This document shows, piece by piece, positions 1-64,000 of a DNA stretch of 64,000 bases. Where the stretch lies: contig NZ_CP026309.1 of assembly GCF_002906575.1 (NCBI RefSeq), forward strand, positions 2,790,001 through 2,854,000, read 5' to 3'. The DNA is from Salinigranum rubrum (lineage in GTDB: Archaea; Halobacteriota; Halobacteria; Halobacteriales; Haloferacaceae). A program made the translations under genes and the position numbers. Below the pieces are notes generated by a model. The model saw only the letters and a program-made list of their open reading frames with translations. It had not been told where the DNA came from and made no database searches. How positions within the stretch are numbered: position 1 is the first letter of the stretch; each line of letters starts with the position of its first letter.

Positions 1-2
1 CC

Positions 3-2228
3 GCAGTCGCGCCCGGGAAGGTCCGACTGAACAAGGACCGGGTCGCCGTCTACGACGACGAGGCCGAGATACAGTTGCAGTTCCGCGGCGGCACCGGCTA
101 CGGGACGAGCGCGTTCGCGGGAGCGGACGTCCAGCTCGTCGCCGCCCACGTCGAGGAGGACACCCAGACGGCACGGGAGCTCCTCTCGTCGAGTTCGGCG
201 CTGACGACGACGCGCGCGCTCGACCTCCTCACGGGGAGCGACGTCAACGAGAACGTCCACTTCGACCTCGTCGAGGGGTACGGGACGCTCGACGGGAGCG
301 GCGAGATCACCGGGACGTACGACCTCGGTGACGAGGACCGCGGGGCGGGCTTCTACGTCTTCTTCCTCGTCCAAGACCACCGCGGAGGGAACACCTGGGG
401 CGTCACGGACCAGGGGTTCGAGGAGTCGAACGGTGAACTGGCCGTCGAAAACGAGAGTCGCGTCCTCGGCGTCGACGTCGCCACCGTCCACCAACAGCCC
501 GCGGAGGCGAGCCTCGAACGGACCACCTACACCGCGGGTGACGACCTCACGTTCGACGTCGACGCCAAACAGGGCGACGGCGACGTGACCCACGCGGTCG
601 TCGTCTACAACCGACGGCAGTTCGAGAACAAGGACGTCACCGTCACGGTCGACGGCGATCTGAACGGGCTCACGGCCGACGACGTCAGCGTCGAACGGGA
701 GGTCGGGGACGTCAACGGCGTGGCGACGGTGTCTGGCTCGCCCGGCGTGTTCGGCCTCGGCAACCTCCAGGACGGGCAGGTCTCGGGCCTCATCTCGGGC
801 GCGCGCCTCGTCGACTTCGTCGCCGAACAGGCCGAGGCGGACGCGCCGCTCGACCGGACGACGAACGACGCCGTGACGCTCGACGCGAGCGTCACCGTCG
901 TCGACGGCGGCGACACCGAGGAAGTAACGGTCGAGACGTTCGAGAACTGGTCGACCGGCCAGTACGGCTACCTCTACGTGGCGACCGGCGAGAACTCCCG
1001 GGAGCTCACGACTACCCGGGGCGACCTGACGATCACGCCCGCACGGAGCAAGTCGGGCGGCGTCGAGAACGGCCGCGTCTCGATCGCACGGCTCTCCGAC
1101 GACGTCCCGAGCCTCACCATCGACTTCGGCGAGGGGGCGAGCGGAAACGTCAAGATCGCCCAGCGCTCCTCGCCCGGAAACGGCATCCGGTCGGTGAAAG
1201 CACAGGAGGACAGGGAGGACCCCCTCTACCTCGACATCGAGGTGCCGGAGGAGCTTCGAGACCACCAGTCGACCATCGACGTGACGGTCAGGAAGTCGAG
1301 CCTCGCCGGTCTCGCGCCCGACGAGGTGTCGCTGTGGCACTACACCGAGGGCCGCTGGACCGAACTCGACACGCGCATCCGGTCGCAGAACGCGACCCAC
1401 GTGACGTACGTCGCCACGACCGGGGGCTTCTCGCCGTTCGCCATCGCTCAGGGGTCGGGACCGACCGGGACGGTCACGCCGGAACCCGAGCCTGAAGAGC
1501 CGGACAGCGGCCCCAGCGTCAGTAGCGGGAGTGGGGGCGGCGGCGTCTCGACGGGGTCGCGCACCCTGTTCTCGGTGACGAAGCTCCTCTACGGCGGGAC
1601 GTCCATCGACTTCGACGTCGGCCAGTCGAGCGAGGCGCTCCAGCGCGTCTCGCTGACGTTCTCCGAGGAGACCGCCGGCCAGACCGCGATCGGCGAGCGC
1701 GACCGCCCGCGAGCCGACACCGACTACCCGCGTAACTACGACACCGTCCTGACGGTGGTCGACACGACGCCGCCGAACCAGGTCGCAGACCGGCCCGGTA
1801 CCGTCACGCTCGTGCTCAAGCGATCGGCGGTCGACGCGACCGGCGTCGCGGCGGACAGCCTCCGAATCCAGCAGTACGACGAGGGGAGCGGGACCTGGCA
1901 GACGTTCGCCACAGACGTCGTCGCGGCGGACGACGAGACGGTGACGCTCAGCGCCGACGTCTCGACCTTCGGGACGTTCCTCGTCTCGACGGCGGAGACG
2001 ACCGCGAGCACGTCGGCGACGACCGACGAATCGACCGATGAACCGACGGCAACGCTGACGCCGACCGCGGAGCCGCTGCAGACGCAGACGGGGACGCCGA
2101 CGCTCCAGCCCGACCGGACGGCGGAGCCGACGTCGACCGACACGCGGTTCCCCGGTCTCGGCGTCACCGCGACGCTCGTCGCAGGCGTCCTCGCCCTGCT
2201 GCTCGGTTGGCGGCGCCGACAGCGCTGA
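3..2228 (+). CDS. S-layer-like surface glycoprotein, PGF-CTERM-like anchor (5' truncated)
   Basis: The reading frame is open from the left edge, so the N-terminus and signal peptide lie outside the window. What remains is about 740 residues of acidic, Thr/Asp/Val-rich extracellular sequence of the haloarchaeal S-layer or BGTF-surface type. A Pro/Glu and Ser/Gly linker sits near base 1480-1560, followed by a second domain and a Thr/Pro-rich stalk (1990-2130). The C-terminus has the tripartite anchor of archaeosortase substrates: FPGLG, a hydrophobic helix, then Arg-rich GWRRRQR. PGLG is a variant of the usual PGF motif. It probably sits on the cell surface, lipid-anchored after ArtA processing. 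The surface class is secure; the exact role is not known. Confidence 0.85.
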   Translation, partial: AVAPGKVRLNKDRVAVYDDEAEIQLQFRGGTGYGTSAFAGADVQLVAAHVEEDTQTARELLSSSSALTTTRALDLLTGSDVNENVHFDLVEGYGTLDGSGEITGTYDLGDEDRGAGFYVFFLVQDHRGGNTWGVTDQGFEESNGELAVENESRVLGVDVATVHQQPAEASLERTTYTAGDDLTFDVDAKQGDGDVTHAVVVYNRRQFENKDVTVTVDGDLNGLTADDVSVEREVGDVNGVATVSGSPGVFGLGNLQDGQVSGLISGARLVDFVAEQAEADAPLDRTTNDAVTLDASVTVVDGGDTEEVTVETFENWSTGQYGYLYVATGENSRELTTTRGDLTITPARSKSGGVENGRVSIARLSDDVPSLTIDFGEGASGNVKIAQRSSPGNGIRSVKAQEDREDPLYLDIEVPEELRDHQSTIDVTVRKSSLAGLAPDEVSLWHYTEGRWTELDTRIRSQNATHVTYVATTGGFSPFAIAQGSGPTGTVTPEPEPEEPDSGPSVSSGSGGGGVSTGSRTLFSVTKLLYGGTSIDFDVGQSSEALQRVSLTFSEETAGQTAIGERDRPRADTDYPRNYDTVLTVVDTTPPNQVADRPGTVTLVLKRSAVDATGVAADSLRIQQYDEGSGTWQTFATDVVAADDETVTLSADVSTFGTFLVSTAETTASTSATTDESTDEPTATLTPTAEPLQTQTGTPTLQPDRTAEPTSTDTRFPGLGVTATLVAGVLALLLGWRRRQR

Positions 2229-2245
2229 CCGACGCGACAAACTCG

Positions 2246-2261
2246 TCTCTCTCTCTCTTTT
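2246..2261 (+). terminator. Pyrimidine/T-rich terminator
   Basis: A TC-repeat ending in four T lies 17 bases after the surface-protein stop. Archaeal RNA polymerase terminates at T-rich tracts of this kind. Confidence 0.45.
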
Positions 2262-2351
2262 CGCTTCGCGTCATCACGAGACGTCGAGCCACGCGAACGG
2301 CTCAGAACACTGGACGCCGAACGGGTCGTATCCGCCCCGAAACCCGGCCAC

Positions 2352-3188
2352 TCAGGACCGACGTGTGAGCGGAACGACCGCCGCTCCGACGAGCATCCCG
2401 AACCCCGCGCCGGCCTGGTGGACGGGCATCGCGGGCGACGCGGCGAGGAGGTCGAGGACGACGACAGCCACGACGAGGACGAAGAAGCCGGCGACGACGA
2501 GCGGACTCACCGCGTGACCGCCGTCGAGACGGACCGGCCGACCCGCCCCGACACACTCGTCGAGCCGTCGGCGGAGGGCGCTCGCCAGCGCCAGAAAGCT
2601 CACGACGGCGACGACGCCGAGGAACGCGAAGCCGACGGTCGACGCGCCGTACCCGGTCGCCGTCGTCCCGAAGAGATCGAACGAGAACGAGCCGACGACG
2701 GGCGCGACCACGACGAGTTCCCAGTAGCAGAAGACGAACCACCGGCGCTGTCCAAGCGCGGTGAGCACGACGAGGAGCGCCCAGGCGGCGACCACGATGA
2801 GTGCGACGTTCCCGAAGACGTGCGTGTGGTACTCGCTGGGGGCGTGGATCAGCACGTGGGCAACTCGCGTGAACTCGTGCCAGGCCCACGCGTACGGGGC
2901 GAGCGGCTCCGGGGCGAGCCGGCGTGGCGACGCCGTCTGCGCCACGGTGTAGCGCATGTATCTGAGCCGAATCCACGCGGCGAACGCGGGCTGGATCAGA
3001 AAGTGAACGACCAGCAGTACGAGAGGAACGGACCAGATGGTCGCCAGTTCGCGCCGGGTCGGGCGGGGGAGGCCACCGGTCACGCGGGCGTCTCGGTGGT
3101 GCCGGGCGTCCGGAGAGCTCCCGTCGCCGGGGAGCCCCGTCGGTGCCGACTGCGGAGTACCGTTCCGACGGTCGTGTCCGTTGCTCAT
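2352..3188 (-). CDS. Rhomboid-like polytopic membrane protein
   Basis: About 278 residues with six or more hydrophobic helices after a short hydrophilic N-terminus. The ATG at 3188 (MSNGHDRRNG) is preferred over the upstream in-frame start because the extra residues are Arg/Pro-rich and not conserved-looking. Three features match rhomboid intramembrane serine proteases in order: HTHVFGN (His/Asn of helix 2), YGAST (Ser-containing helix 4, normally GxSG) and a final helix beginning VHQAGAGFG (catalytic-type His followed by GxxxG). The residue after the putative Ser is Thr, not Gly, so activity is uncertain. It stands alone, convergent with the surface-protein gene. Confidence 0.65.
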   Translation of the reverse strand: MSNGHDRRNGTPQSAPTGLPGDGSSPDARHHRDARVTGGLPRPTRRELATIWSVPLVLLVVHFLIQPAFAAWIRLRYMRYTVAQTASPRRLAPEPLAPYAWAWHEFTRVAHVLIHAPSEYHTHVFGNVALIVVAAWALLVVLTALGQRRWFVFCYWELVVVAPVVGSFSFDLFGTTATGYGASTVGFAFLGVVAVVSFLALASALRRRLDECVGAGRPVRLDGGHAVSPLVVAGFFVLVVAVVVLDLLAASPAMPVHQAGAGFGMLVGAAVVPLTRRS

Positions 3189-3540
3189 GGCCGCTCGCCT
3201 CGCGGACCGGAGATGGGTCTCACGAGGCGGGGGTGTGTCCATCCGCGTGACATCGATACTGACTCTGCGGCCGACTGGTACTTACAACAACCGGGCTGAG
3301 AATCAAAACAGATACTGAAGACGGGTCGAGTCACGTGTCGTTCAACAGGGCATCGATACGGACACAGGCCGGTTGTGGGAGTGCCCGACGATGACGTTCG
3401 AGTATCCGATTTGAGACTACTGAGCCAACCGGAGATCGGGTAAGAGTCGACCGAGCGTCGTCGATGTCTCGAACCGAGGTCGTGCGTGCGGTCGGTCACC
3501 GGGACGACCGCTTAAGCCGACGCGGTCACTGCACTCGACA
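3189..3540. other. Divergent intergenic region
   Basis: The spacer between the rhomboid-like gene (minus) and the beta-propeller gene (plus). Short open frames here are Ser/Arg/Pro-rich and do not look coding. A TATA-like CTTAAG lies at its right end; nothing else is recognised. Confidence 0.5.
3511..3516 (+). promoter_or_regulatory. TATA-like box for the beta-propeller lipoprotein
   Basis: CTTAAG lies 25-30 bases upstream of the ATG at 3541. This spacing predicts a leaderless transcript, which is common in haloarchaea. Confidence 0.4.
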
Positions 3541-4815
3541 ATGACTGCTCCGCGTCGAGACCCGGTCCTGTATCCGAACGCCCAGGGAGGCCGCCGCCGT
3601 CTCGGCGTCTCCCGCCGACGGCTCCTCGCGGGGTCCGTCGCGGCAGGGATGACAGCCACCGCGGGCTGTTCGGGGAGCGGGGCCACCGGGGACGACGACG
3701 GCCGCACCCGGCCGACCGTCCTCGTGTTCAACACCGGCGACAGCACCGTCAGCGTCATCGACCCGACGACGGACGAGGTACTCACGACCCAGCACCTCGG
3801 CCTGACCTCGTCGTTCCCGTCGAACCAGTACACGCCGACGCTGACCGACAGCGCGGACGACACGCTCTGGCTCAACGTCGGCCGTGGCGTGCGCGGCCTC
3901 CGCGCCGGGTCCCTCGCCGAACGGGTCGCGTTCGAGACCGGCTCCGGCGCGAACTGGCTGGAGCAGACGCCGGACGGGAGACATCTCGTCGTCAGCGCGC
4001 GCGAACCCGCCCACAGGCAGTTCCGCCTCGACGCCGACCCCGCTTCGAGTACGTTCGGCGAGGTCACCGGCGAACTCGACCGCCGGAGCGAGGGCGGAAC
4101 CGGAGACAACGCGGGGCCGGGACCGTGCGACGTGACGATCCACCCCGACGGCTCCCACGCGTACGTCCCGGACATCTTCGGCGACACCCTCACCGTCATC
4201 GACGTCGAGACGTTCGAAATCGTCACACAGGTCGACGTCGAACCGGTCGTTGGCGAACAGTCACGGCCCTGGATGGCGACGGTCGCCCCCGACGGCGAGA
4301 CGCTCCTCGTCGAGCACAACGAGGGGAGCGGGACGGAGAGCGTCTGGGACGTCTCCGACCCCGCGGCACCCGAAGAGCGCGTTCGACTCACCGCCGACGA
4401 CGGTCTCGGCGAGCGGCCGCTGACGAGCGAGATCGGGCCCGACTCGGAGACGGGGTACGTGTTCACGCCGGGGTCGAACGACGTCACCGTCGTCGACCTC
4501 GTCGCCGACGAGGTGAGCGGGCGGATCGACCTCGGCGGGTCGGCGTTCGTCGGCACGTGGGAGCCGACCCACGAGAAACTGTACGTCCCGATCCAGACGA
4601 ACGACGAGGTGGCGGTCGTCGACCACGCGTCGGGGGAGGTCACGGCGACGATTCCGGTCGGCGCACGGCCCTACGGCGCGACGGCCGCGAACGTCCGCCC
4701 GCGATTCGAGACGGCGAACGACATCGTCACCGCGCTGGCGACGATGGGCGTCTCGTTTCACGAGAGCGAAACGACCTACTGCATCGGCAACTGCGCGTGC
4801 GGACACGAACTGTGA
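3541..4815 (+). CDS. Tat lipoprotein, YncE/YVTN-type beta-propeller
   Basis: 424 residues. The N-terminus has a twin-arginine signal (SRRRLLAGSVAAG) ending in a lipobox Cys (TATAGC), so it is exported folded and lipid-anchored outside the membrane. The body consists of repeated blades of the YVTN/YncE kind, for example VSVIDPTTDEV, LTVIDVETFEI, VTVVDLVADEV and VAVVDHASGEV, giving a seven-bladed-type propeller. The C-terminal tail is unusual: CIGNCACGHEL places three Cys and one His in ten residues, a possible metal or redox site. Substrate and partners are unknown. The start is fixed by the Tat signal and the TATA spacing. Confidence 0.8.
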   Translation: MTAPRRDPVLYPNAQGGRRRLGVSRRRLLAGSVAAGMTATAGCSGSGATGDDDGRTRPTVLVFNTGDSTVSVIDPTTDEVLTTQHLGLTSSFPSNQYTPTLTDSADDTLWLNVGRGVRGLRAGSLAERVAFETGSGANWLEQTPDGRHLVVSAREPAHRQFRLDADPASSTFGEVTGELDRRSEGGTGDNAGPGPCDVTIHPDGSHAYVPDIFGDTLTVIDVETFEIVTQVDVEPVVGEQSRPWMATVAPDGETLLVEHNEGSGTESVWDVSDPAAPEERVRLTADDGLGERPLTSEIGPDSETGYVFTPGSNDVTVVDLVADEVSGRIDLGGSAFVGTWEPTHEKLYVPIQTNDEVAVVDHASGEVTATIPVGARPYGATAANVRPRFETANDIVTALATMGVSFHESETTYCIGNCACGHEL

Positions 4816-5072
4816 CGGGCGCTCGGCGCGCGGAAAACGTTCTCTCGAACCGACCGCCTGCGACCGATCGAGGCGGAGATTAAGTCGCTCCTACCCGGCG
4901 GCGTACCGACCACATCGGCTTCCTAACCGTCCGGTCGAAGACCGCCCGTCCGGGCGTGAACGGCGCGGACGCGACGGCCGGACGGACGGTACGCCGCACT
5001 GGCCGGTTACGCCCGTCCGAACCGCCGTTACGCGGAGAATAGCTTTGCCCGCGGTTGACAACCCTGCTACGT

Positions 5073-6140
5073 ATGAATCGAAGAGGGTTCGTCGGACTTC
5101 TCGCCCTGTTCACGGGCTGTTCTGCCCGTCTGCCCCTCCAGGACGGGCCGGACGAGCCGACAGGGTCAGTCCGGACGCCGGGACCGGTCTCGAACGTGAA
5201 CGTCGCCAACACGACGACACCGATACCGGCTGCGACGCCGGCCCCGGAACCCGAGCCTGAACCGGAACCGGAGCCCGAACCCGAGCCGGAGGTCCCGAAC
5301 CCGGTCGAAGAGGAGGTCGTCGACGAGAACGAACCGGTCGCCGAGCGCGAACTCACCGACAGCGAGATCCGCGGGCTCGAGACGCTGCAGAACGCCGACC
5401 GGAAGATCACGGCCGTCGTCGAGGCGTTCACCGACGGGTACGGAACGGAACTCACCGACGTCACGGCGGCGAGCGTCGGCTTCCTCACCTCCGAGTACGA
5501 CGTCGGACTCGCGCTGGCGGCGGCACAGAAGGACTACGTCAAGGCCTCGAAGCGCGCCGCCAACGCCGAACAGGAGCTGCGAGCCGAGCAACTGATCGCG
5601 TGCTGGCAGTTCCTCCGACACGCGACGAAGGCACAGGTCGCCGTCATCGAGGCCCACGAGCAGCTCGTGAGTGCCCTCACCGACTTCGAGCGCGACTACT
5701 ACGAGGGCGGACTCACCGCCGCGGACGAGATACAGACGATACTCACGGCGGCCGACCGCGGTCTGTCCAACGCCCTCGCGGTCTCGTCGGTCGACGACAC
5801 CGTCGCCGTCAGTTCCATCTCCACGGAGGAGTACGAGGGGAAGGTCGTGCAGTTCGAGGCGGACATCGGCACCTACCACGCTCTCGACGCCGTCGTCCGC
5901 GAGTTCGCCGACGGGGTGAAGTGGCTCCGGCGGGCCAAAGCGCACATCAACGGCGACGACAGGAACGTCCAGAAGGCCCACGAGGCCGCGAAGGAGGCGC
6001 GGAACACGCTCCGCAGCGCGCGGAAAGCGGCCGACTCGGTCCGAGGGAACGCCGACGGCACCTCGCTCACCCCGGTGTTGCTCGCCTTCCGGGAGCTCGG
6101 GTTCGCGAAGATCGACGAGGCCGAAGAGATCCTGGAGTAA
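5073..6140 (+). CDS. Lipoprotein with Pro-Glu repeat linker and helical domain
   Basis: 355 residues from the ATG at 5073; six upstream codons are in frame but precede the natural signal. The N-terminus, NRRGFVGLLALFTGC, is a short RR-containing lipoprotein signal with lipobox Cys. A Pro-Glu dipeptide repeat (bases about 5244-5294) forms an extended stalk. The remaining 270 residues are Ala/Glu-rich and predicted helical, with pieces such as AAAQKDYVKASKRAANAEQEL that suggest helical hairpins or coiled coil. No family is recognised. The next gene on the same strand is an ABC exporter ATPase 100 bases away, so a link to export is possible but unproven. Confidence 0.7.
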   Translation: MNRRGFVGLLALFTGCSARLPLQDGPDEPTGSVRTPGPVSNVNVANTTTPIPAATPAPEPEPEPEPEPEPEPEVPNPVEEEVVDENEPVAERELTDSEIRGLETLQNADRKITAVVEAFTDGYGTELTDVTAASVGFLTSEYDVGLALAAAQKDYVKASKRAANAEQELRAEQLIACWQFLRHATKAQVAVIEAHEQLVSALTDFERDYYEGGLTAADEIQTILTAADRGLSNALAVSSVDDTVAVSSISTEEYEGKVVQFEADIGTYHALDAVVREFADGVKWLRRAKAHINGDDRNVQKAHEAAKEARNTLRSARKAADSVRGNADGTSLTPVLLAFRELGFAKIDEAEEILE

Positions 6141-6242
6141 GTACTCGACGACCGACCCCAGCTCTCGAAGCACACCAACGACTGCGACAGACCCACGCGG
6201 GTCGGCGACTGTCTTTTCCGTCTCAACCCCTTGCTACTGGTG

Positions 6243-7286
6243 ATGACCGCATCGGAGCGCCGAGGGGTGCGAAACGGCGAGTGGAGCGACCCGTCCGAGA
6301 CGCGCGCCGTCGACCCCGAGTCGGCCGTCGTCGTCGACGGGGTCCGAAAGCGGTTCGGGAGCGGTCCCGAGGCGGTGACGGCCGTCGACGACGTCTCGTT
6401 CGCCATCGAGCGCGGGTCGGTCGTCGGGCTACTCGGACCGAACGGGGCCGGCAAGACCACGCTCATCAAGTGTATCCTCGGGATGGTGCTGCCCGACGAG
6501 GGGGCGGTCTCGATTCACGGCCACGACGTGTCCGCCGAGCCCCGGAGGGCGTACGCCCACGTCGACGCGATGCTCGAAGGCGCCCGCAACGACTACTGGC
6601 GGCTGACCGTCCGGGAGAACCTCCGGTACTTCGCGACCATCAGCGGCGTCGACCCCGACTCCGTGACCGCGCGACACGACCGCCTCCTCGACCAACTCGA
6701 CCTCGCCGACAAGGCCGATGAACCGGTGCGAAAGCTCTCCCGCGGGATGAAGCAGAAGGTGTCGCTCGCGAGCGTCCTCGCCACCGAGTCCGACGTCGTC
6801 TTCCTCGACGAGCCGACGCTCGGACTCGACGTCGAGAGTTCGCTCACCCTCCGCCGGGAACTCCGGCGCATCGTCGAGGCGCGCGACCTCACGGTCGTCC
6901 TCTCGAGCCACGACATGGACGTCATCGAGGACGTCTGCGACCGGGTGATCATCATGAGCGAGGGGCGGGTCGTCGCCGACGACACCGTGTCGAACCTCCT
7001 GCATCGGTCGGGAACGGGAACGTACCGCGTCACCAGTCCCGACCTCGACAGGGAAGTGATCGACGCGCTCGAAGCGCGGTTCGACGTGACCGACGTGGAG
7101 CGCCGCGACGGTCGAACCCACGTCGAGGTCCGGGTCGACAGCGACGGCTTCTACCGTCTCGTCGACACCCTCCGCGAGAACAGGGTGACCATCGACGGCG
7201 TGACGAGCGTCGCGCGCGATCTCGAATCGGTGTTCGTCGAACTCACCGACCGAACGAACGGGACGGAGAGGGGAGGGAGTCGGTGA
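6243..7286 (+). CDS. ABC-2 type exporter, ATP-binding subunit
   Basis: 347 residues from the ATG at 6243. The nucleotide-binding domain has Walker A GPNGAGKTT (about residue 65), the signature LSRGMKQK (about 165), Walker B VVFLDEP and the switch His in LSSHDMD. An additional C-terminal domain of about 90 residues after the ATPase core is typical of ABC-2 drug, polysaccharide or antibiotic exporters (CcmA/NatA-like). The stop overlaps the permease start in GTGA, so the two are translated together as one exporter. The substrate is not evident. Confidence 0.88.
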   Translation: MTASERRGVRNGEWSDPSETRAVDPESAVVVDGVRKRFGSGPEAVTAVDDVSFAIERGSVVGLLGPNGAGKTTLIKCILGMVLPDEGAVSIHGHDVSAEPRRAYAHVDAMLEGARNDYWRLTVRENLRYFATISGVDPDSVTARHDRLLDQLDLADKADEPVRKLSRGMKQKVSLASVLATESDVVFLDEPTLGLDVESSLTLRRELRRIVEARDLTVVLSSHDMDVIEDVCDRVIIMSEGRVVADDTVSNLLHRSGTGTYRVTSPDLDREVIDALEARFDVTDVERRDGRTHVEVRVDSDGFYRLVDTLRENRVTIDGVTSVARDLESVFVELTDRTNGTERGGSR

Positions 7287-8137
7287 CCCGAAGGCTGACC
7301 GCCGTCGACGGTGAGGTCGAAAGCGGGACGGGGCGTGAACGCGACGACACGGAGACGCCGCGTCCGGCGGGCTACCGTCACCTCGCGCGGGCCGTGTTCA
7401 CCCGCGAGTATCTCATCTTCGTCCGCTACCCCGCGAACGCCGTCGGCGGCATCGTCATCTCGCTGTTCTTCTTCGGCCTCCTCTTCTACGGGGGGCAGAT
7501 GGTCGCCGGACAGGCGCTCACCGACTCCCTCGAAGGCATCATCGTCGGCTACTTCCTGTGGACGCTCTCGGTGGGCGCGTACAGCGCCATCTCGAACGAC
7601 ATCGCGAGCGAGGTGCAGTGGGGCACCCTCGAACGGCACCTCATGACCCCGTTCGGCTTCGCCCCCGTCGTCCTCTTCAAGGGCGTCGCGAAGGTCGTCC
7701 GCACGTTCGTCACCTCCTCGATCATCCTCGCGGTCATGCTTCTCGTGAGCGGGACCGGCCTCCAGTTGAACCTCGTGACCGTGGTTCCCGTGGCGACGCT
7801 CGCCGTCGTCTCCGTTCTGGGTCTGGGCCTCGCCGCCGGTGGGGTCGCCATCCTCTACAAACGCATCGGCAACTGGCTCAACCTCCTGCAGTTCGGGTTC
7901 ATCGTGCTCATCTCGCTGCCGGCGTTCGACCTCGGCTGGGCCCGGTTCCTCCCGCTCGCGCAGGGGAGCGCGCTGCTCCAGCGGGCGATGGTCGACGGCA
8001 CCCGGCTGTGGGAGTTCTCGGTCGGCGACCTCGCCGTCCTCTGCGTCGTGGCGCTCGGCTACCTGCTCCTCGGCTACGTCGTATTTCAGGCCGCGACGCG
8101 TCGCGCGCGACGGCTCGGCGTGCTGGGCGACTACTGA
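7283..8137 (+). CDS. ABC-2 type exporter, permease subunit
   Basis: 284 residues starting at the GTG that overlaps the ATPase stop by four bases. About 30 hydrophilic N-terminal residues precede six hydrophobic helices, the usual ABC-2 permease topology. An elbow region, HLARAVFTREYLIFVRYPAN, resembles the start of family members. It forms the membrane channel for the ATPase encoded just upstream. The C-terminus is Arg-rich and cytoplasmic. No substrate-binding or processing gene lies beside it except the upstream lipoprotein, so the exported molecule cannot be assigned. Confidence 0.85.
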   Translation: MTRRLTAVDGEVESGTGRERDDTETPRPAGYRHLARAVFTREYLIFVRYPANAVGGIVISLFFFGLLFYGGQMVAGQALTDSLEGIIVGYFLWTLSVGAYSAISNDIASEVQWGTLERHLMTPFGFAPVVLFKGVAKVVRTFVTSSIILAVMLLVSGTGLQLNLVTVVPVATLAVVSVLGLGLAAGGVAILYKRIGNWLNLLQFGFIVLISLPAFDLGWARFLPLAQGSALLQRAMVDGTRLWEFSVGDLAVLCVVALGYLLLGYVVFQAATRRARRLGVLGDY

Positions 8138-8323
8138 TTTCGGGGTAGTCCACGGGTAATCGGTCGCCGTCGGCGAGTCGTACCCAGAAAATGTTGTTAA
8201 GGGTACATACACACCCACCACACGAAAGGTAACGTTAATCAGTAGCTCCCTCGTGAATGGAGACAACAGACGCGAACGGCCCTCCACTAATCGGATGTTT
8301 CGCATGCTTCATCTATCAAGACA

Positions 8324-10195
8324 ATGACAGGCCTCTGTGGAGTTCTCGGTGACCCGAACCACCGAATCGACTCGATGGCGGAAGACCTCCGGTGGACCGG
8401 TCACGAGGAGACGACGACGTACGCCGACGCCGAGGTGGCGCTTCACAGTGCCGTCCATCCGGGCCGCGACCGGACACAGCCGGCGCGGACGCCGGACGGG
8501 ACGCTCGTGTGGGTCTCGGGGCAGGTGTGGGGCTGTGAACGGGCAGACGGCTACCGACCACGGTGTCAGTCGTCCGAGACGGCTGCCGAGTTCTGCGCAC
8601 GCGAGTACGCGGAGCGCGGAATCGAGTTCGTCGCGGGACTGAACGGGACCTTCGCCGGAGTCGTTTACGACCGGAACCGACGAGAGGTCCACCTCATCAC
8701 CGACCGACTCGGAACGCACCCGGTCTACTACGCGCGTCCGACGCCGGAGACGGTCGTGTTCTCGACGCTGATCCAGTCGCTCCCGGCACATCCAGCCGTC
8801 GACACCGAGTTCGACGTGGAGTACCTCTCCGAGTACTTCGCCACTGGCTCCGTCGGTGGCGTGAAGACACCGTTGACCGGTATCGAGGAACTACCCCCGT
8901 CGTCGGTGACGACAGTCCGTCTCGAGCGCGGTGAGATCGAGACGGACCGCTACTGGCGACCGCGGTTCGACCCGCTCGACAGACCGTTCTCGTACTTCGT
9001 CGACGAGTTCGTCGACCGGTTCGAGCGCATCCTCGACGAGCGGTTCGACCCCGAGACGCGGTACGGTCTGCTCCTGAGCGGTGGGAGCGACTCACGAGCC
9101 ATCCTGGCGGGAGCGGACCCCGACGTCGACATCCGCACGTACCACGCGAAGAGTTGGCGGAGCCGCGAAACGCAGATCACAGAGCGGGTGGCCGACGTCG
9201 CGGACCGGGAGCTACACACACTCCACCGTGACCGGGACACGCACCGACGGCTGTTGGACGCGGTCCCTCGGATGATGAACTTCACCGGCCGGTTCTGTGA
9301 GGCACACGTGCACGAGTTCGGTGACCAACTCCGCGAGGAGGTCGACGTGCTCGTCTCGGGGCTGGCTGCTGACACGCTGTTTCGAGACCACGCCTTCCCG
9401 GTCCCGTCGCTCCGGATCGGTCCCCTCGGGAGCGTGGACCTCCCGATGGCACAGCGAACGGAGAGTCTCGAGGAGTTTCTCAAACGACGCGACGCACCCC
9501 TCCCGGCGTACCTGGACACGAACCAGCGGCTGTCGGACATCCTGCGGCGAAACGTCACGACGGAAGGGGGACTCTCTCACCACGGGGTCGAGTGTCGCTC
9601 CGTCGACGAACTCGTCTTCTTCGACGACTTCTATCCGTTCTCCAACAAGTCCGACTTCTTCTTCCACGCGCTGAACGGCATGATGCCGCACTGGAGTCCG
9701 TTCTTCGACAACCGCCTCGTCGACCTCGCCCTTCGCATCCCCCTGAAACACCGGTCGCGACGGAACCTGATCGACGCGACGACGACCGAACTCGACGAGC
9801 GCCTCGGCGCGATTCCACACGGAAACACCGGCGTCCCGGTCGAGCAGTCGTTCCCGGTCGAATACGTCTGGCGGTACGCCAACCAGTTCCGGTGGAAGTT
9901 CCTGACCGGCGACGACACGCCGGCGGAACACCTCTCACACGGGCCGTGGATCAGCACGGAGGGACTCACCCGCTCACACGAGTTCGTCCCGGAGCGACTC
10001 CGGGAACGAGCGGACCGCATCGACAGCCTCCCGTTTCTCGACCGCGACGGAGCGTGGCGAAGCTATCAGGCCCATCTCGAGGGGGCGGACAACAGTTTCG
10101 AGCTGTACACACTGCTGTCGTTCCTCGAGATGCCCGTCGTCGAACGGGTGGCGGGCGAGACGCGGGAGTCGGCGCGGCCGGTCGAAGGCCGATAA
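8324..10195 (+). CDS. Asparagine synthase-like glutamine amidotransferase
   Basis: 623 residues with the two-domain layout of AsnB-family enzymes: an N-terminal class II glutaminase-like domain and a C-terminal ATP-pyrophosphatase domain with PP-loop LLSGGSDSRAIL (about residue 248). True AsnB begins Met-Cys so that Cys becomes the N-terminal nucleophile. Here the start is MTGLCGVLGD, which places Cys at position 5, so glutaminase activity would need unusual processing or is absent. No alternative start would put Cys second. At the head of a glycan locus, it may amidate a sugar acid or peptide moiety rather than make free asparagine. That role is inferred from position only. Confidence 0.78.
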   Translation: MTGLCGVLGDPNHRIDSMAEDLRWTGHEETTTYADAEVALHSAVHPGRDRTQPARTPDGTLVWVSGQVWGCERADGYRPRCQSSETAAEFCAREYAERGIEFVAGLNGTFAGVVYDRNRREVHLITDRLGTHPVYYARPTPETVVFSTLIQSLPAHPAVDTEFDVEYLSEYFATGSVGGVKTPLTGIEELPPSSVTTVRLERGEIETDRYWRPRFDPLDRPFSYFVDEFVDRFERILDERFDPETRYGLLLSGGSDSRAILAGADPDVDIRTYHAKSWRSRETQITERVADVADRELHTLHRDRDTHRRLLDAVPRMMNFTGRFCEAHVHEFGDQLREEVDVLVSGLAADTLFRDHAFPVPSLRIGPLGSVDLPMAQRTESLEEFLKRRDAPLPAYLDTNQRLSDILRRNVTTEGGLSHHGVECRSVDELVFFDDFYPFSNKSDFFFHALNGMMPHWSPFFDNRLVDLALRIPLKHRSRRNLIDATTTELDERLGAIPHGNTGVPVEQSFPVEYVWRYANQFRWKFLTGDDTPAEHLSHGPWISTEGLTRSHEFVPERLRERADRIDSLPFLDRDGAWRSYQAHLEGADNSFELYTLLSFLEMPVVERVAGETRESARPVEGR

Positions 10196-10335
10196 CGAGA
10201 CGGACGAGCCACGTGCGACGGCGGGGGCACACGGATTCGAAGCGGACGCCACGTGTTCGACTCCGGGGAGTGGCGGCACGAGAGGCGTTCGTTCGGAGCC
10301 TCGGCCGCTCAGTCGCTTTCGGTCGTTACGCGAAA

Positions 10336-10359
10336 TGATAATTTATGAAGTGATAATTT
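10336..10359 (+). repeat. Direct repeat TGATAATTT, two copies
   Basis: Perfect 9-base copies at 10336-10344 and 10351-10359 (15-base period) lie in an AT-rich patch about 120 bases before the beta-helix gene. This could be an operator or an upstream promoter element. Confidence 0.4.
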
Positions 10360-10476
10360 GGATTGTTGTGAAATTCAATATCGCTGTACGGATAGAACTT
10401 CAGGTCGTCCAGTTTCACTATTGGTATTGATATCCGGTGCAACAAAGATATATTCGGAGTGGAGAAGCGGGATAGT

Positions 10477-11811
10477 ATGGTTTCAGTCACAGACTACGGC
10501 GCGACGCCGAATGACGGTTCGGACTGCACGCAGGCGTTCCGCGATGCCTTCGATGCGGCCGGTGATAACGGAACGGTGACGGTACCCGAGGGGACGTTCA
10601 CCGTGAGTGCGACGTCGGGCGAATCGTACTCGGTCCTCCAGATCACGCCGGGACGTCTCGGTATCTCGTTGATCGGCGCGGGTCCCGACAAGACGCGTAT
10701 CCGGCTGACGGGCGGTCACACCCACAACCAGGTGTTCTGCAAGCACGAGGAGGACTACAACCACGACGGAGCGGTGTACCGCGACCTCACGCTGGACGGA
10801 AACGGCGCGAACCAGAACGACGACCCCGGGTTCGGCGTGCTCTTGCAGTCGCAGGGGGACAACGACATGCTGTTCGAGAACGTCCGCTTCGAGGACTGGA
10901 CGACCAACGGACTCACCATGCTCGGCGGCGGCTGGACCGCGCGCGACTGCAGCTTCGTCGACAACGGCGTCGGTGCCGACAAGGTCGCAAAACGCGACGG
11001 CCACGGAATCGCCGTCAACGAGGGGGCAGGCTCGAACGTGCTCATCGAACGGTGTTACTTCACGGGCATGACCGGCACGTCGGTCGACGTGCAGGACACC
11101 CACGCCGGGCTCGTCACCATGCGCAAATGTGTCGTCGATGGAACCGAGTACGGGGCGAAGCTCAACCCCGGCTCGGGCGAGTTCCACATCGACAACTGCC
11201 TGTTCAAGAACATCCCGAACCAGGGGATCTACTACATCCCGTCCGGGGACTACGTGGGGACGCTTCGGATCACCCAGAGCCGATTCGAGAACATCGGCTG
11301 GCCCGCCATCGACATGCCCTCGCCGTGTACGTACAAAGGGGGCGACATCGTGATCGAGAACTGTAATTCGGGCGACTACCGCAACGGCGCGTGGTACGAC
11401 CGGAACAGCGCCTCCGTCGACCTCACTCGGATCGCCGTCCACGACACCAAGTACGGTGGCGCGGTGCAGTTCGAGAGCGGGGCGAGCGGTTCGATCGACG
11501 AACTCATACACAGCAACAACAGCGGTGGGATCGGGGACCTGAGCGGCGTCTCCGTCTCGACGACCACGAAGTCCGGGTCGATCAGCGTCAGCACCCCGAC
11601 GGCCAGCGACGTCGGTGTCTACGCCGTCGACAGCTCAGACGGGAGCTCCGGGGACGGGTCCGGGTCCTCCTACAAGAGCGCCGACCAGTACGGGGCGTAC
11701 CAGACTCCCAAGGCGGGGCAACTCGACTGGCACATCCCGCTCAACGAGAACTTCGATTCGATCGGCACCGAAGTGCGCGAACTCGCAAAGCGCATCGAAG
11801 AACTCGAATAA
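10477..11811 (+). CDS. Right-handed parallel beta-helix protein (pectate-lyase-like)
   Basis: 444 residues from the ATG at 10477. The N-terminus VSVTDYGATPNDGSDCTQAF is the entry motif of pectate-lyase-superfamily or glycosyl hydrolase 28-type beta-helices. The body carries repeated coils rich in Asn/Gly/Phe (LFENVRFEDW, NVLIERCYFTG, EFHIDNCLFKN). After a Ser/Gly linker, the C-terminus LDWHIPLNENFDSIG plus a short Leu/Glu heptad looks like an oligomerisation tail as in trimeric fibre proteins. No signal peptide is visible, which is odd for a polysaccharide-acting protein. It is a clear paralogue of the protein encoded at 23275-24616: both contain FEN.GWPA.D.PSP near the end. Confidence 0.78.
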   Translation: MVSVTDYGATPNDGSDCTQAFRDAFDAAGDNGTVTVPEGTFTVSATSGESYSVLQITPGRLGISLIGAGPDKTRIRLTGGHTHNQVFCKHEEDYNHDGAVYRDLTLDGNGANQNDDPGFGVLLQSQGDNDMLFENVRFEDWTTNGLTMLGGGWTARDCSFVDNGVGADKVAKRDGHGIAVNEGAGSNVLIERCYFTGMTGTSVDVQDTHAGLVTMRKCVVDGTEYGAKLNPGSGEFHIDNCLFKNIPNQGIYYIPSGDYVGTLRITQSRFENIGWPAIDMPSPCTYKGGDIVIENCNSGDYRNGAWYDRNSASVDLTRIAVHDTKYGGAVQFESGASGSIDELIHSNNSGGIGDLSGVSVSTTTKSGSISVSTPTASDVGVYAVDSSDGSSGDGSGSSYKSADQYGAYQTPKAGQLDWHIPLNENFDSIGTEVRELAKRIEELE

Positions 11812-11992
11812 CGGTCCACTCATCTCTCCCCCTCGCCCGGCGGCGGCGCTCGTGGGGAGACGTTTCTGGGTGCGGAGCCACGCTGCGGAGCCACGGGCGT
11901 TCGCTGTGAGCGCCCTCACCGCAGGCGCTCGCGCGCCGTCAGTTCACGCGAACGCGCCGACGACCCACGCGAACGCGCCGACGACCCGTGAC

Positions 11993-13792
11993 CTACCGGT
12001 TTGCGTCTACGGACACCGTGAACGTGTTCTCCCCGCGACTGTAGGTCATCTCTAACGCATCGCGTTCGTGCACGACGCCGAACCTCGGGAAGTACGGTGT
12101 CCGCCGGAGCTCCGTGGGAACGTCGTCGTCGACCCGCACGGTTCCGAGTGTGTCGCCCGACTGCCGCGAGATTCGGAACGCGCCACTGCCGTCGGGGTCG
12201 ACGCGCGTGTCGGGATGGAAGTGGAGACGGGAACTGATCCGTTGGTCCACGTCACCGGTGATGGTGTCCGAGACGGTCCACAGCCCCGGTTCCGCGGAGA
12301 TTGCTCGTGTATGTCGGATCGACCGCGAAGACCAGCCGGGACACCGGTACTGGCCGACGAACCGGCCCTCCTCGGGGTCGTACGAGACGACCTCGGGTTC
12401 GACACGCGCACCCATGAGGTACTGGCCGCCGACCTCGATCGGTCCGGAGGCGCCGACCTGGACCGTGTTGTGTGCGCGCGCGCTTCGCGCGTAGATGCGT
12501 CGGTCGTCCGCGGTGTACTGGTAGACGCCCGTGTCGGTGAGCACCCGCTGTCCGTCGAGCCACAGCATGATACTCAGAAGGTCCACGTGCGAGTGCCCCG
12601 GGAGGTGCGGCGGGCCGACCGCACCCCCGTCGACGAGCATCCGGTCGTCACCGGTGCCGAGCCAGTAGTAGCCCGTCGCCGCCAGTTCACGGTGACCCGA
12701 GGGTGAGATGGACTGGGCGTCGGCGTACCGCAACACCTCCGTGAGCGCGAGCATCTCGTCGAAGACGGCGTCGTTCAGGAGGGGTATCCGTTCGTCGGGC
12801 GGCGAGAGCGTTCGGAGGAACGCGGTCGCATCCCGGGCCGTCCGCCGAACGGCCGGGGGAACCGGCCGCCCGTAGCGGTCGAGGAGGTCGACGGCGGTGA
12901 GGTATCGTGTGAGAACCATGACGTGATACATCGGGCTCCGCTCGAAGTGCCCGCCGTCCGAGAGGAACTGCGTCTCCGCGGTCTCACAGAGCACCGTCAG
13001 ACCGGTCTGAAGCCAGTCGCGGTTGTCGTCGAACACCAAGCCGGCCATGAGGAGCGCGACGGCGTTCTCGACGAGGTGGTTCCCGCCGACGCCGTGTTCG
13101 ACGTGGTTCCGGAGGAAGAGCGCGTTCTTGTAGAGGAACGTCAGGAGATACCCACGCGAGGCCAACATGTCGTGGGCTGCGAGCCACGCACAGTACCGAC
13201 ACAGATGCATGATCCGGAGCGAGACCGCGTGTGGGATCCAGTCGCGCCGGAGGTAGTCGGGCGAGCCGATCTCTGTGGTGGAGATGAACGCCCGGAGCCA
13301 CGGATCGAGGGTGTTCGAGACGACCGCCGGGTCCCGAGCCGGTTCCTCGTCGCCGAAGACGAACCAGGAGAGCACTTCGAGCGACTGATACTTCAGCCAC
13401 CAGAGGAGCGGGACGTCGGTGAGCTGGTCGTCGTCCCAATCGATCGTCAGGTCCGACGCGAGCCGGACCTCCTCGCCCAGGAACGCCAGCCGGCCCTCGG
13501 AGAACTCCGCGAGGCGCGACCGGGACGACACCCTGGTCCGCGGTTCGAGACAGTCGCGGAGGAGGTCACTGTTGTCTGCCACCCCGGCGAACGAGACGCG
13601 AAGCGTCCCCGGCACCCGGCGCTCGTACCGGTCGTCGAAGTCGACAGGGAGCCGCGGCAGGACCGCGTGTCTGGCCTTCCGTTCGAGGACACCGGCGAGT
13701 TGGCGAGGCTGTAACCGTGAGACCGTCTGGAGGCCCAGTCTGGCGGTCGTGAGCGGGCCGTGTCGGGCGACGTCCGGATTCGTGTCGGTCAT
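11993..13792 (-). CDS. Heparinase II/III-like polysaccharide lyase family protein
   Basis: 599 residues. An N-terminal (alpha/alpha) toroid-type helical region is followed by a beta-rich C-terminal domain, as in heparinase II/III and alginate-lyase-like proteins. Recognisable pieces are WLKYQSLEVLSW, GNHLVENAVALL, the conserved FERSPMYHVM and, in the C-terminal part, LPGHSHVDLLSIML with its His. Such genes sit in many exopolysaccharide clusters and are thought to trim or edit the polymer. No signal peptide is visible, so its site of action is unclear. It is followed on the same strand by glycosyltransferase genes. Family assignment is firm; substrate is unknown. Confidence 0.82.
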   Translation of the reverse strand: MTDTNPDVARHGPLTTARLGLQTVSRLQPRQLAGVLERKARHAVLPRLPVDFDDRYERRVPGTLRVSFAGVADNSDLLRDCLEPRTRVSSRSRLAEFSEGRLAFLGEEVRLASDLTIDWDDDQLTDVPLLWWLKYQSLEVLSWFVFGDEEPARDPAVVSNTLDPWLRAFISTTEIGSPDYLRRDWIPHAVSLRIMHLCRYCAWLAAHDMLASRGYLLTFLYKNALFLRNHVEHGVGGNHLVENAVALLMAGLVFDDNRDWLQTGLTVLCETAETQFLSDGGHFERSPMYHVMVLTRYLTAVDLLDRYGRPVPPAVRRTARDATAFLRTLSPPDERIPLLNDAVFDEMLALTEVLRYADAQSISPSGHRELAATGYYWLGTGDDRMLVDGGAVGPPHLPGHSHVDLLSIMLWLDGQRVLTDTGVYQYTADDRRIYARSARAHNTVQVGASGPIEVGGQYLMGARVEPEVVSYDPEEGRFVGQYRCPGWSSRSIRHTRAISAEPGLWTVSDTITGDVDQRISSRLHFHPDTRVDPDGSGAFRISRQSGDTLGTVRVDDDVPTELRRTPYFPRFGVVHERDALEMTYSRGENTFTVSVDANR

Positions 13793-13940
13793 GCTGGGTT
13801 GTGAAACGGCAAGGGGCTGTCGTCACCGGGTCGGCCGGTCACGCGGTCGGTGTCGTCCGCGCCCGTCGGGGTCGGTTCGGCAATGCTCACGGCGCGTCCG
13901 CACACCCGTTCGAGAAGGGGCCGTCGGTCACGCGGACGCC

Positions 13941-15158
13941 TCATTCGAGAGCCGCCTCGTGCAGTCGGCGGACGCGTCGCGCGTGTCCGTCCCACGTCCA
14001 CTCGTTCTCTCGAAGTCGGTCGTGTCCGCGTCGCCCCATCTCGCCCAGCCGTTCCCGGTCTTCGGTCAGTCGCGTGAGTTCAGCTTCGAGCGCGTCGACG
14101 TCCCCCGGCGGAATCAGGACGCCGGTCTCGCCGTCGACCACCTGCTCGGAGACGCCTCCGACGGGCGTGGCGAGCACCGCGGTTTCGCTCGCCATCGCCT
14201 CGTAGATGACGGTCGGGCGTCCCTCCGCGTGGCTCGGGAGGACCAACAGATCGGCGACAGCGTACCACTGTCGGAGCTTCGCCGTGGATATCCCGGTACG
14301 CACGGCCCCCGCGGGGCTCCGACTCTCCGACACGGCGGCTCGGAGGTCGGACTCCATCTCGCCGCCGGAGCCCACGAAGACGAATTCGGTGTTCGTCAGG
14401 TCGAGCGTCGGGAGCACCTCGACGAGTTCGCCCACGCCCTTCCGCTCGATGAACTGGCCGACGAACAGGACGACGGTCGTCTCCGGATCGATCCCGAGTT
14501 CCCGCCGCAGTGTGGCCTCCTCTTCTGTCGGGAAGTTCTCCGGGTCAGCACCGATCGGGACCGTCGATACCTTGGCGGCGTCGGTGTGCTGTCGGGCTTT
14601 CTCCGCGAGCGCGTCGCTGACACACAGGACGCCCGTCGCCTCGTCCAGCGTCTCTCGGACCTGCTTGCGGACGTCGGACGCGAGGTCGTCGAAGTCGTTG
14701 AGGATCGCGCCGTGTCCGACCACGAACAGCGGCAGGTCGTGCTCCCGGCAGTAGGGGAGCATCCCGTAGCCGTCGAGGTAGATGTGACACGCGTGGACGA
14801 CGTCGGGAACGTCGAACGTGCGCTCCACGTACGGCGGCACGCGCTTGGCGAACGACCGCCCCGCGTGCCCGTAAAAGAGGCGCTTGGGGAGGAGGTACCA
14901 AAAGCGCGGCAGATGCGTCTCGTACGACCCCCACTCTTCGACTCGTGGCAACTCGCTGTACTCGGAGTACGGCCCCACCGGCGGGGCGAACGGGCGGGGG
15001 GAGACGGCGTCGAGCGAGACGTCGGTCTCGGCGAGAGACGACAGGATCCGCTGGTTGAACAGCCCCTGGTAGGGGTTCACCGAATCCGGGTGGTTCACTG
15101 CACTCGCGACTATCGAGTACATTCGTTCTCCGTTGTCGGGTGACGTGTGGGAGGGCAT
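13941..15158 (-). CDS. Glycosyltransferase family 4 (GT-B fold)
   Basis: 405 residues from ATG 15158; MYSIVASAVN at 15122 is an alternative start. Two Rossmann-like domains are present, with the C-terminal donor-binding half showing VVLFVGQFIERKGVGELVE and the E-x7-E type motif HAEGRPTVIYEAMA followed by TPVGG. These are the hallmarks of GT4 retaining nucleotide-sugar transferases. It likely adds one sugar to the lipid-linked repeat unit on the cytoplasmic face. Its neighbours on the same strand are a DUF1616 protein, another GT4 and a flippase, forming one assembly block. Confidence 0.88.
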   Translation of the reverse strand: MPSHTSPDNGERMYSIVASAVNHPDSVNPYQGLFNQRILSSLAETDVSLDAVSPRPFAPPVGPYSEYSELPRVEEWGSYETHLPRFWYLLPKRLFYGHAGRSFAKRVPPYVERTFDVPDVVHACHIYLDGYGMLPYCREHDLPLFVVGHGAILNDFDDLASDVRKQVRETLDEATGVLCVSDALAEKARQHTDAAKVSTVPIGADPENFPTEEEATLRRELGIDPETTVVLFVGQFIERKGVGELVEVLPTLDLTNTEFVFVGSGGEMESDLRAAVSESRSPAGAVRTGISTAKLRQWYAVADLLVLPSHAEGRPTVIYEAMASETAVLATPVGGVSEQVVDGETGVLIPPGDVDALEAELTRLTEDRERLGEMGRRGHDRLRENEWTWDGHARRVRRLHEAALE

Positions 15159-15346
15159 AAACGGTTCGTGCTTCGGATCGGAGCCTGTCTCCTCGGCGGG
15201 CGTCGAAGCCGTCGACGGGTGGCGTCCGTCGCCCGGGCGCGCGGATCACACGACACGGGAGACGTGCTCCGTACGCTGGGTGTTCAGCGCCTCGTCCGCG
15301 GCGTCGGTGTGGCGTCTCTGCTGCGGTGCGTTCGGGGGAACCGGGG

Positions 15347-16354
15347 TCATCTGTTGACGTCGACCCAGATGTGGACCGTTCGGTACGCGTTCTCCGTGGT
15401 CGGGGTGGCCGGTGGCTGACCCTTGTAGAGGAGGTACGTGAGACGGAGGTCCTCCCCGTAAAAGGCCGGTGTCACGACGTGTTCCTGCCGCCAGGACTCG
15501 TTGTGTTCGAGGGTCGTGCTGAACCGGTCGACCTCCTCGCGCAGGAGCAACGTCCGCGAACCGTCCCGGTCTTCGATGCGCTGAAGCTGTACGACGACCG
15601 TGTACGAGACGGTGCGGTGCTCCTGATTCGTCAGCCCCACGTAGAGCGTCGCCTCGTCGTCCGGCCCGAGTTCGGAGGGGTAGTCGTCGGCGACGAACTC
15701 CCCCGTTTCGGGGTCGCGCGTCTGGAGATAGAGCGCGGTGAACCGCTCTCCGGGTTGGGGAGCCACGACCGCGTACGCCACACCGGTCGCGGCCAGCACC
15801 AGCCCCACGACGAGCACGACGTTGACGATCCGATCCGTCGACGAGTCCGGCCGCGCGATCCACGCGGTCGCGTCCGTCACGGAGGCGAGGGTGACACCGA
15901 ATCGGTCGTCGCGAGGGAGGCGGAGGCGGCGAACCAGACCGATCCCGGCGAGTAGCAGCGACAGACCGGCGATGGTCGGAATCACCGTCCCCAGCTGTAC
16001 CCCTTGGGGCATGAAGTTCAGCAACAGCCCGATCAACGGGACGACCGCAACACTCAGGCCGAGCGACAACACGACGCGTTCCGCCGTCGTGATCCGACTC
16101 CGTGAGACCAGCTGACGGGTGGCGTCGAGGCCGAAGCCCTGGTGCGTGGTCTCTCGGCTCGTCTTCGGGAACAGCGCCGCGGTGAGAGCCGCGCCGGGCA
16201 CGACGAAGATAAACAAAATACCGAGAAAGACGTGCAGCGGTGACCCGACGAGACCCGTGTCGGGCGCGAGCGACACGGCGGCTCCCGCGGCGGCGACGAC
16301 GGCGACCCCGAGAATATCGAGGGGCCAGCCGCCGCCGTTCGAACTCGCGTTCAT
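15347..16354 (-). CDS. DUF1616-type membrane protein
   Basis: 335 residues. Four helices occupy the N-terminal half (starting GWPLDILGVAVVAAAG), a fifth lies near residue 195, and a C-terminal extracytoplasmic beta-rich domain of about 120 residues follows, containing GERFTALYLQTRDPETGEFV. This architecture matches DUF1616 proteins, which recur in archaeal surface-glycan clusters. Molecular function is not known. The motif PGAALTAALFP after helix 2 is typical of the family. It lies between two GT4 genes in the same orientation, so a role in glycan assembly is inferred. Confidence 0.75.
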   Translation of the reverse strand: MNASSNGGGWPLDILGVAVVAAAGAAVSLAPDTGLVGSPLHVFLGILFIFVVPGAALTAALFPKTSRETTHQGFGLDATRQLVSRSRITTAERVVLSLGLSVAVVPLIGLLLNFMPQGVQLGTVIPTIAGLSLLLAGIGLVRRLRLPRDDRFGVTLASVTDATAWIARPDSSTDRIVNVVLVVGLVLAATGVAYAVVAPQPGERFTALYLQTRDPETGEFVADDYPSELGPDDEATLYVGLTNQEHRTVSYTVVVQLQRIEDRDGSRTLLLREEVDRFSTTLEHNESWRQEHVVTPAFYGEDLRLTYLLYKGQPPATPTTENAYRTVHIWVDVNR

Positions 16355-16500
16355 ACTCCGACAAGGACGTCTCGGCTGTATTAATCAACCGATTGCTCCT
16401 GTGCTGTGAGTCGATGCGACCCGTCGCCAGCGTCGGACCGCGGCCCGCACCGGTCCGCACGGGCGCCGGGCGACGCGCGGTGTCACGCCGGCCGCCGTCG

Positions 16501-17721
16501 TCACGTCTTCTCGTCGACAGCGGCGTTCAGTTCGTCGCTCAGCCGCTCGGCGATCCTGTCGCGCGTGTACCGGTCGAGGACGTACTCGTGGCCCCGCTCG
16601 GCCAGTTCGGTTCGGTACGCGTCGTCGGCCAGCAGCGCGTCGATGGCCTCGGCGATCCGATCGGGGTCGTTCTCGACGTGGACGCCGCCGCCGGAGTCCT
16701 CGACGAACTGCCGGAGGTGACTCCCCCCGGTCGCGAGCACCGGGAGGCCGCACGCCAGGTACTCGTACACCTTCGTGGGCATCGCGTACTCCAGCGCCTC
16801 GGTGTCTTTCAGCGGGGCGACGCCGACCGTCGCCTCGTTGAGAATCTCCGGGACCTGCTGGCGGGGGACGAGTCCGGTGAACTCGATGCGGCCGTTCAGC
16901 GAGAGCTCATCGGCGAGGGTCTTCAGCTCCGGCTCGACGTCCCCGCTCCCGACGAGTCGCAGGACGGCCTCGTCGCTCGATATCCGCGCCATCGCTCGGA
17001 CGCACGCGTGGAGGTCCTGCGCGGTGCCGATGTTCCCCGTGTAGACGATCACCGGACGCTCGTCCGTGCCGGTCGGGTAGAAGTCGTCGATGTCGACACC
17101 GTTCGGTATCAACACGGTCTTGTGCTCGAGCCCGGGGCCGTAGGTCTCTTCGAGCACCTCGGTCGTCGCATCGGTCGTGACGCTGATCCTGTCGGCCGTC
17201 CGCAACGCGAACCGTTGGAACCGCCGGGCCGCTCGCTCGGGCACACTCCCCTCGGCGATGTGTCCCAGCGCGACCGCGGCGTCGATCCAGAGGTCCCTGA
17301 CGTCGGCTATCCACGGCGTCCCCAGCATCGACAGGACGATGCCCGGGAGTTCGGTCGTGATCGGCGGACTCGACGTGACGACGATGTCGTACCGCCCCCG
17401 GTTGCGGAGGAGCCACCACAGCGCGTGCAGGGTGAAGACGAGGAAGTACGCGAGCCGATTGACGATGCTCGGGTCGTTCGTCCGTGGCTGCCACGTCCAG
17501 AACCGGTGGACGGTGATCCCCTCGTCGGACTCGGTCGTGTGCCACGACCGCGACCGTTCGAACTCGCCGAACGGGTAGGACTTCACCGGTGACAGCACGG
17601 TGACGTCCCAGCCGTGTTCTCGGAGGTTCGTCGCTGTGTCGCGGATGCGGGAGGCGTTCCCCCCCTGCTCGGGCGGGTAGCGCTGCGAGACGAAGACGAC
17701 GTGGCGCGTGTCGCCGGACAT
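16501..17721 (-). CDS. Glycosyltransferase family 4 (GT-B fold)
   Basis: 406 residues from the ATG at 17721; upstream in-frame codons give a low-complexity Ser/Pro stretch and are rejected. The N-terminus VVFVSQRYPPEQGGNASRI is typical of WbuB/FnlA-cluster-like GT4 enzymes that first engage the acceptor. The C-terminal half has VIVYTGNIGTAQDLH and PTKVYEYLACGLPVLATG, the donor-binding E-x7-E region. It probably transfers a sugar to a lipid-linked intermediate. The start is one base after the stop of a tiny upstream frame (17723-17947), suggesting possible coupling. Confidence 0.88.
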   Translation of the reverse strand: MSGDTRHVVFVSQRYPPEQGGNASRIRDTATNLREHGWDVTVLSPVKSYPFGEFERSRSWHTTESDEGITVHRFWTWQPRTNDPSIVNRLAYFLVFTLHALWWLLRNRGRYDIVVTSSPPITTELPGIVLSMLGTPWIADVRDLWIDAAVALGHIAEGSVPERAARRFQRFALRTADRISVTTDATTEVLEETYGPGLEHKTVLIPNGVDIDDFYPTGTDERPVIVYTGNIGTAQDLHACVRAMARISSDEAVLRLVGSGDVEPELKTLADELSLNGRIEFTGLVPRQQVPEILNEATVGVAPLKDTEALEYAMPTKVYEYLACGLPVLATGGSHLRQFVEDSGGGVHVENDPDRIAEAIDALLADDAYRTELAERGHEYVLDRYTRDRIAERLSDELNAAVDEKT

Positions 17722-17722
17722 G

Positions 17723-17947
17723 TCAGGTCCGGGTGCGGCGGAAGCCCACACTCTCGAATCGGTCGACGGTCCAGGCGGTACCGACGCACGGGAGGCCGGA
17801 TTCGTCCGGACAGTCGCTCCCGCGTTCGAGCCGTTCGATGACCGCCTCTGAGGAACCGTTCCCAATGACACCGCGGCCGTGGTTCGCCGAAATCGCGGCC
17901 GTCGGAGGGCTGGCGCAGCCGGGACCGTGAACGTAGACTGTACTCAT
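17723..17947 (-). CDS. Possible small Cys-containing protein
   Basis: A 74-codon frame starting MSTVYVHGPGC and ending one base before the GT4 start. It has three Cys (11, 46, 53) and no recognised family. The tight junction argues for translation. The composition and the lack of recognised homology argue against. Treat as tentative. Confidence 0.25.
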   Translation of the reverse strand: MSTVYVHGPGCASPPTAAISANHGRGVIGNGSSEAVIERLERGSDCPDESGLPCVGTAWTVDRFESVGFRRTRT

Positions 17948-18123
17948 TCGTCTCCCGCTAGGTGTGACCCCAACTTAATCCGTCCGAGATAGCTTCGCGT
18001 ACACCGACGGACTGTGACAATCTCAATGACGAGTGCGCGCACGCGCGCATCCGCGCGACCGTTCGTCGACGGACGCGCCCGAAACGGTCCGCAGGAGTCG
18101 ACCCGACCGGGAGAGCTGCCCGC

Positions 18124-19623
18124 TCAGCTCTTGACGTTCGTGATGAGCGTATTGAGGTTCTGTCGGATCCCCCAGTCGAACTGTACCTCCAGCACGAGGA
18201 CGCTCGCGACGTACAGCACGATGCCGGTGACCGTGAGGATGGCGAACTTGAGGATGGGATTGATGGCGAGGTTGAGGTGCACCAGCCAGACGCCAGCGAA
18301 CATGACGACGCTCGCGGTGAAGGGGTAGACGAACTCGTAGAAGATCTCCCGGTAGGTGGCGTCGATAGTGCCTCTGATGATGTAGATGTCGATCGGCATC
18401 ATCGGGAAGACGTAGATGAGCGTGACGGTGAGTGCGGTGCCCGCGATGCCGTAGCGGGCGGTCAGCGGATAGATCAGGAGTGCGATGAGGACGAGTCGGA
18501 ACGCGCTGAGTTTCGTGATGATGTCCGGCCGTCCCGTCGCTTTCCACACGGGGCCGAACGTCTTCCCGACCGACCGCAAGAGACCGTAGACGGCGAGGAT
18601 CTGCATGGCGACGATCATCCCCGTCCAGTCGGGGCCGAGGAACGCACGGACGAACGTCGGGGTGACCGCCGCGATGCCGAACGCCGCGGGGAAGCTCACG
18701 AACGAGGTCATGCGGAGCATCTTCAGGTACACCTCACGCAACCGCTCCGTGTCGTCTTGCAGTTTCGAAAACGCCGGAAACATCACCCGCGCGATGATCT
18801 GCGTGATCTCGGTCGCGGGGGCGTTCGAGAGCCGGTAGCCGTACTGGTAGAAGCCGAGCGCGGCCGGGGTGAGGAACCAGCCGACGAACGCGTCGTCGCC
18901 CTCGGTGTTGAGGAAGAACAGGATCGACGACCCCGTCATCCACTTGCCGTAGTCGATGAGCTCCTTGGCGGCGTCCATATCGAACCGGAACCACGGCCGG
19001 TAGCTGTCGATGGCGTAGGAGAGCCCGAACCGGGTGACGTTGCCCGCGATGAACCCGACGACGAACGCCCACGCGGTCGGTTCGACGAGGGCGTACGCGA
19101 CCGAGACGACGAACCGGACGATCTCCGCGCCGATCTGGTAGGCGAACTCCTTGTGGAAGTCGAGGTTCTTGTCGAAGTAGACGATCCCGGGGTTCTTCAG
19201 CCCGGTGAGCACCGGTACGATCGCAGTGGCCTGCAGCAGTCCGACGGCTCGTGGTTCGCCGAAGAACGAAGCGATGAGCGGTGCGGCGAGGAACATGATT
19301 CCGCCGACGAGGACTCCCCTCCCGATCTCCAGCAGCCAGACGGTGTCGAGGTAGCTGTCGACGTTGTCCTCTTTCTGGTGGATGAGCGCCGCGTTCAGTC
19401 CGATCTCGGTGAATTTCCGGAGCGCGCTCAGCGCGAGGAGTGCGATCCCGACGAGCCCGAGCTCCGTCGGACCCACGAGCCTCGCGAGGATGACCAGCAT
19501 CGAGAGCTGGATGACGCGCCCGAGGGCGTTCTGGCTCCCCACCCACACGAGGCTCTTGGCGATCTGTGACCCCGCGTTTCCCGTCGGTGTGAGCCGTCTG
19601 ATCAGCTCGAAGAGTCGCTTCAT
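18124..19623 (-). CDS. Wzx-type polysaccharide flippase (MOP superfamily)
   Basis: 499 residues from the ATG at 19623 (MKRLFELIRR). About 14 hydrophobic helices with the RfbX/Wzx pattern are present, including GSQIAKSLVWVGSQNALGR before helix 1, LARLVGPTELGLVGIAL, and LTPAALGFYQYGYRLSNAP midway. Members flip undecaprenyl- or dolichyl-linked repeat units across the membrane. Longer in-frame extensions to 20007 are rejected: they lack hydrophobicity and run through the divergent promoter region. It is the first gene of the leftward glycosyltransferase block (18124-13941). Annotation is secure at family level. Confidence 0.88.
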   Translation of the reverse strand: MKRLFELIRRLTPTGNAGSQIAKSLVWVGSQNALGRVIQLSMLVILARLVGPTELGLVGIALLALSALRKFTEIGLNAALIHQKEDNVDSYLDTVWLLEIGRGVLVGGIMFLAAPLIASFFGEPRAVGLLQATAIVPVLTGLKNPGIVYFDKNLDFHKEFAYQIGAEIVRFVVSVAYALVEPTAWAFVVGFIAGNVTRFGLSYAIDSYRPWFRFDMDAAKELIDYGKWMTGSSILFFLNTEGDDAFVGWFLTPAALGFYQYGYRLSNAPATEITQIIARVMFPAFSKLQDDTERLREVYLKMLRMTSFVSFPAAFGIAAVTPTFVRAFLGPDWTGMIVAMQILAVYGLLRSVGKTFGPVWKATGRPDIITKLSAFRLVLIALLIYPLTARYGIAGTALTVTLIYVFPMMPIDIYIIRGTIDATYREIFYEFVYPFTASVVMFAGVWLVHLNLAINPILKFAILTVTGIVLYVASVLVLEVQFDWGIRQNLNTLITNVKS

Positions 19624-20126
19624 GGTTGAGGGCTCGATCCATCGAGACAGCACGCCCGTCGACAGTGCATCTCCCGTGAAGTCAGGCCGGTACTCTGAAT
19701 AAATCCACCGACTCGATATCGCCCCGGTACGGTGTCTCACGCACCACGCCTGCCGGGTCCAGCCCCGAATCGTCGCTGTGCGTAGCCCGAGTTCCGAAGC
19801 CGGCCGTTCACGAGACCGGGTCGAAGCGGGCTGATCGAGTGCGCCTCCCCGGGACGCGCCGAGAACCGTCGGCCCGTCCCCGGTCTGCGACACCGACCGA
19901 GACGGAAGACTGGTTCGATTCGGTGACTGTATTCCGAGAATATAATTGTGTGGAGCACGTCCGTCGAAACAGCTGCCCGCAGCCGAGTCTCGGCTGCGAC
20001 GTCGCACGACGTGCTGTGAGAGCGGATAACCGAACGCTCAAGAGGGCCGTAACACGAAAGGACGGTCACGAACACTATGAGCCAGATGGACCTGTCGACC
20101 CGACAGCTCACACCGAGGGCCGTCGG
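19624..20126. other. Divergent promoter region between flippase and membrane protein genes
   Basis: 503 bases with local AT-rich patches (around 19694-19704 and 19935-19950) that could hold promoters for both directions. Long open frames cross it on both strands, but their products are Arg/Pro/Ser-rich shadows. No gene is supported. Confidence 0.5.
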
Positions 20127-21998
20127 ATGATTCTCTCCTCTACGGCAAACACCCGGCGGGCGCTGGCGTTGCTCGGGGTGACACTCCTTCTCGGTGTCGT
20201 CGCGATCACGATCTCGATCCCGCCCGCGGAGCAGTACGAGATTTCGATCTACACTAGCTTCCCGTGGTACTACTGGGTGCTGGTGGTCGGGAGTCTCCTC
20301 GTCGGGAGCCTCACGATACTCACGAGCGCGCTCTCCGAGCGCGAGGGCGACCGGTTCTGGCTGTTCGGCGCAGCGACGGTCCTCCTGACGAACGCGGTGT
20401 TGGTGCTCATGCCGTACATTCGGGGGTACCCGATGTACGGACGCGCGGACCCGATGAGCCACCTCGGGTACATCCGGATCATCACCGAGACCGGCGTCGC
20501 GGGCGGCGGGAACATCTATCCGAACACGCATCTGCTGATCCGGATCTTCGCCTACGCGACCGGACTGGAGCCGATGGCGGTCCTCAACGCGGTCGCGCCC
20601 GCGGTTACGCTCGTCTACTTCGGGTCGATGTTCCTCCTCCTGGGACACGTGTTCGAGTCCCGGACCCGGGCGCTCGTCGGCCTCCCGCTGATTCTGCTCC
20701 CGGCGTACGACATCGCACACCTCGGGACGACCCCGTTCCGACTCAGCATCCTGTTCGTCCCCTTCGTGCTGTACCTGTTCGTGAAGGACCAGCAGAGTGG
20801 GGCCGTCTCGGTCCGTGCGGCACTCGCGGTCGCGCTCGTCTCGCTCGTCATCTACCACCCGCTGACCGCCGTCTTCTTGTTGATGGTGTTCCTGACCTGG
20901 GTGGTCGCCAAGTGGACGCAGTGGTTCAGAGCCGACGAGACGAAGCGGACGAACATCGTCACCCTCCTCTCGGTCGTCTTCGCCGCGTGGTATCTCAACT
21001 TCACGGGGATGATCATCCGCTTCGAGGGCATCGTCGAGGTGTTCCTCGAAGACAGCGGGGACGCACCGATCAACGAGTACAGTTCCACCATCTCGTCCAC
21101 CAGCCCGGAGCTGTCTGATCTGGCACGGATCGCGACGTACAAGTACGGGGTCGCGATGGTCCTCGTCGGGCTGGGAACCGCAGCCCTCGCGCTCTCGGTG
21201 TACATGTGGTGGCGCGACGAACACGAGATGGACCTCTTCACGACCGTCTTCGGCATCTCCATGTTCGCGTTCGCTGCCGGGGCAGCCGCGTTCTTGCTGT
21301 TCGACCTGATCGTCGGGACGCGGCGCCCGCTCCAGTTCGCGAAGATGTTCGGCGTCATCCTCGGCGGCGGATTCGTCTACCTGCTCTGGCGCTTCAGCCG
21401 ACAGTTCACCGTCGGGCGCAAGTTCGACGTCGGGGCGACCGCCTCGGTCGTCTTCGTCCTCCTGCTCCTCGTTTACCTCGCGACGTTCACCCTCTACTGG
21501 TCGCCGCTGTCGTCGCGGGTGAACCAGCAGGTGACGGAGATGGAACTCGACGGCTCGGAGTGGCTCTTCGAGAACCGCGACGAAGGCCGAGAGATCGAGG
21601 AGTTCGGCATCCGCCAGTACCGGTTCTACCACGCGATGTACGGTATCTCGCTCGGAGACCAGGTACGGATCGAAGACACCTATCCGCCACCCCACTTCAA
21701 CTATACCGTCCACTCGCAGTACGGGATGGACTACGAGGAGGACAACTACCTCATCCTCGCTCGGCTCGGGCGAATCACCTACCCGACCAAGTTCCCGAAC
21801 TACCAGCGGTTCTGGCGGTACACCCCCGAGGAGTTCGACCGCCTCGAGCGGGACCAAAGCGTCAACCGCCTCTACGACAACGGCGACTTCACCGCCTACG
21901 GCGTCGAGGGACTGGCGAACAGCACGACCCAGCAGAACGCCACGGCCTCGTCGGTGGTCACGCCGCTCCCGACGCGTTCTCACGGGCGAGCCGTCTGA
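20127..21998 (+). CDS. Polytopic membrane protein, GT-C or polysaccharide polymerase-like
   Basis: 623 residues from the ATG at 20127; the longer in-frame extension is non-hydrophobic and rejected. Eleven or so hydrophobic helices are followed by a soluble C-terminal domain of about 160 residues. The first large loop has RGYPMYGRADPMSHLGYIR, an acidic/His motif placed like the catalytic loop of GT-C glycosyltransferases. It could be a GT-C enzyme using a polyprenyl-phosphate sugar or a Wzy-like polymerase. It is divergent from the flippase and upstream of a GT4, consistent with glycan assembly. Exact activity is not assignable. Confidence 0.65.
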   Translation: MILSSTANTRRALALLGVTLLLGVVAITISIPPAEQYEISIYTSFPWYYWVLVVGSLLVGSLTILTSALSEREGDRFWLFGAATVLLTNAVLVLMPYIRGYPMYGRADPMSHLGYIRIITETGVAGGGNIYPNTHLLIRIFAYATGLEPMAVLNAVAPAVTLVYFGSMFLLLGHVFESRTRALVGLPLILLPAYDIAHLGTTPFRLSILFVPFVLYLFVKDQQSGAVSVRAALAVALVSLVIYHPLTAVFLLMVFLTWVVAKWTQWFRADETKRTNIVTLLSVVFAAWYLNFTGMIIRFEGIVEVFLEDSGDAPINEYSSTISSTSPELSDLARIATYKYGVAMVLVGLGTAALALSVYMWWRDEHEMDLFTTVFGISMFAFAAGAAAFLLFDLIVGTRRPLQFAKMFGVILGGGFVYLLWRFSRQFTVGRKFDVGATASVVFVLLLLVYLATFTLYWSPLSSRVNQQVTEMELDGSEWLFENRDEGREIEEFGIRQYRFYHAMYGISLGDQVRIEDTYPPPHFNYTVHSQYGMDYEEDNYLILARLGRITYPTKFPNYQRFWRYTPEEFDRLERDQSVNRLYDNGDFTAYGVEGLANSTTQQNATASSVVTPLPTRSHGRAV

Positions 21999-22072
21999 CC
22001 TGAGCGGTCGAGACGAGCCGTCGACACGACAGTCTTTTCACCGCACCTGTGCGAACCGGGAGGTAAGTCCCC

Positions 22073-23197
22073 ATGTCCACGTCGCTTCACGTCTCCTTCT
22101 TTATGGCGGCCCCCACCTACGGCGGTGCACAAAAGGTCACGATCACGATCGCGAACGGACTCGCCGAGCGGGGCCACGACGTCGACCTCGTCGTCGCGCG
22201 CCTCGAAGGCGAGTTCGTCTCCGACATCAGCGAGGAGGTCACCGTCGTCGATCTGGACGCGCCGTCCGTCCCGGGGATCGGGCTGTTCGCCGTAATCCCC
22301 CGTCTCCGGTCGTACCTCGCCGCCGAGAACCCCGCCGTGATGTTCGCCTGTCTCACGCACGCGAACGACGTCGCCGTCCTCGCCTCGCTCGGTTCGAACT
22401 CGTCGACGCACGTCGCCGTCACGGAACACCTCGCGTTCGGTGCCGACACCGAACTCAAAAAGCGGATCACGAGCGCGATGGCGAAGTATCTCTACCGGTA
22501 CGCGGACGACGTCGTCACCGTCTCCGCCGGCGTCGCCGAAAGCGTCGCCGCGAACACGCACATCGACATCGCGGACACGACCGTTCTCCACAACCCGATC
22601 CACGTCGAAGAGGTCAAGCGGGAGGCGGCGGCGTCGGTGGATCACGACTGGTTCGGCTCCGACGACGTCAGTCCGATCGTGAGCGTCGGACGCCTCGAAC
22701 CACAGAAGAGCCTGACGACGCTCCTCTCGGCGTTCGACCGGGTCCACGATGCGCGTCCCGACACTCGACTCGTCGTGGTCGGGAAGGGCTCCGAGCGCGA
22801 CCGACTCGTCGACCGGACCGAACGCCTCGGCCTCTCCGATGTCGTCGACTTCCCCGGTTTCGTCGACAACCCGTACGCGTACATGAACGGTGCCTCCGTC
22901 TTCGCCCTCTCCTCGGAGTTCGAGGGCCTCCCGACCGTGTTGATCGAAGCGCTCGCGTGCGGGTGTACGATCGTCTCGACGGACTGTCCCCACGGGCCAC
23001 GGGAGATCCTGGACGACGGGACGTACGGCCGTCTCACACCCGTCGGCGACCCCGACGCGCTGGCCGACGGCATCCTCCAGGCCCTCGACGACCCGACCCC
23101 GGTCGAGCGGTGTCTCGAGCGCGCGGACCACTTCTCGATGGCCAACTCGCTCGACCGCTACGAGACGTACATCAGGGACGTAAGCGACGCTCGGTGA
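22073..23197 (+). CDS. Glycosyltransferase family 4 (GT-B fold)
   Basis: 374 residues. The N-terminal acceptor domain begins LHVSFFMAAPTYGGAQKV, where the Gly-rich GGAQK loop is characteristic of GT4. The C-terminal donor domain has SVGRLEPQKSLTTLLSAF and the E-x7-E motif SEFEGLPTVLIEALACG followed by STDCPHGPREIL. This resembles GalNAc/Gal/GlcNAc transferases of O-antigen clusters. It lies 74 bases after the polytopic protein and is probably co-transcribed with it. Family call is firm; donor sugar unknown. Confidence 0.88.
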   Translation: MSTSLHVSFFMAAPTYGGAQKVTITIANGLAERGHDVDLVVARLEGEFVSDISEEVTVVDLDAPSVPGIGLFAVIPRLRSYLAAENPAVMFACLTHANDVAVLASLGSNSSTHVAVTEHLAFGADTELKKRITSAMAKYLYRYADDVVTVSAGVAESVAANTHIDIADTTVLHNPIHVEEVKREAAASVDHDWFGSDDVSPIVSVGRLEPQKSLTTLLSAFDRVHDARPDTRLVVVGKGSERDRLVDRTERLGLSDVVDFPGFVDNPYAYMNGASVFALSSEFEGLPTVLIEALACGCTIVSTDCPHGPREILDDGTYGRLTPVGDPDALADGILQALDDPTPVERCLERADHFSMANSLDRYETYIRDVSDAR

Positions 23198-23274
23198 GGC
23201 GAGTCTGGCTCGCCGATAACTCTCGCTCCGACGCTCGCGCACGCTCACACTCACGCGCGGGAAAGACGGTCGCC

Positions 23275-24616
23275 CTATCTCGCGCCGACGTCCTCGGCGA
23301 CCGGGGGGTCGAGAGAGATCGGATCGCCTCGCGTGACCGTCCCGATTTCGACACCCTCGGTGACACCGACACCACCGGGGTTCCCGCTGTGGACGAGTTC
23401 CTCGATCCGCCCGGAGCAGTCGAGCAACTCGAGTGCAGCGCCGTGTGCGCTGTCGTGAATCGAGAGCCGACCCAGGTCGAAGTTGCCTCCCGCGCGGGCG
23501 TAGAACGACCCGTCCCGCTCGTTGTTCTGGTTCGCCCCGATGATGAGGATGTTGTCACCCCGGAAGTCGGCGGGGGAGGGGAAGTCGAACGCCGGCCACC
23601 CGGCGTTCTCGAACACCGTGTCGATACACCGAACCGTCCCGAGCCGCTGCCGACCCGGAATCATGTACCACGGCCGGCTCGAAATATTTCTGAACCGACA
23701 ATTCTCGACGGTCAGGTGGGTGTCCTTGTGGTGTTTGAAGCCGAAGCCGCTCTCCTCCACGACGGTGTTTCGGAACGTGATCTCGCCCTGCTGGCTGTCG
23801 ATCGCGGCGCCGGTGTTGTTGCGGAACAGGCAGTTCTCGACGAGGAGCGTCTCGTCGTTCGACGCGTCGAGCGTGACGTTGAGCCCGTGTCCGAGTCGGT
23901 CGTACCGTGCCGCGCCGTGTCCGTTTCCGATGAAGTCACAGGAGCGAATGACGGCGTTCGTGTTGAGGTTGCCCCCGTTGGTTCCCCAGTTGGAGATTCG
24001 ACAGCCCTCGAACGTGATCGGGTCGATCCCCGTTCCACGAATCTCGACGCCGAAGCCGTTCGGTGCGGACTGGTTCCGCCAGTTCCCGTCGATTTGGAGG
24101 TTCCGGAACGTCAGCCCCCCATGTCGACCGAGTCCATGGCCCGGAAACCGATGTAGTTGTTCTCGTGCCCGGACGCCATGTTGATCCGCGTGCGCAACGG
24201 GCCAGCCCCCTCGATTGTCAGGTTGGGGATGGACTCGGTGAACAGAATCGCGGCCTGCTCCTCGAACTGCTGCGAGGAGATCATGATATCGCCCGGCGGG
24301 AGGCGGAGTGTCCCCCGGGCTCGACCGCATCGAGCGCCTCCTCGAACGCCGGCGTGTCGTCGGTTTCTCCGTCTACTGCCGCTCCGAAGTCCGTGAGGTC
24401 GAGCGCGTCGGGGTCCGCCGTCGTGACGCCGGACCCGGACCCCGAGCCCGAGCCCGAGTCGGTCTCGGAGTTCGACCCAGACGGAGGATTCTGGGGTCCC
24501 GACCGCGTGGACGTGATCTCGTTGATACCGTATCCTACGGCGAGCGCGCTGGCGGCCGTTGCACTGATCGCAGCCAACGCCTTCCGACGAGGGATATCAG
24601 AGTCAGAGTCTAGCAT
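23275..24616 (-). pseudogene. Tat-exported right-handed beta-helix protein, two frameshifts
   Basis: Three consecutive reading frames together encode one protein. It begins at 24616 with a Tat signal (PRRKALAAISATAASALA), a Ser/Gly linker and the beta-helix entry motif LTDFGAAVDGETDDTPAF. The frame is lost at a run of five C (24312-24316, plus strand). The next segment (GTLRLPPGDIMISS to MDSVDMGG) is lost at six C (24115-24120), and the third continues as LTFRNLQIDGNW to the end. Adding one base in each run restores about 447 residues paralogous to the protein at 10477-11811. As written it is broken; sequencing error in homopolymers is likely. Intact, it would be a secreted glycan-binding or lyase-like protein. 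Confidence 0.75.
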
Positions 24617-24888
24617 CGTGTATGGGTGGTGCGTGGCCGAGGCTCATCGGTCGAAGAAAGCGTTCACCAGCGAAGGGCGTCTCACGCTGGAAACTGCGGG
24701 TGTCGATCATATACATCTGCGACGGTCGCTCGTGTTGCAACTGGTCTGGAGGGACCCTCGGGGACCCTGCACTGTTATCAAATATATCTAATCGAACCTA
24801 CTTATGCACTACGTTTAGTCGCTGTCCGGTCAGTGCCTGCCGCGTCGACACGGTGGCGGAATCGGGTCCTCCCGCGCCGAACGGGGCG

Positions 24889-25836
24889 CTACGACGACGC
24901 GACCGTCTGTTTGAGGCGTCGTGCGATCCGGTGTGTGTGTCTCCCACCGAGGGAAGCGAACAGGTAGAGGTACGACTCCGTCGACAGCGGGTAGAGACGG
25001 ATGGCCCGGAGGAGACATCGACGTGCATCGGCGTAGTAGCCGTTTCGGATCGCCGACGAGGCGAGGATCCGCGAGTGTTCGGCGACGAATCGCCGCTCGC
25101 AGACGGCTCCGTACTCGGCGGCGAGCGAGCGGTGCTTCTCGACGAGGAGCGGGTACGAGAGGTCCCGCTTCGTCTCGAAGTCGTCCGATATCTGGTCGCC
25201 GTGTTCCATGAAACGGGTAGTCAACAGCTCCGGGACGGGCTGGAACTCGCAGTGGCGCGAGAGTCGGATGAGCCACTCCCGGTCCTGCCAACTCTCGAAG
25301 CGCTCGTCGAGGAGCCCGGCGGGTTCGACGACGCTCGCTCGGACCATGAGCGCGGAGAACTCCGCGACCCGCTTGCCGGTGAGGAGCGCGTACGTCACGT
25401 CACCGCGGGTGTCGGGGGTTTTGGTGTTGAGTGGGTTCCCGTCCGCGTCGCAGTACTGGAGCCACGTGTAGACGACGCCCGTCTCCGGTCCGGCGGTCCG
25501 GAACGTCTCGACCTGCCGTTCGATCTTGTGGGGGTCCCACTGATCGTCGTCGTCGAGGAAGGCGACGAACTCGCCCTCGGCCGTCCGTATCCCGTTGTTT
25601 CGGGCCGCGTTCGCGCCCTTGTTCGTCTCGTGACGGACGTGCGTGAGGCGCTCTAGCGAGTCGAGGGGGACGTCCTCGAGAACGTCCGCGGCGGGTACCG
25701 ACGAGTGGTCGTCCACCACCACCAGTTCGATCCGGTCGTACGTCTGTTCGTTCACCGCCCGCGCGGCGGCGGTGAGATAGTCGGGGCGGTTGTACGTGGG
25801 CAGGACGACGCTGACCAGCGGCCCGGAGTCACTCAT
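24889..25836 (-). CDS. Glycosyltransferase family 2 (GT-A fold)
   Basis: 315 residues from the ATG at 25836 (MSDSGPLVSVVLPTYNRPDY); the upstream in-frame extension is Arg-rich and rejected. The GT-A core shows VVLPTYNRPDYLT, ELVVVDDHSS and the metal-binding FLDDDDQWDPHKIE, followed by an acceptor region with ESWQDREWLIRLSR. GT2 enzymes invert configuration and use nucleotide sugars in the cytoplasm. It likely adds one residue of the repeat unit. The gene stands between the broken beta-helix gene and the sulfatase-like pair. Confidence 0.88.
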   Translation of the reverse strand: MSDSGPLVSVVLPTYNRPDYLTAAARAVNEQTYDRIELVVVDDHSSVPAADVLEDVPLDSLERLTHVRHETNKGANAARNNGIRTAEGEFVAFLDDDDQWDPHKIERQVETFRTAGPETGVVYTWLQYCDADGNPLNTKTPDTRGDVTYALLTGKRVAEFSALMVRASVVEPAGLLDERFESWQDREWLIRLSRHCEFQPVPELLTTRFMEHGDQISDDFETKRDLSYPLLVEKHRSLAAEYGAVCERRFVAEHSRILASSAIRNGYYADARRCLLRAIRLYPLSTESYLYLFASLGGRHTHRIARRLKQTVASS

Positions 25837-26287
25837 TCTCGTCTCCCCGCAGCCGTGGACGGAGCTCCGACCGAACTGTCGGTCGGGCCTGTTTCGGCCC
25901 CGCCGACGCGCCAACAGTTGGGATGTCCCGCCGTCCGGCGTGCGTCGCCGTCGTCCGCGCTGCCGTGTGCTCTGAGGCCGGTCGCTGTCGTTTGTGCTTG
26001 GCGAATCATGGACGAACTGACGGTCCGCGTCACCGGACGGTAGACGACGGGGATATTAAAAAGGTCTGTCCGAGACGCGAGGACACGTCGGACGGAAGCC
26101 AAGCGACTCCGCCGCAGGGCGGTCACGACGGAGGGGAGGCGCTGAGACGACGCGTGCCGTCTCGAAACGAGCCGGCGTGGTCGGTTCGGCTGTTGTCGGA
26201 GCCGTCCCGAGACCGACCCCGGTGGGGTGTCTCGCGACCCGGTATAACCGTGGTAAACACTAACTACCCGTGTCAGAATACACAAGT
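25837..26287. other. Intergenic region
   Basis: 451 bases between divergent genes. It includes AT-rich GATATTAAAAAGG near 26050 and GGTATAACC at 26241-26249, the latter about 40 bases before the small RHH-like gene and a plausible promoter for it. No coding frame is supported. Confidence 0.45.
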
Positions 26288-26541
26288 ATGTCATCTGGGA
26301 GTGAGCAGGACTCCAGATATCCGGGGGAGAACGCACGTCGGTCGAACTTCCGAACACGCTGGTCTCCGACATCGACGGTCGTATCCGAGGTACGGCCTTC
26401 GAGTCGGCCGGCGAGTACATCACGTTCGTCCTCGAAGAGGTGCTACTCGAACTCGACGAGGCGTCGGAACCGAACGGGGAGACCCTCGACGAGGACGAGG
26501 TCGAAGAACGACTCCAGGCGCTCGGCTATCTGGACAAGTGA
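26288..26541 (+). pseudogene. Small RHH/CopG-like acidic protein, one frameshift
   Basis: An ATG at 26288 opens MSSGSEQDSRYPG, and a five-G run (26323-26327) then shifts the frame. Downstream, the other frame encodes TSVELPNTLVSDIDGRIRGT and EYITFVLEEVLLELDEA, ending ERLQALGYLDK. That frame has no start codon of its own after a stop at 26302-26304, so one missing G is the simple reading. The restored 84-residue protein resembles haloarchaeal ribbon-helix-helix-like proteins. Its tail ERLQALGYL is like the C-terminal tail of sulfatases. The stop is six bases before the sulfatase-like gene, so the two are surely co-transcribed. Confidence 0.6.
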
Positions 26542-26547
26542 GGAACG

Positions 26548-27801
26548 ATGGCCCGAAACATCGTCCTGATCACGGCAGACAGCATTCGTGCCGACCACTG
26601 CGGGTTTATGGGGTACGATGCGGAGACGACTCCGACGCTCGATCGGCTTGCGGACGACGGTCTCGTGTTCGAGTCGGCGATCGCTCCCGGACCGTCGACG
26701 ACGCAGTCGATGCCTGCGATCTTCACGGGCGACTACCCAGTCAAACGGGAGACGGACACGTCGTCGGAACTGAAGGCCAGACGCGAGTTCTTCCAGCCGC
26801 ACATGCGAGCCCGCCAGACCATCCCCGACCAACTCGCGCGTGACGGGTACGAAACGGGCGGGTTCACGCCGAACCCGTACACGTCGCGGTTCACCGGCTT
26901 CGACGAGGGGTTCGATCACTTCGAGGACTTCATCTCCGACTCGCGTTCGTCGTTCTACGAGTTCCTCTTCGAGAAGATCGACACGCTCGGCCCGGTCGTC
27001 TCGCTGGCTCGGATGGGGCTCAACGCGGTGAAACAAGAGGAGGTGTTCAAGCCGTGGGAGAACTACTACGGCGAGATCGAGGCGTGGCTCTCGGACGCCG
27101 AGGAGCCGTACTTCCTCTGGGTCCACCTGATGGATCCGCACTTCCCGTTCCTCGTCCCGTCGGAGTACCGGTCGCAGTCGTGGGTGCGGATGCACGAGGC
27201 GAACTGGAAGTTCTGGCAGGCGCTCCGTAACGGCACGTCGCTCGACGAGCGGACGACGGAGCGGCTGCTCACGGCGTACGACGACACGCTCCGGTACACG
27301 GACGCGTTCGTCGAACGGCTGTACGAGGACGTCGCCGACACCGACCCGATCGTCGTCTTTCACGGCGACCACGGCGAGGGGTTCGGAGAACACGGCTCGT
27401 ACAGCCACGGTTACGACCTCTACCAGGAGAACATCCACGTCCCGTTCCTCGTGTCCGGCGCCGAACGCGGGACGGTCGAGGCGCCCGTGACGCTCGAAGA
27501 GCTCCCGGGGATGATTCACGCCCTCCGTCAGGGTGATTCCCTCGACGCGTTCGGGAGACCGTACGTCGTCTCGCAGACGCTCGACGCCTCGAACGTCGCG
27601 GTCGTCGGGTCGTCGTGGAAATACATCGGCGATGCCGACTCGTCGGCGCTTTACTCGCTCGCGGCGAACGAGCACGAGACGATCGACAACGAGGACCTGC
27701 TCGACCTGTGCGAGGCTATCGTCCGGCAGCGGACGTCCCAGCAGGACACCCAGGGCGCGACCATCTCCGCGGTCGGGCGCGCCTCGATTCAGCCGTCCTG
27801 A
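26548..27801 (+). CDS. Sulfatase/alkaline-phosphatase superfamily enzyme
   Basis: 417 residues. The N-terminal metal site is NIVLITADSIRADHCG. The nucleophile region PGPSTTQSMPAIFTGDYP has Ser/Thr where sulfatases carry the Cys/Ser-x-Pro-x-Arg formylglycine motif, so sulfatase chemistry by formylglycine is unlikely. The second metal site is HGDHGEGFGEHG, followed by SHGYDLYQENIHVPF as in the family. It could be a phosphodiesterase or a phospho-group transferase acting on glycan or lipid. No signal peptide or membrane helix is visible. It is coupled to the small RHH-like gene six bases upstream. Confidence 0.8.
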   Translation: MARNIVLITADSIRADHCGFMGYDAETTPTLDRLADDGLVFESAIAPGPSTTQSMPAIFTGDYPVKRETDTSSELKARREFFQPHMRARQTIPDQLARDGYETGGFTPNPYTSRFTGFDEGFDHFEDFISDSRSSFYEFLFEKIDTLGPVVSLARMGLNAVKQEEVFKPWENYYGEIEAWLSDAEEPYFLWVHLMDPHFPFLVPSEYRSQSWVRMHEANWKFWQALRNGTSLDERTTERLLTAYDDTLRYTDAFVERLYEDVADTDPIVVFHGDHGEGFGEHGSYSHGYDLYQENIHVPFLVSGAERGTVEAPVTLEELPGMIHALRQGDSLDAFGRPYVVSQTLDASNVAVVGSSWKYIGDADSSALYSLAANEHETIDNEDLLDLCEAIVRQRTSQQDTQGATISAVGRASIQPS

Positions 27802-27826
27802 TGCACAGAGCGACTCAATCCGGCGA

Positions 27827-29589
27827 CTAATCGCCCATGCCGCCGTAGCCGAACTCGCCGTATCCCTGTGAACCTAAGGTGGCCTCAGGTGTGGGTGTCG
27901 GCGTCACGGTCGGCGTGGGGGTCGGCGTGACGACCGCCTGCGTGAACTCGATCCAGCCGAAGGTGAAGTCGCCGTCGAGCGACTCGATACGGAGGATCTG
28001 CAGCCCCTCGGCGCTGATATCGACGCCGCTGAGAGTGACGGACGTCCAGTTCTTCCATCCGTTCGTGTTCGGCACCTCGATGACGCCGAGCGCCTCACCG
28101 CCGAGCGTGACCCGAATCCGCTTTCCGCTCCGGGCCGACGAGACCCGCAGGGAGACGTCGTACGTCCCCGCGGTGACGTCGACGGTGTACTCGAGCCACT
28201 CGTCGCTCGCCGTCCATCCGATGCTGTAGTCGCCGGACGCCTCGCCGGACAGTTCGATGTCCGGACCGGCAGCGCGGTACTCCCCGAGTCGGTTCACGTC
28301 GTCGGTGTCGCTGAACGCGACGTCCTGTCCGCCCTCGTCGAAGTCTTCGGCCTGGATGCGTCCCGGAATCGCCCGTGCGGCCCCACCGTACGGCGTCTGT
28401 CCGGGTTCGACCTCGGGGACACGCGTGACGAACCGAACCCAGTTGAGGTTGAAGCCACTGCCGACAGCCTCCACGCGGAGGACGTGTTCCCCGTCCGTGC
28501 TGACCTCGAGATTCGGGAGCGTCACGGTTTGCCAGTTCTGTGACCCGCCCGTTTCGGGAACGTCGACGACGCCGAGTTCACTGCCGTCGAGGAGGACGCG
28601 CAGTTTGCGGTCGGTTCCCCACGAGGCGACGCGAGCCTCGAAGTCGTACGACCCCGCCGGAAGTGTGATCGTGTATTCGAGCCACTCCCCGTCTTTGATC
28701 CAGCCGACGTTGTAGCCGTTGTCGTCGGCCGTCCGCTCGATGTCGACCCCACCGTCCCTGTACGCGCCGCCCTGGTTCGAGTCAGTGGTGTCGTGATACG
28801 CGACGCCTTCGCCTCCCTCGTCGTACTGCTCTGCCTCGATGCGGTCCGTTCCGTCCCGCACCGTCCCGTAGTAGGGGGATTGCTCGGGTACCGGCGTGGG
28901 TGTCGGCGTCGCCGTCGGTTCGGGCGTCGGCGTCGCCGTCGGTTCGGGCGTCGGCGTCGCCGTCGGCTCAGGAGTGATGTTCTGTGCGTCCTGCACGGTG
29001 AGCGTGTACGGGCCGCTCCCGGACTGAACGTCGACGACCTGCACGAAATACGTCCCGGCTTTCGGCGCCGAATCGAGGTCGATCCGCTCTGGCTGACCCG
29101 TTCCGACGTATTTGAGGTTGAGGTAGTCGCCGTCGGAGTCGTACAGGATAAGCGCCGTGATGCCGTCGTCCTCGTCCCGGTCCAACTCGATAACGACCGT
29201 CTGGCCGGCGGCCGCCTCGAACGCGTACCAGTCGACCTCTGCCGGCGTCAGCGCCGCCGACACGGTCGACCCGAGACTGACCTTGTCCGCCGTCGCCTGT
29301 CGGTCGTTCGACTCGGACTCGCTCGTGGGGTGAGGTCCTGAACCGTGCCGGAGAACCCGCTCACGGTGAGCGACCCCTGCTGTTCGAAGACCTGATTGCC
29401 GCCGTAGCCGTAGATTCCCATCCGCGTCGCGTCCGGTACCGTGGCCCCGTTCGACTGGTTGGTTATCGCCGCTGCCGCCGCGACCGAGAGCCCGGCCATC
29501 TTCAGATACGACCGGCGACTCAACCGAACGGTATCGTCTTGGCTAGCTTGGTCTGGTTCTTCGGATTGTTCCCTTCTCATGAGGGTCAC
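27827..29589 (-). pseudogene. Tat-exported CBM6 surface protein, one frameshift
   Basis: The first frame (from 29589) has a Tat signal, SRRSYLKMAGLSVAAAAA, then MGIYGYGGNQ. It is interrupted at a four-G run (plus strand 29327-29330). The second frame resumes with PTSESESNDRQATADKVSL and runs to 27827. The restored protein has about 587 residues: Tat signal, a PPC-like domain (VDWYAFEAAAGQTVVIEL), a Thr/Pro repeat linker, two CBM6-type carbohydrate-binding modules (each with IEAEQYDEGG or IQAEDFDEGG, then GEWLEYT or DEWLEYT), a second Thr/Pro linker and a terminal GYGEFGYGGMGD. It probably binds the exported polysaccharide. The frameshift is likely artefactual. Confidence 0.75.
28902..28973 (-). 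repeat. Three tandem 24-base repeats encoding a Thr/Pro linker
   Basis: Units at 28902-28925, 28926-28949 and 28950-28973; the first two are identical and the third slightly diverged. Each encodes an eight-residue Pro-Glu-Pro-Thr-Ala-Thr-Pro-Thr type unit in the CBM6 protein. It is a linker, not a CRISPR array: there are no spacers. Confidence 0.8.
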
Positions 29590-30178
29590 GAGACGGAGAT
29601 TAAAGTTAAGCGTTCAGTTTAAAATATCAAATCAGATATCTACCTAGCTAGCATCGATAATTGAGGCATTCACGCCCTTTTGAGACAATCAAAACAGATT
29701 TTAACGACGTTGTAACGAGTCGCTTCGACGACATCGAGTCGCGTTCTCCCGGTCCCGACTCCGCCCGTCGTTTATCCGTGCCGACGACCGTTCGGCGTCG
29801 GTTCCCGCGTCGCGCGACGCCGGGAAACGAGCGCGGGAGTTCACTCACCGCGGCCGTGGCCGGTTCACCGGGAAGGACGGTCCATCATCCGGCGAAATTT
29901 GCGTGAACGCGCGTGTCACCGGAGCGGACGGGGCAGTTAACTAGTCGTTAGACTGGGGTAACTGGACTATACCGATATAGCGCGCACCCAATCGTTCAAG
30001 CACATCAAACGTTCACGATGGCAGGATACCAGATCTTGTCCAATAGACTTGCCAACGGTTAAGAGAGCAGGATTCATCCCGCCAAATGCCCCCAATACAT
30101 GCACATACATGGTTCCCTACCCGAAACCGAACGTCTCGGCCGACTCGTATCGACGGCCGTGCGGACTCACCAGCTAAT
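29590..30178. other. Divergent AT-rich intergenic region
   Basis: 589 bases between the CBM6 gene (minus) and a GT2 gene (plus). The left end is unusually AT-rich and holds the minus-strand promoter. Around 29990-30080, further AT-rich sequence could serve the GT2 gene. No convincing coding frame. Confidence 0.5.
29618..29624 (-). promoter_or_regulatory. TATA box for the CBM6 surface protein
   Basis: TTTTAAA on the minus strand lies 29-35 bases upstream of the ATG at 29589, in an otherwise AT-rich patch. Confidence 0.5.
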
Positions 30179-30934
30179 ATGACACGGGAGATCGTCTCTC
30201 CGGCGCCCACGGCCGAAACCACCTGTTCGGTCGTCGTCGGCATCCCCGCGTACAACGAGGAAGCGACCATCGAGGACATCGTCACCGAGGCGCACGCGTA
30301 CGTCGATGACGTGATCGTCGTCGACGACGGAAGCAGCGACCGAACGGCGGCGCTCGCGCGTACCGCCGGAGCGACGGTCGTCGAACACGGGCAGAACCGG
30401 GGCTACGGCTCCGCCCTCCAGACGATATTCACGGAGGCTGACGAGCGCGACGTCGACCACCTCGCGATCCTCGATGCCGACGGGCAACACGACCCGAGCG
30501 ACCTCGCCAGAATCGTCGAAGCCCAGCACTCGACCGGTGCATCGGTCGTCATCGGGAGTCGGTTCGCACCGGGGTCCGAGAGCGACGCCCCCCTGTACCG
30601 TCGCTTCGGCCTGAGCGTGATCAACACGCTCACCAACTTCGGGCTGCAGTTGGCGTACGCGACCCCGCGCATCAGTGACACACAGAGCGGCTTCCGGATC
30701 TACGACGCCGACGCGATCGCGACGATGAGCCAGTCGGAGACGCTCGGTGAGGGGATGGACGCCAGTATCGACATCCTCTTCGAGGCCGCCGAGGCCGGCC
30801 ACGAAATCGTCGAAGCCCCGATCAACATCACGTACGACGTCCAGGACGCGAACACGCACAATCCAGTGGTTCAGGGCCTCGTGCTGCTCGTGAACATTTT
30901 CTCGCGGGTGTACAACGAGCGTCGGCTGGGTTGA
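30179..30934 (+). CDS. Glycosyltransferase family 2, dolichyl-phosphate-sugar synthase-like
   Basis: 251 residues from the ATG at 30179. Core motifs are VVGIPAYNEEATIEDIV, VIVVDDGSSDRT, GYGSALQTIF and LAILDADGQHDPSDLA (DAD metal site), then DTQSGFRIYD. This order is characteristic of DPM1/AglJ-type enzymes that charge dolichyl phosphate with a sugar. It would supply either the first sugar of the lipid-linked glycan or a lipid-sugar donor for the GT-C proteins in the window. Start choice: the sequence before 30179 is basic and non-conserved. Confidence 0.87.
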   Translation: MTREIVSPAPTAETTCSVVVGIPAYNEEATIEDIVTEAHAYVDDVIVVDDGSSDRTAALARTAGATVVEHGQNRGYGSALQTIFTEADERDVDHLAILDADGQHDPSDLARIVEAQHSTGASVVIGSRFAPGSESDAPLYRRFGLSVINTLTNFGLQLAYATPRISDTQSGFRIYDADAIATMSQSETLGEGMDASIDILFEAAEAGHEIVEAPINITYDVQDANTHNPVVQGLVLLVNIFSRVYNERRLG

Positions 30935-31085
30935 TCGCCCCAGTTCGTCGAGCGAGGTGAGTCCGACGGGAGGGCGACCGACGTGAACAGCCGTCGAACG
31001 GTCTCAGAGACGTGTGACGTTCGTTCGGAGTGGAGACTGCGTGCGACGAACGCTCGGCCGACACGAGAACGACCGGACTGTGACC

Positions 31086-31385
31086 CTAACCCTGGACGAC
31101 GGCCATGATGCGCTGAAAGACGATGTACCCGAACACGAGGAGGGCGGGGACCGTGACCAACCGGAACAGCGACCACCACCGTCGGCTCGTCTGCGGGGGC
31201 GCAAACAGGAACCCGATGACGAGAAAGCCGATAAACGAGACGGTGAAGTAGAGTTCGACGGTGTAGGCGCCGATGAACACGAGCAGTCCGTACGCGATTC
31301 CCAGCCACACCGCTACGACGACAGGAACCAACTGCCCTCGGGTGAGACTCATTCCGTCGGATTCGGCTGTGTCCCAATCGACCAT
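31086..31385 (-). CDS. Small three-helix membrane protein
   Basis: 99 residues from the ATG at 31385 (MVDWDTAESDG), with three hydrophobic helices: LVPVVVAVWLGIAYGLLVF, LYFTVSFIGFLVIGFLF and LVTVPALLVFGYIVF. No family is recognised. It is convergent with the GT2 gene. Possibly an accessory membrane subunit of the glycan locus. Codon usage is typical of the neighbours. Confidence 0.6.
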   Translation of the reverse strand: MVDWDTAESDGMSLTRGQLVPVVVAVWLGIAYGLLVFIGAYTVELYFTVSFIGFLVIGFLFAPPQTSRRWWSLFRLVTVPALLVFGYIVFQRIMAVVQG

Positions 31386-31601
31386 CGTATCAGTTCCACG
31401 TGTTAGCACCGGTACGTTCCGGGTGCGTATTTATCCTGTGTATTCGTCCCGCGGAGCGGACGACGGTTCCGAGCAGCGACTCCCCCGTCTGACGAGACGC
31501 CACCCGTCGCGCCAGCGATCGATAGTCACACGGGGCAAGCGGGTCGCACACGCTATCGAGGCGGGCGATTTATTATCCGGTAGGCGGACGGAAGGGACAG
31601 A

Positions 31602-32777
31602 ATGCGCTTTCGGCACGAGCGAATCGACTCACATCCGCCCTGTGATCACCTCGGGTTCTGTCTGACGACAGACCTCACCGGAAGCGGTCGTCCGGACGTC
31701 ATCGTCGGCGGGCACGGCCCGTTCGGACGAGAGCCCATCACCTCCGACGACCCGCCGCTTCGACGGCTCCGTTCGCTGATCGAACGGCGCTTCCGTGCGG
31801 TCCACGAGACACAGACCAAGCTCTTCTGGTACGAGAATCCCGGGTGGGAACGGCACGTAATCTCACCCGACCCGACGCTCAAACTCGACGTCGCCGGGAC
31901 CCTCCACGACGTCTCCGGCAACGGCCGCCTCGACATCGTCGCCGGGGAGGGACTCAACGACCACGACATCTACTGGTTCGAACAGCCCACGGACCCCAGA
32001 GCGGAGTGGTCGAAACACCACGTCACGAGCCGGTTCGAGAAGTATCACGACGTCGCGTTCGGCGACGTCGACGGCGACGGGGACGCCGAGTTGGTCGGGT
32101 TGTCACAGGAGAGCGAGACGGTGTTTTACTACGACGTCCCCGACGACCCGTTCCAGGAACCGTGGCCCGATTCGCATCTCACCGTCGTCGACGACGACAT
32201 CCGCGTCGAGGGGCTGGCGATCGTCGACGTCGACGACGACGGGCGAAACGAGATCCTCGCCGGGACGCAGATCTATCACCAGCCCTCGTCGGCCGGTCAG
32301 GAGTGGACGCGCGAGGCGGTTGCGACGGGCTGGGACGACAACCGGGTCGCGGTCGCCGACCTCGACGGCGACGGAGAGCTCGAACTCGTCTACTCCGAGG
32401 GGGACTCGCCGGCGCTCGGCTCCCGCCTGGGACGCGTCGCCTGGTTCGACCGAGACGGCGACGACTGGACCGGGACGTTCCTCCACGAGGAGCTCGTCAA
32501 CCCACACTCGCTTCAGGTCGGCGACTTCACCGGCTCCGGTTCCGTCGACATCTACGTGGCCGAGATGGGTATCAGCGACAACGAGAACCCGACACACTAC
32601 CTCTTCGTGAACGACGGAGAGTGTCAGTTCGAAGAGCGGGTCGTCGCCGACGGCGTCGCCACCCACGAGGCCAAGGCCGTCGATATGAACGACGACGGTC
32701 GGTTGGACGTCGCCGGGAAGTCGTACGGTCCGACCCTCCAGACCGCCCACGTGGACGTCTGGTACAACGAACCCTAA
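31602..32777 (+). CDS. FG-GAP/VCBS-repeat beta-propeller protein
   Basis: 391 residues made of repeated blades with calcium-binding Asp-rich loops of FG-GAP/VCBS type: DLTGSGRPDVIVGG, DVSGNGRLDIVAGE, DVDGDGDAELVGL, DVDDDGRNEILAG, DLDGDGELELVYSE, DFTGSGSVDIYVAE and DMNDDGRLDVAGK. Seven such loops suggest a seven-bladed propeller. There is no signal peptide or membrane helix from the ATG at 31602, which is unusual for a family that is normally extracellular. Sequence between blades contains Trp/Tyr-rich strands (KLFWYENPGWERH). Ligand unknown; it may act on glycan. Confidence 0.8.
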   Translation: MRFRHERIDSHPPCDHLGFCLTTDLTGSGRPDVIVGGHGPFGREPITSDDPPLRRLRSLIERRFRAVHETQTKLFWYENPGWERHVISPDPTLKLDVAGTLHDVSGNGRLDIVAGEGLNDHDIYWFEQPTDPRAEWSKHHVTSRFEKYHDVAFGDVDGDGDAELVGLSQESETVFYYDVPDDPFQEPWPDSHLTVVDDDIRVEGLAIVDVDDDGRNEILAGTQIYHQPSSAGQEWTREAVATGWDDNRVAVADLDGDGELELVYSEGDSPALGSRLGRVAWFDRDGDDWTGTFLHEELVNPHSLQVGDFTGSGSVDIYVAEMGISDNENPTHYLFVNDGECQFEERVVADGVATHEAKAVDMNDDGRLDVAGKSYGPTLQTAHVDVWYNEP

Positions 32778-32799
32778 CCGGGAGCGGACGCGGGGACGG

Positions 32800-33228
32800 T
32801 TGACCCCGGTCGGACTCGAACTCGGAGGCGGGGTGGTAGCCGCGCTGGACGGAGAAACGAGGGACATCGTCGAGTACCCCATCCCGTCTCCACCGCCAGG
32901 GTCGATTCCAGACGTGTTCCGAAGGGTCGACGACCCGCTGTTCTCCGTCTCGGTCGACGAACTCTACGACGCTCCGTCAGTACGGGAGTGGCTTCGGACA
33001 CAGCCACAACGACACGATATCTGGGGCGGACATCCCGATGGCGACAGCCCCGTACACTATCGCTCCTCCGACCTCAGCGGGTTCGACTGGGTCGTCTTCG
33101 TCGACGAGACGTCGCCGCTATCGCTCGGAGAAAGCGCTCGAACGGAGCCGTCTCCGCGGAGAACGCGTCTGAGAATACGCGTCTTCGGTGAGCCCGTCCG
33201 TCTCTCAGGGGTACCGCTGTCGGAGTGA
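32800..33228 (+). CDS. Hypothetical protein, TTG start
   Basis: 142 codons from a TTG 22 bases after the propeller gene; codon use looks coding for most of the length. Segments such as DIWGGHPDGDSPVHYRSSDL and FDWVVFVDETSPLSL look like folded protein. The last 35 residues are Arg/Ser-rich and may be out of the original frame. No family is recognised. It could be a decayed remnant at the edge of the transport island. Confidence 0.4.
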   Translation: MTPVGLELGGGVVAALDGETRDIVEYPIPSPPPGSIPDVFRRVDDPLFSVSVDELYDAPSVREWLRTQPQRHDIWGGHPDGDSPVHYRSSDLSGFDWVVFVDETSPLSLGESARTEPSPRRTRLRIRVFGEPVRLSGVPLSE

Positions 33229-33246
33229 CGACTCGACTCGTTCACC

Positions 33247-33299
33247 CGTTCTCCTCCCGAGATAATAAATATCTAATTCATAATCATAGCCTTTATTAT
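33247..33299 (+). promoter_or_regulatory. Promoter and putative operator of the ssuABC-like operon
   Basis: The block CGTTCTC at 33247 is followed by CCCGAGATAATAAATATCT (33256-33274), which contains the palindrome AGATA-N5-TATCT. A TTTATTAT box follows at 33292-33299, 26-33 bases before the ATG at 33325. Nearly the same arrangement occurs at 36045-36101 before cbiM, so the block is likely a binding site for a shared regulator. Confidence 0.55.
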
Positions 33300-33324
33300 T
33301 TTGTTGTATAGAATTAATAATCAG

Positions 33325-34356
33325 ATGACGCCCCTCACTCGACGGAAGGCGCTCCACAGTGCCGGCGCGAGCATGGTCGCGGTTGCAGGTATCGCCGGTT
33401 GTCTCGGTCGGAGCGAGGGTGGAACGCTCGACGCCCTCTCTGTCGCGTACGTGCCGATCTATCCGAACATGCAACACTACGTAATGGCCGAGGAGGGCTA
33501 CTACGACGAGGTCCCGGCCGACGTCACGTTCGAACGCTTCAGTTCCGGCCCGAGTGTCGTGAAGGCGTTTGCCAGCGGCGACGTGGACGTCGCCCTGTTC
33601 GGCATCACCCCGGCGATGGTGCTCGTCGACAAGGGAACCCGGGCCGGAATCCTCGCAGCGAACTCCCGGAACGGCTTCAAAATCATGGCGACGGCCGAAA
33701 TCGCCGACCTGTTCGAAGAAGAAGGCCCGGCCACCTTCGCGCGGTTCGAACACGCCGAGGGGCGCAAGATCCGATTCGGGGCCCCACCGGACGGAAGCGT
33801 CCCTGACATCGTCCTCCGGTACTGGGTCCAGGAGGCCCTCGGCGTCGGCGAGATGGAGTCCGTCATCGCCAAGTCGACGGTCCCGCCAGCGAAGGCAGTC
33901 CAGACCATTCAGTCCGGGGACATCGACGCGACGGTCGTGCAAGAGCCCTTCGCGACGATCATCGGCCAGGACGACGCGTTCGATGAACTCGCGTGGTCCG
34001 GCAGCGTCCTCGAAGATCATCCCGTCACGGTGCTGTTCGCGAACCAGCGGGTGATCGACGCCAGCGAGGTCGCCCAATCGCTGGTCGAACAGCACGTCGC
34101 GGCGACCGAGTTCACGACCGAATCGCCGGACATCGCTGCCAGCCACGCCGCGTCCGTGATCGGTGCCGGGGTGAACGAGGACCTCGCTGCGGCGGCGATG
34201 CAGTCCCGCGCCGCCGATTTCCTCTCCAATCCGCACACCGTCACCGACCAGGCAGCGACGATGGGCGAGTTCGTCGCGAGCGTCGGCAACATCGACGAGC
34301 CAGTCCCGACGGAGGACCTGTTCGCCGTCGAGGCCTACGACGCGCTCCAGTCATGA
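33325..34356 (+). CDS. ABC importer substrate-binding lipoprotein, NMT1/SsuA-type
   Basis: 343 residues from the ATG at 33325, with a Tat lipoprotein signal (TRRKALHSAGASMVAVAGIAGC). The mature part follows the SsuA/TauA/NMT1 periplasmic-binding fold: LSVAYVPIYPNMQHYVMAEE at the start, DVDVALFGITPAMVLVDKG in the first lobe and DIDATVVQEPFATII in the second. This class binds sulfonates, taurine, nitrate, pyrimidine precursors or riboflavin-like compounds; the actual ligand cannot be read from the sequence. Its stop overlaps the permease start in ATGA. It is followed by a CbiMNQO transporter that shares its promoter module. Confidence 0.83.
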   Translation: MTPLTRRKALHSAGASMVAVAGIAGCLGRSEGGTLDALSVAYVPIYPNMQHYVMAEEGYYDEVPADVTFERFSSGPSVVKAFASGDVDVALFGITPAMVLVDKGTRAGILAANSRNGFKIMATAEIADLFEEEGPATFARFEHAEGRKIRFGAPPDGSVPDIVLRYWVQEALGVGEMESVIAKSTVPPAKAVQTIQSGDIDATVVQEPFATIIGQDDAFDELAWSGSVLEDHPVTVLFANQRVIDASEVAQSLVEQHVAATEFTTESPDIAASHAASVIGAGVNEDLAAAAMQSRAADFLSNPHTVTDQAATMGEFVASVGNIDEPVPTEDLFAVEAYDALQS

Positions 34357-35195
34357 GTCTCAGGACGGGTGTCAGCACCGAGACGACCGAGCCCACCCGG
34401 TTCGAGAGCGAACTCCGTCGACATCTCCGGGGGCTCGGCGGCCTCGGCATCTTTCTCGCCGTCTGGTGGGTCGGCGCGGCGACGACCCAGCCGTCGTACC
34501 TCGTGCCGGGGCCGCTCGACTCGACCCGGGCGTTCCTCGAACTGTTCGCGACCTCGACCTCCGTCGTCGTGCCCGTCGTGCGTGCCGAGGTCGTCCTCCC
34601 GACTGGGCTCGCACACCTCGCACAGACGCTGTTTCACTACGTTCCCGGGTTGCTCCTCGGGGCGACTGCCGGGATCGGTCTCGGACTGGCGACGGGTTGG
34701 AACGAGACCCTCGACGACTGGATACAGCCGCTCGTTCGGGTGCTTCGCCCGATTCCCCCGCTGGCGTGGATCGTCTTCGCCATCGTGTGGTTCGGGATTC
34801 ACCACACCGGCGCGGCGTTCATCGTCTTCGTCGGGGCGTTCTGGATCAACTTCTACGGCGCCTACGGAGGGGTGGAAGGCGTCTCGGGCGAGTTGACGGA
34901 CGCCGCCTCGACGCTCGGCGTCGAGCGTGACCTCTCGATGCTACGACTCGTCGCGCTGCCGAGCGCCGCGCCTCAGGTGTTGACCGGGTTCCGGACGAGC
35001 ATCGGTCGCTGCTGGATGATCGTCGTCGGGGCCGAACTGTTCGGCGCGCCCGGCGTCGGCTACGAAATCGTCAACGCCTCGAACAACCTCGCGATGGCGA
35101 CCAGCGTCGCCTACATGTTTCTCATCAGCCTCGCCTTCCTGTGTATGGACGTCGGCTTTCGACTCGTCGAGCGGAGGGTTCTCGCGTGGCGCTGA
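34353..35195 (+). CDS. ABC importer permease, SsuC-like
   Basis: 280 residues from the ATG at 34353, overlapping the binding-protein stop by four bases. Six hydrophobic helices are present, with the permease EAA-type loop DAASTLGVERDLSMLRLVALPSA, which couples to the ATPase. PLVRVLRPIPPLAWIVF is a strongly conserved family signature of SsuC/TauC. It forms the import channel with the ATPase encoded downstream, whose GTG start lies inside this gene's last codons. Confidence 0.85.
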   Translation: MSLRTGVSTETTEPTRFESELRRHLRGLGGLGIFLAVWWVGAATTQPSYLVPGPLDSTRAFLELFATSTSVVVPVVRAEVVLPTGLAHLAQTLFHYVPGLLLGATAGIGLGLATGWNETLDDWIQPLVRVLRPIPPLAWIVFAIVWFGIHHTGAAFIVFVGAFWINFYGAYGGVEGVSGELTDAASTLGVERDLSMLRLVALPSAAPQVLTGFRTSIGRCWMIVVGAELFGAPGVGYEIVNASNNLAMATSVAYMFLISLAFLCMDVGFRLVERRVLAWR

Positions 35196-35973
35196 GTCGC
35201 GCCTCCGCGTCCGAACGGGAGGCCGGCGGGGAGATCACCGTCCGGAACGTCAGTAAAACGTACGACTCGACGCAGGCGCTCGCAGACGTCTCGTTTTCCG
35301 TGGCGAAAGGCGAGTTCTGCTGCGTCGTCGGCCCGTCTGGCTGTGGAAAGACCACGCTGCTGCGGACGATTGCTGGGCTCGAAACGCCCGATAGCGGGTC
35401 AGTGCTCGTCGGCGAGGACCCGGTCACCGGTCCCGGTCTCGACCGGGGGATGGTGTTTCAGGAGTACGCGCTGTTCCCGTGGCGGACCGTGCGCGGCAAC
35501 GTCCGGTTCGGCCTTGATCGGCCCGCGTGTGACTGTCCGGACTGCGAGGCGCGAGTCCGAGAACTGATCGACCTCGTCGGGCTCGACGGGTTCGAGCGCG
35601 CGTACCCGAAGGAACTGTCGGGGGGATGAAACAGCGCGTCGGGATCGCCCGCGCGCTCGCCGTCGATCCGGCGATCCTGCTGATGGACGAACCGTTCGGG
35701 AGTGTCGACGCCCGTACTCGGGACCGGCTACACGGCGAACTGCTCGACATCTGGTCACAGACGGCTCAAACCGTCCTGTTCGTCACCCACGACATCGACG
35801 AGGCGGTAACGCTGGCTGATCGGGTCATCGTCATGGACGCCGACCCCGGCACCGTCCACTCGACCGTCTCCATCGACCTAGCGCGCCCGCGCGAACGGAC
35901 GGCTCACGACTTCGTCGACTACGTCGCACGGATCAGGGACCACCTCGGAGGTCCACGTAGCACAGGCTGCTGA
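35186..35973 (+). pseudogene. ABC importer ATPase, SsuB-like, one frameshift
   Basis: It starts at GTG 35186, ten bases inside the permease gene. The first frame carries Walker A VGPSGCGKTT, Q-loop MVFQEYALFPW and an unusual CDCPDC cysteine cluster, then reaches the signature LSGG and stops. The other frame continues MKQRVGIARALAVDP, Walker B LLMDEPFGS and the switch FVTHDIDEA. The break is at six G (35620-35625); one more G gives LSGGMKQR and a normal 262-residue SsuB. If the break is real, the importer has no ATPase. A sequencing error in the G run is more likely, because everything after it is conserved. Confidence 0.8.
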
Positions 35974-36044
35974 TGTTGCCAGCTCTACGTAACGAATAGC
36001 TGCGGAAGCGTTGGAGGTACGGCCGACTCGTTATCAACTGTATT

Positions 36045-36101
36045 CGTTCTCACCCCGAATAATTATTATCTGTATCCATCTAACAATGGCAAATTTATTA
36101 T
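36045..36101 (+). promoter_or_regulatory. Promoter and putative operator of the cbiMNQO operon
   Basis: CGTTCTC at 36045 is followed by CCCGAATAATTATTATCT (36054-36071), containing AATAATTATT, and then TTTATTAT at 36094-36101, 29-36 bases before the ATG at 36130. Compared with 33247-33299, the CGTTCTC..CCCGA block matches at 12 of 14 positions. With one gap, ATAATTATTATCT and ATAATAAATATCT match at 11 of 13. Confidence 0.55.
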
Positions 36102-36129
36102 ATTCGACGGATGAATTAGTAACATAGAT

Positions 36130-36810
36130 ATGGCACACATCCATCTCGGTGAAGGCTCGTTCCCGCTGTGGGCGCTCGTGCTGTGGACGACCCTCGGTGT
36201 CGCACTCGTTAGCGCGGTCGTCTACCGGGTCCGAAAGGGCGGAGTTGAGACCCACCAGATCGCCCTCGCCGGAATCGGCGCGGCGGCGAGTTTCGCGATC
36301 TTCCAGCTGAACATCCCCGTGTGGGGCGGCATTCACATGAATCTCACCGGCCTCGTGGGCATTCTCGCTGGGCCGTTGCTCGGTGCGCTTATCGCGCTGG
36401 TGGTCAACATCTTCTCGGCCGCGCTTGGCCACGGCGCTGTCGGCCTGCTCGGGGCTAACACGCTGGTGAACGCCTCCGAAGCGATCGTCGCCTACTACGC
36501 GTTCAAAGCCCTGCTGCGGATGGACTGGGACGTCTTCCCCGCCGGTGCGAGCGCTGCGACGCTTGGCCTCTCGGCTGGAGCCGTCCTGATGGGCGCTATC
36601 ATCGTCATCAGTGGCGTGAACGGCAGCGCGCTGCCCCGCGGAGACCTGACCATTGCCGTCGCCGGCTTAGTCGGGCTCAACCTCGGCGTCGCCGTCATCG
36701 AGGGGGTCCTGACCGGCTTCGTCGTCCAGTTCCTCGCCTCGGTTCGGCCCGACCTCGTCGGCCTCGCAGACCGCACCGCCGGTGAGGAGTCCACCGGGGT
36801 GACCGCCTGA
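36130..36810 (+). CDS. cbiM: CbiM/NikM-type S component of a cobalt/nickel ECF transporter
   Basis: 226 residues, about seven helices. It begins MAHIHLGEG. In CbiM/NikM, the N-terminal amine and the His at position 2 bind the metal. Here Met removal before Ala would leave Ala-His-Ile-His, again with His second. Other family landmarks are NIPVWGGIHMNLTGLVGILAGPLLG and IFSAALGHGAVGLLGANTLVNASEA. It captures Co2+ or Ni2+ outside the membrane; the two cannot be distinguished here. It is first in a four-gene operon with overlapping genes. No cobalamin or urease genes are nearby. Confidence 0.87.
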   Translation: MAHIHLGEGSFPLWALVLWTTLGVALVSAVVYRVRKGGVETHQIALAGIGAAASFAIFQLNIPVWGGIHMNLTGLVGILAGPLLGALIALVVNIFSAALGHGAVGLLGANTLVNASEAIVAYYAFKALLRMDWDVFPAGASAATLGLSAGAVLMGAIIVISGVNGSALPRGDLTIAVAGLVGLNLGVAVIEGVLTGFVVQFLASVRPDLVGLADRTAGEESTGVTA

Positions 36811-37133
36811 TGGACCGCTGGAAGCAGTACGGCGGGCTCGCCGGGTTGTTCGCAGTCTGCCTCGCTGCCGGTCTCTGGGGGTTCACCTCGACCGGCGGCG
36901 CACTCCCCTGGGCCAATCGCTCCGCACAGGCGCTCCAACGTGGGGTCCAGCAGAGCGGCGGTGCACTCGTCGACACCGGTCGCGGCATCGTCGTCGCCGG
37001 TCCGATCCGCAACGGCGGAATGATGCTCGAGTTCGTCGGCGTCGTCGTCTTGCTCGCGGTCATCGGGATTGGCCTGTACGTGTACGCCGACCGCTACCGT
37101 GAGCACGATGAGTCGGACCGTGCGACCCGGTGA
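36810..37133 (+). CDS. cbiN: CbiN/PDGLE-type small component of the metal ECF transporter
   Basis: 107 residues with two membrane helices (GLAGLFAVCLAAGLWGF and MLEFVGVVVLLAVIGIGLYV) separated by an extracytoplasmic loop, the topology of CbiN. The start overlaps the cbiM stop in TGATG. CbiN helps CbiM load metal. The position between cbiM and cbiQ supports the call, since sequence in this small family is weakly conserved. Confidence 0.75.
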   Translation: MDRWKQYGGLAGLFAVCLAAGLWGFTSTGGALPWANRSAQALQRGVQQSGGALVDTGRGIVVAGPIRNGGMMLEFVGVVVLLAVIGIGLYVYADRYREHDESDRATR

Positions 37134-37951
37134 CCGTGACGACTCTCTCGAACCACGTCCCGGACCCGCGGCTCATCACGGCCTACGCCGAGCACCGTGA
37201 GGGGCCGCTCCACCGGGTCAACCCGTGGACGAAGGTCGGGGTCGTCGGCGCGCTCGTCCTCGCAGTGACCGTCGTCGACAGCCTCGCGGTACTCGCGGGC
37301 CTCTACGCAGCGACGCTCGCGGTCTACGGGATTTCCGGGCTCCCGTACGGACGGCTCGTCTACTGGTACACGCTGCCGTTGCTGTTCGTCGTCTCGGTGG
37401 CGGGACCGCTCGCGTTCCTCGAACCAGGGGTACCGATCGGCGGGGCGCTCGCCACCCCGGTCGGAGAGCTGTCGGTCACGTGGGCAGGCGCTTCGCTGTT
37501 CGGGGAGCTGACCTGCCGGTCGCTCACCGTCGCCACGTTCGCGCTGACCACGACGATGACCACCCGGTACGCCGACATCGCCTATCTGCTCGGTCGCCTC
37601 CTCCCCCGACCGGTCGACCAGGTCGCCCTCCTCACCTACCGGTTCACGTTCGTCATGATCGAGACGCTCGAGGACCTGGTGAAGGGCGTGCTCGCCCGCG
37701 GCGCATCCCTCTCGGAGTTCTGGGCGAACCGCAGGACCTACGCTCGGATCCTCGGGATGACGCTGCTGACGGCGATCGAGCGCTCAGAACGGCTCGTCAA
37801 GTCGATGGAGGCCCGCGGCTACGATGGCGACATCACGCTGTACGGCGACGTCCCGCGTCCGCCGCCTCGTGAACTCTTCGTCGTGGTCGCCTGCTACGCC
37901 GGCGTCGTGCTCTACGGACTCGTCGCGGTCTATGGGGTGGTCCAGCTATGA
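37130..37951 (+). CDS. cbiQ: CbiQ/EcfT transmembrane component of the metal ECF transporter
   Basis: 273 residues from a GTG that overlaps the cbiN stop (GTGA). The N-terminus HREGPLHRVNPWTKVGVV is the hallmark of CbiQ/EcfT proteins. Five to six helices are followed by a cytoplasmic coupling region with the Ala-Arg-Gly motifs KGVLARGASL and KSMEARGYDG, which dock onto the ATPase grooves. It links the CbiMN metal-binding part with CbiO. Overlapping starts indicate translation coupling. Confidence 0.88.
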   Translation: MTVTTLSNHVPDPRLITAYAEHREGPLHRVNPWTKVGVVGALVLAVTVVDSLAVLAGLYAATLAVYGISGLPYGRLVYWYTLPLLFVVSVAGPLAFLEPGVPIGGALATPVGELSVTWAGASLFGELTCRSLTVATFALTTTMTTRYADIAYLLGRLLPRPVDQVALLTYRFTFVMIETLEDLVKGVLARGASLSEFWANRRTYARILGMTLLTAIERSERLVKSMEARGYDGDITLYGDVPRPPPRELFVVVACYAGVVLYGLVAVYGVVQL

Positions 37952-38838
37952 GCGCCGACCACGCGGGGGAACGGACGCCGCTGGTCGACCTCCAGTGCGA
38001 AGCCCACACGTACCCAGACGGGACGGTCGGGATGCACGACGTCGACTTCTCCGTACACCACGACGAGGTGGTCGCGCTCGTCGGGGGCAACGGGGCGGGC
38101 AAGTCGACGCTCCTCGAACATCTGAACGCGACGCTGGTGCCCGACGAGGGCGAACTCGTCGTCGGCGGCACGGCGATCACCGAGGATAACAAGGCATACG
38201 CCCGGAGGGAGGTCGGGTTCGTCTTTCAGGATGCCGACACCCAACTGGTCGCTCCCACGGTGCTGGACGACGTGATGTTCGGTCTCCAGAACTACGGCGT
38301 GTCGGGAGAGGAGGCCAAACGACGAGCACGTGAAGCACTGGCGACTGTCGACGCCGCACACCTCGAAGAGCGAATCCCGCACTATCTCAGCGGTGGTGAA
38401 AAACGCCTCGTTGGCCTCGCCGGCGTGCTCGTGTTGGAACCGAGCGTGGTCGTCCTCGACGAGCCGCTGGCGGGCCTCGACCCGGAACGCTCGCTGTTGG
38501 TCGCCGACCGGATCCGTCAGATCCACCGGGAGGGTATCAGCGTGGTGGTGTCGACCCACGATCTCGAGTTCGCCGCCGAAATCGCCGACCGGGTCTGCGT
38601 GATGGCAGCGGGCAACGTCGTCGGAAGCGGGACGCCCCGAGAGGTGTTCTACGACGACGCGCTGCTGGAGCGGGCGAACCTCCACCCGCCAGCGGCGGTC
38701 CGCATCGCCCGGAACGCGGGGCTCGATACCAGCACTCAGCCAGTCACAGAAGCCGACCTCGTGACGCTCCTCGCCGACCGCGCTGCTGCGTCCGGGACAG
38801 TTCGAGCGGGGTCGCTCGATTGCAGCGGCGGAGACTGA
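37948..38838 (+). CDS. cbiO: CbiO/EcfA ATPase of the metal ECF transporter
   Basis: 296 residues, ATG overlapping the cbiQ stop. Walker A VGGNGAGKSTLLEHLNA, Q-loop GFVFQDADTQLVAPTVLDDV, signature LSGGEKRLVGLAG, Walker B VVVLDEPLAGLD and switch VVSTHDLEFA are all intact. The Q-loop sequence VFQDxDxQ is diagnostic for ECF-type ATPases. It powers cobalt or nickel import with CbiMNQ. The gene is the last of the operon. Confidence 0.9.
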   Translation: MSADHAGERTPLVDLQCEAHTYPDGTVGMHDVDFSVHHDEVVALVGGNGAGKSTLLEHLNATLVPDEGELVVGGTAITEDNKAYARREVGFVFQDADTQLVAPTVLDDVMFGLQNYGVSGEEAKRRAREALATVDAAHLEERIPHYLSGGEKRLVGLAGVLVLEPSVVVLDEPLAGLDPERSLLVADRIRQIHREGISVVVSTHDLEFAAEIADRVCVMAAGNVVGSGTPREVFYDDALLERANLHPPAAVRIARNAGLDTSTQPVTEADLVTLLADRAAASGTVRAGSLDCSGGD

Positions 38839-39203
38839 GCGCCTCCTCTGGCGGCTCACACGACTACGTCTCGGGTGACGGGTACCGAGCCGTTCACTCG
38901 GTGGATTCCGCGGACGTGGGTGAAGTTCGTGGTCGTGGATGTGGTCGCCCAGCGCATCGGTATCCTCGGACCCCGGTCTGCGCGCGGTCGATACCTGCCG
39001 ACGACGCCCCGTCACCGCCGAGAGGAGCGTTCCGCTGCGTGTGAAGCGTGGACACGGTGATCCGGTAGCGTCGCAGTTGTGACGGTGAGAACGGCTCGAC
39101 CGATACGCCCTCCCTGGTCAGCAGGCAGTGCCGCTCAGAATCGGGACGGTCCCGAGTCTCGACAAGGCTATTTTTAAATATGTGGTTTCCACAGGTCCTA
39201 CCA
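38839..39203 (+). other. Intergenic region before the oxidoreductase gene
   Basis: 365 GC-rich bases without a convincing frame. The right end holds a strong TATA box (39172-39180). Confidence 0.5.
39172..39180 (+). promoter_or_regulatory. TATA box for the Gfo/Idh/MocA gene
   Basis: TTTTAAATA in a clear AT island lies 24-32 bases before the GTG at 39204, implying a leaderless message. Confidence 0.55.
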
Positions 39204-40373
39204 GTGACATACGACGTGGCACTCGTCGGTACCGGTGCGGACCCCGACGACCCCAGCACGGACGGGTTCGCGATGGCGTACCGTCACGCACGGGCGTACA
39301 GTCGGTTGGAGTCGTGTCGTGTCGCCGCCTGTGCGGACATCGTCATCGAGAACGCACGACGGTTCGCGGCGGAGTATGACATCGACGAGGACGGGGTGTT
39401 CAGAGAGTACGAGACGATGCTCGAGGAGGCCGAACCCGACATCGTCAGCGTCTGTGTCCCGCCGGCGATTCACGCGGACATCGTCATCGGCTGTGCGGAG
39501 AGTGACGTCCCGCAAGCGATTCACTGCGAGAAGCCGATGGCCGGCACGTGGGGCGAGTGCCGCGAGATGGCCCGCGTCTGCGACGAACACGACATCCAAC
39601 TCACGTTCAACCACCAGCGACGGTTCGGTCACCCGTTTCGGAAGGCGAAGGTCCTGGTCGACGACGGCTCGATCGGACGGCTCGAACGCATCGAGGTCGG
39701 CGGGAAAAACCTGTACGACTACGGGTCGCACCTGTTCGATCTCTGTGGGTACTTCACGGAACAGGAGCCGGTCGAGTACGTGCTCGGTCAGATCGACTAC
39801 TCCGAAGAGAACGTCCAGTTCGGGATGCACAACGAGAACCAGTCCATCGTCCAGTGGCGGTACGAAAACGGCGTGGGAGGGATGGCGTCGACCGGAGCCG
39901 AGAGTCTCCTCCGGAGCCAGATGCGACTCGTCGGTGACGACGGCGTCATCGAAATCGGGCACGAGGACGGACCACCGCTTCGGTTCCGGTCGAGTTCGAC
40001 CACGGGATGGATGGCCGTCGATACCGAGGGCGATACGGTTCACGGCCCGACGAGCAGTCGGGCCTCCGCCGCCGTCCGGTTCGTCGCCGACAGGCTTCCG
40101 CTCGTCCCCGCCGACCGCCTCGTTCCGGAGCCGTCCACGTTCGTGGACCGAGCCATCGCGGACGTCGTCGCATCGCTGGCCGAGTCGCGCGAGTCGGAAC
40201 TCTCGGCGAGTAACGCGCTGCAGGCGACGGAACTTATCTTCGCGGCGTGGGAGTCCGCCCGTCGACGCGGACGGGTGGACCTCCCGCTCGACGTCGAAAC
40301 GAACCCGCTCGAAGAGATGGTTACCGACGGTCACCTCCCGGTTCAGCCGTCGTCGAGTGCCTCGTCTTCGTGA
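39204..40373 (+). CDS. Gfo/Idh/MocA-family NAD(P)-dependent sugar oxidoreductase
   Basis: 389 residues from the GTG at 39204 (TYDVALVGTGADP); the TATA spacing and the Rossmann start favour it over TTG or ATG upstream. The N-terminal Rossmann domain is followed by the family motif AIHCEKPMAGTWGECREMA, where the EKP Lys is catalytic, and by HQRRFGHPFRKAK and YDYGSHLFDLCGYF with the conserved His. Typical substrates are UDP-sugars or free sugars and inositol-like polyols. In this setting it may make a modified sugar nucleotide for the surface glycan. Substrate not assignable. Confidence 0.83.
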   Translation: MTYDVALVGTGADPDDPSTDGFAMAYRHARAYSRLESCRVAACADIVIENARRFAAEYDIDEDGVFREYETMLEEAEPDIVSVCVPPAIHADIVIGCAESDVPQAIHCEKPMAGTWGECREMARVCDEHDIQLTFNHQRRFGHPFRKAKVLVDDGSIGRLERIEVGGKNLYDYGSHLFDLCGYFTEQEPVEYVLGQIDYSEENVQFGMHNENQSIVQWRYENGVGGMASTGAESLLRSQMRLVGDDGVIEIGHEDGPPLRFRSSSTTGWMAVDTEGDTVHGPTSSRASAAVRFVADRLPLVPADRLVPEPSTFVDRAIADVVASLAESRESELSASNALQATELIFAAWESARRRGRVDLPLDVETNPLEEMVTDGHLPVQPSSSASSS

Positions 40374-40485
40374 GCGAACCGCTCGTTCAATCCCCAGTGG
40401 CGGTTACCGACTCGCCGCGCGGGACTGCCGCCCTGTGGGACGATACCCTCAACCGGGAAAGCAGCGTGAGACAGAAAGTACCGAA

Positions 40486-40493
40486 TATTTAAA
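40486..40493 (+). promoter_or_regulatory. TATA box for the GT2 gene
   Basis: TATTTAAA lies 22-29 bases upstream of the ATG at 40515; a leaderless transcript is expected. Confidence 0.5.
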
Positions 40494-40514
40494 CGACTGG
40501 ACACAAACAACCAG

Positions 40515-41279
40515 ATGAGTGGAAAGGGAAGGATGGACATCAGCGTTGTAATACCAACGTTAAAACCACGGGGAGAGGTAGAGGCGATAGAACACCTCGA
40601 GCAGGGGGATTTCGACGACTACGAAGTCCTCATACAGGACGAGTATCCCGTCACGAAGGCCCGCAACGAGGGAGCGAGGGCGGCCCAAGCGGAAAAAATC
40701 GTCTTCATAGACGATGACTCCCGACCGCGGGAGGGTTATCTGCGCCGTGTCTCGGAGGCGCTCGAGACGGAGGACGCGCTCTCGGGGCGCACGGTTCACC
40801 CGCATAACGACATCTTCGAGAGTGAACTGACGAGTCACTACGACTTCGGCGACGAACCGCGGTACATCAACCGGTTCTGGGGGTGCAACATGGCGATCCG
40901 AAAGGAGGTACTCGCGGACGTCGGCTGGTGGGACGAGGAGATGGGCTGGGGACACGAGGAGAAGGAACTCGCCGACAGGGTCATCGAGCGGTATCGGATC
41001 TACTACGAACCCGAGGCGGTGGTCGACCACCCGTACGCCAACTCGATCTCGGACTACTGGCTGAAGCAGTACAAACTCGAAAAACAGACCCCGTACTACT
41101 GGGATCGACGGGGAATGCCGGTGCAGCAACAGTGGCTCGCCGTCATCAAATCGATACTCAACCCGCTTCACTACGTTCGTCGAACCCCGAAGCTCACGCT
41201 GGTGAAAGCCGGTGGGACGCTCGCGCGTGGGGCCGGGCGCATCATGGGGCTCGCCTCGAAACGACGGTCCCAGCGATAA
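40515..41279 (+). CDS. Glycosyltransferase family 2 (GT-A fold)
   Basis: 254 residues. ISVVIPTLKPRGEVEAIEHL begins the fold. The donor and metal site reads KIVFIDDDSRPREGYL, and RFWGCNMAIRKEVLADVGWW followed by EEMGWGHEEKELADRV forms the acceptor and catalytic-base region (ED/EE type). The nucleotide-binding first strand is shorter than in most GT2 proteins. The MDISVVIP Met at 40533 is an alternative start. It stands alone under its own TATA box and probably adds a sugar to the lipid-linked chain. Confidence 0.83.
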   Translation: MSGKGRMDISVVIPTLKPRGEVEAIEHLEQGDFDDYEVLIQDEYPVTKARNEGARAAQAEKIVFIDDDSRPREGYLRRVSEALETEDALSGRTVHPHNDIFESELTSHYDFGDEPRYINRFWGCNMAIRKEVLADVGWWDEEMGWGHEEKELADRVIERYRIYYEPEAVVDHPYANSISDYWLKQYKLEKQTPYYWDRRGMPVQQQWLAVIKSILNPLHYVRRTPKLTLVKAGGTLARGAGRIMGLASKRRSQR

Positions 41280-41553
41280 TCTGATCGTTCGGTATCTCTT
41301 TGACACACATATTACGTGGGAAGCTGGAGATTCGTGCGCTCAAGACGGAGTGGGATCGGATCGGGCCAGAAGGCTTTTACTGACGTACGGCCTCGGAAAA
41401 AGTAGAACAAGTGACAGGAAAACCGAACGATAGCGAAGATTACGAAACGAATTCAGACCAACGCGCCCTCCCCGCCCACAGATAACCGATGCACATCCAG
41501 CATAGCGGCAGCCACGCACGGGCTAGCCCTCTCTCCCCTCGCCCCTCCAACAC

Positions 41554-42950
41554 ATGAATCGCTTCCGTCAAGCCCTCCCGTTAGACCTGCTACGCAGTCG
41601 AGGAAGTTCGTCCAACCAGCGGTGGTGGGTGACGACACTGGTCGTCATAACGGCGCTCGTCGAGTTCGTCGAGGTATGGCGACTGACTTCGGCGTACGAA
41701 CGACCGCCGATGACTCCAGATGCGGGTGTCTTTCAGCACATCGGATGGCACCTGGCGAACGGGGGACGACTCTACGTCGACGTGTGGGAGCCCAAACTAC
41801 CGTTGCCGTTCGAGACCACGGCGATTCTCTCGCTGATCGCTGGCGACGACATGTACCTCTACCAGTATCTCAACGTCGGGTTGATGGTGCTCGCGGTCAT
41901 CGGAATCGTCCTCCTCGTCGGTGCACTCACTCACCAGTTGACGGGCAACGCGTTCGCGAGCACTGTCGCCGGGTTCTCCATGCTGCTCCTCCCGGGCTTC
42001 GCGATTCGCCCGGCGTACGGGTTCAAAGCCAAGTATCTGCTTCTCCTCACTGGTCTACTCGCGATCTATCTGATTCTCAACGACCATCCCTTCGCGAGCG
42101 GGGCCCTGGCCGCCGCGAGCGTCGGCTACTGGCAACTCGGTGCCATCTTTCCGCTGCTCGTGGTCGGACTCGCGTTCCACCGGTCGGACGTGCGGACGGC
42201 CGGTGCCGTCGTACTCGGGGGGTCGTCTTCACCGTCGTCATGCTCGCCCCGACCGTCGTGTTGTGGCACTCGACCTCGGAGATGGTCGCACAGGTGGTGC
42301 TGATTCCGATGCTGGCCGACGACAGCGCGAGGCTCTTCGAGCGTCTCGTCGCCGGCGTCGTTCACTTCAAGTGGGCGTCCCCGTTCGTCCTCCTCGGAGT
42401 GTACGGGCTCTGGCGCGGGGCACGCGATCAACTAGAACGTGAAGACTGGTGGCTTCTCGTCGGTGCGGGCTGGTTCGGATTCGTCATCCTGTTCGTCGAC
42501 TTCGACGTCGGGGGATACACCGATCTGATTCCGGGGCTCGCGTTCGTCGCAATCGGCGTCGGCCTCCTGTCGGCGAAACTGACGACGGAGCGACTGCGGT
42601 ACGCGCTGACGGCCGCGCTCGTGAGCGTCGTCGTGGTGAACCTCGTCGCGTTCGGCTCCGTCGGACTGGTGTTCCCCGCCACGGATACGCCTGCGCCCGT
42701 CCCGATGGACGACCTCCGCACGAACGAGCGTGCGCTCGAACTCTCGGCCGTCTCGGACGACACCCACGACGTCAGGTACTACTACTGGAACCGAGAGGTG
42801 CCCGAGACGTGCCACTACCGGCTCTCGCTGATGGAGGTCAACTGGCTGCAGTCAGTCGGAGGCGGCGACCTATCGGGCTGTAGTGACCTCCAGGAGGTCC
42901 GGGCGGTTCAACGCGACCGCGGGAGCGGGGGGCTGCTCCACCTCCTGTGA
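41554..42950 (+). pseudogene. GT-C membrane glycosyltransferase, one frameshift
   Basis: The first frame (41554-42303) encodes an N-terminal helix, then PPMTPDAGVFQHIGWHLANG and LYVDVWEPKLPLPF, the Asp and KxP motifs of GT-C/PMT-like enzymes, and several helices. At six G (42217-42222) it shifts into nonsense. The other frame continues VVFTVVMLAPTVVLWHSTSE with more helices and a soluble tail to 42950. One extra G restores GGVVFTVVML and a 465-residue protein. It would use a dolichyl-phosphate sugar at the outer face of the membrane. A homopolymer sequencing error is the simplest cause. Confidence 0.75.
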
Positions 42951-43349
42951 CGGCGACGCCGTCCGGTCGGGGCTCGAATCGGAGTCGATGCGGCCGCGGG
43001 GGAAACAGTGCGGGGCCCTCGGAATCGTCCGAGAGCCGGAGCCGCTTGTGACGGCGCGAGCGCTTCGTTCTCTCGAACCGCTCGTCCCCGAGACGGTGTA
43101 CCCGGCAGGGAGCGGTGCCGTGCCGCTCGGGTGACGCCTGCTGGCCGAATCGTTCGAGGGGCCGACGTACTTCGGGGAACGTTCATCGCCGAACGGGTCG
43201 TCTCCGGTGACGGTAGCGCCCGTTCGCCCACGAGGCACAGTCGGAGTCCGAGACGCTCACCGTCCGACCGGAACCGCGGCGCTCTCGTGTGGCACTGAGG
43301 CAGGCGGCCCTACCTGTGCCGAGTGACGCTATCGACGCCGTCGGGCCGC
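42951..43349. other. Intergenic region with possible gene decay
   Basis: 399 bases between the GT-C gene and a convergent small gene. Coding-like codon patterns switch frame at least twice (see the candidate at 42988-43298). No intact gene. Confidence 0.4.
42988..43298 (+). pseudogene. Possible decayed small gene
   Basis: An ATG at 42988 opens RPRGKQCGALGIVREPEPLV and runs to GSGAVPLG, then TGA at 43132-43134. The next frame continues coding-like as TPAGRIVRGADVLRGTFIAE. A third frame from about 43217 reads HEAQSESETLTVRPEP. No family is recognised, and the frame switching suggests decay or further base-calling errors. Very tentative. Confidence 0.2.
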
Positions 43350-43628
43350 TCAGTGTTCGAGTTCGACCTCTGGGTTGACCTCTATCTGATCGACGGTGAA
43401 CGTCTCCTCGCCGATCCAGTCACCGCGGCGCTGTGTGAGGTGGTTCAGGTGGACGACGTCCTTCGTCTGCTCTAAGTGATACTGCCCGCCCCGCTCGCCG
43501 AGGAGCGGAACGGCGCCGTCGCGGTCGGGGGACCGGTCGTCGACGATGAGGAGTCGTTTGTGCGTCTGGTTCTCTACGGGGACCTTGACCAGGTCACCGG
43601 GGACCAAGGTGGTGATGTCTTCGATCAT
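43350..43628 (-). CDS. Small hypothetical protein, beta-rich
   Basis: 92 residues from the ATG at 43628 (MIEDITTLVPGDLVKVPVEN); a longer in-frame N-terminus is Ser/Arg-rich and rejected. Sequence VPGDLVKVPVENQTHKRLLI suggests a small SH3-like beta-barrel. It ends EVNPEVELEH. No family is recognised. It is convergent with the region after the GT-C gene. Confidence 0.5.
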   Translation of the reverse strand: MIEDITTLVPGDLVKVPVENQTHKRLLIVDDRSPDRDGAVPLLGERGGQYHLEQTKDVVHLNHLTQRRGDWIGEETFTVDQIEVNPEVELEH

Positions 43629-44033
43629 ACGTGGTGACGTGAAGCGCACCTGCACGTCCGTGCTCGCGCCCGACGCTCGCCGAACAGCACCCGAGGGACG
43701 GGCGCTGTCGCTGACGGAGGGGCCGGACGACTGTGGAATGGAGGGGAGCACGTTGTCAGGGGCCGACCCACGTTTCGGGGCGTGAATTTATAAAATTGAC
43801 ACATTCTGGCCGAGGCGCACGTCAACACAGTCTCTCCTGAAGCAGTGGCGATGCGACTGCGTCGGTGCTGCTGAACCGCGAACGACGGTCGGCGGGCCGG
43901 AGCCACGACCACGACCGGCAGGTGAGAGCGAGTCGGTGAGCGTCCCCTATAGACGTGTCTCCCGCTCACCACGTGGGCCACGTGTCAGAGGCAGGCACCA
44001 CCCTTTTGACCGGGAGCGGTGACACGGTGACGT
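43629..44033. other. Divergent intergenic region
   Basis: 405 bases between the 92-residue protein (minus) and the zinc-ribbon gene (plus). An AT-rich patch at 43786-43805 (TTTATAAAATTGACA) is a likely minus-strand promoter, although it is about 160 bases before the start. No coding frame is supported. Confidence 0.45.
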
Positions 44034-44225
44034 ATGGAACGCGAGACGTTTCCGGTGCGCGTAACTCCCGAACCGTGGGCCGAATGCCCGTACTGTGGGT
44101 CGGAAGAGGTCGTCGTCGACGTTCGCTTGGAGGACGGTCACGTCCAACGAATGGACTTCTTCTGCCGTGACTGCGAGGGAGCGGACGAGATCGAGGGAGT
44201 CAGCGAGCAGGCCGAGAGCGACTAG
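44034..44225 (+). CDS. Small zinc-ribbon protein
   Basis: 63 residues with two Cys pairs, CPYCGSE (about residue 18) and CRDCEGA (about 44), spaced as a one-domain zinc ribbon. Highly acidic, as expected for a haloarchaeal cytoplasmic protein. Many such mini zinc-finger proteins of haloarchaea lack an assigned role. The gene is just upstream of, and convergent with, tRNA-Val(GAC). Confidence 0.65.
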   Translation: MERETFPVRVTPEPWAECPYCGSEEVVVDVRLEDGHVQRMDFFCRDCEGADEIEGVSEQAESD

Positions 44226-44335
44226 GAGTCCGACGGAGCGGGTCACCACCACCGAGCGCTCCACAGCCTACTCGGGAGTTCGACAAGTCCGTACTTGAAG
44301 AGCCTACTTGTGTAGGTGAAACCGCAATAAAGGAG

Positions 44336-44410
44336 TGGGTTGGGGCAGATTTGAACTGCCGGCCTCCTCCATGTCAAGGAGGTGTCATAACCAGACTAGA
44401 CCACCAACCC
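44336..44410 (-). tRNA. tRNA-Val (GAC)
   Basis: The 75-base cloverleaf on the minus strand starts GGGTTGG and ends CCAACCC plus discriminator A. The anticodon stem CCTCC/GGAGG encloses loop TTGACAT, giving anticodon GAC. The T arm GGCAGTTCAAATCTGCC is regular. CCA is not encoded. CTAATTAAGGG at 44466-44476 may be its TATA region, with a leader of about 57 bases. Confidence 0.93.
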
Positions 44411-44545
44411 ATCCGGTTGCGTGCGGCGTTCGTCTCGAACGCATTACTCCGTATCCCGGGGACCTAATTAAGGGTTGCGAAGTCAGGAGTCGGCAAGCGA
44501 TTCCGCGGCGCGCGTCGGGCGGTCGTCCGACGCGACCCCAGAGGG

Positions 44546-46576
44546 TCAGGCGCTCTCGGACCCCGTCTCGCTTGCGGTGTTCCCGTTCGCGTCCGTGGCC
44601 GTGAGTGTCACCTCGTACTCGCCGCCGGGCGTACACTGGGACGGACCCGTGTGGCTCCCGAAAGTGATCGTCTCCACGCCCGTGGCGGCGCTACCGGTCG
44701 CGCCGGGTGTGAGCGTCTGTACCCCACAGGTCCCGTTGACGTCCTCGACGATGATCTCCACACCGGCGAGGTCGCCGTCCCCGTCCGAGACGCCCCAGTC
44801 GACCGTCACGTCGTCTTTGTACTTCGTGTTCGGACCCGGCTGGGTGTCGTAGCGAGCGACGTCGACGGCGTCGATGTCGACCTCGGGTGACTCGTCACCG
44901 GGGACTGGTGTCGGCGTCGCCGTCGGCGCCGGTGTGGCGGTCGGTCCGGGTGTCGCGGTCGGGGCTGGTGTCGAGGTGGCGGTCGGAACAACCGTCGGCG
45001 TCGCACCCGCGGTGCCGCCGCCCTCGATGGCGATTTCGTTGACCGAGAGGTGCAGGTGCGTCAGGTCGGGTGCGAGCACCTCGTCGGCGGTGACGGTGAT
45101 GGTCAGGTCGGCGAGGTCGGCGTCGTAGTTCACCGTCGTCGACTGCCGCACCGCGGCCGGCCCGCCGACGATGGCGCCGTCGACGACGAAGTTACCCGTG
45201 CCGAGACAGGTGTCGGCGTAACTCCCATCGTCGAGTTGACACTGCGTCTGGGCGGTGGGCATCGCGTCGTTGACGCCGGGAGCGTCCGCGGCGCGCGGCG
45301 CGTAAATGACGCCCTCGAAGTACGACCCGCCGTTGACCATCGCCACCTGCATGTCCGACTCGCCGTAGACGATCAGTCGGTCGGCGTCGATGTCGTCGGG
45401 GTCGCCGGGGTCTCGCGGCGCGACGTAGACGTTCCCGCCCCGGACGGTGAGGTCGCCCGTCGTGAAGACCCGCAGGCGGCGGTTCGCGCCGGCGTTCACG
45501 ACGCGCAGTTCGCCGCCGTCGACGTCCACGTCGCCGTCGACGAGGAAGGTGACGTTCCCCCCGGAGAGGTCGACCGTCGTCGGCCCGCTCAACGAGAAGC
45601 CGTCGCTGTCGTAGTAGCGCCCGCTCGTGAGCGTCTGCCCCGCGGAGATGTCCTGTGCCGTCACGTCGGGGTCGCCGGGGGCGTCAGTGACCCGCTGCTG
45701 GATTGCCTCGTCGATGGCCGGCGTCGACAGCGACTGGTGGGCGGCCGTCTCGCCGGTGATGCTCCCCGCCTGCGCCACCGAGATCGACCCCTCCGCCGTG
45801 ACGGGGCCGTTGATCTCGGCGTTCCCGGTGGACACCTCGACGGCCCCGCCGTGCGCCTGAATCGCGTCCGGGAACGTCGTGTCGAACTCGAGGCGACCGA
45901 GTTCGACGGTGACCGTCTCCGTCCCGTGGTCGACCGAGACGTGGGCGTCGTCGACGCGGGTCTCGAAGTACTGCGCCCAGCCCACGTAGTACTCGCTCGT
46001 GATGGAGAGGACGATTACGTCGTTCCGGACGGTTCCGGGGCCGAGGTTCGGCTGCTGGGAGAGCCGCCGGACGACGAGTTCGTTTCCGGCATCGGTCCCG
46101 TCGGGCCTGACGACGACCAGCGGCATGGTCAACGTCCCGTCGCGGTAGTGTATCTCCGGCGGCGAGACCATCCGGCTCTCGCTCTCTGTGCCGCGCCAGA
46201 CGCCACCCCCCTGGTAGGCGACGACGGTGTCGCCGTGGCGGTAGACGACCGCACCGAGTGTCTGCGTGTGGATGGTCGGGCCGTCCTCGTAGGCGAGTCG
46301 CAACTCCCCGGTCGGCACCGTGCGGACAGCGCCGTCACGGACGCCGAGCCGAACCGTGCGTGCGTCCGACCGGCCGAGAGCCACCTCCGCGCCGACCGAG
46401 TCCAGCTGGGTGAACGCGTGCTGGACCTGCTTCCCGGACGCCTCGTCCTGGAGCGCGCCGAGCCCCTGCGCCCCCATCACGACGACGCCCGTCACGCTCA
46501 CCACGACGAGTCCGACGAGGAGGACGAACCCCAGGACGTCCGCCTGGGCCCGGTCGGCCGGCCGCGCTACGGACAC
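44546..46576 (-). CDS. Pilin-like secreted protein with polymer-type beta domain
   Basis: 676 residues. The N-terminus RAQADVLGFVLLVGLVVVSV resembles archaeal type IV pilin-type or DUF7289 signals: a short charged head followed by one long helix. A large beta-rich body follows, with a middle section of repeated strands (GELRVVNAGANRRLRVF, GDLTVRGGNVYV) like polymer-forming-cytoskeletal or adhesin solenoids. There is a Thr/Pro-rich linker near base 44900-45000 and a C-terminal Ig-like domain with two Cys (NGTCGVQ, PSQCTPG). Probably an extracellular, membrane-tethered structure protein. It is divergent from trpDFEG. Confidence 0.72.
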   Translation of the reverse strand: MSVARPADRAQADVLGFVLLVGLVVVSVTGVVVMGAQGLGALQDEASGKQVQHAFTQLDSVGAEVALGRSDARTVRLGVRDGAVRTVPTGELRLAYEDGPTIHTQTLGAVVYRHGDTVVAYQGGGVWRGTESESRMVSPPEIHYRDGTLTMPLVVVRPDGTDAGNELVVRRLSQQPNLGPGTVRNDVIVLSITSEYYVGWAQYFETRVDDAHVSVDHGTETVTVELGRLEFDTTFPDAIQAHGGAVEVSTGNAEINGPVTAEGSISVAQAGSITGETAAHQSLSTPAIDEAIQQRVTDAPGDPDVTAQDISAGQTLTSGRYYDSDGFSLSGPTTVDLSGGNVTFLVDGDVDVDGGELRVVNAGANRRLRVFTTGDLTVRGGNVYVAPRDPGDPDDIDADRLIVYGESDMQVAMVNGGSYFEGVIYAPRAADAPGVNDAMPTAQTQCQLDDGSYADTCLGTGNFVVDGAIVGGPAAVRQSTTVNYDADLADLTITVTADEVLAPDLTHLHLSVNEIAIEGGGTAGATPTVVPTATSTPAPTATPGPTATPAPTATPTPVPGDESPEVDIDAVDVARYDTQPGPNTKYKDDVTVDWGVSDGDGDLAGVEIIVEDVNGTCGVQTLTPGATGSAATGVETITFGSHTGPSQCTPGGEYEVTLTATDANGNTASETGSESA

Positions 46577-47098
46577 GCGTTACACCCCCCACCGGAGAGC
46601 GGGTACGGAAACGTTCGTGAGAGCGACGGTGACCTCCGACACATGCGTGGCGGTCACGGAGCGTCGTCATCAACGCTCTGCCCCCGCTATCAGAACTGAT
46701 TCCATTTTCACTACGTGGCTGGAGTGACGTTGGCCGGGTGCACCGGCCGAACCGCGTGGGACGCCGGCGAGCGGTAACGACGGTCGCCGGTCGTGGATCG
46801 CTCTGGAAGGCCGGGACACGAGGACCGAATCCGCCCTGTCCGGGCCAACCGGTGTGTTCTCCCCCCTCCCCCCTTTGGTCCCTCGAGACGGTGAGACCCG
46901 GGTCGAATCGCCGTCGACAGTCACCTTCCGGAGGGCCATCCGAAGAGACGCTACTGAGCCGAATAACTCTAATGCCGATACTCTTCGGTATCGAGCGGCG
47001 GGTGGTCGTCCATCCGCGAGCGGCCGGCGACCCGACAGTCTTAAGCAGATGTACTGATTTGTCCATCATAACCCGAATACATACATCGGTGACTACCA
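46577..47098. other. Divergent intergenic region before trpDFEG
   Basis: 522 bases; open frames on both strands are Arg/Pro-rich shadows. The last 60 bases before trpD are AT-richer (TTAAGCAGAT at 47041, AATACATACATC near 47077) and probably hold the trp promoter. No attenuator hairpin or leader peptide is recognised. Confidence 0.45.
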
Positions 47099-48124
47099 AT
47101 GCAGGAGTACATCAGACGCGTGACGGACGGAGAGGACCTCGGGGTCGAGGAGGCACGGGAGGCCGCGCGCCTCGTCTTCGAGGAGGCGACGGAGGCACAG
47201 ATCGGCGCGCTGCTGGCGGCGCTCCGAGCGAAGGGCGAGACCGAAACCGAGATCGCCGGGTTCGCACAGGGGATGCGCGACGCCGCGCGCACTATCGACC
47301 CCGACCGGCGTCCCCTCGTCGACACCTGCGGGACGGGCGGTGACGACTACAGCACCATCAACGTCTCGACGACGAGCGCCATCGTCGCCGCGGGCGCGGG
47401 CGTGGCCGTCGCCAAGCACGGCAACTACTCGGTCTCCTCGTCGTCGGGGAGCGCCGACGTCTTGGAGGTCGCCGGCGTCGACGTCGACGCCGAACCGCCG
47501 CTGGTGGAGGAGGCCATCGAACGCGACGGCATCGGCTTCATGCTCGCGCCGGTGTTCCACCCCGCGATGAAGGCCGTCATCGGCCCGCGGAAGGAACTGG
47601 GCATGCGGACGCTGTTCAACGTCCTCGGCCCGCTCACGAACCCCGCGGGCGCGGAGGCGCAGGTGCTCGGCGTCTACGACGAGGCGTTAGTGCCCGTCAT
47701 CGCCCGCGCGCTCGCGCACATGCCGGTCGAGCGGGCGCTCGTCGTCCACGGCGCGGGCATGGACGAGATCGGTCTCCACGGCGAGACATGCGTCGCCGAG
47801 GTGAGTGGCTCGGAGATCGAGGAGTACACCCTGGTCCCCGAGGACATCGGGCTGGAGTCGGCGCCCGTCGACGCCGTGTCGGGAGGAAGCCCAGAAGCAA
47901 ACGCCGCGGACCTCCGCGGCATCGTCGCCGGCAAGGTCGACGGGGCCAAGCGCGATATCATCCTCGCGAACGCGGGCGCGGCGGTGTACGTCGCCGGCCT
48001 CGCAGAATCCATCGAGGAGGGTGTCGAGGAGGCCCGCGCGTCCATCGAGGACGGCCACGCGGCGGCGAAACTCGACGACCTCTGTGTGCGGACCGACGAG
48101 GCCGAACCGGCCTCGGAGGCGTAG
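47099..48124 (+). CDS. trpD: Anthranilate phosphoribosyltransferase
   Basis: 341 residues, normal length. It joins anthranilate and PRPP in the second committed step of tryptophan synthesis. The PRPP-binding loop DTCGTGGDDYSTINVSTTSA and the following KHGNYSVSSSSGSADVLE are diagnostic, as is the FMLAPVFHPAMK anthranilate site. First gene of an operon with trpF, trpE and trpG on the same strand, a haloarchaeal arrangement. Confidence 0.95.
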   Translation: MQEYIRRVTDGEDLGVEEAREAARLVFEEATEAQIGALLAALRAKGETETEIAGFAQGMRDAARTIDPDRRPLVDTCGTGGDDYSTINVSTTSAIVAAGAGVAVAKHGNYSVSSSSGSADVLEVAGVDVDAEPPLVEEAIERDGIGFMLAPVFHPAMKAVIGPRKELGMRTLFNVLGPLTNPAGAEAQVLGVYDEALVPVIARALAHMPVERALVVHGAGMDEIGLHGETCVAEVSGSEIEEYTLVPEDIGLESAPVDAVSGGSPEANAADLRGIVAGKVDGAKRDIILANAGAAVYVAGLAESIEEGVEEARASIEDGHAAAKLDDLCVRTDEAEPASEA

Positions 48125-48130
48125 CGCCCG

Positions 48131-48793
48131 ATGACGCGCGTGAAAGTCTGCGGGGTGACCTCCGAAGACGACCTCGAAACGGTGGTCGGCGCCGGCGCGG
48201 ACGCGGTCGGATTCATCGCCGACGTGCCGGTGGAGACGCCGCGGGAGGTCGACTCCGGGACGGCCGCCGACCTCGTCGCCGCGGCCCCTCCGTTCGTGAC
48301 GACGACACTGGTCCTCATGCCCGAGTCGCCGAGCCACGCGGTCACGCTCGCGCGGACCATCCAGCCGGACGTCCTCCAGTTACACTGTGATTTCGACCGC
48401 GAGGAACTGCAGTTCGTCCGTGCGGAGTCGTCGACGAAGGTCGTCGTCACCGTCGACGCGAGCGAGGGCGACAGAGCGCGCGGCCTCGACGACGTCGTCG
48501 ACGCGCTGCTCGTCGACTCCACGACCGACGAGGGCGCGGGCGGGACGGGCGAGACCCACGACTGGGAGGCCACCCGCGCCCTCGCCGCCGACCTCGACTC
48601 GCCGGTCGTCCTCGCCGGCGGACTCACCCCGGAGAACGTCACCGAGGCCGTCCGAACGGCAGCGCCGTACGGCGTCGACGTCGCCAGCGGTGTCGAGTCC
48701 GAGGGCGGGACGAAGGACCCGGCCGCGGTCCGCCGGTTCGTCCGCGCGGTGCGGCGCGTCGACGCCGAGGACGAGAGCGAGGTGACCGCATGA
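48131..48793 (+). CDS. trpF: Phosphoribosylanthranilate isomerase
   Basis: 220 residues forming a TIM barrel. The N-terminus RVKVCGVTSEDDLE has the catalytic Cys in KVCG, and the phosphate-binding end reads VVLAGGLTPENV and GVDVASGVESEGGTKD. It converts PRA to CdRP in tryptophan synthesis. It starts six bases after trpD; its stop overlaps the trpE ATG in ATGA. Confidence 0.93.
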   Translation: MTRVKVCGVTSEDDLETVVGAGADAVGFIADVPVETPREVDSGTAADLVAAAPPFVTTTLVLMPESPSHAVTLARTIQPDVLQLHCDFDREELQFVRAESSTKVVVTVDASEGDRARGLDDVVDALLVDSTTDEGAGGTGETHDWEATRALAADLDSPVVLAGGLTPENVTEAVRTAAPYGVDVASGVESEGGTKDPAAVRRFVRAVRRVDAEDESEVTA

Positions 48794-50478
48794 GCGGCGT
48801 CTCGTTCGACCGCTCGGCCGACGAGTTCGCGGCGCTCCTCGACGGCCACGACGAGTCCGGTGAGGGACCGGTCGTCGCCCGTCTGGAGGCGACGCTCGAC
48901 GTCAGCGTCGAGCCCCTCGCCGCGTACACGGCGCTCTCGGGGGAGAGCGACTACGGCTTCCTCCTCGAATCCGCCGAGAAGACGCCGTCGTCGGACCCCG
49001 ACGGCGCGTTCGAACCCGACGGCGCGGGCGACCGCCACGCCCGCTACTCGTTCGTGGGCTACGACCCCGACGCGGTCGTCTCCGTCTGGCCCGACGGAAC
49101 AGAAGTCGAAGACCTCGGCGGGGCCGCCGCGAGGTACGTGACGCCGAACGGCGGCGACACGCTCGACTCCCTCCGGGAGGCACTCCCGGACCTCCCCCGC
49201 GTCGGCTTCCCCCCGCGCGAGCGCCAGCAACTCGACGGCGGTCTCGTGGGTTTTCTCGCCTACGACGCCGTCTACGACCTCTGGCTCGACGAGGTGGGAA
49301 TCGAGCGACCCGACCCCATCGTCCCGGACGCGCAGTTCGTCCTGACGACGCGGACGCTCGTCTTCGACCACGCCGCCGACACCGTCTCGCTCGTGTTCAC
49401 GCCCGTCGTGAGCGCCGAAGAGAGTGAGAGCGTCTACGCTGACCTCGTCGCCGAGGCCGAGTCGGTCGCCGAGGCGCTCGCCTCGGGCCGAGTGTCGGAA
49501 CCGGGCGGGTTCGTCCGTCACTCCGAGCGCACCGGCCCGCGCGAGGCGTACGAGGACGCCGTGCGCCGCGCGAAGGAGCACGTCCTCGACGGCGACATCT
49601 ACCAGGGTGTCATCTCCCGCAAGCGCGAACTCCACGGCGAGGTCGACCCGCGCGGCTTCTACCGGGCGCTCCGCGAGGTGAACCCCTCGCCGTACATGTA
49701 CCTGCTCCGACACGGGGACCGCTCCATCGTCGGCGCCTCGCCCGAGACGCTCGTCTCCGTGCAGGGGCAGAAAATCGTCTCGAACCCCATCGCGGGCACC
49801 TGTTCACGGGGCAGTTCGCCCGTCGAGGACCGCCGTCTGGCGGGCGAGATGCTCGCCGACGGCAAGGAGCGCGCCGAGCACACGATGCTGGTCGACCTCG
49901 CGCGCAACGACGTCCGCAGGGTGTCCGAGCCGGGGTCGGTGAGAGTCGAGGAGTTCATGAGCGTCCTCAAGTACTCGCACGTCCAGCACATCGAGTCGAC
50001 CGTGACCGGGACGCTCGCGAGCGAGAGAGACGCGTTCGACGCCACCCGGGCGGCGTTCCCCGCGGGGACGCTCACGGGCGCGCCGAAGGTCCGCGCGATG
50101 GAGATCATCGACGCCCTCGAACGCGAACCGCGCGGGGTGTACGGCGGCGGCGTCGGCTACTACTCGTGGGCCGGCGACGCCGACTTCGCCATCGTCATCC
50201 GAACGGCGACCATCGAACACGGCGTCCCGGTCGACGGGACCGACGGGACCGACGGGACGGAGGACGTCGTCACCGTGCAGGCCGGCGCCGGCATCGTCGC
50301 CGATTCGGTCCCCGAGAGCGAGTACGAGGAGACCGAACAGAAGATGGGTGGCGTGCTCGCGGCGCTCGAAGCCATCGAAGTCGACCCCGGCTCTGATTCC
50401 AACGGCGACGCCGGGGTCGACACCGACGAGTCGTCCACGGAGCACGAGCACGGGCAGGAACAGGAGGTGTCGCGATGA
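48790..50478 (+). CDS. trpE: Anthranilate synthase component I
   Basis: 562 residues. The C-terminal chorismate-binding domain carries YQGVISRKRELHGEVDPRGF, GASPETLVSVQGQKIVSNPI and AGTCSRG, and ends with FPAGTLTGAPKVRAMEIIDA, all hallmarks of TrpE/PabB. It forms anthranilate with ammonia delivered by TrpG. Feedback inhibition by tryptophan is expected, but no distinct residue was checked. The tail after about 530 is acidic and repetitive (GTDGTDGTED). Stop and trpG start overlap in ATGA. Confidence 0.93.
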   Translation: MSGVSFDRSADEFAALLDGHDESGEGPVVARLEATLDVSVEPLAAYTALSGESDYGFLLESAEKTPSSDPDGAFEPDGAGDRHARYSFVGYDPDAVVSVWPDGTEVEDLGGAAARYVTPNGGDTLDSLREALPDLPRVGFPPRERQQLDGGLVGFLAYDAVYDLWLDEVGIERPDPIVPDAQFVLTTRTLVFDHAADTVSLVFTPVVSAEESESVYADLVAEAESVAEALASGRVSEPGGFVRHSERTGPREAYEDAVRRAKEHVLDGDIYQGVISRKRELHGEVDPRGFYRALREVNPSPYMYLLRHGDRSIVGASPETLVSVQGQKIVSNPIAGTCSRGSSPVEDRRLAGEMLADGKERAEHTMLVDLARNDVRRVSEPGSVRVEEFMSVLKYSHVQHIESTVTGTLASERDAFDATRAAFPAGTLTGAPKVRAMEIIDALEREPRGVYGGGVGYYSWAGDADFAIVIRTATIEHGVPVDGTDGTDGTEDVVTVQAGAGIVADSVPESEYEETEQKMGGVLAALEAIEVDPGSDSNGDAGVDTDESSTEHEHGQEQEVSR

Positions 50479-51152
50479 GTTCCGCCCACCCGGCCGAGAC
50501 GCGCCTCGACCGCCTGCGCGAGGCGGGCGCACACGTCGAACCCGGCGCAGGGGGGGAGACGCTCGTCGTCGTCGACAACTTCGACTCGTTCACGTACAAC
50601 CTCGTGGAGTACTTCTCCGAGCAGGAGCCGAGACCCGAACTCGTCGTCTTCAAGAACACGGCGTCGCTTTCCGACATCGAACTGGCCGACCCCGACGCGC
50701 TCGTCATCAGCCCCGGTCCGGGCCACCCGAAGAACGACCGCGACGTCGGCGTGACGAACGAGGTCCTCCGCGAACTCTCGCCGACGGTGCCGACCCTGGG
50801 CGTCTGTCTCGGTCTCGAAGCCGCCGTTCACGCCTACGGAGGGACCGTCGGACACGCCCCCGAACCCATCCACGGCAAGGCGTTCCCCGTCGACCACGAC
50901 GGGGAAGGGGTGTTCGCGGGGCTGGAGCAGGGCTTCCGCGCCGGTCGCTACCACTCGCTCATCGCGAGCGAGGTTCCCGACTGCTTCGTCGTGTCGGCGA
51001 CGACCGACCACGACGGGGAAGAACTCGTCATGGGTATCAGACACCGCGAGTACCCCATCGAATGCGTGCAGTTCCACCCCGAGTCCGTCCTCACAGCAGT
51101 CGGACACGACGTCGTCCGGAACTTCCTCGCCAGCGTCGGCGTCGAGAAGTGA
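50475..51152 (+). CDS. trpG: Anthranilate synthase component II (glutaminase)
   Basis: 225 residues, class I glutamine amidotransferase. VVDNFDSFTYNLVEYF opens the fold, and LVISPGPGHPKNDRDVG forms the oxyanion loop. VCLGLEA carries the nucleophile Cys, and the His/Glu pair is in FHPESV. It supplies ammonia to TrpE. A seven-G run in this gene (50550-50556) is intact, which matters for judging the frameshifts elsewhere. Last gene of trpDFEG. Confidence 0.93.
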   Translation: MSSAHPAETRLDRLREAGAHVEPGAGGETLVVVDNFDSFTYNLVEYFSEQEPRPELVVFKNTASLSDIELADPDALVISPGPGHPKNDRDVGVTNEVLRELSPTVPTLGVCLGLEAAVHAYGGTVGHAPEPIHGKAFPVDHDGEGVFAGLEQGFRAGRYHSLIASEVPDCFVVSATTDHDGEELVMGIRHREYPIECVQFHPESVLTAVGHDVVRNFLASVGVEK

Positions 51153-51195
51153 CTGCGAAGGGGTCGCTGCGGCCGCGACGGGACGTTCTCAGGGC

Positions 51196-51399
51196 TCAGA
51201 GCAGGCCGGGGAGGAACATCGACACCAAGATGACGAGACCGATGATGACGGCGGCGATGGTGACCAGTCGCCACGCGACTTTGAGGACGATACGACCGAC
51301 GAGGACGACGAGGCCGATGGCGACGACCAACACCAGGAGTTGGACGAGCGGATTGCCGGACGCGAGGCCGAACTGGAGCACGGTCGAAGCGAGGTCCAT
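51196..51399 (-). CDS. Small two-helix membrane protein
   Basis: 67 residues from the ATG at 51399 (51405 also possible). Two hydrophobic helices, LVQLLVLVVAIGLVVLVGRIV and LVTIAAVIIGLVILVSMFL, lie with little loop between. No family is recognised; similar short membrane proteins occur widely in haloarchaea. It is convergent with trpG and divergent from the TrkA-C gene. Confidence 0.6.
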   Translation of the reverse strand: MDLASTVLQFGLASGNPLVQLLVLVVAIGLVVLVGRIVLKVAWRLVTIAAVIIGLVILVSMFLPGLL

Positions 51400-51486
51400 A
51401 CGCACCTCTCACCCATCGGCGGCATAAGCTTGGGGAGCTTTCGACAGTCGATATCGAGCGCACGGAGTCCACCCGCTCGTGCTCCG

Positions 51487-51963
51487 GTGTACCACGTAAG
51501 AGAGACGCAGATACCGGGCGCGGGAGATCGGTTCGTTGTCACCTTCGATGACGACCGCCAGCTGACGATCATCATCCGCAACGAGGGGGAGCGACAGGTG
51601 AGATGGCGGTCGGAGGCCGATGCGAACAGCGAGTTGCTCTTCGAACTGAGTGAGCGGGAAGCCAGGCGGTTGGCGGAGATATTCGACGGCAGTTATTTCG
51701 AGTCCGTCGACACCGACCTCGAGAACGCACTTGAGGACGCGGATATCGAGTGGGTCGAAGTCGACGACGAGGCGCCGGTGGTCGGCCAGACACTCCGTGA
51801 GAGCGGGATCCGGACCCGGACGGGCGTGTCGGTGATCGCGGTTCAACGGAGTGACCGCACGCACTCCAACCCCGATTCCTCGTTCAGGATCGAGGCCGGG
51901 GACGTCCTCGTCGTCGTCGGCTCGAAGGCCGAACACGAGGCGTTCGAAGCGTTCCTGAGCTAA
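51487..51963 (+). CDS. KhtT-like TrkA-C regulatory subunit, apparently orphan
   Basis: 158 residues from the GTG at 51487 (MYHVRETQIPGAGDRFVV). The N-terminal half matches KhtT/YhaT-type regulators of K+/H+ antiporters (FDDDRQLTIIIRNEGERQV, LFELSEREARRLAEIF), and the C-terminal half is a TrkA-C (RCK_C) domain (EDADIEWVEVDDEAPVVG, FRIEAGDVLVVVGS). Such subunits normally sit next to the antiporter gene (KhtU/CPA2). None is present here; the following 650 bases are non-coding and AT-richer. Either it regulates a distant transporter or the partner gene was lost. Confidence 0.8.
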   Translation: MYHVRETQIPGAGDRFVVTFDDDRQLTIIIRNEGERQVRWRSEADANSELLFELSEREARRLAEIFDGSYFESVDTDLENALEDADIEWVEVDDEAPVVGQTLRESGIRTRTGVSVIAVQRSDRTHSNPDSSFRIEAGDVLVVVGSKAEHEAFEAFLS

Positions 51964-52610
51964 TTGAGGAGGCACCGAAACTAACGCTCCACGATCACTC
52001 GCCGAATGTGTTGTTCGACACTGTGACGGTCGCTTCACTCGCAGGGTGCAGCGCCACCCAACGGTTGACTCGACGAATGTTTCCGAGCCTCCGGTCCTTC
52101 CGTTTCACAGCAGTTCCCAGCACACTTTGATTCGCTGGCGTTGACGTCAGTTGCCAATGCAGGTTTAGTGCGTGTATAGCGGGGTCGTTACAGATTAATA
52201 GGGTACCAACCAGCGAGGGAGGTGCCTTAGGAGTAATCGGCGCTATTGGAGAGCCGATTGTGATTCTCGTATTAGGCTGGCAGCTTCATCAGTCATCTGA
52301 CTGATGTACTCGCAACCCCACCGGTCAGTTGTTTCATAACCAAAAACATGAAACGAACAGCGTTCGCGTGGTGTACTTACTCTCTGTATCGGTCACAGCA
52401 CTCCTGACAGAGGGCGAGTATTTTGGTGAGGACGTTGCTGCATACACGGCGCGAATGCAGCACGAGAGGTCGTTATTCCAGGACGTGTTCGGAGCGGTCG
52501 GGAAAAGCGAAGGCATTACCGAAGACGTGATTCCATCTCCAATCCTCTGTGAATGCCCACGCGCCCACATTCGGAATATGGTTATCGACACGCGATGTCT
52601 TTCTTGAATC
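51964..52610. other. AT-richer non-coding segment, probable decayed DNA
   Basis: 647 bases with clearly lower GC than the flanks. A short plus-strand frame at about 52203-52303 reads like the end of a membrane protein (GVIGAIGEPIVILVLGWQL) but lacks a start. A second frame (52329-52607) has poor codon use. Together they look like remnants of lost genes or acquired DNA. No transposase motif or terminal repeats were seen. Confidence 0.5.
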
Positions 52611-53195
52611 ATGAACCCGATATTCTTCGAATCTCGCAACGAGTTCCGCACCTGGTTGGAAGAGCACCACGACACGGCCGAGGAGCTATGGGTCGGTTAC
52701 TACAAAGTCGACGCCGAGCGATCCGGTATCGGCTACGGCGAGTCGGTCGAGGAAGCGCTCTGCTTCGGGTGGGTCGACGGCCTGATCAAGGGCATCGACG
52801 ACGAGACGTACACGCGTCGCTTCACGCCCAGGAGACCCGACAGCAAGTGGTCCAAGGCGAACAAGGAGCGGGTCGAAGCGATGATCGAGGTGGGGAAGAT
52901 GACCCGGGCCGGGATGGAACTCGTCGAAGCGGCGAAGGAGTCGGGAGAGTGGGCGGATGCCTATCGACTCGCCGACGACCACGAGATCCCGGCCGAACTC
53001 GAGGCGGCGCTACGTGAGAACGAGACTGCCTGGGAGAACTTCCAGAACTTCTCGAACACTGACCAGCACGCGTTCATCGCGGCCGTCGAGGAGGCAAAGA
53101 CGGACGAGACAAAGCAAAAGCGCATCGAACGAACGGTTGGCCTTGCGGCGCAAGACCTTCGAGCATACGACGAGAACAACAAGCGGCGGCTGTAA
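52611..53195 (+). CDS. YdeI/OmpD-associated family protein
   Basis: 194 residues. The N-terminus FFESRNEFRTWLEEHHDTAE, then ELWVGYYKV and EEALCFGWVDGLIKGIDDET followed by RFTPRRPDSKWSK, is the signature of the YdeI family; the C-terminal part is helical with WENFQNFS. Members are soluble proteins of unresolved function, some linked with bacteriocin or stress tolerance. The gene follows an AT-rich segment, and the family is common in bacteria, so acquisition by transfer is possible. Confidence 0.85.
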   Translation: MNPIFFESRNEFRTWLEEHHDTAEELWVGYYKVDAERSGIGYGESVEEALCFGWVDGLIKGIDDETYTRRFTPRRPDSKWSKANKERVEAMIEVGKMTRAGMELVEAAKESGEWADAYRLADDHEIPAELEAALRENETAWENFQNFSNTDQHAFIAAVEEAKTDETKQKRIERTVGLAAQDLRAYDENNKRRL

Positions 53196-53355
53196 TGTGG
53201 CCTCGGTAGAGGCAACCAGCCCCGAAGAAATCTCCGTTTCTCGTAAGACAGTGGAGACCCGGCACACGTCACCTGCTGATTAAGAATCAGCAACCTTTGC
53301 GAATCGGTGCAGAATCGCGTGACTGCGAGGAGGTGACCTACTTGAGAATGAGTGG

Positions 53356-53360
53356 AAAAA
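53356..53360 (-). terminator. T-run after tRNA-Val(CAC)
   Basis: Five T on the minus strand start four bases past the tRNA 3' end. Confidence 0.4.
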
Positions 53361-53363
53361 TTA

Positions 53364-53438
53364 TGGGTTGGGGCGGATTCGAACCGCCGGCCTGCTCCGT
53401 GTGAAGGAGCCGTCATAACCGGGCTAGACCACCAACCC
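53364..53438 (-). tRNA. tRNA-Val (CAC)
   Basis: 75 bases, minus strand, GGGTTGG acceptor with CCAACCC and discriminator A. The anticodon stem GCTCC/GGAGC encloses TTCACAC, giving anticodon CAC. The T arm reads GGCGGTTCGAATCCGCC. CCA is not encoded. Acceptor and D arm are nearly the same as tRNA-Val(GAC) 9 kb to the left. Confidence 0.93.
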
Positions 53439-53465
53439 GCGCACCCATCGGTATCCGGGCGCGAG

Positions 53466-53474
53466 ACTTAAGGG
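53466..53474 (-). promoter_or_regulatory. TATA-like box for tRNA-Val(CAC)
   Basis: CCCTTAAGT on the minus strand lies about 28-36 bases upstream of the tRNA 5' end. A related TTAAGGGTT string precedes the other tRNA-Val. Confidence 0.45.
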
Positions 53475-53478
53475 TTAC

Positions 53479-53730
53479 TTACTCCGCCGGGGGCCGGCCG
53501 CGGTACTGGTCGATGCGCTCGCGGGCCTTCCGCACCGGTTCGGTATCGACCCTCTCGAACTCGGTCTTCACGCGGTCCAGTCGCGTCCGAGGTTCGTCCT
53601 CGTCTTCTTCCCACCCGAACCGCTCCCGTGCGGCCGCTTCGAGCGGTGCCAGTTCCTCTTCCAGCCCGATGCGGAGGTGGTCGACGGCTCGACCCAGGTA
53701 GTACCACGCGTCCTCGAAGTGCTTGTTCAT
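53479..53730 (-). CDS. Small conserved-looking acidic helical protein
   Basis: 83 residues from the ATG at 53730 (MNKHFEDAWYYLGRAVDHLR). Almost entirely helical and charged, with segments like EEELAPLEAAARERFGWEED. It resembles short haloarchaeal proteins of unknown function (DUF7553-like), but I cannot confirm the family. The tRNA-Val lies just downstream on the same strand. Confidence 0.6.
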   Translation of the reverse strand: MNKHFEDAWYYLGRAVDHLRIGLEEELAPLEAAARERFGWEEDEDEPRTRLDRVKTEFERVDTEPVRKARERIDQYRGRPPAE

Positions 53731-53859
53731 ATCTGCCCTTACGTAGGCAACAGATATGAGTATTGTGGGGCGTTCACGGAGTGTGACTACATCCCGGAGC
53801 AATCCGCTGATATCACGCCTCACGGCCGATTTATCCCCAGAGAGAGCCTCCTCTCACCC

Positions 53860-54738
53860 GTGGCACTGACGAAGGTGCTCGTCGCCGGTGCGACGGGCCA
53901 GCAGGGTGGTGCAGTCGTCGAGGCGCTCCGTTCGGGCGCGTACGGCGAGTACGAGGTGTACGGGATGACCCGCGACGCGGGGAGCGACGCCGCCGCGGCG
54001 CTCACAGAGCGGGGGGTACACGTCGTCGAGGCCGATCTGAACGACCGCGCCTCGCTCGACGCGGCCGTCGAGGGGATGGACGCCGTCTTCCTCGTCACGA
54101 CGTTCTTCGAGGAGGGTCCGGCGGTCGAAACCGAACACGGAACGCGGATGGTCGACGCCTGTGTCGACGCCGGCGTCGACTACGTCGTGTACTCGTCGGT
54201 CGCCGGGGCGGACCGCGCGCCGCTCGAACACTTCGAGTCCAAGCACCGGGTCGAGGAGTACATCGTCGACTCGGGGCTCGAATGGACGTTCGTCCGCCCC
54301 GTGTACTTCATGCAGAACTTCGCGTGGCAAGAGGGGGACATCAGAGACGGGACGCTCGCCATGCCGCTCGCGGAGGGCGTCGCCCTCGCCGTCGTCGACG
54401 TCGCGGACATCGGCCGAATGGCGGCGACAGCCTTCGCCGACCCCGACACCTGGACCGGCGAGCGGGTCGAACTCGCGGGCGACGAACTGACGCTCGAAGC
54501 GTTCGCCGCCGTCTTCGCCGACGCGCTCGGTCGTGCGGTCGAGGCCGTACACGTCGACGTCGACACCTACCGCGCGGAGGCCGGCGACGAGATGGCCGAC
54601 ATGTACCAGTGGTTCAACGAGCAGGGGTACGACGTCGACGTCGCGGCCCTCTCGGAGTGGACCGAAATCGACTACGCGACGTTCGCCGAGTACGTCGACG
54701 CCCACTGGGCGTCGCGCCCGGCGCCCGCCTCCGCCTGA
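53860..54738 (+). CDS. NmrA-like NAD(P)-binding protein
   Basis: 292 residues from the GTG at 53860 (MALTKVLVAGATGQQGGAVV). The glycine-rich GATGQQGG loop, FLVTTFFEEG and YVVYSSVAG pattern define the NmrA/HSCARG branch of atypical short-chain dehydrogenases. The usual Tyr-x3-Lys pair is not evident, so it may sense NADP(H) or act as a reductase on quinone-like compounds. Upstream in-frame codons to 53677 are rejected: they run into the divergent gene's promoter. Confidence 0.85.
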   Translation: MALTKVLVAGATGQQGGAVVEALRSGAYGEYEVYGMTRDAGSDAAAALTERGVHVVEADLNDRASLDAAVEGMDAVFLVTTFFEEGPAVETEHGTRMVDACVDAGVDYVVYSSVAGADRAPLEHFESKHRVEEYIVDSGLEWTFVRPVYFMQNFAWQEGDIRDGTLAMPLAEGVALAVVDVADIGRMAATAFADPDTWTGERVELAGDELTLEAFAAVFADALGRAVEAVHVDVDTYRAEAGDEMADMYQWFNEQGYDVDVAALSEWTEIDYATFAEYVDAHWASRPAPASA

Positions 54739-54751
54739 GCGGGAGGGAGGA

Positions 54752-54991
54752 TCAGGCGAGCGTCCGTTCGACGTACTGGAGGATGTTCTCGCTCTCGCTC
54801 ATCGTGACGCCGTGGTCGTCGTCGACGAGGACGGGAACCCCGCGCTGTCCGCTCACGCGCTTTACCTCGTCGCGGTCGGAGTGCATCGCTTCGACCCACA
54901 CGGTCTCGTAGTCGACGTCGGCTTCGGTGAGCGCGTCGTGGACTTTCTCGCAGTACGGGCAGCCGTCGAGCGCATACAGGGTGAGAGCCAT
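54752..54991 (-). CDS. Glutaredoxin-like protein
   Basis: 79 residues from the ATG at 54991 (MALTLYALDGCPYCEKVHDA). The CPYC active site, the cis-Pro in GQRGVPVLVDDDHGV and the C-terminal helix SENILQYVERTL match small glutaredoxins. It reduces disulfides in the cytoplasm, probably with a gamma-Glu-Cys or bacillithiol-like thiol, since haloarchaea lack glutathione. Convergent with the NmrA-like gene, 13 bases between stops. Confidence 0.88.
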   Translation of the reverse strand: MALTLYALDGCPYCEKVHDALTEADVDYETVWVEAMHSDRDEVKRVSGQRGVPVLVDDDHGVTMSESENILQYVERTLA

Positions 54992-55223
54992 GGATGGGTG
55001 TATCGCCGCGGTGGGCAAGTAAGTTGGCCTCCTCGCGGAGCGGGTGGTTCGTGCGGTGTGAACGTCTCAGTGAACCGCCTCGGGGTCGAGCCCCGAGGCA
55101 CTCGCCTTGCTTATCTGTAGAAGGGTGCGGAGACGTACAGCCCCACACCGACGACGACTCGCTGCTCTCACGACCGGTAATCGGAACCAACATCTTAAAC
55201 TGCGGGCACCGATATCTCGACGT

Positions 55224-55391
55224 ATGAGCCTGGAGATGGAACACCACTGTCCGGCCTGCGGCGAGGAGCGCACGTTCTGGCGGTCGGCCAGCACGCTGGT
55301 ACACCTCGGCGAGAAGGTCAAGTGGCGCTGTGCGGAGTGTAACTACAGCTTCGTCCGCATCGGCGACATCGACACGTCGGTCGAAGCCTGA
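55224..55391 (+). CDS. Small zinc-ribbon protein
   Basis: 55 residues from the ATG at 55224 (MSLEMEHHCPACGEERTFW). CPACGE and CAECNY form a classical zinc ribbon, with basic/aromatic strands between. A widespread haloarchaeal mini-protein type; the role is unknown, nucleic-acid or protein binding is expected. It stands alone with its own short upstream region. Confidence 0.75.
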   Translation: MSLEMEHHCPACGEERTFWRSASTLVHLGEKVKWRCAECNYSFVRIGDIDTSVEA

Positions 55392-55478
55392 GCCTCTTCC
55401 TCTGGAAACCTCGTTCTCGGCAGAACACCAGCGACCGCGGTACCGGGCCGAACTGAACGAATAGCCGCGCGGACGGCG

Positions 55479-56900
55479 TCAGTCCCCGCCGTCGTCTTCG
55501 AGCGCGTGCCACGACAGCCGCGGGTTCCGCGCGGCGCTCACCTGGTCGATGCGCCGGGCGGTGGTCCGCGACGGCGCGTTCGCGAGCGTCTCGTCGTCGT
55601 CCGCGAGCGCGCGGTTGAACGCCGCGGCGAGGTCGTCCAACGACGAGCGGTTCTCCACCTCGGTCGGTTCGGTGAGCATCGCCTCCGAAACGAGTTCGGG
55701 CCACTTCGTCGTCGGCGGATGGACCCCGTAGTCGAGCATCCGTTTCGCCACGTCCGCGGCGTCTCTGTCCCCCGCCGTCGCCGCGAACTCGTGGTGGAAC
55801 GGGTCGTACGGGATGTCGTACTCCAACTGGGAGGCGAGGTAGTTGGCGTTCAGCACCGCCTTCGCCGAGGCGTCTCTGAGGCCCGCGTCGCCCAGCCGCG
55901 AGATGTACGCGTACGCCTTCACGAGGACGAGCCAGTTGCCCATCGTGCCGTGGACCTTGCCGATGGAGCGCTCGGGGTCGAACAGTTCGTAGCCGCCGTC
56001 CGACTTCCGGACCTGCGGCTTCGGGAGGAACTCCGCGAGGTCCGAAGCCACACCCACCGGCCCGGCACCGGGGCCACCCCCGCCGTGGGGCGTGGCGAAC
56101 GTCTTGTGGACGTTGTAGTGCATGATGTCGAAGCCCATGTCGCCGGGGCGGGCCCGACCGAGCAGCGCGTTGAGGTTGGCGCCGTCGTAGTAGAGCAGAC
56201 CGCCGGCGTCGTGGACCGTCTCCGCGATGTCGCGTATCTCGCGCTCGAACAGCCCCAGGGTGTTCGGATTGGTCAGCATGAGCGCCGCCGTCTCCTCCGA
56301 CACCGCCGCCTCCAGCGCGTCGAGGTCGACGCGGCCGTCCGCCCCCGAGGGGAGTTCGACCACCTCGTACCCGGCCATCGCGGCCGACGCGAAGTTCGTG
56401 CCGTGCGCCGAGGCGGGGATGATCACTTCGGAGCGGTCGTCGTCGTTCGCCTCGTGGTACGCCTGCGCGACGAGGATGCCGGTGAACTCGCCCGCGGCGC
56501 CCGCGGGTGGCTGGAGCGTCACGGCGTCCATCCCGCCGATGTCGGCCAGGTACTCCTGCAACCCGTGGAGAACGGCGAGCGTCCCCTGAACGGTTTCTCC
56601 CGAGCGGTCGGGGTGGACCGCTCCCGACGGAAGCGCCGCGACGTCCTCGATGAACGAGGGGTTGTACTTCATGGTGCACGACCCCAGCGGGTAGGGACCG
56701 GTCTCGACGCTGTAGTTCATCTGCGACAGCCGGGTGTAGTGGCGGGCCAACTCGGGTTCCGAGAGGGAGGGAAGCGACACCGAGTCGCGGGTGAGGTCGT
56801 CCGGCAGCGACGAGTCGACGTCGACCTCGCGTCCGTCCTTCTCGGAGAGCAGCGGTTCGTACACGTCGTCTCGGCTGAATCGCGCTTGATCGTAGTTCAC
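55479..56900 (-). CDS. gcvPB: Glycine dehydrogenase (decarboxylating) subunit 2
   Basis: 473 residues from a GTG preceded by a G-rich ribosome-binding site (six G at 56908-56913). The PLP-binding motif is NVHKTFATPHGGGGPGAGPVGV (Lys in HKTF), and GSCTMKYNPSFIED and QPPAGAAGEFTGILV are family landmarks. With GcvPA it forms the archaeal/bacterial split P-protein, which decarboxylates glycine onto lipoyl-GcvH. The last gene of gcvT-gcvH-gcvPA-gcvPB on the minus strand, 56 bases after gcvPA. Confidence 0.95.
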   Translation of the reverse strand: MNYDQARFSRDDVYEPLLSEKDGREVDVDSSLPDDLTRDSVSLPSLSEPELARHYTRLSQMNYSVETGPYPLGSCTMKYNPSFIEDVAALPSGAVHPDRSGETVQGTLAVLHGLQEYLADIGGMDAVTLQPPAGAAGEFTGILVAQAYHEANDDDRSEVIIPASAHGTNFASAAMAGYEVVELPSGADGRVDLDALEAAVSEETAALMLTNPNTLGLFEREIRDIAETVHDAGGLLYYDGANLNALLGRARPGDMGFDIMHYNVHKTFATPHGGGGPGAGPVGVASDLAEFLPKPQVRKSDGGYELFDPERSIGKVHGTMGNWLVLVKAYAYISRLGDAGLRDASAKAVLNANYLASQLEYDIPYDPFHHEFAATAGDRDAADVAKRMLDYGVHPPTTKWPELVSEAMLTEPTEVENRSSLDDLAAAFNRALADDDETLANAPSRTTARRIDQVSAARNPRLSWHALEDDGGD

Positions 56901-56955
56901 GCGAATCCCCCCGGGATGAGCGTGAACGAGGCCGGAGGTGTGCTGACGTGGTCCA

Positions 56956-58275
56956 TCACGCTGCCTCCTCGAACGCCGTGACCAGGGCCTCGGCGTGTCC
57001 CGCGTTCGTCTCCGTGATACACACCTGAATCCGGTGTTCGCCGACGACGTGGACGGCGAATCCCTCTGATTCGAGTTCCGAAGCCACGGCCTCCGCGGGC
57101 TGATCGGTGTGAGCGACGAACTCGCGGAAGTGGTGACGGTCGTAGACGGGCGCCCGAACGCCGACGACTTCGTCGAGTTTCGCGGCGAGGTCCCGGGCGT
57201 TCGTCACGCACTGTTCGGCGAGGTCGACCATCCCGTCCGCACCCAGCGAGGCGACGTGCATCGCGGTCCGGAGGGCGACCCACGCCTGGTTCGTGCAGAT
57301 GTTCGACGTGGCGCGCTCCTTGCGGATGTGCTGCTCGCGCGTCTGGAGCGTGAGGGTGAACGCTCTCTTCCCGGCGGCGTCCTCACTGGCCCCGACCAGC
57401 CTCCCCGGGACCTGCCGGAGGAACTCCTCGCGGGTGGCGAAGAGGCCGAGTCCCATGCCGTAGCTCGTCGAGAGTCCGAGAACGTCGGCCGCGCCGACGA
57501 CGACGTCGGCTCCCACGCTCGCAGGCTCTTCGAGGAGTGCCAGCGCGAGCAGGTCGGAGCCGAGACAGAACAGCGCGTCGTTGTCGGCGGCGAGGCTCCC
57601 AATCGAACCGAGCGAGGGCTCGACGACCCCGTGGACCGTCGGCGACTCCGCGTACACCATGACGGTGTCGTCGTCGACGAGTTCGGAGAGTGCGTCGACG
57701 TCGACAGCACCGTCGTCCATCGGGTACGTCTCGACCGAGAGGCCGGCCCCCTCGACGTAGTTGTCGAGGACGCCCGCCTTCCCCTCGTGGAGGTGGTCGG
57801 GGACGATGACGGTCGACCCGCTCGCTTGCCGGACGCGACCGGCGAGGCGCGCGGCCTCTGCCAGGGCAGTCGCGGCGTCGTACATCGAACAGTTCGCGAC
57901 CGGCAGTCCGGTCAACTCGACGACGAACGACTGGTACTCGAACAGGACCTGCAGGAAGCCCTGGGTGATCTCGGGCTGGTACTGCGTGTAGGAGGTGAGA
58001 AACTCCGACCGGCGAGAGAGGTCCGAAACCAGGGACGGGACGTAGTGGTCGTAGTGACCCCGACCCAGAAACTCGACGAGGTCGTGGTTGCGCGAGAGCG
58101 TCGCCTCGACCTCGGTTCGCACCTGAGCTTCGGATTTCGAACTGATTCCGAACTCGCCGTCGAACGCGACGTCGTCGGGGATGTCGAACAGTTCGTCCTC
58201 CGCGTCGACACCGACCGCATCGAGCATCGACTCGGTCTCTTCGGGCGCGTGCGGTGCGTACGGACTCCCGCTCAT
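56956..58275 (-). CDS. gcvPA: Glycine dehydrogenase (decarboxylating) subunit 1
   Basis: 439 residues, starting [24 protein letters not shown]-like [40 protein letters not shown] and the C-terminal catalytic-partner region [19 protein letters not shown] are typical of the alpha subunit of the split P-protein. The ATG overlaps the restored gcvH stop (ATGA at 58272-58275), indicating coupled translation. Confidence 0.94.
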
Positions 58276-58648
58276 TCGATCTGCTCGCGGTACTCCTCGG
58301 GGAGAGGAGGTCGTCGAACGCTTCGTCGCCCTCGACGCTCAGTTCGAGCATCCAGCCCTCGTCGTACGGACTCTCGTTGACGAGTTCGGGGCGGTCGAAC
58401 AGTTCCTCGTTCACGGCCGTGACCTCGCCCGAGACGGGGGCGTAGAGGTCGGAGACGGCCTTGATCGACTCGACGACGCCGAACGAGTCGTCGGCGGTCA
58501 CCGTGTCACCCGTCTCGGGGAGTTCGACGAACACCACGTCGCCGAGTTCGTCCTGTGCGAACTCCGTGATGCCGACTCTGATCGGGTCGGCGGTCGTGAT
58601 CCACTCGTGCGATTCCAGATACCGTCTGTCGTCGGGAACTTCGAACAT
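58272..58648 (-). pseudogene. gcvH: Glycine cleavage H protein, one frameshift near the C-terminus
   Basis: It starts [17 protein letters not shown]. The lipoyl-Lys site is intact ([20 protein letters not shown], Lys in SIKA). Near the end, DDLLSP should continue EEYREQIE then stop. A run of only four C (minus strand; plus 58299-58302) instead shifts the frame into gcvPA. Adding one C gives a normal 125-residue protein whose TGA overlaps the gcvPA ATG. The H protein carries the aminomethyl group between P, T and L proteins. Because the operon is otherwise perfect, a sequencing error is likely. Confidence 0.88.
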
Positions 58649-58655
58649 AGTTGTG

Positions 58656-59762
58656 TTAGCGGTCGATGAAGGGCAGCGAGACGACCTTCGCCCGCTTTCG
58701 GTCCCCGCGGACGACGACGTCGACCCGCGTGCCGGGGGCGGCGTGGTCGGCGGGGAGGTAGCCGAGGGCGATGGCCTTCGAGAGCGTCGGGCTCATGGTG
58801 CCGCTGGTGACGTGGCCGAGCGACTCGCCGGCTTCGTCGGTGAGTTCGTACCCGTGGCGGGCGATGCCGCGGTCGACGAGTTCGATGCCGACGAACTTCT
58901 CGTCGACACCCTCGGCGTGGACGCGTTCGAGCGCGTCGCGGCCGACGAACTCGGTGTCGAGTTTGACCGTGAAGCCGATGCCGGCCTCGTAGGGGTTGTG
59001 TGGCTCTTCTTCGGGGTGGAAGTCCTGCCCCGAGAGCAGAAAGCCCATCTCGATGCGGAGCGTGTCGCGCGCGCCGAGTCCGCACGGCGGACAGGCGTCG
59101 TCGTCGACGAACGCGTCCCACACCGTCTCGGCCTCCGCCCACGGACAGAGCACCTCGAATCCGGCCTCGCCGGTGTAGCCCGTCCGCGCGAGCAGACACG
59201 ACGCCCCGGCGAGGTCGGCTTCCCGGGCCTCGAACGGGGCCAGTCCGGGTGTCGAGCCGAGCACCTCGGTGACGAGGGCGGGCGAATCGGGGCCCTGAAC
59301 GGCGAACATCGCCCACTCCTCGGTGACGTTCGTCACGTCGGCGTCGAGTCCCCACTCGTCGCGGTGGTCGGTCCAGCGGTCGTACATCTGCTGGTCGTGG
59401 CCCGCGTTCGGGACGAAGAGGTAGGCGGCGTCACCGCCCTCGTCCGACGGGAGTCGGTAGACGACGGTGTCGTCGATGATGGTCCCTTCGGCGGTCGTGA
59501 TCGTCGAGTACTGGGAGTCGCCCTCGTCGAGGACGGTCACGTCGTTCGACGTGAGCCGCTGCATCAACGCGGTCGCGTCCGGTCCGGTGACCTCGATCTC
59601 GCTCATGTGCGAGACGTCGAAGATGCCGGCCCGTTCGCGAACGGCGGTGTGCTCCGCTCGAATGGAGTCGAACTCCACGGGCATGTCCCACCCGCCGAAC
59701 TCGGTGAACTTCGCGTCCCGCCCGGCGTGAACGTCCCGCAGTGGCGGCTTCCGAAGGGCCAT
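58656..59762 (-). CDS. gcvT: Aminomethyltransferase (glycine cleavage T protein)
   Basis: 368 residues. [20 protein letters not shown] and [19 protein letters not shown] form the N-terminal folate-binding domain. [16 protein letters not shown] and the C-terminal [20 protein letters not shown] complete the family pattern. It moves the methylene group from lipoyl-GcvH to tetrahydrofolate (or a pterin analogue) and releases ammonia. The first gene of the operon; the gcvH start is seven bases after its stop. Confidence 0.95.
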
Positions 59763-60022
59763 AGTCGCGCATTGGCGGGAGTCAAGTAATGCTTTGGTAT
59801 CGCGGCCGAGGGTGGTGAGTCGGCGACTCGTAACGACACTGACGTTACGGTGTCGTAGGCAAACGAGCGAGTCCGCGAATTGTCACGAACCGCCAGTGGA
59901 GTGACTGTATCGCGGACGAACGACGGTGGCTCCGCGAGTCGGGACGGAACCCGTGGCGTTGACGGCCGCGAAACGTCGGAGCGGGACGGACGGTCGTGAC
60001 CGAACCCTTCCGGAGAGGTAGA

Positions 60023-60029
60023 TTTATCA
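60023..60029 (+). promoter_or_regulatory. TATA-like box of the mini-gene or small RNA
   Basis: TTTATCA lies 25-31 bases before an ATG at 60054, in an AT-rich island within GC-rich DNA. Confidence 0.45.
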
Positions 60030-60048
60030 CACCCCGTGGAGTAAAACA

Positions 60049-60066
60049 TTACTATGAAGATAGTAA
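60049..60066 (+). repeat. Perfect inverted repeat TTACTAT-GAAG-ATAGTAA
   Basis: Seven-base arms with a four-base spacer, centred on the predicted transcription start and the ATG at 60054. It could be an operator bound by a dimeric repressor or an RNA hairpin that hides the start. Confidence 0.5.
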
Positions 60067-60161
60067 CTATTTCTGAGGGCGCGTCGAGGGGAGAGCTGTG
60101 GGCGGAGAGCCGGCGAACCGCGACGTTCGCCGAGATGGCGAGCGCCATGCGCCGCGTCTGA
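60054..60161 (+). CDS. Possible 35-residue leaderless mini-protein
   Basis: ATG to TGA, 36 codons, beginning MKIVTISEGASRGELWAESR, with a TATA box at the right distance for a leaderless start. The rest is helical and basic. No homologue is recognised. The TATA box and hairpin are the main support; it may instead be a small RNA. Confidence 0.3.
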   Translation: MKIVTISEGASRGELWAESRRTATFAEMASAMRRV

Positions 60162-60332
60162 GACGACTGTCTTCTCGGGTTCCGGATCGGACTGGCGTGG
60201 GCTGTCGCTGTCCCGACGATCAGCGTCGACGCGGCGCGACGGCGCAACTGCGAAGGAAGAGAACGAACGGAAGGCAGAGGAGGCGAGGGAGAGGCGGTCG
60301 TGAGGTGCTCGTGAGGTGGAAACTCGGCCCGC

Positions 60333-60551
60333 TCAGGCGCGGGCGGTCGTCGGCTCCGCGGAACCGGTGACGACTTTCTTCGCCGTCCAGACGTTCGCTC
60401 TGACGCCGGCCCGCGAGACGGACATCCGGACCTGTGCGCCTTCGGTGAGCGAGGCGAGCCGTTCACGGGCTTCGGTGTCGGCGTAGTCGACGACGTGGTA
60501 CGTCGCACGAGTGTCGGCCGATTGAACGGTGAGCGCACCGTGGCTGTTCAT
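60333..60551 (-). CDS. Small conserved-looking protein, OB-like
   Basis: 72 residues from the ATG at 60551 (MNSHGALTVQSADTRATYHV). Beta-rich, with ERLASLTEGAQVRMSVSRAG resembling a small OB or SH3-like barrel. Similar short proteins with a YHVVDYAD-type segment are common in haloarchaea; function unknown. Divergent from the NYN gene. Confidence 0.6.
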   Translation of the reverse strand: MNSHGALTVQSADTRATYHVVDYADTEARERLASLTEGAQVRMSVSRAGVRANVWTAKKVVTGSAEPTTARA

Positions 60552-60791
60552 CGAATCTATCACAATAAACGATTGGGGACTTTCTTCCCCACCTGCTCTG
60601 TTCATATCAACCAAATGAGCGTCCGAACACATAAATCTAAACATATACGACTCGGAACCTGTTCTAAGTGTATTAGGAATTCTAGTGTCGATTCCCCACA
60701 CACCACGGAGAGGGGCGACGGTCGGTTCGTCGCGGCGGACGCGACGCTCACGAATCAGCACGCCTTTGTTCGCCTCCGGGGTATCGACCGC

Positions 60792-61247
60792 ATGGACCTC
60801 CTCCAGCGGCTGTTCGCCGCCGAGCACACCGCGGAGCCGCGGGTCGCGCTGTTCGTCGACGGTCCGAACGTCCTCCGCGACGAGTTCGACGTCGACCTCG
60901 ACGACGTTCGCGCGGCCGCCCGCGCGTACGGACGTCTCGCGACGACGCGGCTCTACGTGGACGAACACGCGACCCCGGGACTCATCCAGGCGGCCGAGGC
61001 ACGGGGGTTCAACGTCGTCGTCACCAGTGGGGACGTCGACGTCAAACTCGCCGTCGACCTCACGCGACAGGTCGTCGAGTCGCGGGCGGACGTCGTCGCC
61101 ATCGTCTCCCGCGACACGGACTTCAAGCCGGCGCTCGAAGTGGCGAACGAGTACGGCCTCCGGACGGTCGCCATCGCGCCGGGAACCCACGGACGCTCCG
61201 ACGCGCTCCCCAACGCCGCGACGGAGAGCGTCACCCTCGGCGAGTGA
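60792..61247 (+). CDS. NYN/PIN-like domain ribonuclease-type protein
   Basis: 151 residues from the ATG at 60792. The first strand ALFVDGPNVLRDEFDVDLDD has the NYN Asp-x-x-Asn motif; SGDVDVKLAVDLTR and VAIVSRDTDFKPALEVANEY give the other acidic metal ligands. This matches the archaeal NYN family known as TIGR00288. It is expected to bind Mg2+ and to cut or bind RNA. Longer in-frame extensions upstream lack similarity and cross the AT-rich promoter region. Confidence 0.85.
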   Translation: MDLLQRLFAAEHTAEPRVALFVDGPNVLRDEFDVDLDDVRAAARAYGRLATTRLYVDEHATPGLIQAAEARGFNVVVTSGDVDVKLAVDLTRQVVESRADVVAIVSRDTDFKPALEVANEYGLRTVAIAPGTHGRSDALPNAATESVTLGE

Positions 61248-61313
61248 CCCGACGAGCGGGTCACCCCCTGCGAAAGCGCAACTGTTCTCCCGACGGGCGT
61301 CGATACGTCGCGC

Positions 61314-61673
61314 ATGGGAATCGTCGATTCGGTCGTCGGGTTCGTCGTGAGCCTTCTCGTCGGTGGGTTCGGCATCTACGTCGGCGCGCGGTTCGTCGTC
61401 GACGAGCGCGACTACAGCCATGCCGTCGTCACCGCACTCATCGGCGCGGTCGTCTGGGCGGTCGTCGGGCTGTTCCTCGGGTGGATTCCGCTCCTGGGCG
61501 TGCTCCTCACGCTCCTGGCGTACATCGCCGTGGTGAACTGGCGCTACCCGGGCGGGTGGGTCGAGGCCGCGGGCATCGCCTTGGTCGCGTGGGTCGCGTC
61601 GCTCGTCACGCTCGCCGTCCTCTCACTGCTCGGCGTCGGGTCGCTGTCGGCGTTCGGCGTCCCGGGCGTCTGA
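61314..61673 (+). CDS. Small four-helix membrane protein
   Basis: 119 residues with about four hydrophobic helices: SVVGFVVSLLVGGFGIYVGA, AVVTALIGAVVWAVVGLFLG, IPLLGVLLTLLAYIAVV and GIALVAWVASLVTLAVLSL. No family name is assigned; comparable proteins are common in haloarchaeal genomes. It sits between the NYN and TatD-like genes, all on the same strand. Confidence 0.7.
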   Translation: MGIVDSVVGFVVSLLVGGFGIYVGARFVVDERDYSHAVVTALIGAVVWAVVGLFLGWIPLLGVLLTLLAYIAVVNWRYPGGWVEAAGIALVAWVASLVTLAVLSLLGVGSLSAFGVPGV

Positions 61674-61732
61674 GGTGAGAACGCGAGTGACGCATCCGGT
61701 CGGCTTTTGTTCCGGCCGTCGAACACCTCGAC

Positions 61733-62578
61733 ATGGACCTCGGGACGCCGGTGCTGGACAACCACCTCCATCTCGACCCGGAGCACGGACGGGGAATCGA
61801 TGCCGTCGAGGACTTCGCTCGCCTCGGCGGGACGCACTTACTCGTCGTCAACAAGCCCTCGTGGCATCTCGGATGCGAGGCGGAGACCGGCGAGGACTTC
61901 CGGACCGTGTTCGAGACGACTCTCGGCGTCGTAGCGCAAGCGAGCGAGGTGCTCGACGGGCGGGCCTGGCCCGTCCTCGGCGTCCACCCGGGCCTCGTCT
62001 CGCGGCTGGTCGACGAGCGGGGGTTCGAACCGGCCGAAGCCCGTGACCTCATGTGCGACGGCCTCGACGTCGCCGTCGAGTACGTTCGGGAGGACCGGGC
62101 GCTCGCGCTGAAGTCCGGCCGTCCCCACTACGACGTCTCCGACGCGGTGTGGGAGGCCTCGAACGACGTGCTCCGGCACGCGCTCTCGCTCGGCGCCGAC
62201 GCCGACTGTGCGGTCCAGCTCCACACCGAGTCGACCGAGGACCTGACCGACGTGGCCGGGTGGGCCGACGAGCGCGGGCTCCCTCCAAAGAAGGTAGTCA
62301 AACACTACGCCGGGCCGCGACTCGACGGCGTCACGCCGAGCGTGATGAGCGAACCCGACTGGCTGCGGGAGGCCGCAGAGGAGGGGAAGCCGTTCCTCAT
62401 GGAGACGGACTTCGTCGACGACCCCGACCGGCCGGGCGCGGTCCTGGGACCGAAGACCGTCCCGCGGCGGGTTCGGACGCTCCTCGACGAGGGCTACGAC
62501 GAGGCGGTCCGCCGCGCGCACGTGGAGACGCCGCGCTCGGTGTACGGAATCGACACCCGCGCGACGCTCTCGAAGTGA
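61733..62578 (+). CDS. TatD-family metal-dependent hydrolase
   Basis: 281 residues. LDNHLHLDPEHGRGIDAVED has the amidohydrolase His-x-His motif. VLGVHPGLVSRLV carries the conserved Gly-x-His-Pro, CAVQLHTESTED a later His, and MSEPDWLREAAEEGKPFLMETDFVDDP the metal-binding Asp near the C-terminus. This is the TIM-barrel layout of TatD nucleases and related archaeal enzymes. Substrate is not known for this branch. Confidence 0.83.
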   Translation: MDLGTPVLDNHLHLDPEHGRGIDAVEDFARLGGTHLLVVNKPSWHLGCEAETGEDFRTVFETTLGVVAQASEVLDGRAWPVLGVHPGLVSRLVDERGFEPAEARDLMCDGLDVAVEYVREDRALALKSGRPHYDVSDAVWEASNDVLRHALSLGADADCAVQLHTESTEDLTDVAGWADERGLPPKKVVKHYAGPRLDGVTPSVMSEPDWLREAAEEGKPFLMETDFVDDPDRPGAVLGPKTVPRRVRTLLDEGYDEAVRRAHVETPRSVYGIDTRATLSK

Positions 62579-62664
62579 GTCATGTGAACGCACGACGGGT
62601 GGGAGCGTCCCGCACCCAACCGGGGAGAGGAAAGGCCTTTGACGACAGGAAGAGACTGTTTGGT

Positions 62665-63252
62665 ATGACCGAGGTTGAGGAGACCTACTACACCGACGAA
62701 CGGTGGCAGAACTGGCTATCGCGGGTCGACGAGGAGGATCTGGACCCCGAGAGCGAGGAGTCCGCGCGACTCCTGTTCAACATGCAGGACGACGCGGCAA
62801 TCGCCGTCGCGAAGGTCCTCTCCGCGTACAAGGACGGGACCCTCGACCAGGAGACGGCGCTCGAAGAGCTCCGCGAGATCGGCGAGATCGTTCTCTCGGA
62901 GGTTCAGTTCGAGAGCGAGGAGAAGCTCATGCTCGTCGACGGCGTCCAGATGAGCCTCCGCTGCGTCTTCGCCGCGGGCGAGGAGTACGTCGCCGGCGGT
63001 CCCGCCCCCGAGGGCACCATCCCCGAACACGTCGAGGCGGCCGTCGCCGCCGAAGACGAAGAGGACCTCGACACCGCCTTCGCGCACGTCGTTCAGGCGG
63101 GCACGCTCGTCATCGAGGACAACGGCGAACTCGACGTGACCGTGCTGGAGGACATCGAGTACGGACTCGTGTCGGACTGGGTCTCCGGACTGGATTCGCT
63201 GCAGTCGGCGCTCGCCGACCCGGAAGTCATCGAAGAGGACGGCGAGGAGTAG
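62665..63252 (+). CDS. DUF2150 family protein
   Basis: 195 residues from the ATG at 62665 (MTEVEETYYTDERWQNWLSR). LLFNMQDDAAIAVAKVLSAY, EIGEIVLSEVQFESEEKLML and the acidic C-terminal half EDEEDLDTAFAHVVQAGTL match DUF2150, a family restricted to haloarchaea and relatives. Cytoplasmic, strongly acidic, role unknown. In-frame extension upstream is rejected because it is Arg-rich and overlaps the TatD-like gene. Confidence 0.85.
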   Translation: MTEVEETYYTDERWQNWLSRVDEEDLDPESEESARLLFNMQDDAAIAVAKVLSAYKDGTLDQETALEELREIGEIVLSEVQFESEEKLMLVDGVQMSLRCVFAAGEEYVAGGPAPEGTIPEHVEAAVAAEDEEDLDTAFAHVVQAGTLVIEDNGELDVTVLEDIEYGLVSDWVSGLDSLQSALADPEVIEEDGEE

Positions 63253-63259
63253 TCTCTCT

Positions 63260-64000
63260 CTACCGCGGGGCGATGAAGTACGTCGCCGACGTGTCGCCCA
63301 CTCCGTCCCCGTCGACGTCGATGAAGACGTTGAGAACGTAGAAGTCACCTCGCTGTGGCTCGAACGTCGAGCCGCCACCGTTCTGGTTCTCGTAGAACCG
63401 CATGACCACATCCCGGGTCTGTCCCGGGGAAAAGACCAGACTGGAACTCTCGAAGTCACCGCCGGTGTCGAGCGTCAGCGTGGGGCCCGACCCGACCGGG
63501 TCGAACGTCGCGCTGTTCGGGCTCGGGTCTCGGCTCCCGCTCTGTGCGTCGACGCTGTAGAAGCTGAGTTTGACCTTGGTGATGTTCTTCGGGTTGCTCG
63601 TATCGAAGTTCTCGAACGCGACCCGGACGGATTCGACCTCGCTCTGTTTGTCCGTCGGGCTGCCGCCCGCATCAGCCAGGTCTGCCGACCGCAGCGCGAG
63701 GTCGTTCCCGCCCGCCGGGTTGATACTGCCGCCCTCGCCGCCGGTGCCCTGACGGACGACTTCGATCGTCGTCGAGTTGTACGGGGAGACGCCCCGGCCG
63801 TCGATGGCGGCGGTTACCTCGGCGGTGTTGGCCGTGTCGTCGATGTCGAACGCGACGCTCGCGTGGCCGGCGGAGTCGGTCGTCACGGTGGACCCGCTCG
63901 TGACGGTGCCGCTGGAGGCGCTGAACGCGACGTCGACCCCCTCGACGGGGTTGTTGTAGCGGTCGCGGACCTCGACCGAGAGCCGCTTCGAGCCGGTGGT
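63260..64000 (-). CDS. Secreted Ig-like/pilin-associated protein (5' truncated)
   Basis: The frame is open to the right edge, so the N-terminus is missing; 246 codons are visible. The first part has Big-1/Ig-like repeats (VEVRDRYNNPVEGVDVAFSA, then GHASVAFDIDDTANTAEVTA). A second beta domain carries VESVRVAFENFDTSNPKNIT and ends with DVDGDGVGDTSATYFIAPR. Such domains occur in haloarchaeal pilin-like and cell-surface proteins. Its stop faces DUF2150 with a gap of seven bases. Confidence 0.7.
   Translation of the reverse strand, partial: TTGSKRLSVEVRDRYNNPVEGVDVAFSASSGTVTSGSTVTTDSAGHASVAFDIDDTANTAEVTAAIDGRGVSPYNSTTIEVVRQGTGGEGGSINPAGGNDLALRSADLADAGGSPTDKQSEVESVRVAFENFDTSNPKNITKVKLSFYSVDAQSGSRDPSPNSATFDPVGSGPTLTLDTGGDFESSSLVFSPGQTRDVVMRFYENQNGGGSTFEPQRGDFYVLNVFIDVDGDGVGDTSATYFIAPR

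Follow-up and report, generated by a model that had tools for sequence, protein, structure and literature searches.

Across haloarchaea, we found that small proteins combining a putative ribbon-helix-helix (RHH)-like core with a C-terminal RLxxLGY tail are encoded close to a clade of enzymes of the alkaline phosphatase (AP)/sulfatase superfamily. Nearly all members of this clade lack such a tail themselves, and most related enzymes outside it bear the tail at their own C-terminus. We consider it moderately probable that the RHH protein is the dedicated partner of the enzyme and supplies in trans the tail that the relatives carry in cis.

The gene pair in the Salinigranum rubrum window

The window, i.e., the whole 64,000-nucleotide stretch of the Salinigranum rubrum genome analyzed here, contains one such pair amid glycosyltransferase and carbohydrate-binding protein genes. 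The relevant features are as follows:

22073..23197 (+): glycosyltransferase family 1/4 gene, context (PF00534, E 1.4e-37)
24892..25842 (-): glycosyltransferase family 2 gene, context (PF00535, E 8.9e-30)
26288..26290 (+): ATG taken as the start of the small gene by the first-pass annotation, in a frame differing from that of the domain
26305..26541 (+): small RHH-LGY protein, about 75 residues, frame with stop (profile match 88.5 bits)
26341..26454 (+): RHH-like core, VELPN...EEVLLEL (alignment; low-pLDDT predicted helices; weak RHH-family matches)
26506..26538 (+): tail ERLQALGYLDK (R, L, L, G and Y invariant in 70/70 aligned family members, a set picked with a profile that includes the tail)
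26548..27801 (+): tailless AP/sulfatase-superfamily enzyme P0001, 417 aa (PF00884; fold search)
26698..26700 (+): codon of Thr51, which takes the formylglycine position and is presumed to be the nucleophile (conserved in all 20 sequences aligned)
27367..27372 (+): Asp274-His275 of the DHGE motif, presumed to bind metal (conserved in all 20 sequences aligned)
27827..29263 (-): context protein with CBM6/35 stretches (PF18099 matched over two stretches, E 7.3e-39)

The frame at 26305–26541 encodes ...ISGGERTSVELPNTLVSDIDGRIRGTAFESAGEYITFVLEEVLLELDEASEPNGETLDEDEVEERLQALGYLDK, and its stop codon (26539–26541) lies 6 nt before the ATG of the enzyme at 26548. The description given in the first-pass annotation—a small RHH-like protein with the tail ERLQALGYLDK, six bases upstream of the enzyme gene—is thus borne out in frame and coordinates, with the RHH part weak by sequence. 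The start proposed there is not: the ATG at 26288 is one nucleotide out of the domain frame, with the shift falling near a GGGGG run. That frame contains no ATG, GTG or TTG start between 26305 and 26541, i.e., the small gene is frame-broken as assembled. This may reflect either a sequencing error or real decay. None of the five relatives searched, three of them from the same genus, holds the locus at the DNA level; the three same-genus genomes also yielded no match to the enzyme at 1e-60. Two neighboring genes appear interrupted as well. A pectate-lyase/beta-helix-like gene at 23275–24616 (-) is spread over at least two frames, with PF13229 matching one piece and PF12708 weakly matching both, which suggests indel errors or gene decay near the small-gene locus. 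Likewise, at 27827–29589 (-), the CBM6/35 protein and an upstream piece (29248–29589), which by eye has a twin-arginine-like start, resemble a single gene broken near 29250.

Sequence profiles point weakly to an RHH-like fold for the core of the small protein: among 22 family members, RHH_1 matched one, NikR models one or two, a ParD-type model (TIGR02606) one and CdrS one, with the family profile reaching a best E of about 0.4 against NikR chains. No Pfam or NCBIfam family was matched at its cut-off among the members scanned, and six plasmid records annotate the protein as "hypothetical protein". Its putative RHH-like core would liken it to CopG, NikR, ParD and CdrS proteins; it differs from them in adding an RLxxLGY tail tied to AP enzymes.

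The enzyme is a member of the sulfatase superfamily, matching PF00884 at 5.4e-45 (154.4 bits versus a cut-off of 25). Its fold model is mostly confident, with 33 of 42 ten-residue blocks above 80 pLDDT, and its best match in a fold search is the arylsulfatase 9koq (E 3.8e-19). It has in common with the S1 sulfatases (PF00884, formylglycine type) the fold and the DHGE metal motif, D274-H275-G276-E277, which together with Thr51 is invariant across 20 aligned enzymes, the window's included. S1 sulfatases display the nucleophile motif C/S-x-P-x-R; in contrast, the corresponding region of the window enzyme, GPSTTQSMPAIFTG, has Thr51 where these have Cys or Ser, setting it apart from the formylglycine-dependent S1 sulfatases, from which it also differs in having a separate tail protein and no secretion signal noticeable by eye. 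The first-pass annotation had noted Ser/Thr in place of the formylglycine motif, and the residue is indeed a threonine. Since it is invariant across the 20 sequences, we rejected the notion that it is an oddity of the window enzyme: threonine is the rule for the family. A Thr nucleophile is found in phosphoethanolamine/phosphoglycerol transferases and in type I phosphodiesterases. These groups, namely EptA/MCR, LtaS and the type I phosphodiesterases (PF01663), belong to the AP superfamily as the window enzyme does, and PF01663-type enzymes are among the partners of RHH-LGY proteins in bacteria and at one haloarchaeal locus (L218, below). However, EptA/MCR models match the window enzyme partially, with scores far below the family cut-offs, and no membrane domain was noticed in it by eye.

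Conservation of the pair across haloarchaea

We ran profiles of the small protein (22 sequences) and the enzyme (20 sequences) on 391 genomes of the class. With a threshold of E <= 1e-90, and four candidates per genome scored among the matches listed, at least 76 close enzymes were recovered in 58 of the 391 genomes, a total that may be an undercount. An RHH-LGY gene lies within 20 kb of 69 of these 76 enzymes (62 in an initial pass and seven on re-reading the other 14), and the pair is thus conserved in haloarchaea, the check that the first-pass annotation had proposed. Of the 62 initial pairs, 36 are less than 1 kb apart: 25 divergent, 10 on the same strand with the small gene just upstream, and one in another arrangement. 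Four further enzymes have a small gene 24–39 kb away, and another, from the genome G296, has none within 1 Mb; the remaining two of the 76 are the tailed enzymes discussed below.

Among the matches listed, 51 small genes score above 76 bits, and all have an enzyme within 20 kb except C1:2993135 of the window's own genome, where the adjacent enzyme is present but frame-broken. A match in G133 (72 bits) was added by hand since it stands beside an enzyme. Small genes scoring 75–76 bits in G147, G328 and G272 have no enzyme within 20 kb and belong to a nearly universal, unpaired haloarchaeal RHH protein (MTDYTTVSIPKDL...), which ends in QLxDLGYLE. No AP gene was found near this universal protein in the stretches read (L054 7466–7870 (-), L219, L220 and L221), indicating that the tail is not bound to such adjacency in all RHH-LGY proteins.

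The window genome itself has three RHH-LGY genes beside AP-superfamily genes (C1:2816329, 2725020 and 2993135) and a fourth, C1:1865465, with no AP-superfamily gene in the 15 kb read. In its third pair (L052), the enzyme at 6891–9304 (-) is split over two frames, and the small gene at 9079–9342 (+) is intact and divergent from it.

Sequence distances between small proteins correlate with those between their enzymes (0.66 over 61 pairs; none of 1000 shuffles was as high), as expected for co-inherited genes. Chance adjacency was ruled out by the genome census and the control ORFs described below.

Distribution of the tail in cis and in trans

The tail has the consensus E-V-x-x-R-L-x-x-L-G-Y-[L]. 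Among the 68 of the 76 close enzymes with readable C-termini, 66 have no [LM]GY tail, and for 61 of these a small gene lies no more than 20 kb away; the other five are the four with a small gene at 24–39 kb and the one from G296. The two tailed members, G324:3684902 (L127) and G221:466650 (L131), have their nearest small genes 75 kb and 180 kb away, with none closer than 70 kb. Thus, the enzymes with a small partner are those without a tail, as one would predict for a small protein that provides the missing element.

A tree was built from 138 enzymes, of which 47 are tailed and a few are near-copies; in it, 88 haloarchaeal rows cluster with a support of 85, rising to 99 once the tailed row L150 joins. 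This clade comprises 86 tailless rows and the two tailed ones, which group with L046 (support 95). Outside it, 45 of 50 rows are tailed, the untailed ones being L140 (partial), L162 and three Acidobacteriaceae enzymes. In the loci in hand, more distant homologs end in LGY in 10/17, 6/7 and 11/14 ORFs over three score bins; the exceptions listed comprise copies that are cut or frame-broken, two ending in MGY instead, and the three enzymes from Acidobacteriaceae, which have a small partner. Among viral contigs, we found three distant enzyme matches, two of them tailed and one (L140) partial. The IMG/VR contigs L139 and L141 code for sulfatase-like enzymes with the LGY tail in cis.

As a control, we considered acidic ORFs of at least 150 aa lying outside the enzyme profile. 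Only 12 of 528 end in LGY, namely five small proteins and seven PF01663-like AP enzymes (identified by a local profile, one also by Pfam). None of the other 516 does so, these being mechanical ORFs, some of which are not genes. The seven PF01663-type haloarchaeal enzymes thus carry the tail in cis, and four of them (L006, L032, L097 and L117) lie less than 10 kb from a sulfatase-type pair.

Certain loci combine both arrangements. In six genomes (L074, L070, L083, L085, L092 and L100), a tailed enzyme directly precedes the small gene and a tailless one follows it; hence, a tailed enzyme may neighbor the small gene where a tailless one is also present. In the haloarchaeal locus L218 (10527–12324), the gene of a tailless PF01663-type enzyme and an RHH-LGY gene stand tail to tail with 8 nt between them, and the three other AP enzymes there (one PF01663-type and two sulfatase-type) are all tailed. 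Overall, the LGY tail is carried by the enzyme itself or by a small protein encoded nearby, with exceptions: at L217 (G147) about 10 kb around a pair-type small gene yielded a single AP enzyme, which is tailed, and at L162 a tailless enzyme falls outside the clade.

Comparable arrangements are seen in bacteria. In four loci (L029–L031 and L033; three labeled Acidobacteriaceae and one Candidatus Sulfotelmatobacter), the RHH-LGY gene is part of a same-strand run, which in L029 and L030 starts with a polysaccharide flippase-type protein (PF01943/PF13440), followed in L029 by glycosyltransferases. The three readable sulfatase-type enzymes at these loci are all tailless. A sample of 247 genomes of the phylum to which one of these loci belongs gave 38 RHH-LGY genes in 34 genomes among the matches listed. 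In the stretches read, an AP-superfamily enzyme is near 28 of the 38, some seen as cut ends only and recognized by motif and local profile. ATP sulfurylase (Sat) or APS kinase (CysC) is near 15; two have either or both of these without an AP enzyme, and the remaining eight have neither an AP enzyme nor Sat or CysC in the stretch covered. Pfam confirmed PF01663, PF01747 and PF01583 on bacterial examples, and the gene order small-Sat-PDE-CysC recurs (L199–L201). All 16 complete PF01663-type enzymes counted beside a bacterial small gene are without the LGY tail, as are two frames (L214 and L216) left out of this count as doubtful. Two probes found no Sat or CysC in the haloarchaeal loci. At L208 (1870–7651), two RHH-LGY genes flank two PF01663-like enzymes and an APS kinase, an arrangement suggestive of a separate partner for each enzyme. 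At another bacterial locus, L188, the RHH-LGY gene is bordered by a sigma-70 factor and a transporter gene (PF00528), and the wider stretch L205 revealed no AP enzyme.

A candidate two-part system and its alternatives

These patterns lead us to propose that a clade of soluble-looking AP enzymes devoid of a C-terminal tail has its dedicated partner in the small protein. The RHH part would dimerize and hold or meet the enzyme, with the acidic linker presenting the tail, which would either dock, perhaps weakly, on the enzyme or recruit it to a third partner common to the tailed enzymes. Based on the gene context and a comparison with Agl30/Agl31 (below), the enzyme might use Thr51 to pass a sulfuryl (or phosphoryl) group on to a glycan or a precursor of one, a step that would belong to a surface-polysaccharide pathway.

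Structure prediction bears on the docking step. The first-pass annotation had suggested that the two proteins could form one complex, in which the small protein either regulates its partner or provides a C-terminal element that the partner lacks, and had proposed co-folding them. We did so with a one-chain AlphaFold2 model (P0002), in which the window's in-frame TGA is read as W and the small protein is fused to the enzyme. The enzyme part is mostly confident, but the small part has a pLDDT of 41–64 and shows no confident docking; its helices at 13–24 and 31–50 have low pLDDT and the strand is unassigned. This negative result is weak because the three-residue linker limits where the tail can dock. 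Further, the alignment for the fusion covers only RHH cores and leaves the tail without depth, since MAFFT shifted tails onto the LxxxGY region of the enzyme or misplaced the enzymes. In an AlphaFold2 model of the cis-tailed L139 enzyme, built on a shallow alignment of 18 rows (mean 64.9), the tail likewise reaches only about 42–50. As neither model docks the tail, it may bind something other than the enzyme. Among solved structures, none of the best 60 of 106 chains covers the tail: their best-matching stretches stop short of position 432 in the cis-tail profile, which has 445 positions. Thus, of the suggested complex, the missing-element part agrees with tailless partnered enzymes and tailed relatives, while the predicted structures do not add an interface.

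The main alternative, which we regard as unlikely, casts the small protein as a conventional RHH transcription factor autoregulating the polysaccharide/enzyme cluster, with the LGY tail serving its own oligomerization or ligand binding. Its weakly RHH-like core, the divergent orientation of 25 of the 36 close pairs, its position at the head of a same-strand gene run in some clusters (L020, L086 and L103) and the existence of the universal RHH-LGY relative away from AP genes are all consistent with this. However, the tail is the best conserved part of the protein (in a set picked with a tail-containing profile), and the strand residue in column 9 of the alignment varies (E24 T11 R9 D5 S5 A5 Q1). 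Moreover, the small gene lies inside rather than at the head of the run in L029 and L030, the tail is otherwise met only on AP enzymes, and the two tailed clade members have no small gene. Divergent intergenic alignments from five groups of two to four relatives, a weak test, revealed no shared inverted repeat by eye, only TATA-like blocks.

RHH antitoxins consist of an RHH domain, an acidic linker and a binding tail, and this build is matched by the small protein. The RHH end could accordingly be imagined to bind an operator while the tail restrains the enzyme, coupling activity to transcription. Beyond the shared build, the single ParD-type match among the 22 members and the divergent or closely spaced gene order speak for such a dual role; we nevertheless judge it improbable, as pure inhibition is hard to reconcile with a tail carried in cis by the relatives, the small protein is paired with a PF00884 enzyme from a family situated in biosynthetic sugar clusters, and the bacterial small-Sat-PDE-CysC order resembles a pathway operon. 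Finally, the small gene might simply hitchhike in polysaccharide islands, the likeness of the tails being that of a common helix-cap motif, LxxLGY. The enzyme does contain an LxxxGY-like stretch of its own, LARDGYET, onto which MAFFT moved the tails. Against this stand the initial pass, where 62 of 76 enzymes had a small gene at most 20 kb away and 36 of them at most 1 kb away, the absence of LGY ends from all 516 unrelated acidic ORFs, and the recurrence of the pairing, there with a different AP subfamily, in a bacterial phylum, which together make hitchhiking hardly credible.

Returning to the dedicated-partner reading, the enzymes of the clade probably sulfate (or phosphorylate) glycans, judging by analogy and context. 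Glycan sulfation is our leading guess, with phosphoryl transfer as the alternative, because of the polysaccharide context, the bacterial Sat/CysC neighbors and the genetics of Agl30/Agl31: in Halobacterium salinarum, according to the genetic evidence of PMC11980604, N-glycans are sulfated by two proteins of the AP superfamily. These two, Agl30/VNG1056C and Agl31/VNG1057C, are likewise haloarchaeal AP/sulfatase-superfamily proteins encoded in a glycan gene cluster, and one of them is soluble, as the window enzyme looks to be; no small RHH partner is named for them in the passages of PMC11980604 considered.

A broader reading, which we hold tentatively and with slightly less than even confidence, is that the RLxxLGY tail is an exchangeable functional element of a large class of AP group-transfer enzymes, likely sulfotransferases fed by Sat/CysC. 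Most of them would carry it in cis, and two lines or more, among them the sulfatase-type and the PF01663-type, would receive it in trans from an RHH scaffold. Our literature search, judged by title and abstract start and with most subscription journals outside its scope, found no description of such a pair. If the reading is true, it would define a two-subunit sulfation system common to Archaea and Bacteria and unnamed in the annotation libraries searched. In the plasmid records considered, the enzymes are mostly annotated as sulfatase or sulfatase-like, though their genes belong to biosynthetic sugar clusters. Should the LGY tail, in cis or in trans, be the sign of a shared group-transfer mechanism, biosynthetic transferases could be told from degradative sulfatases by sequence. 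The tail would then also account for a family of hypothetical proteins and present a case of an enzyme element that has moved to a small RHH scaffold.
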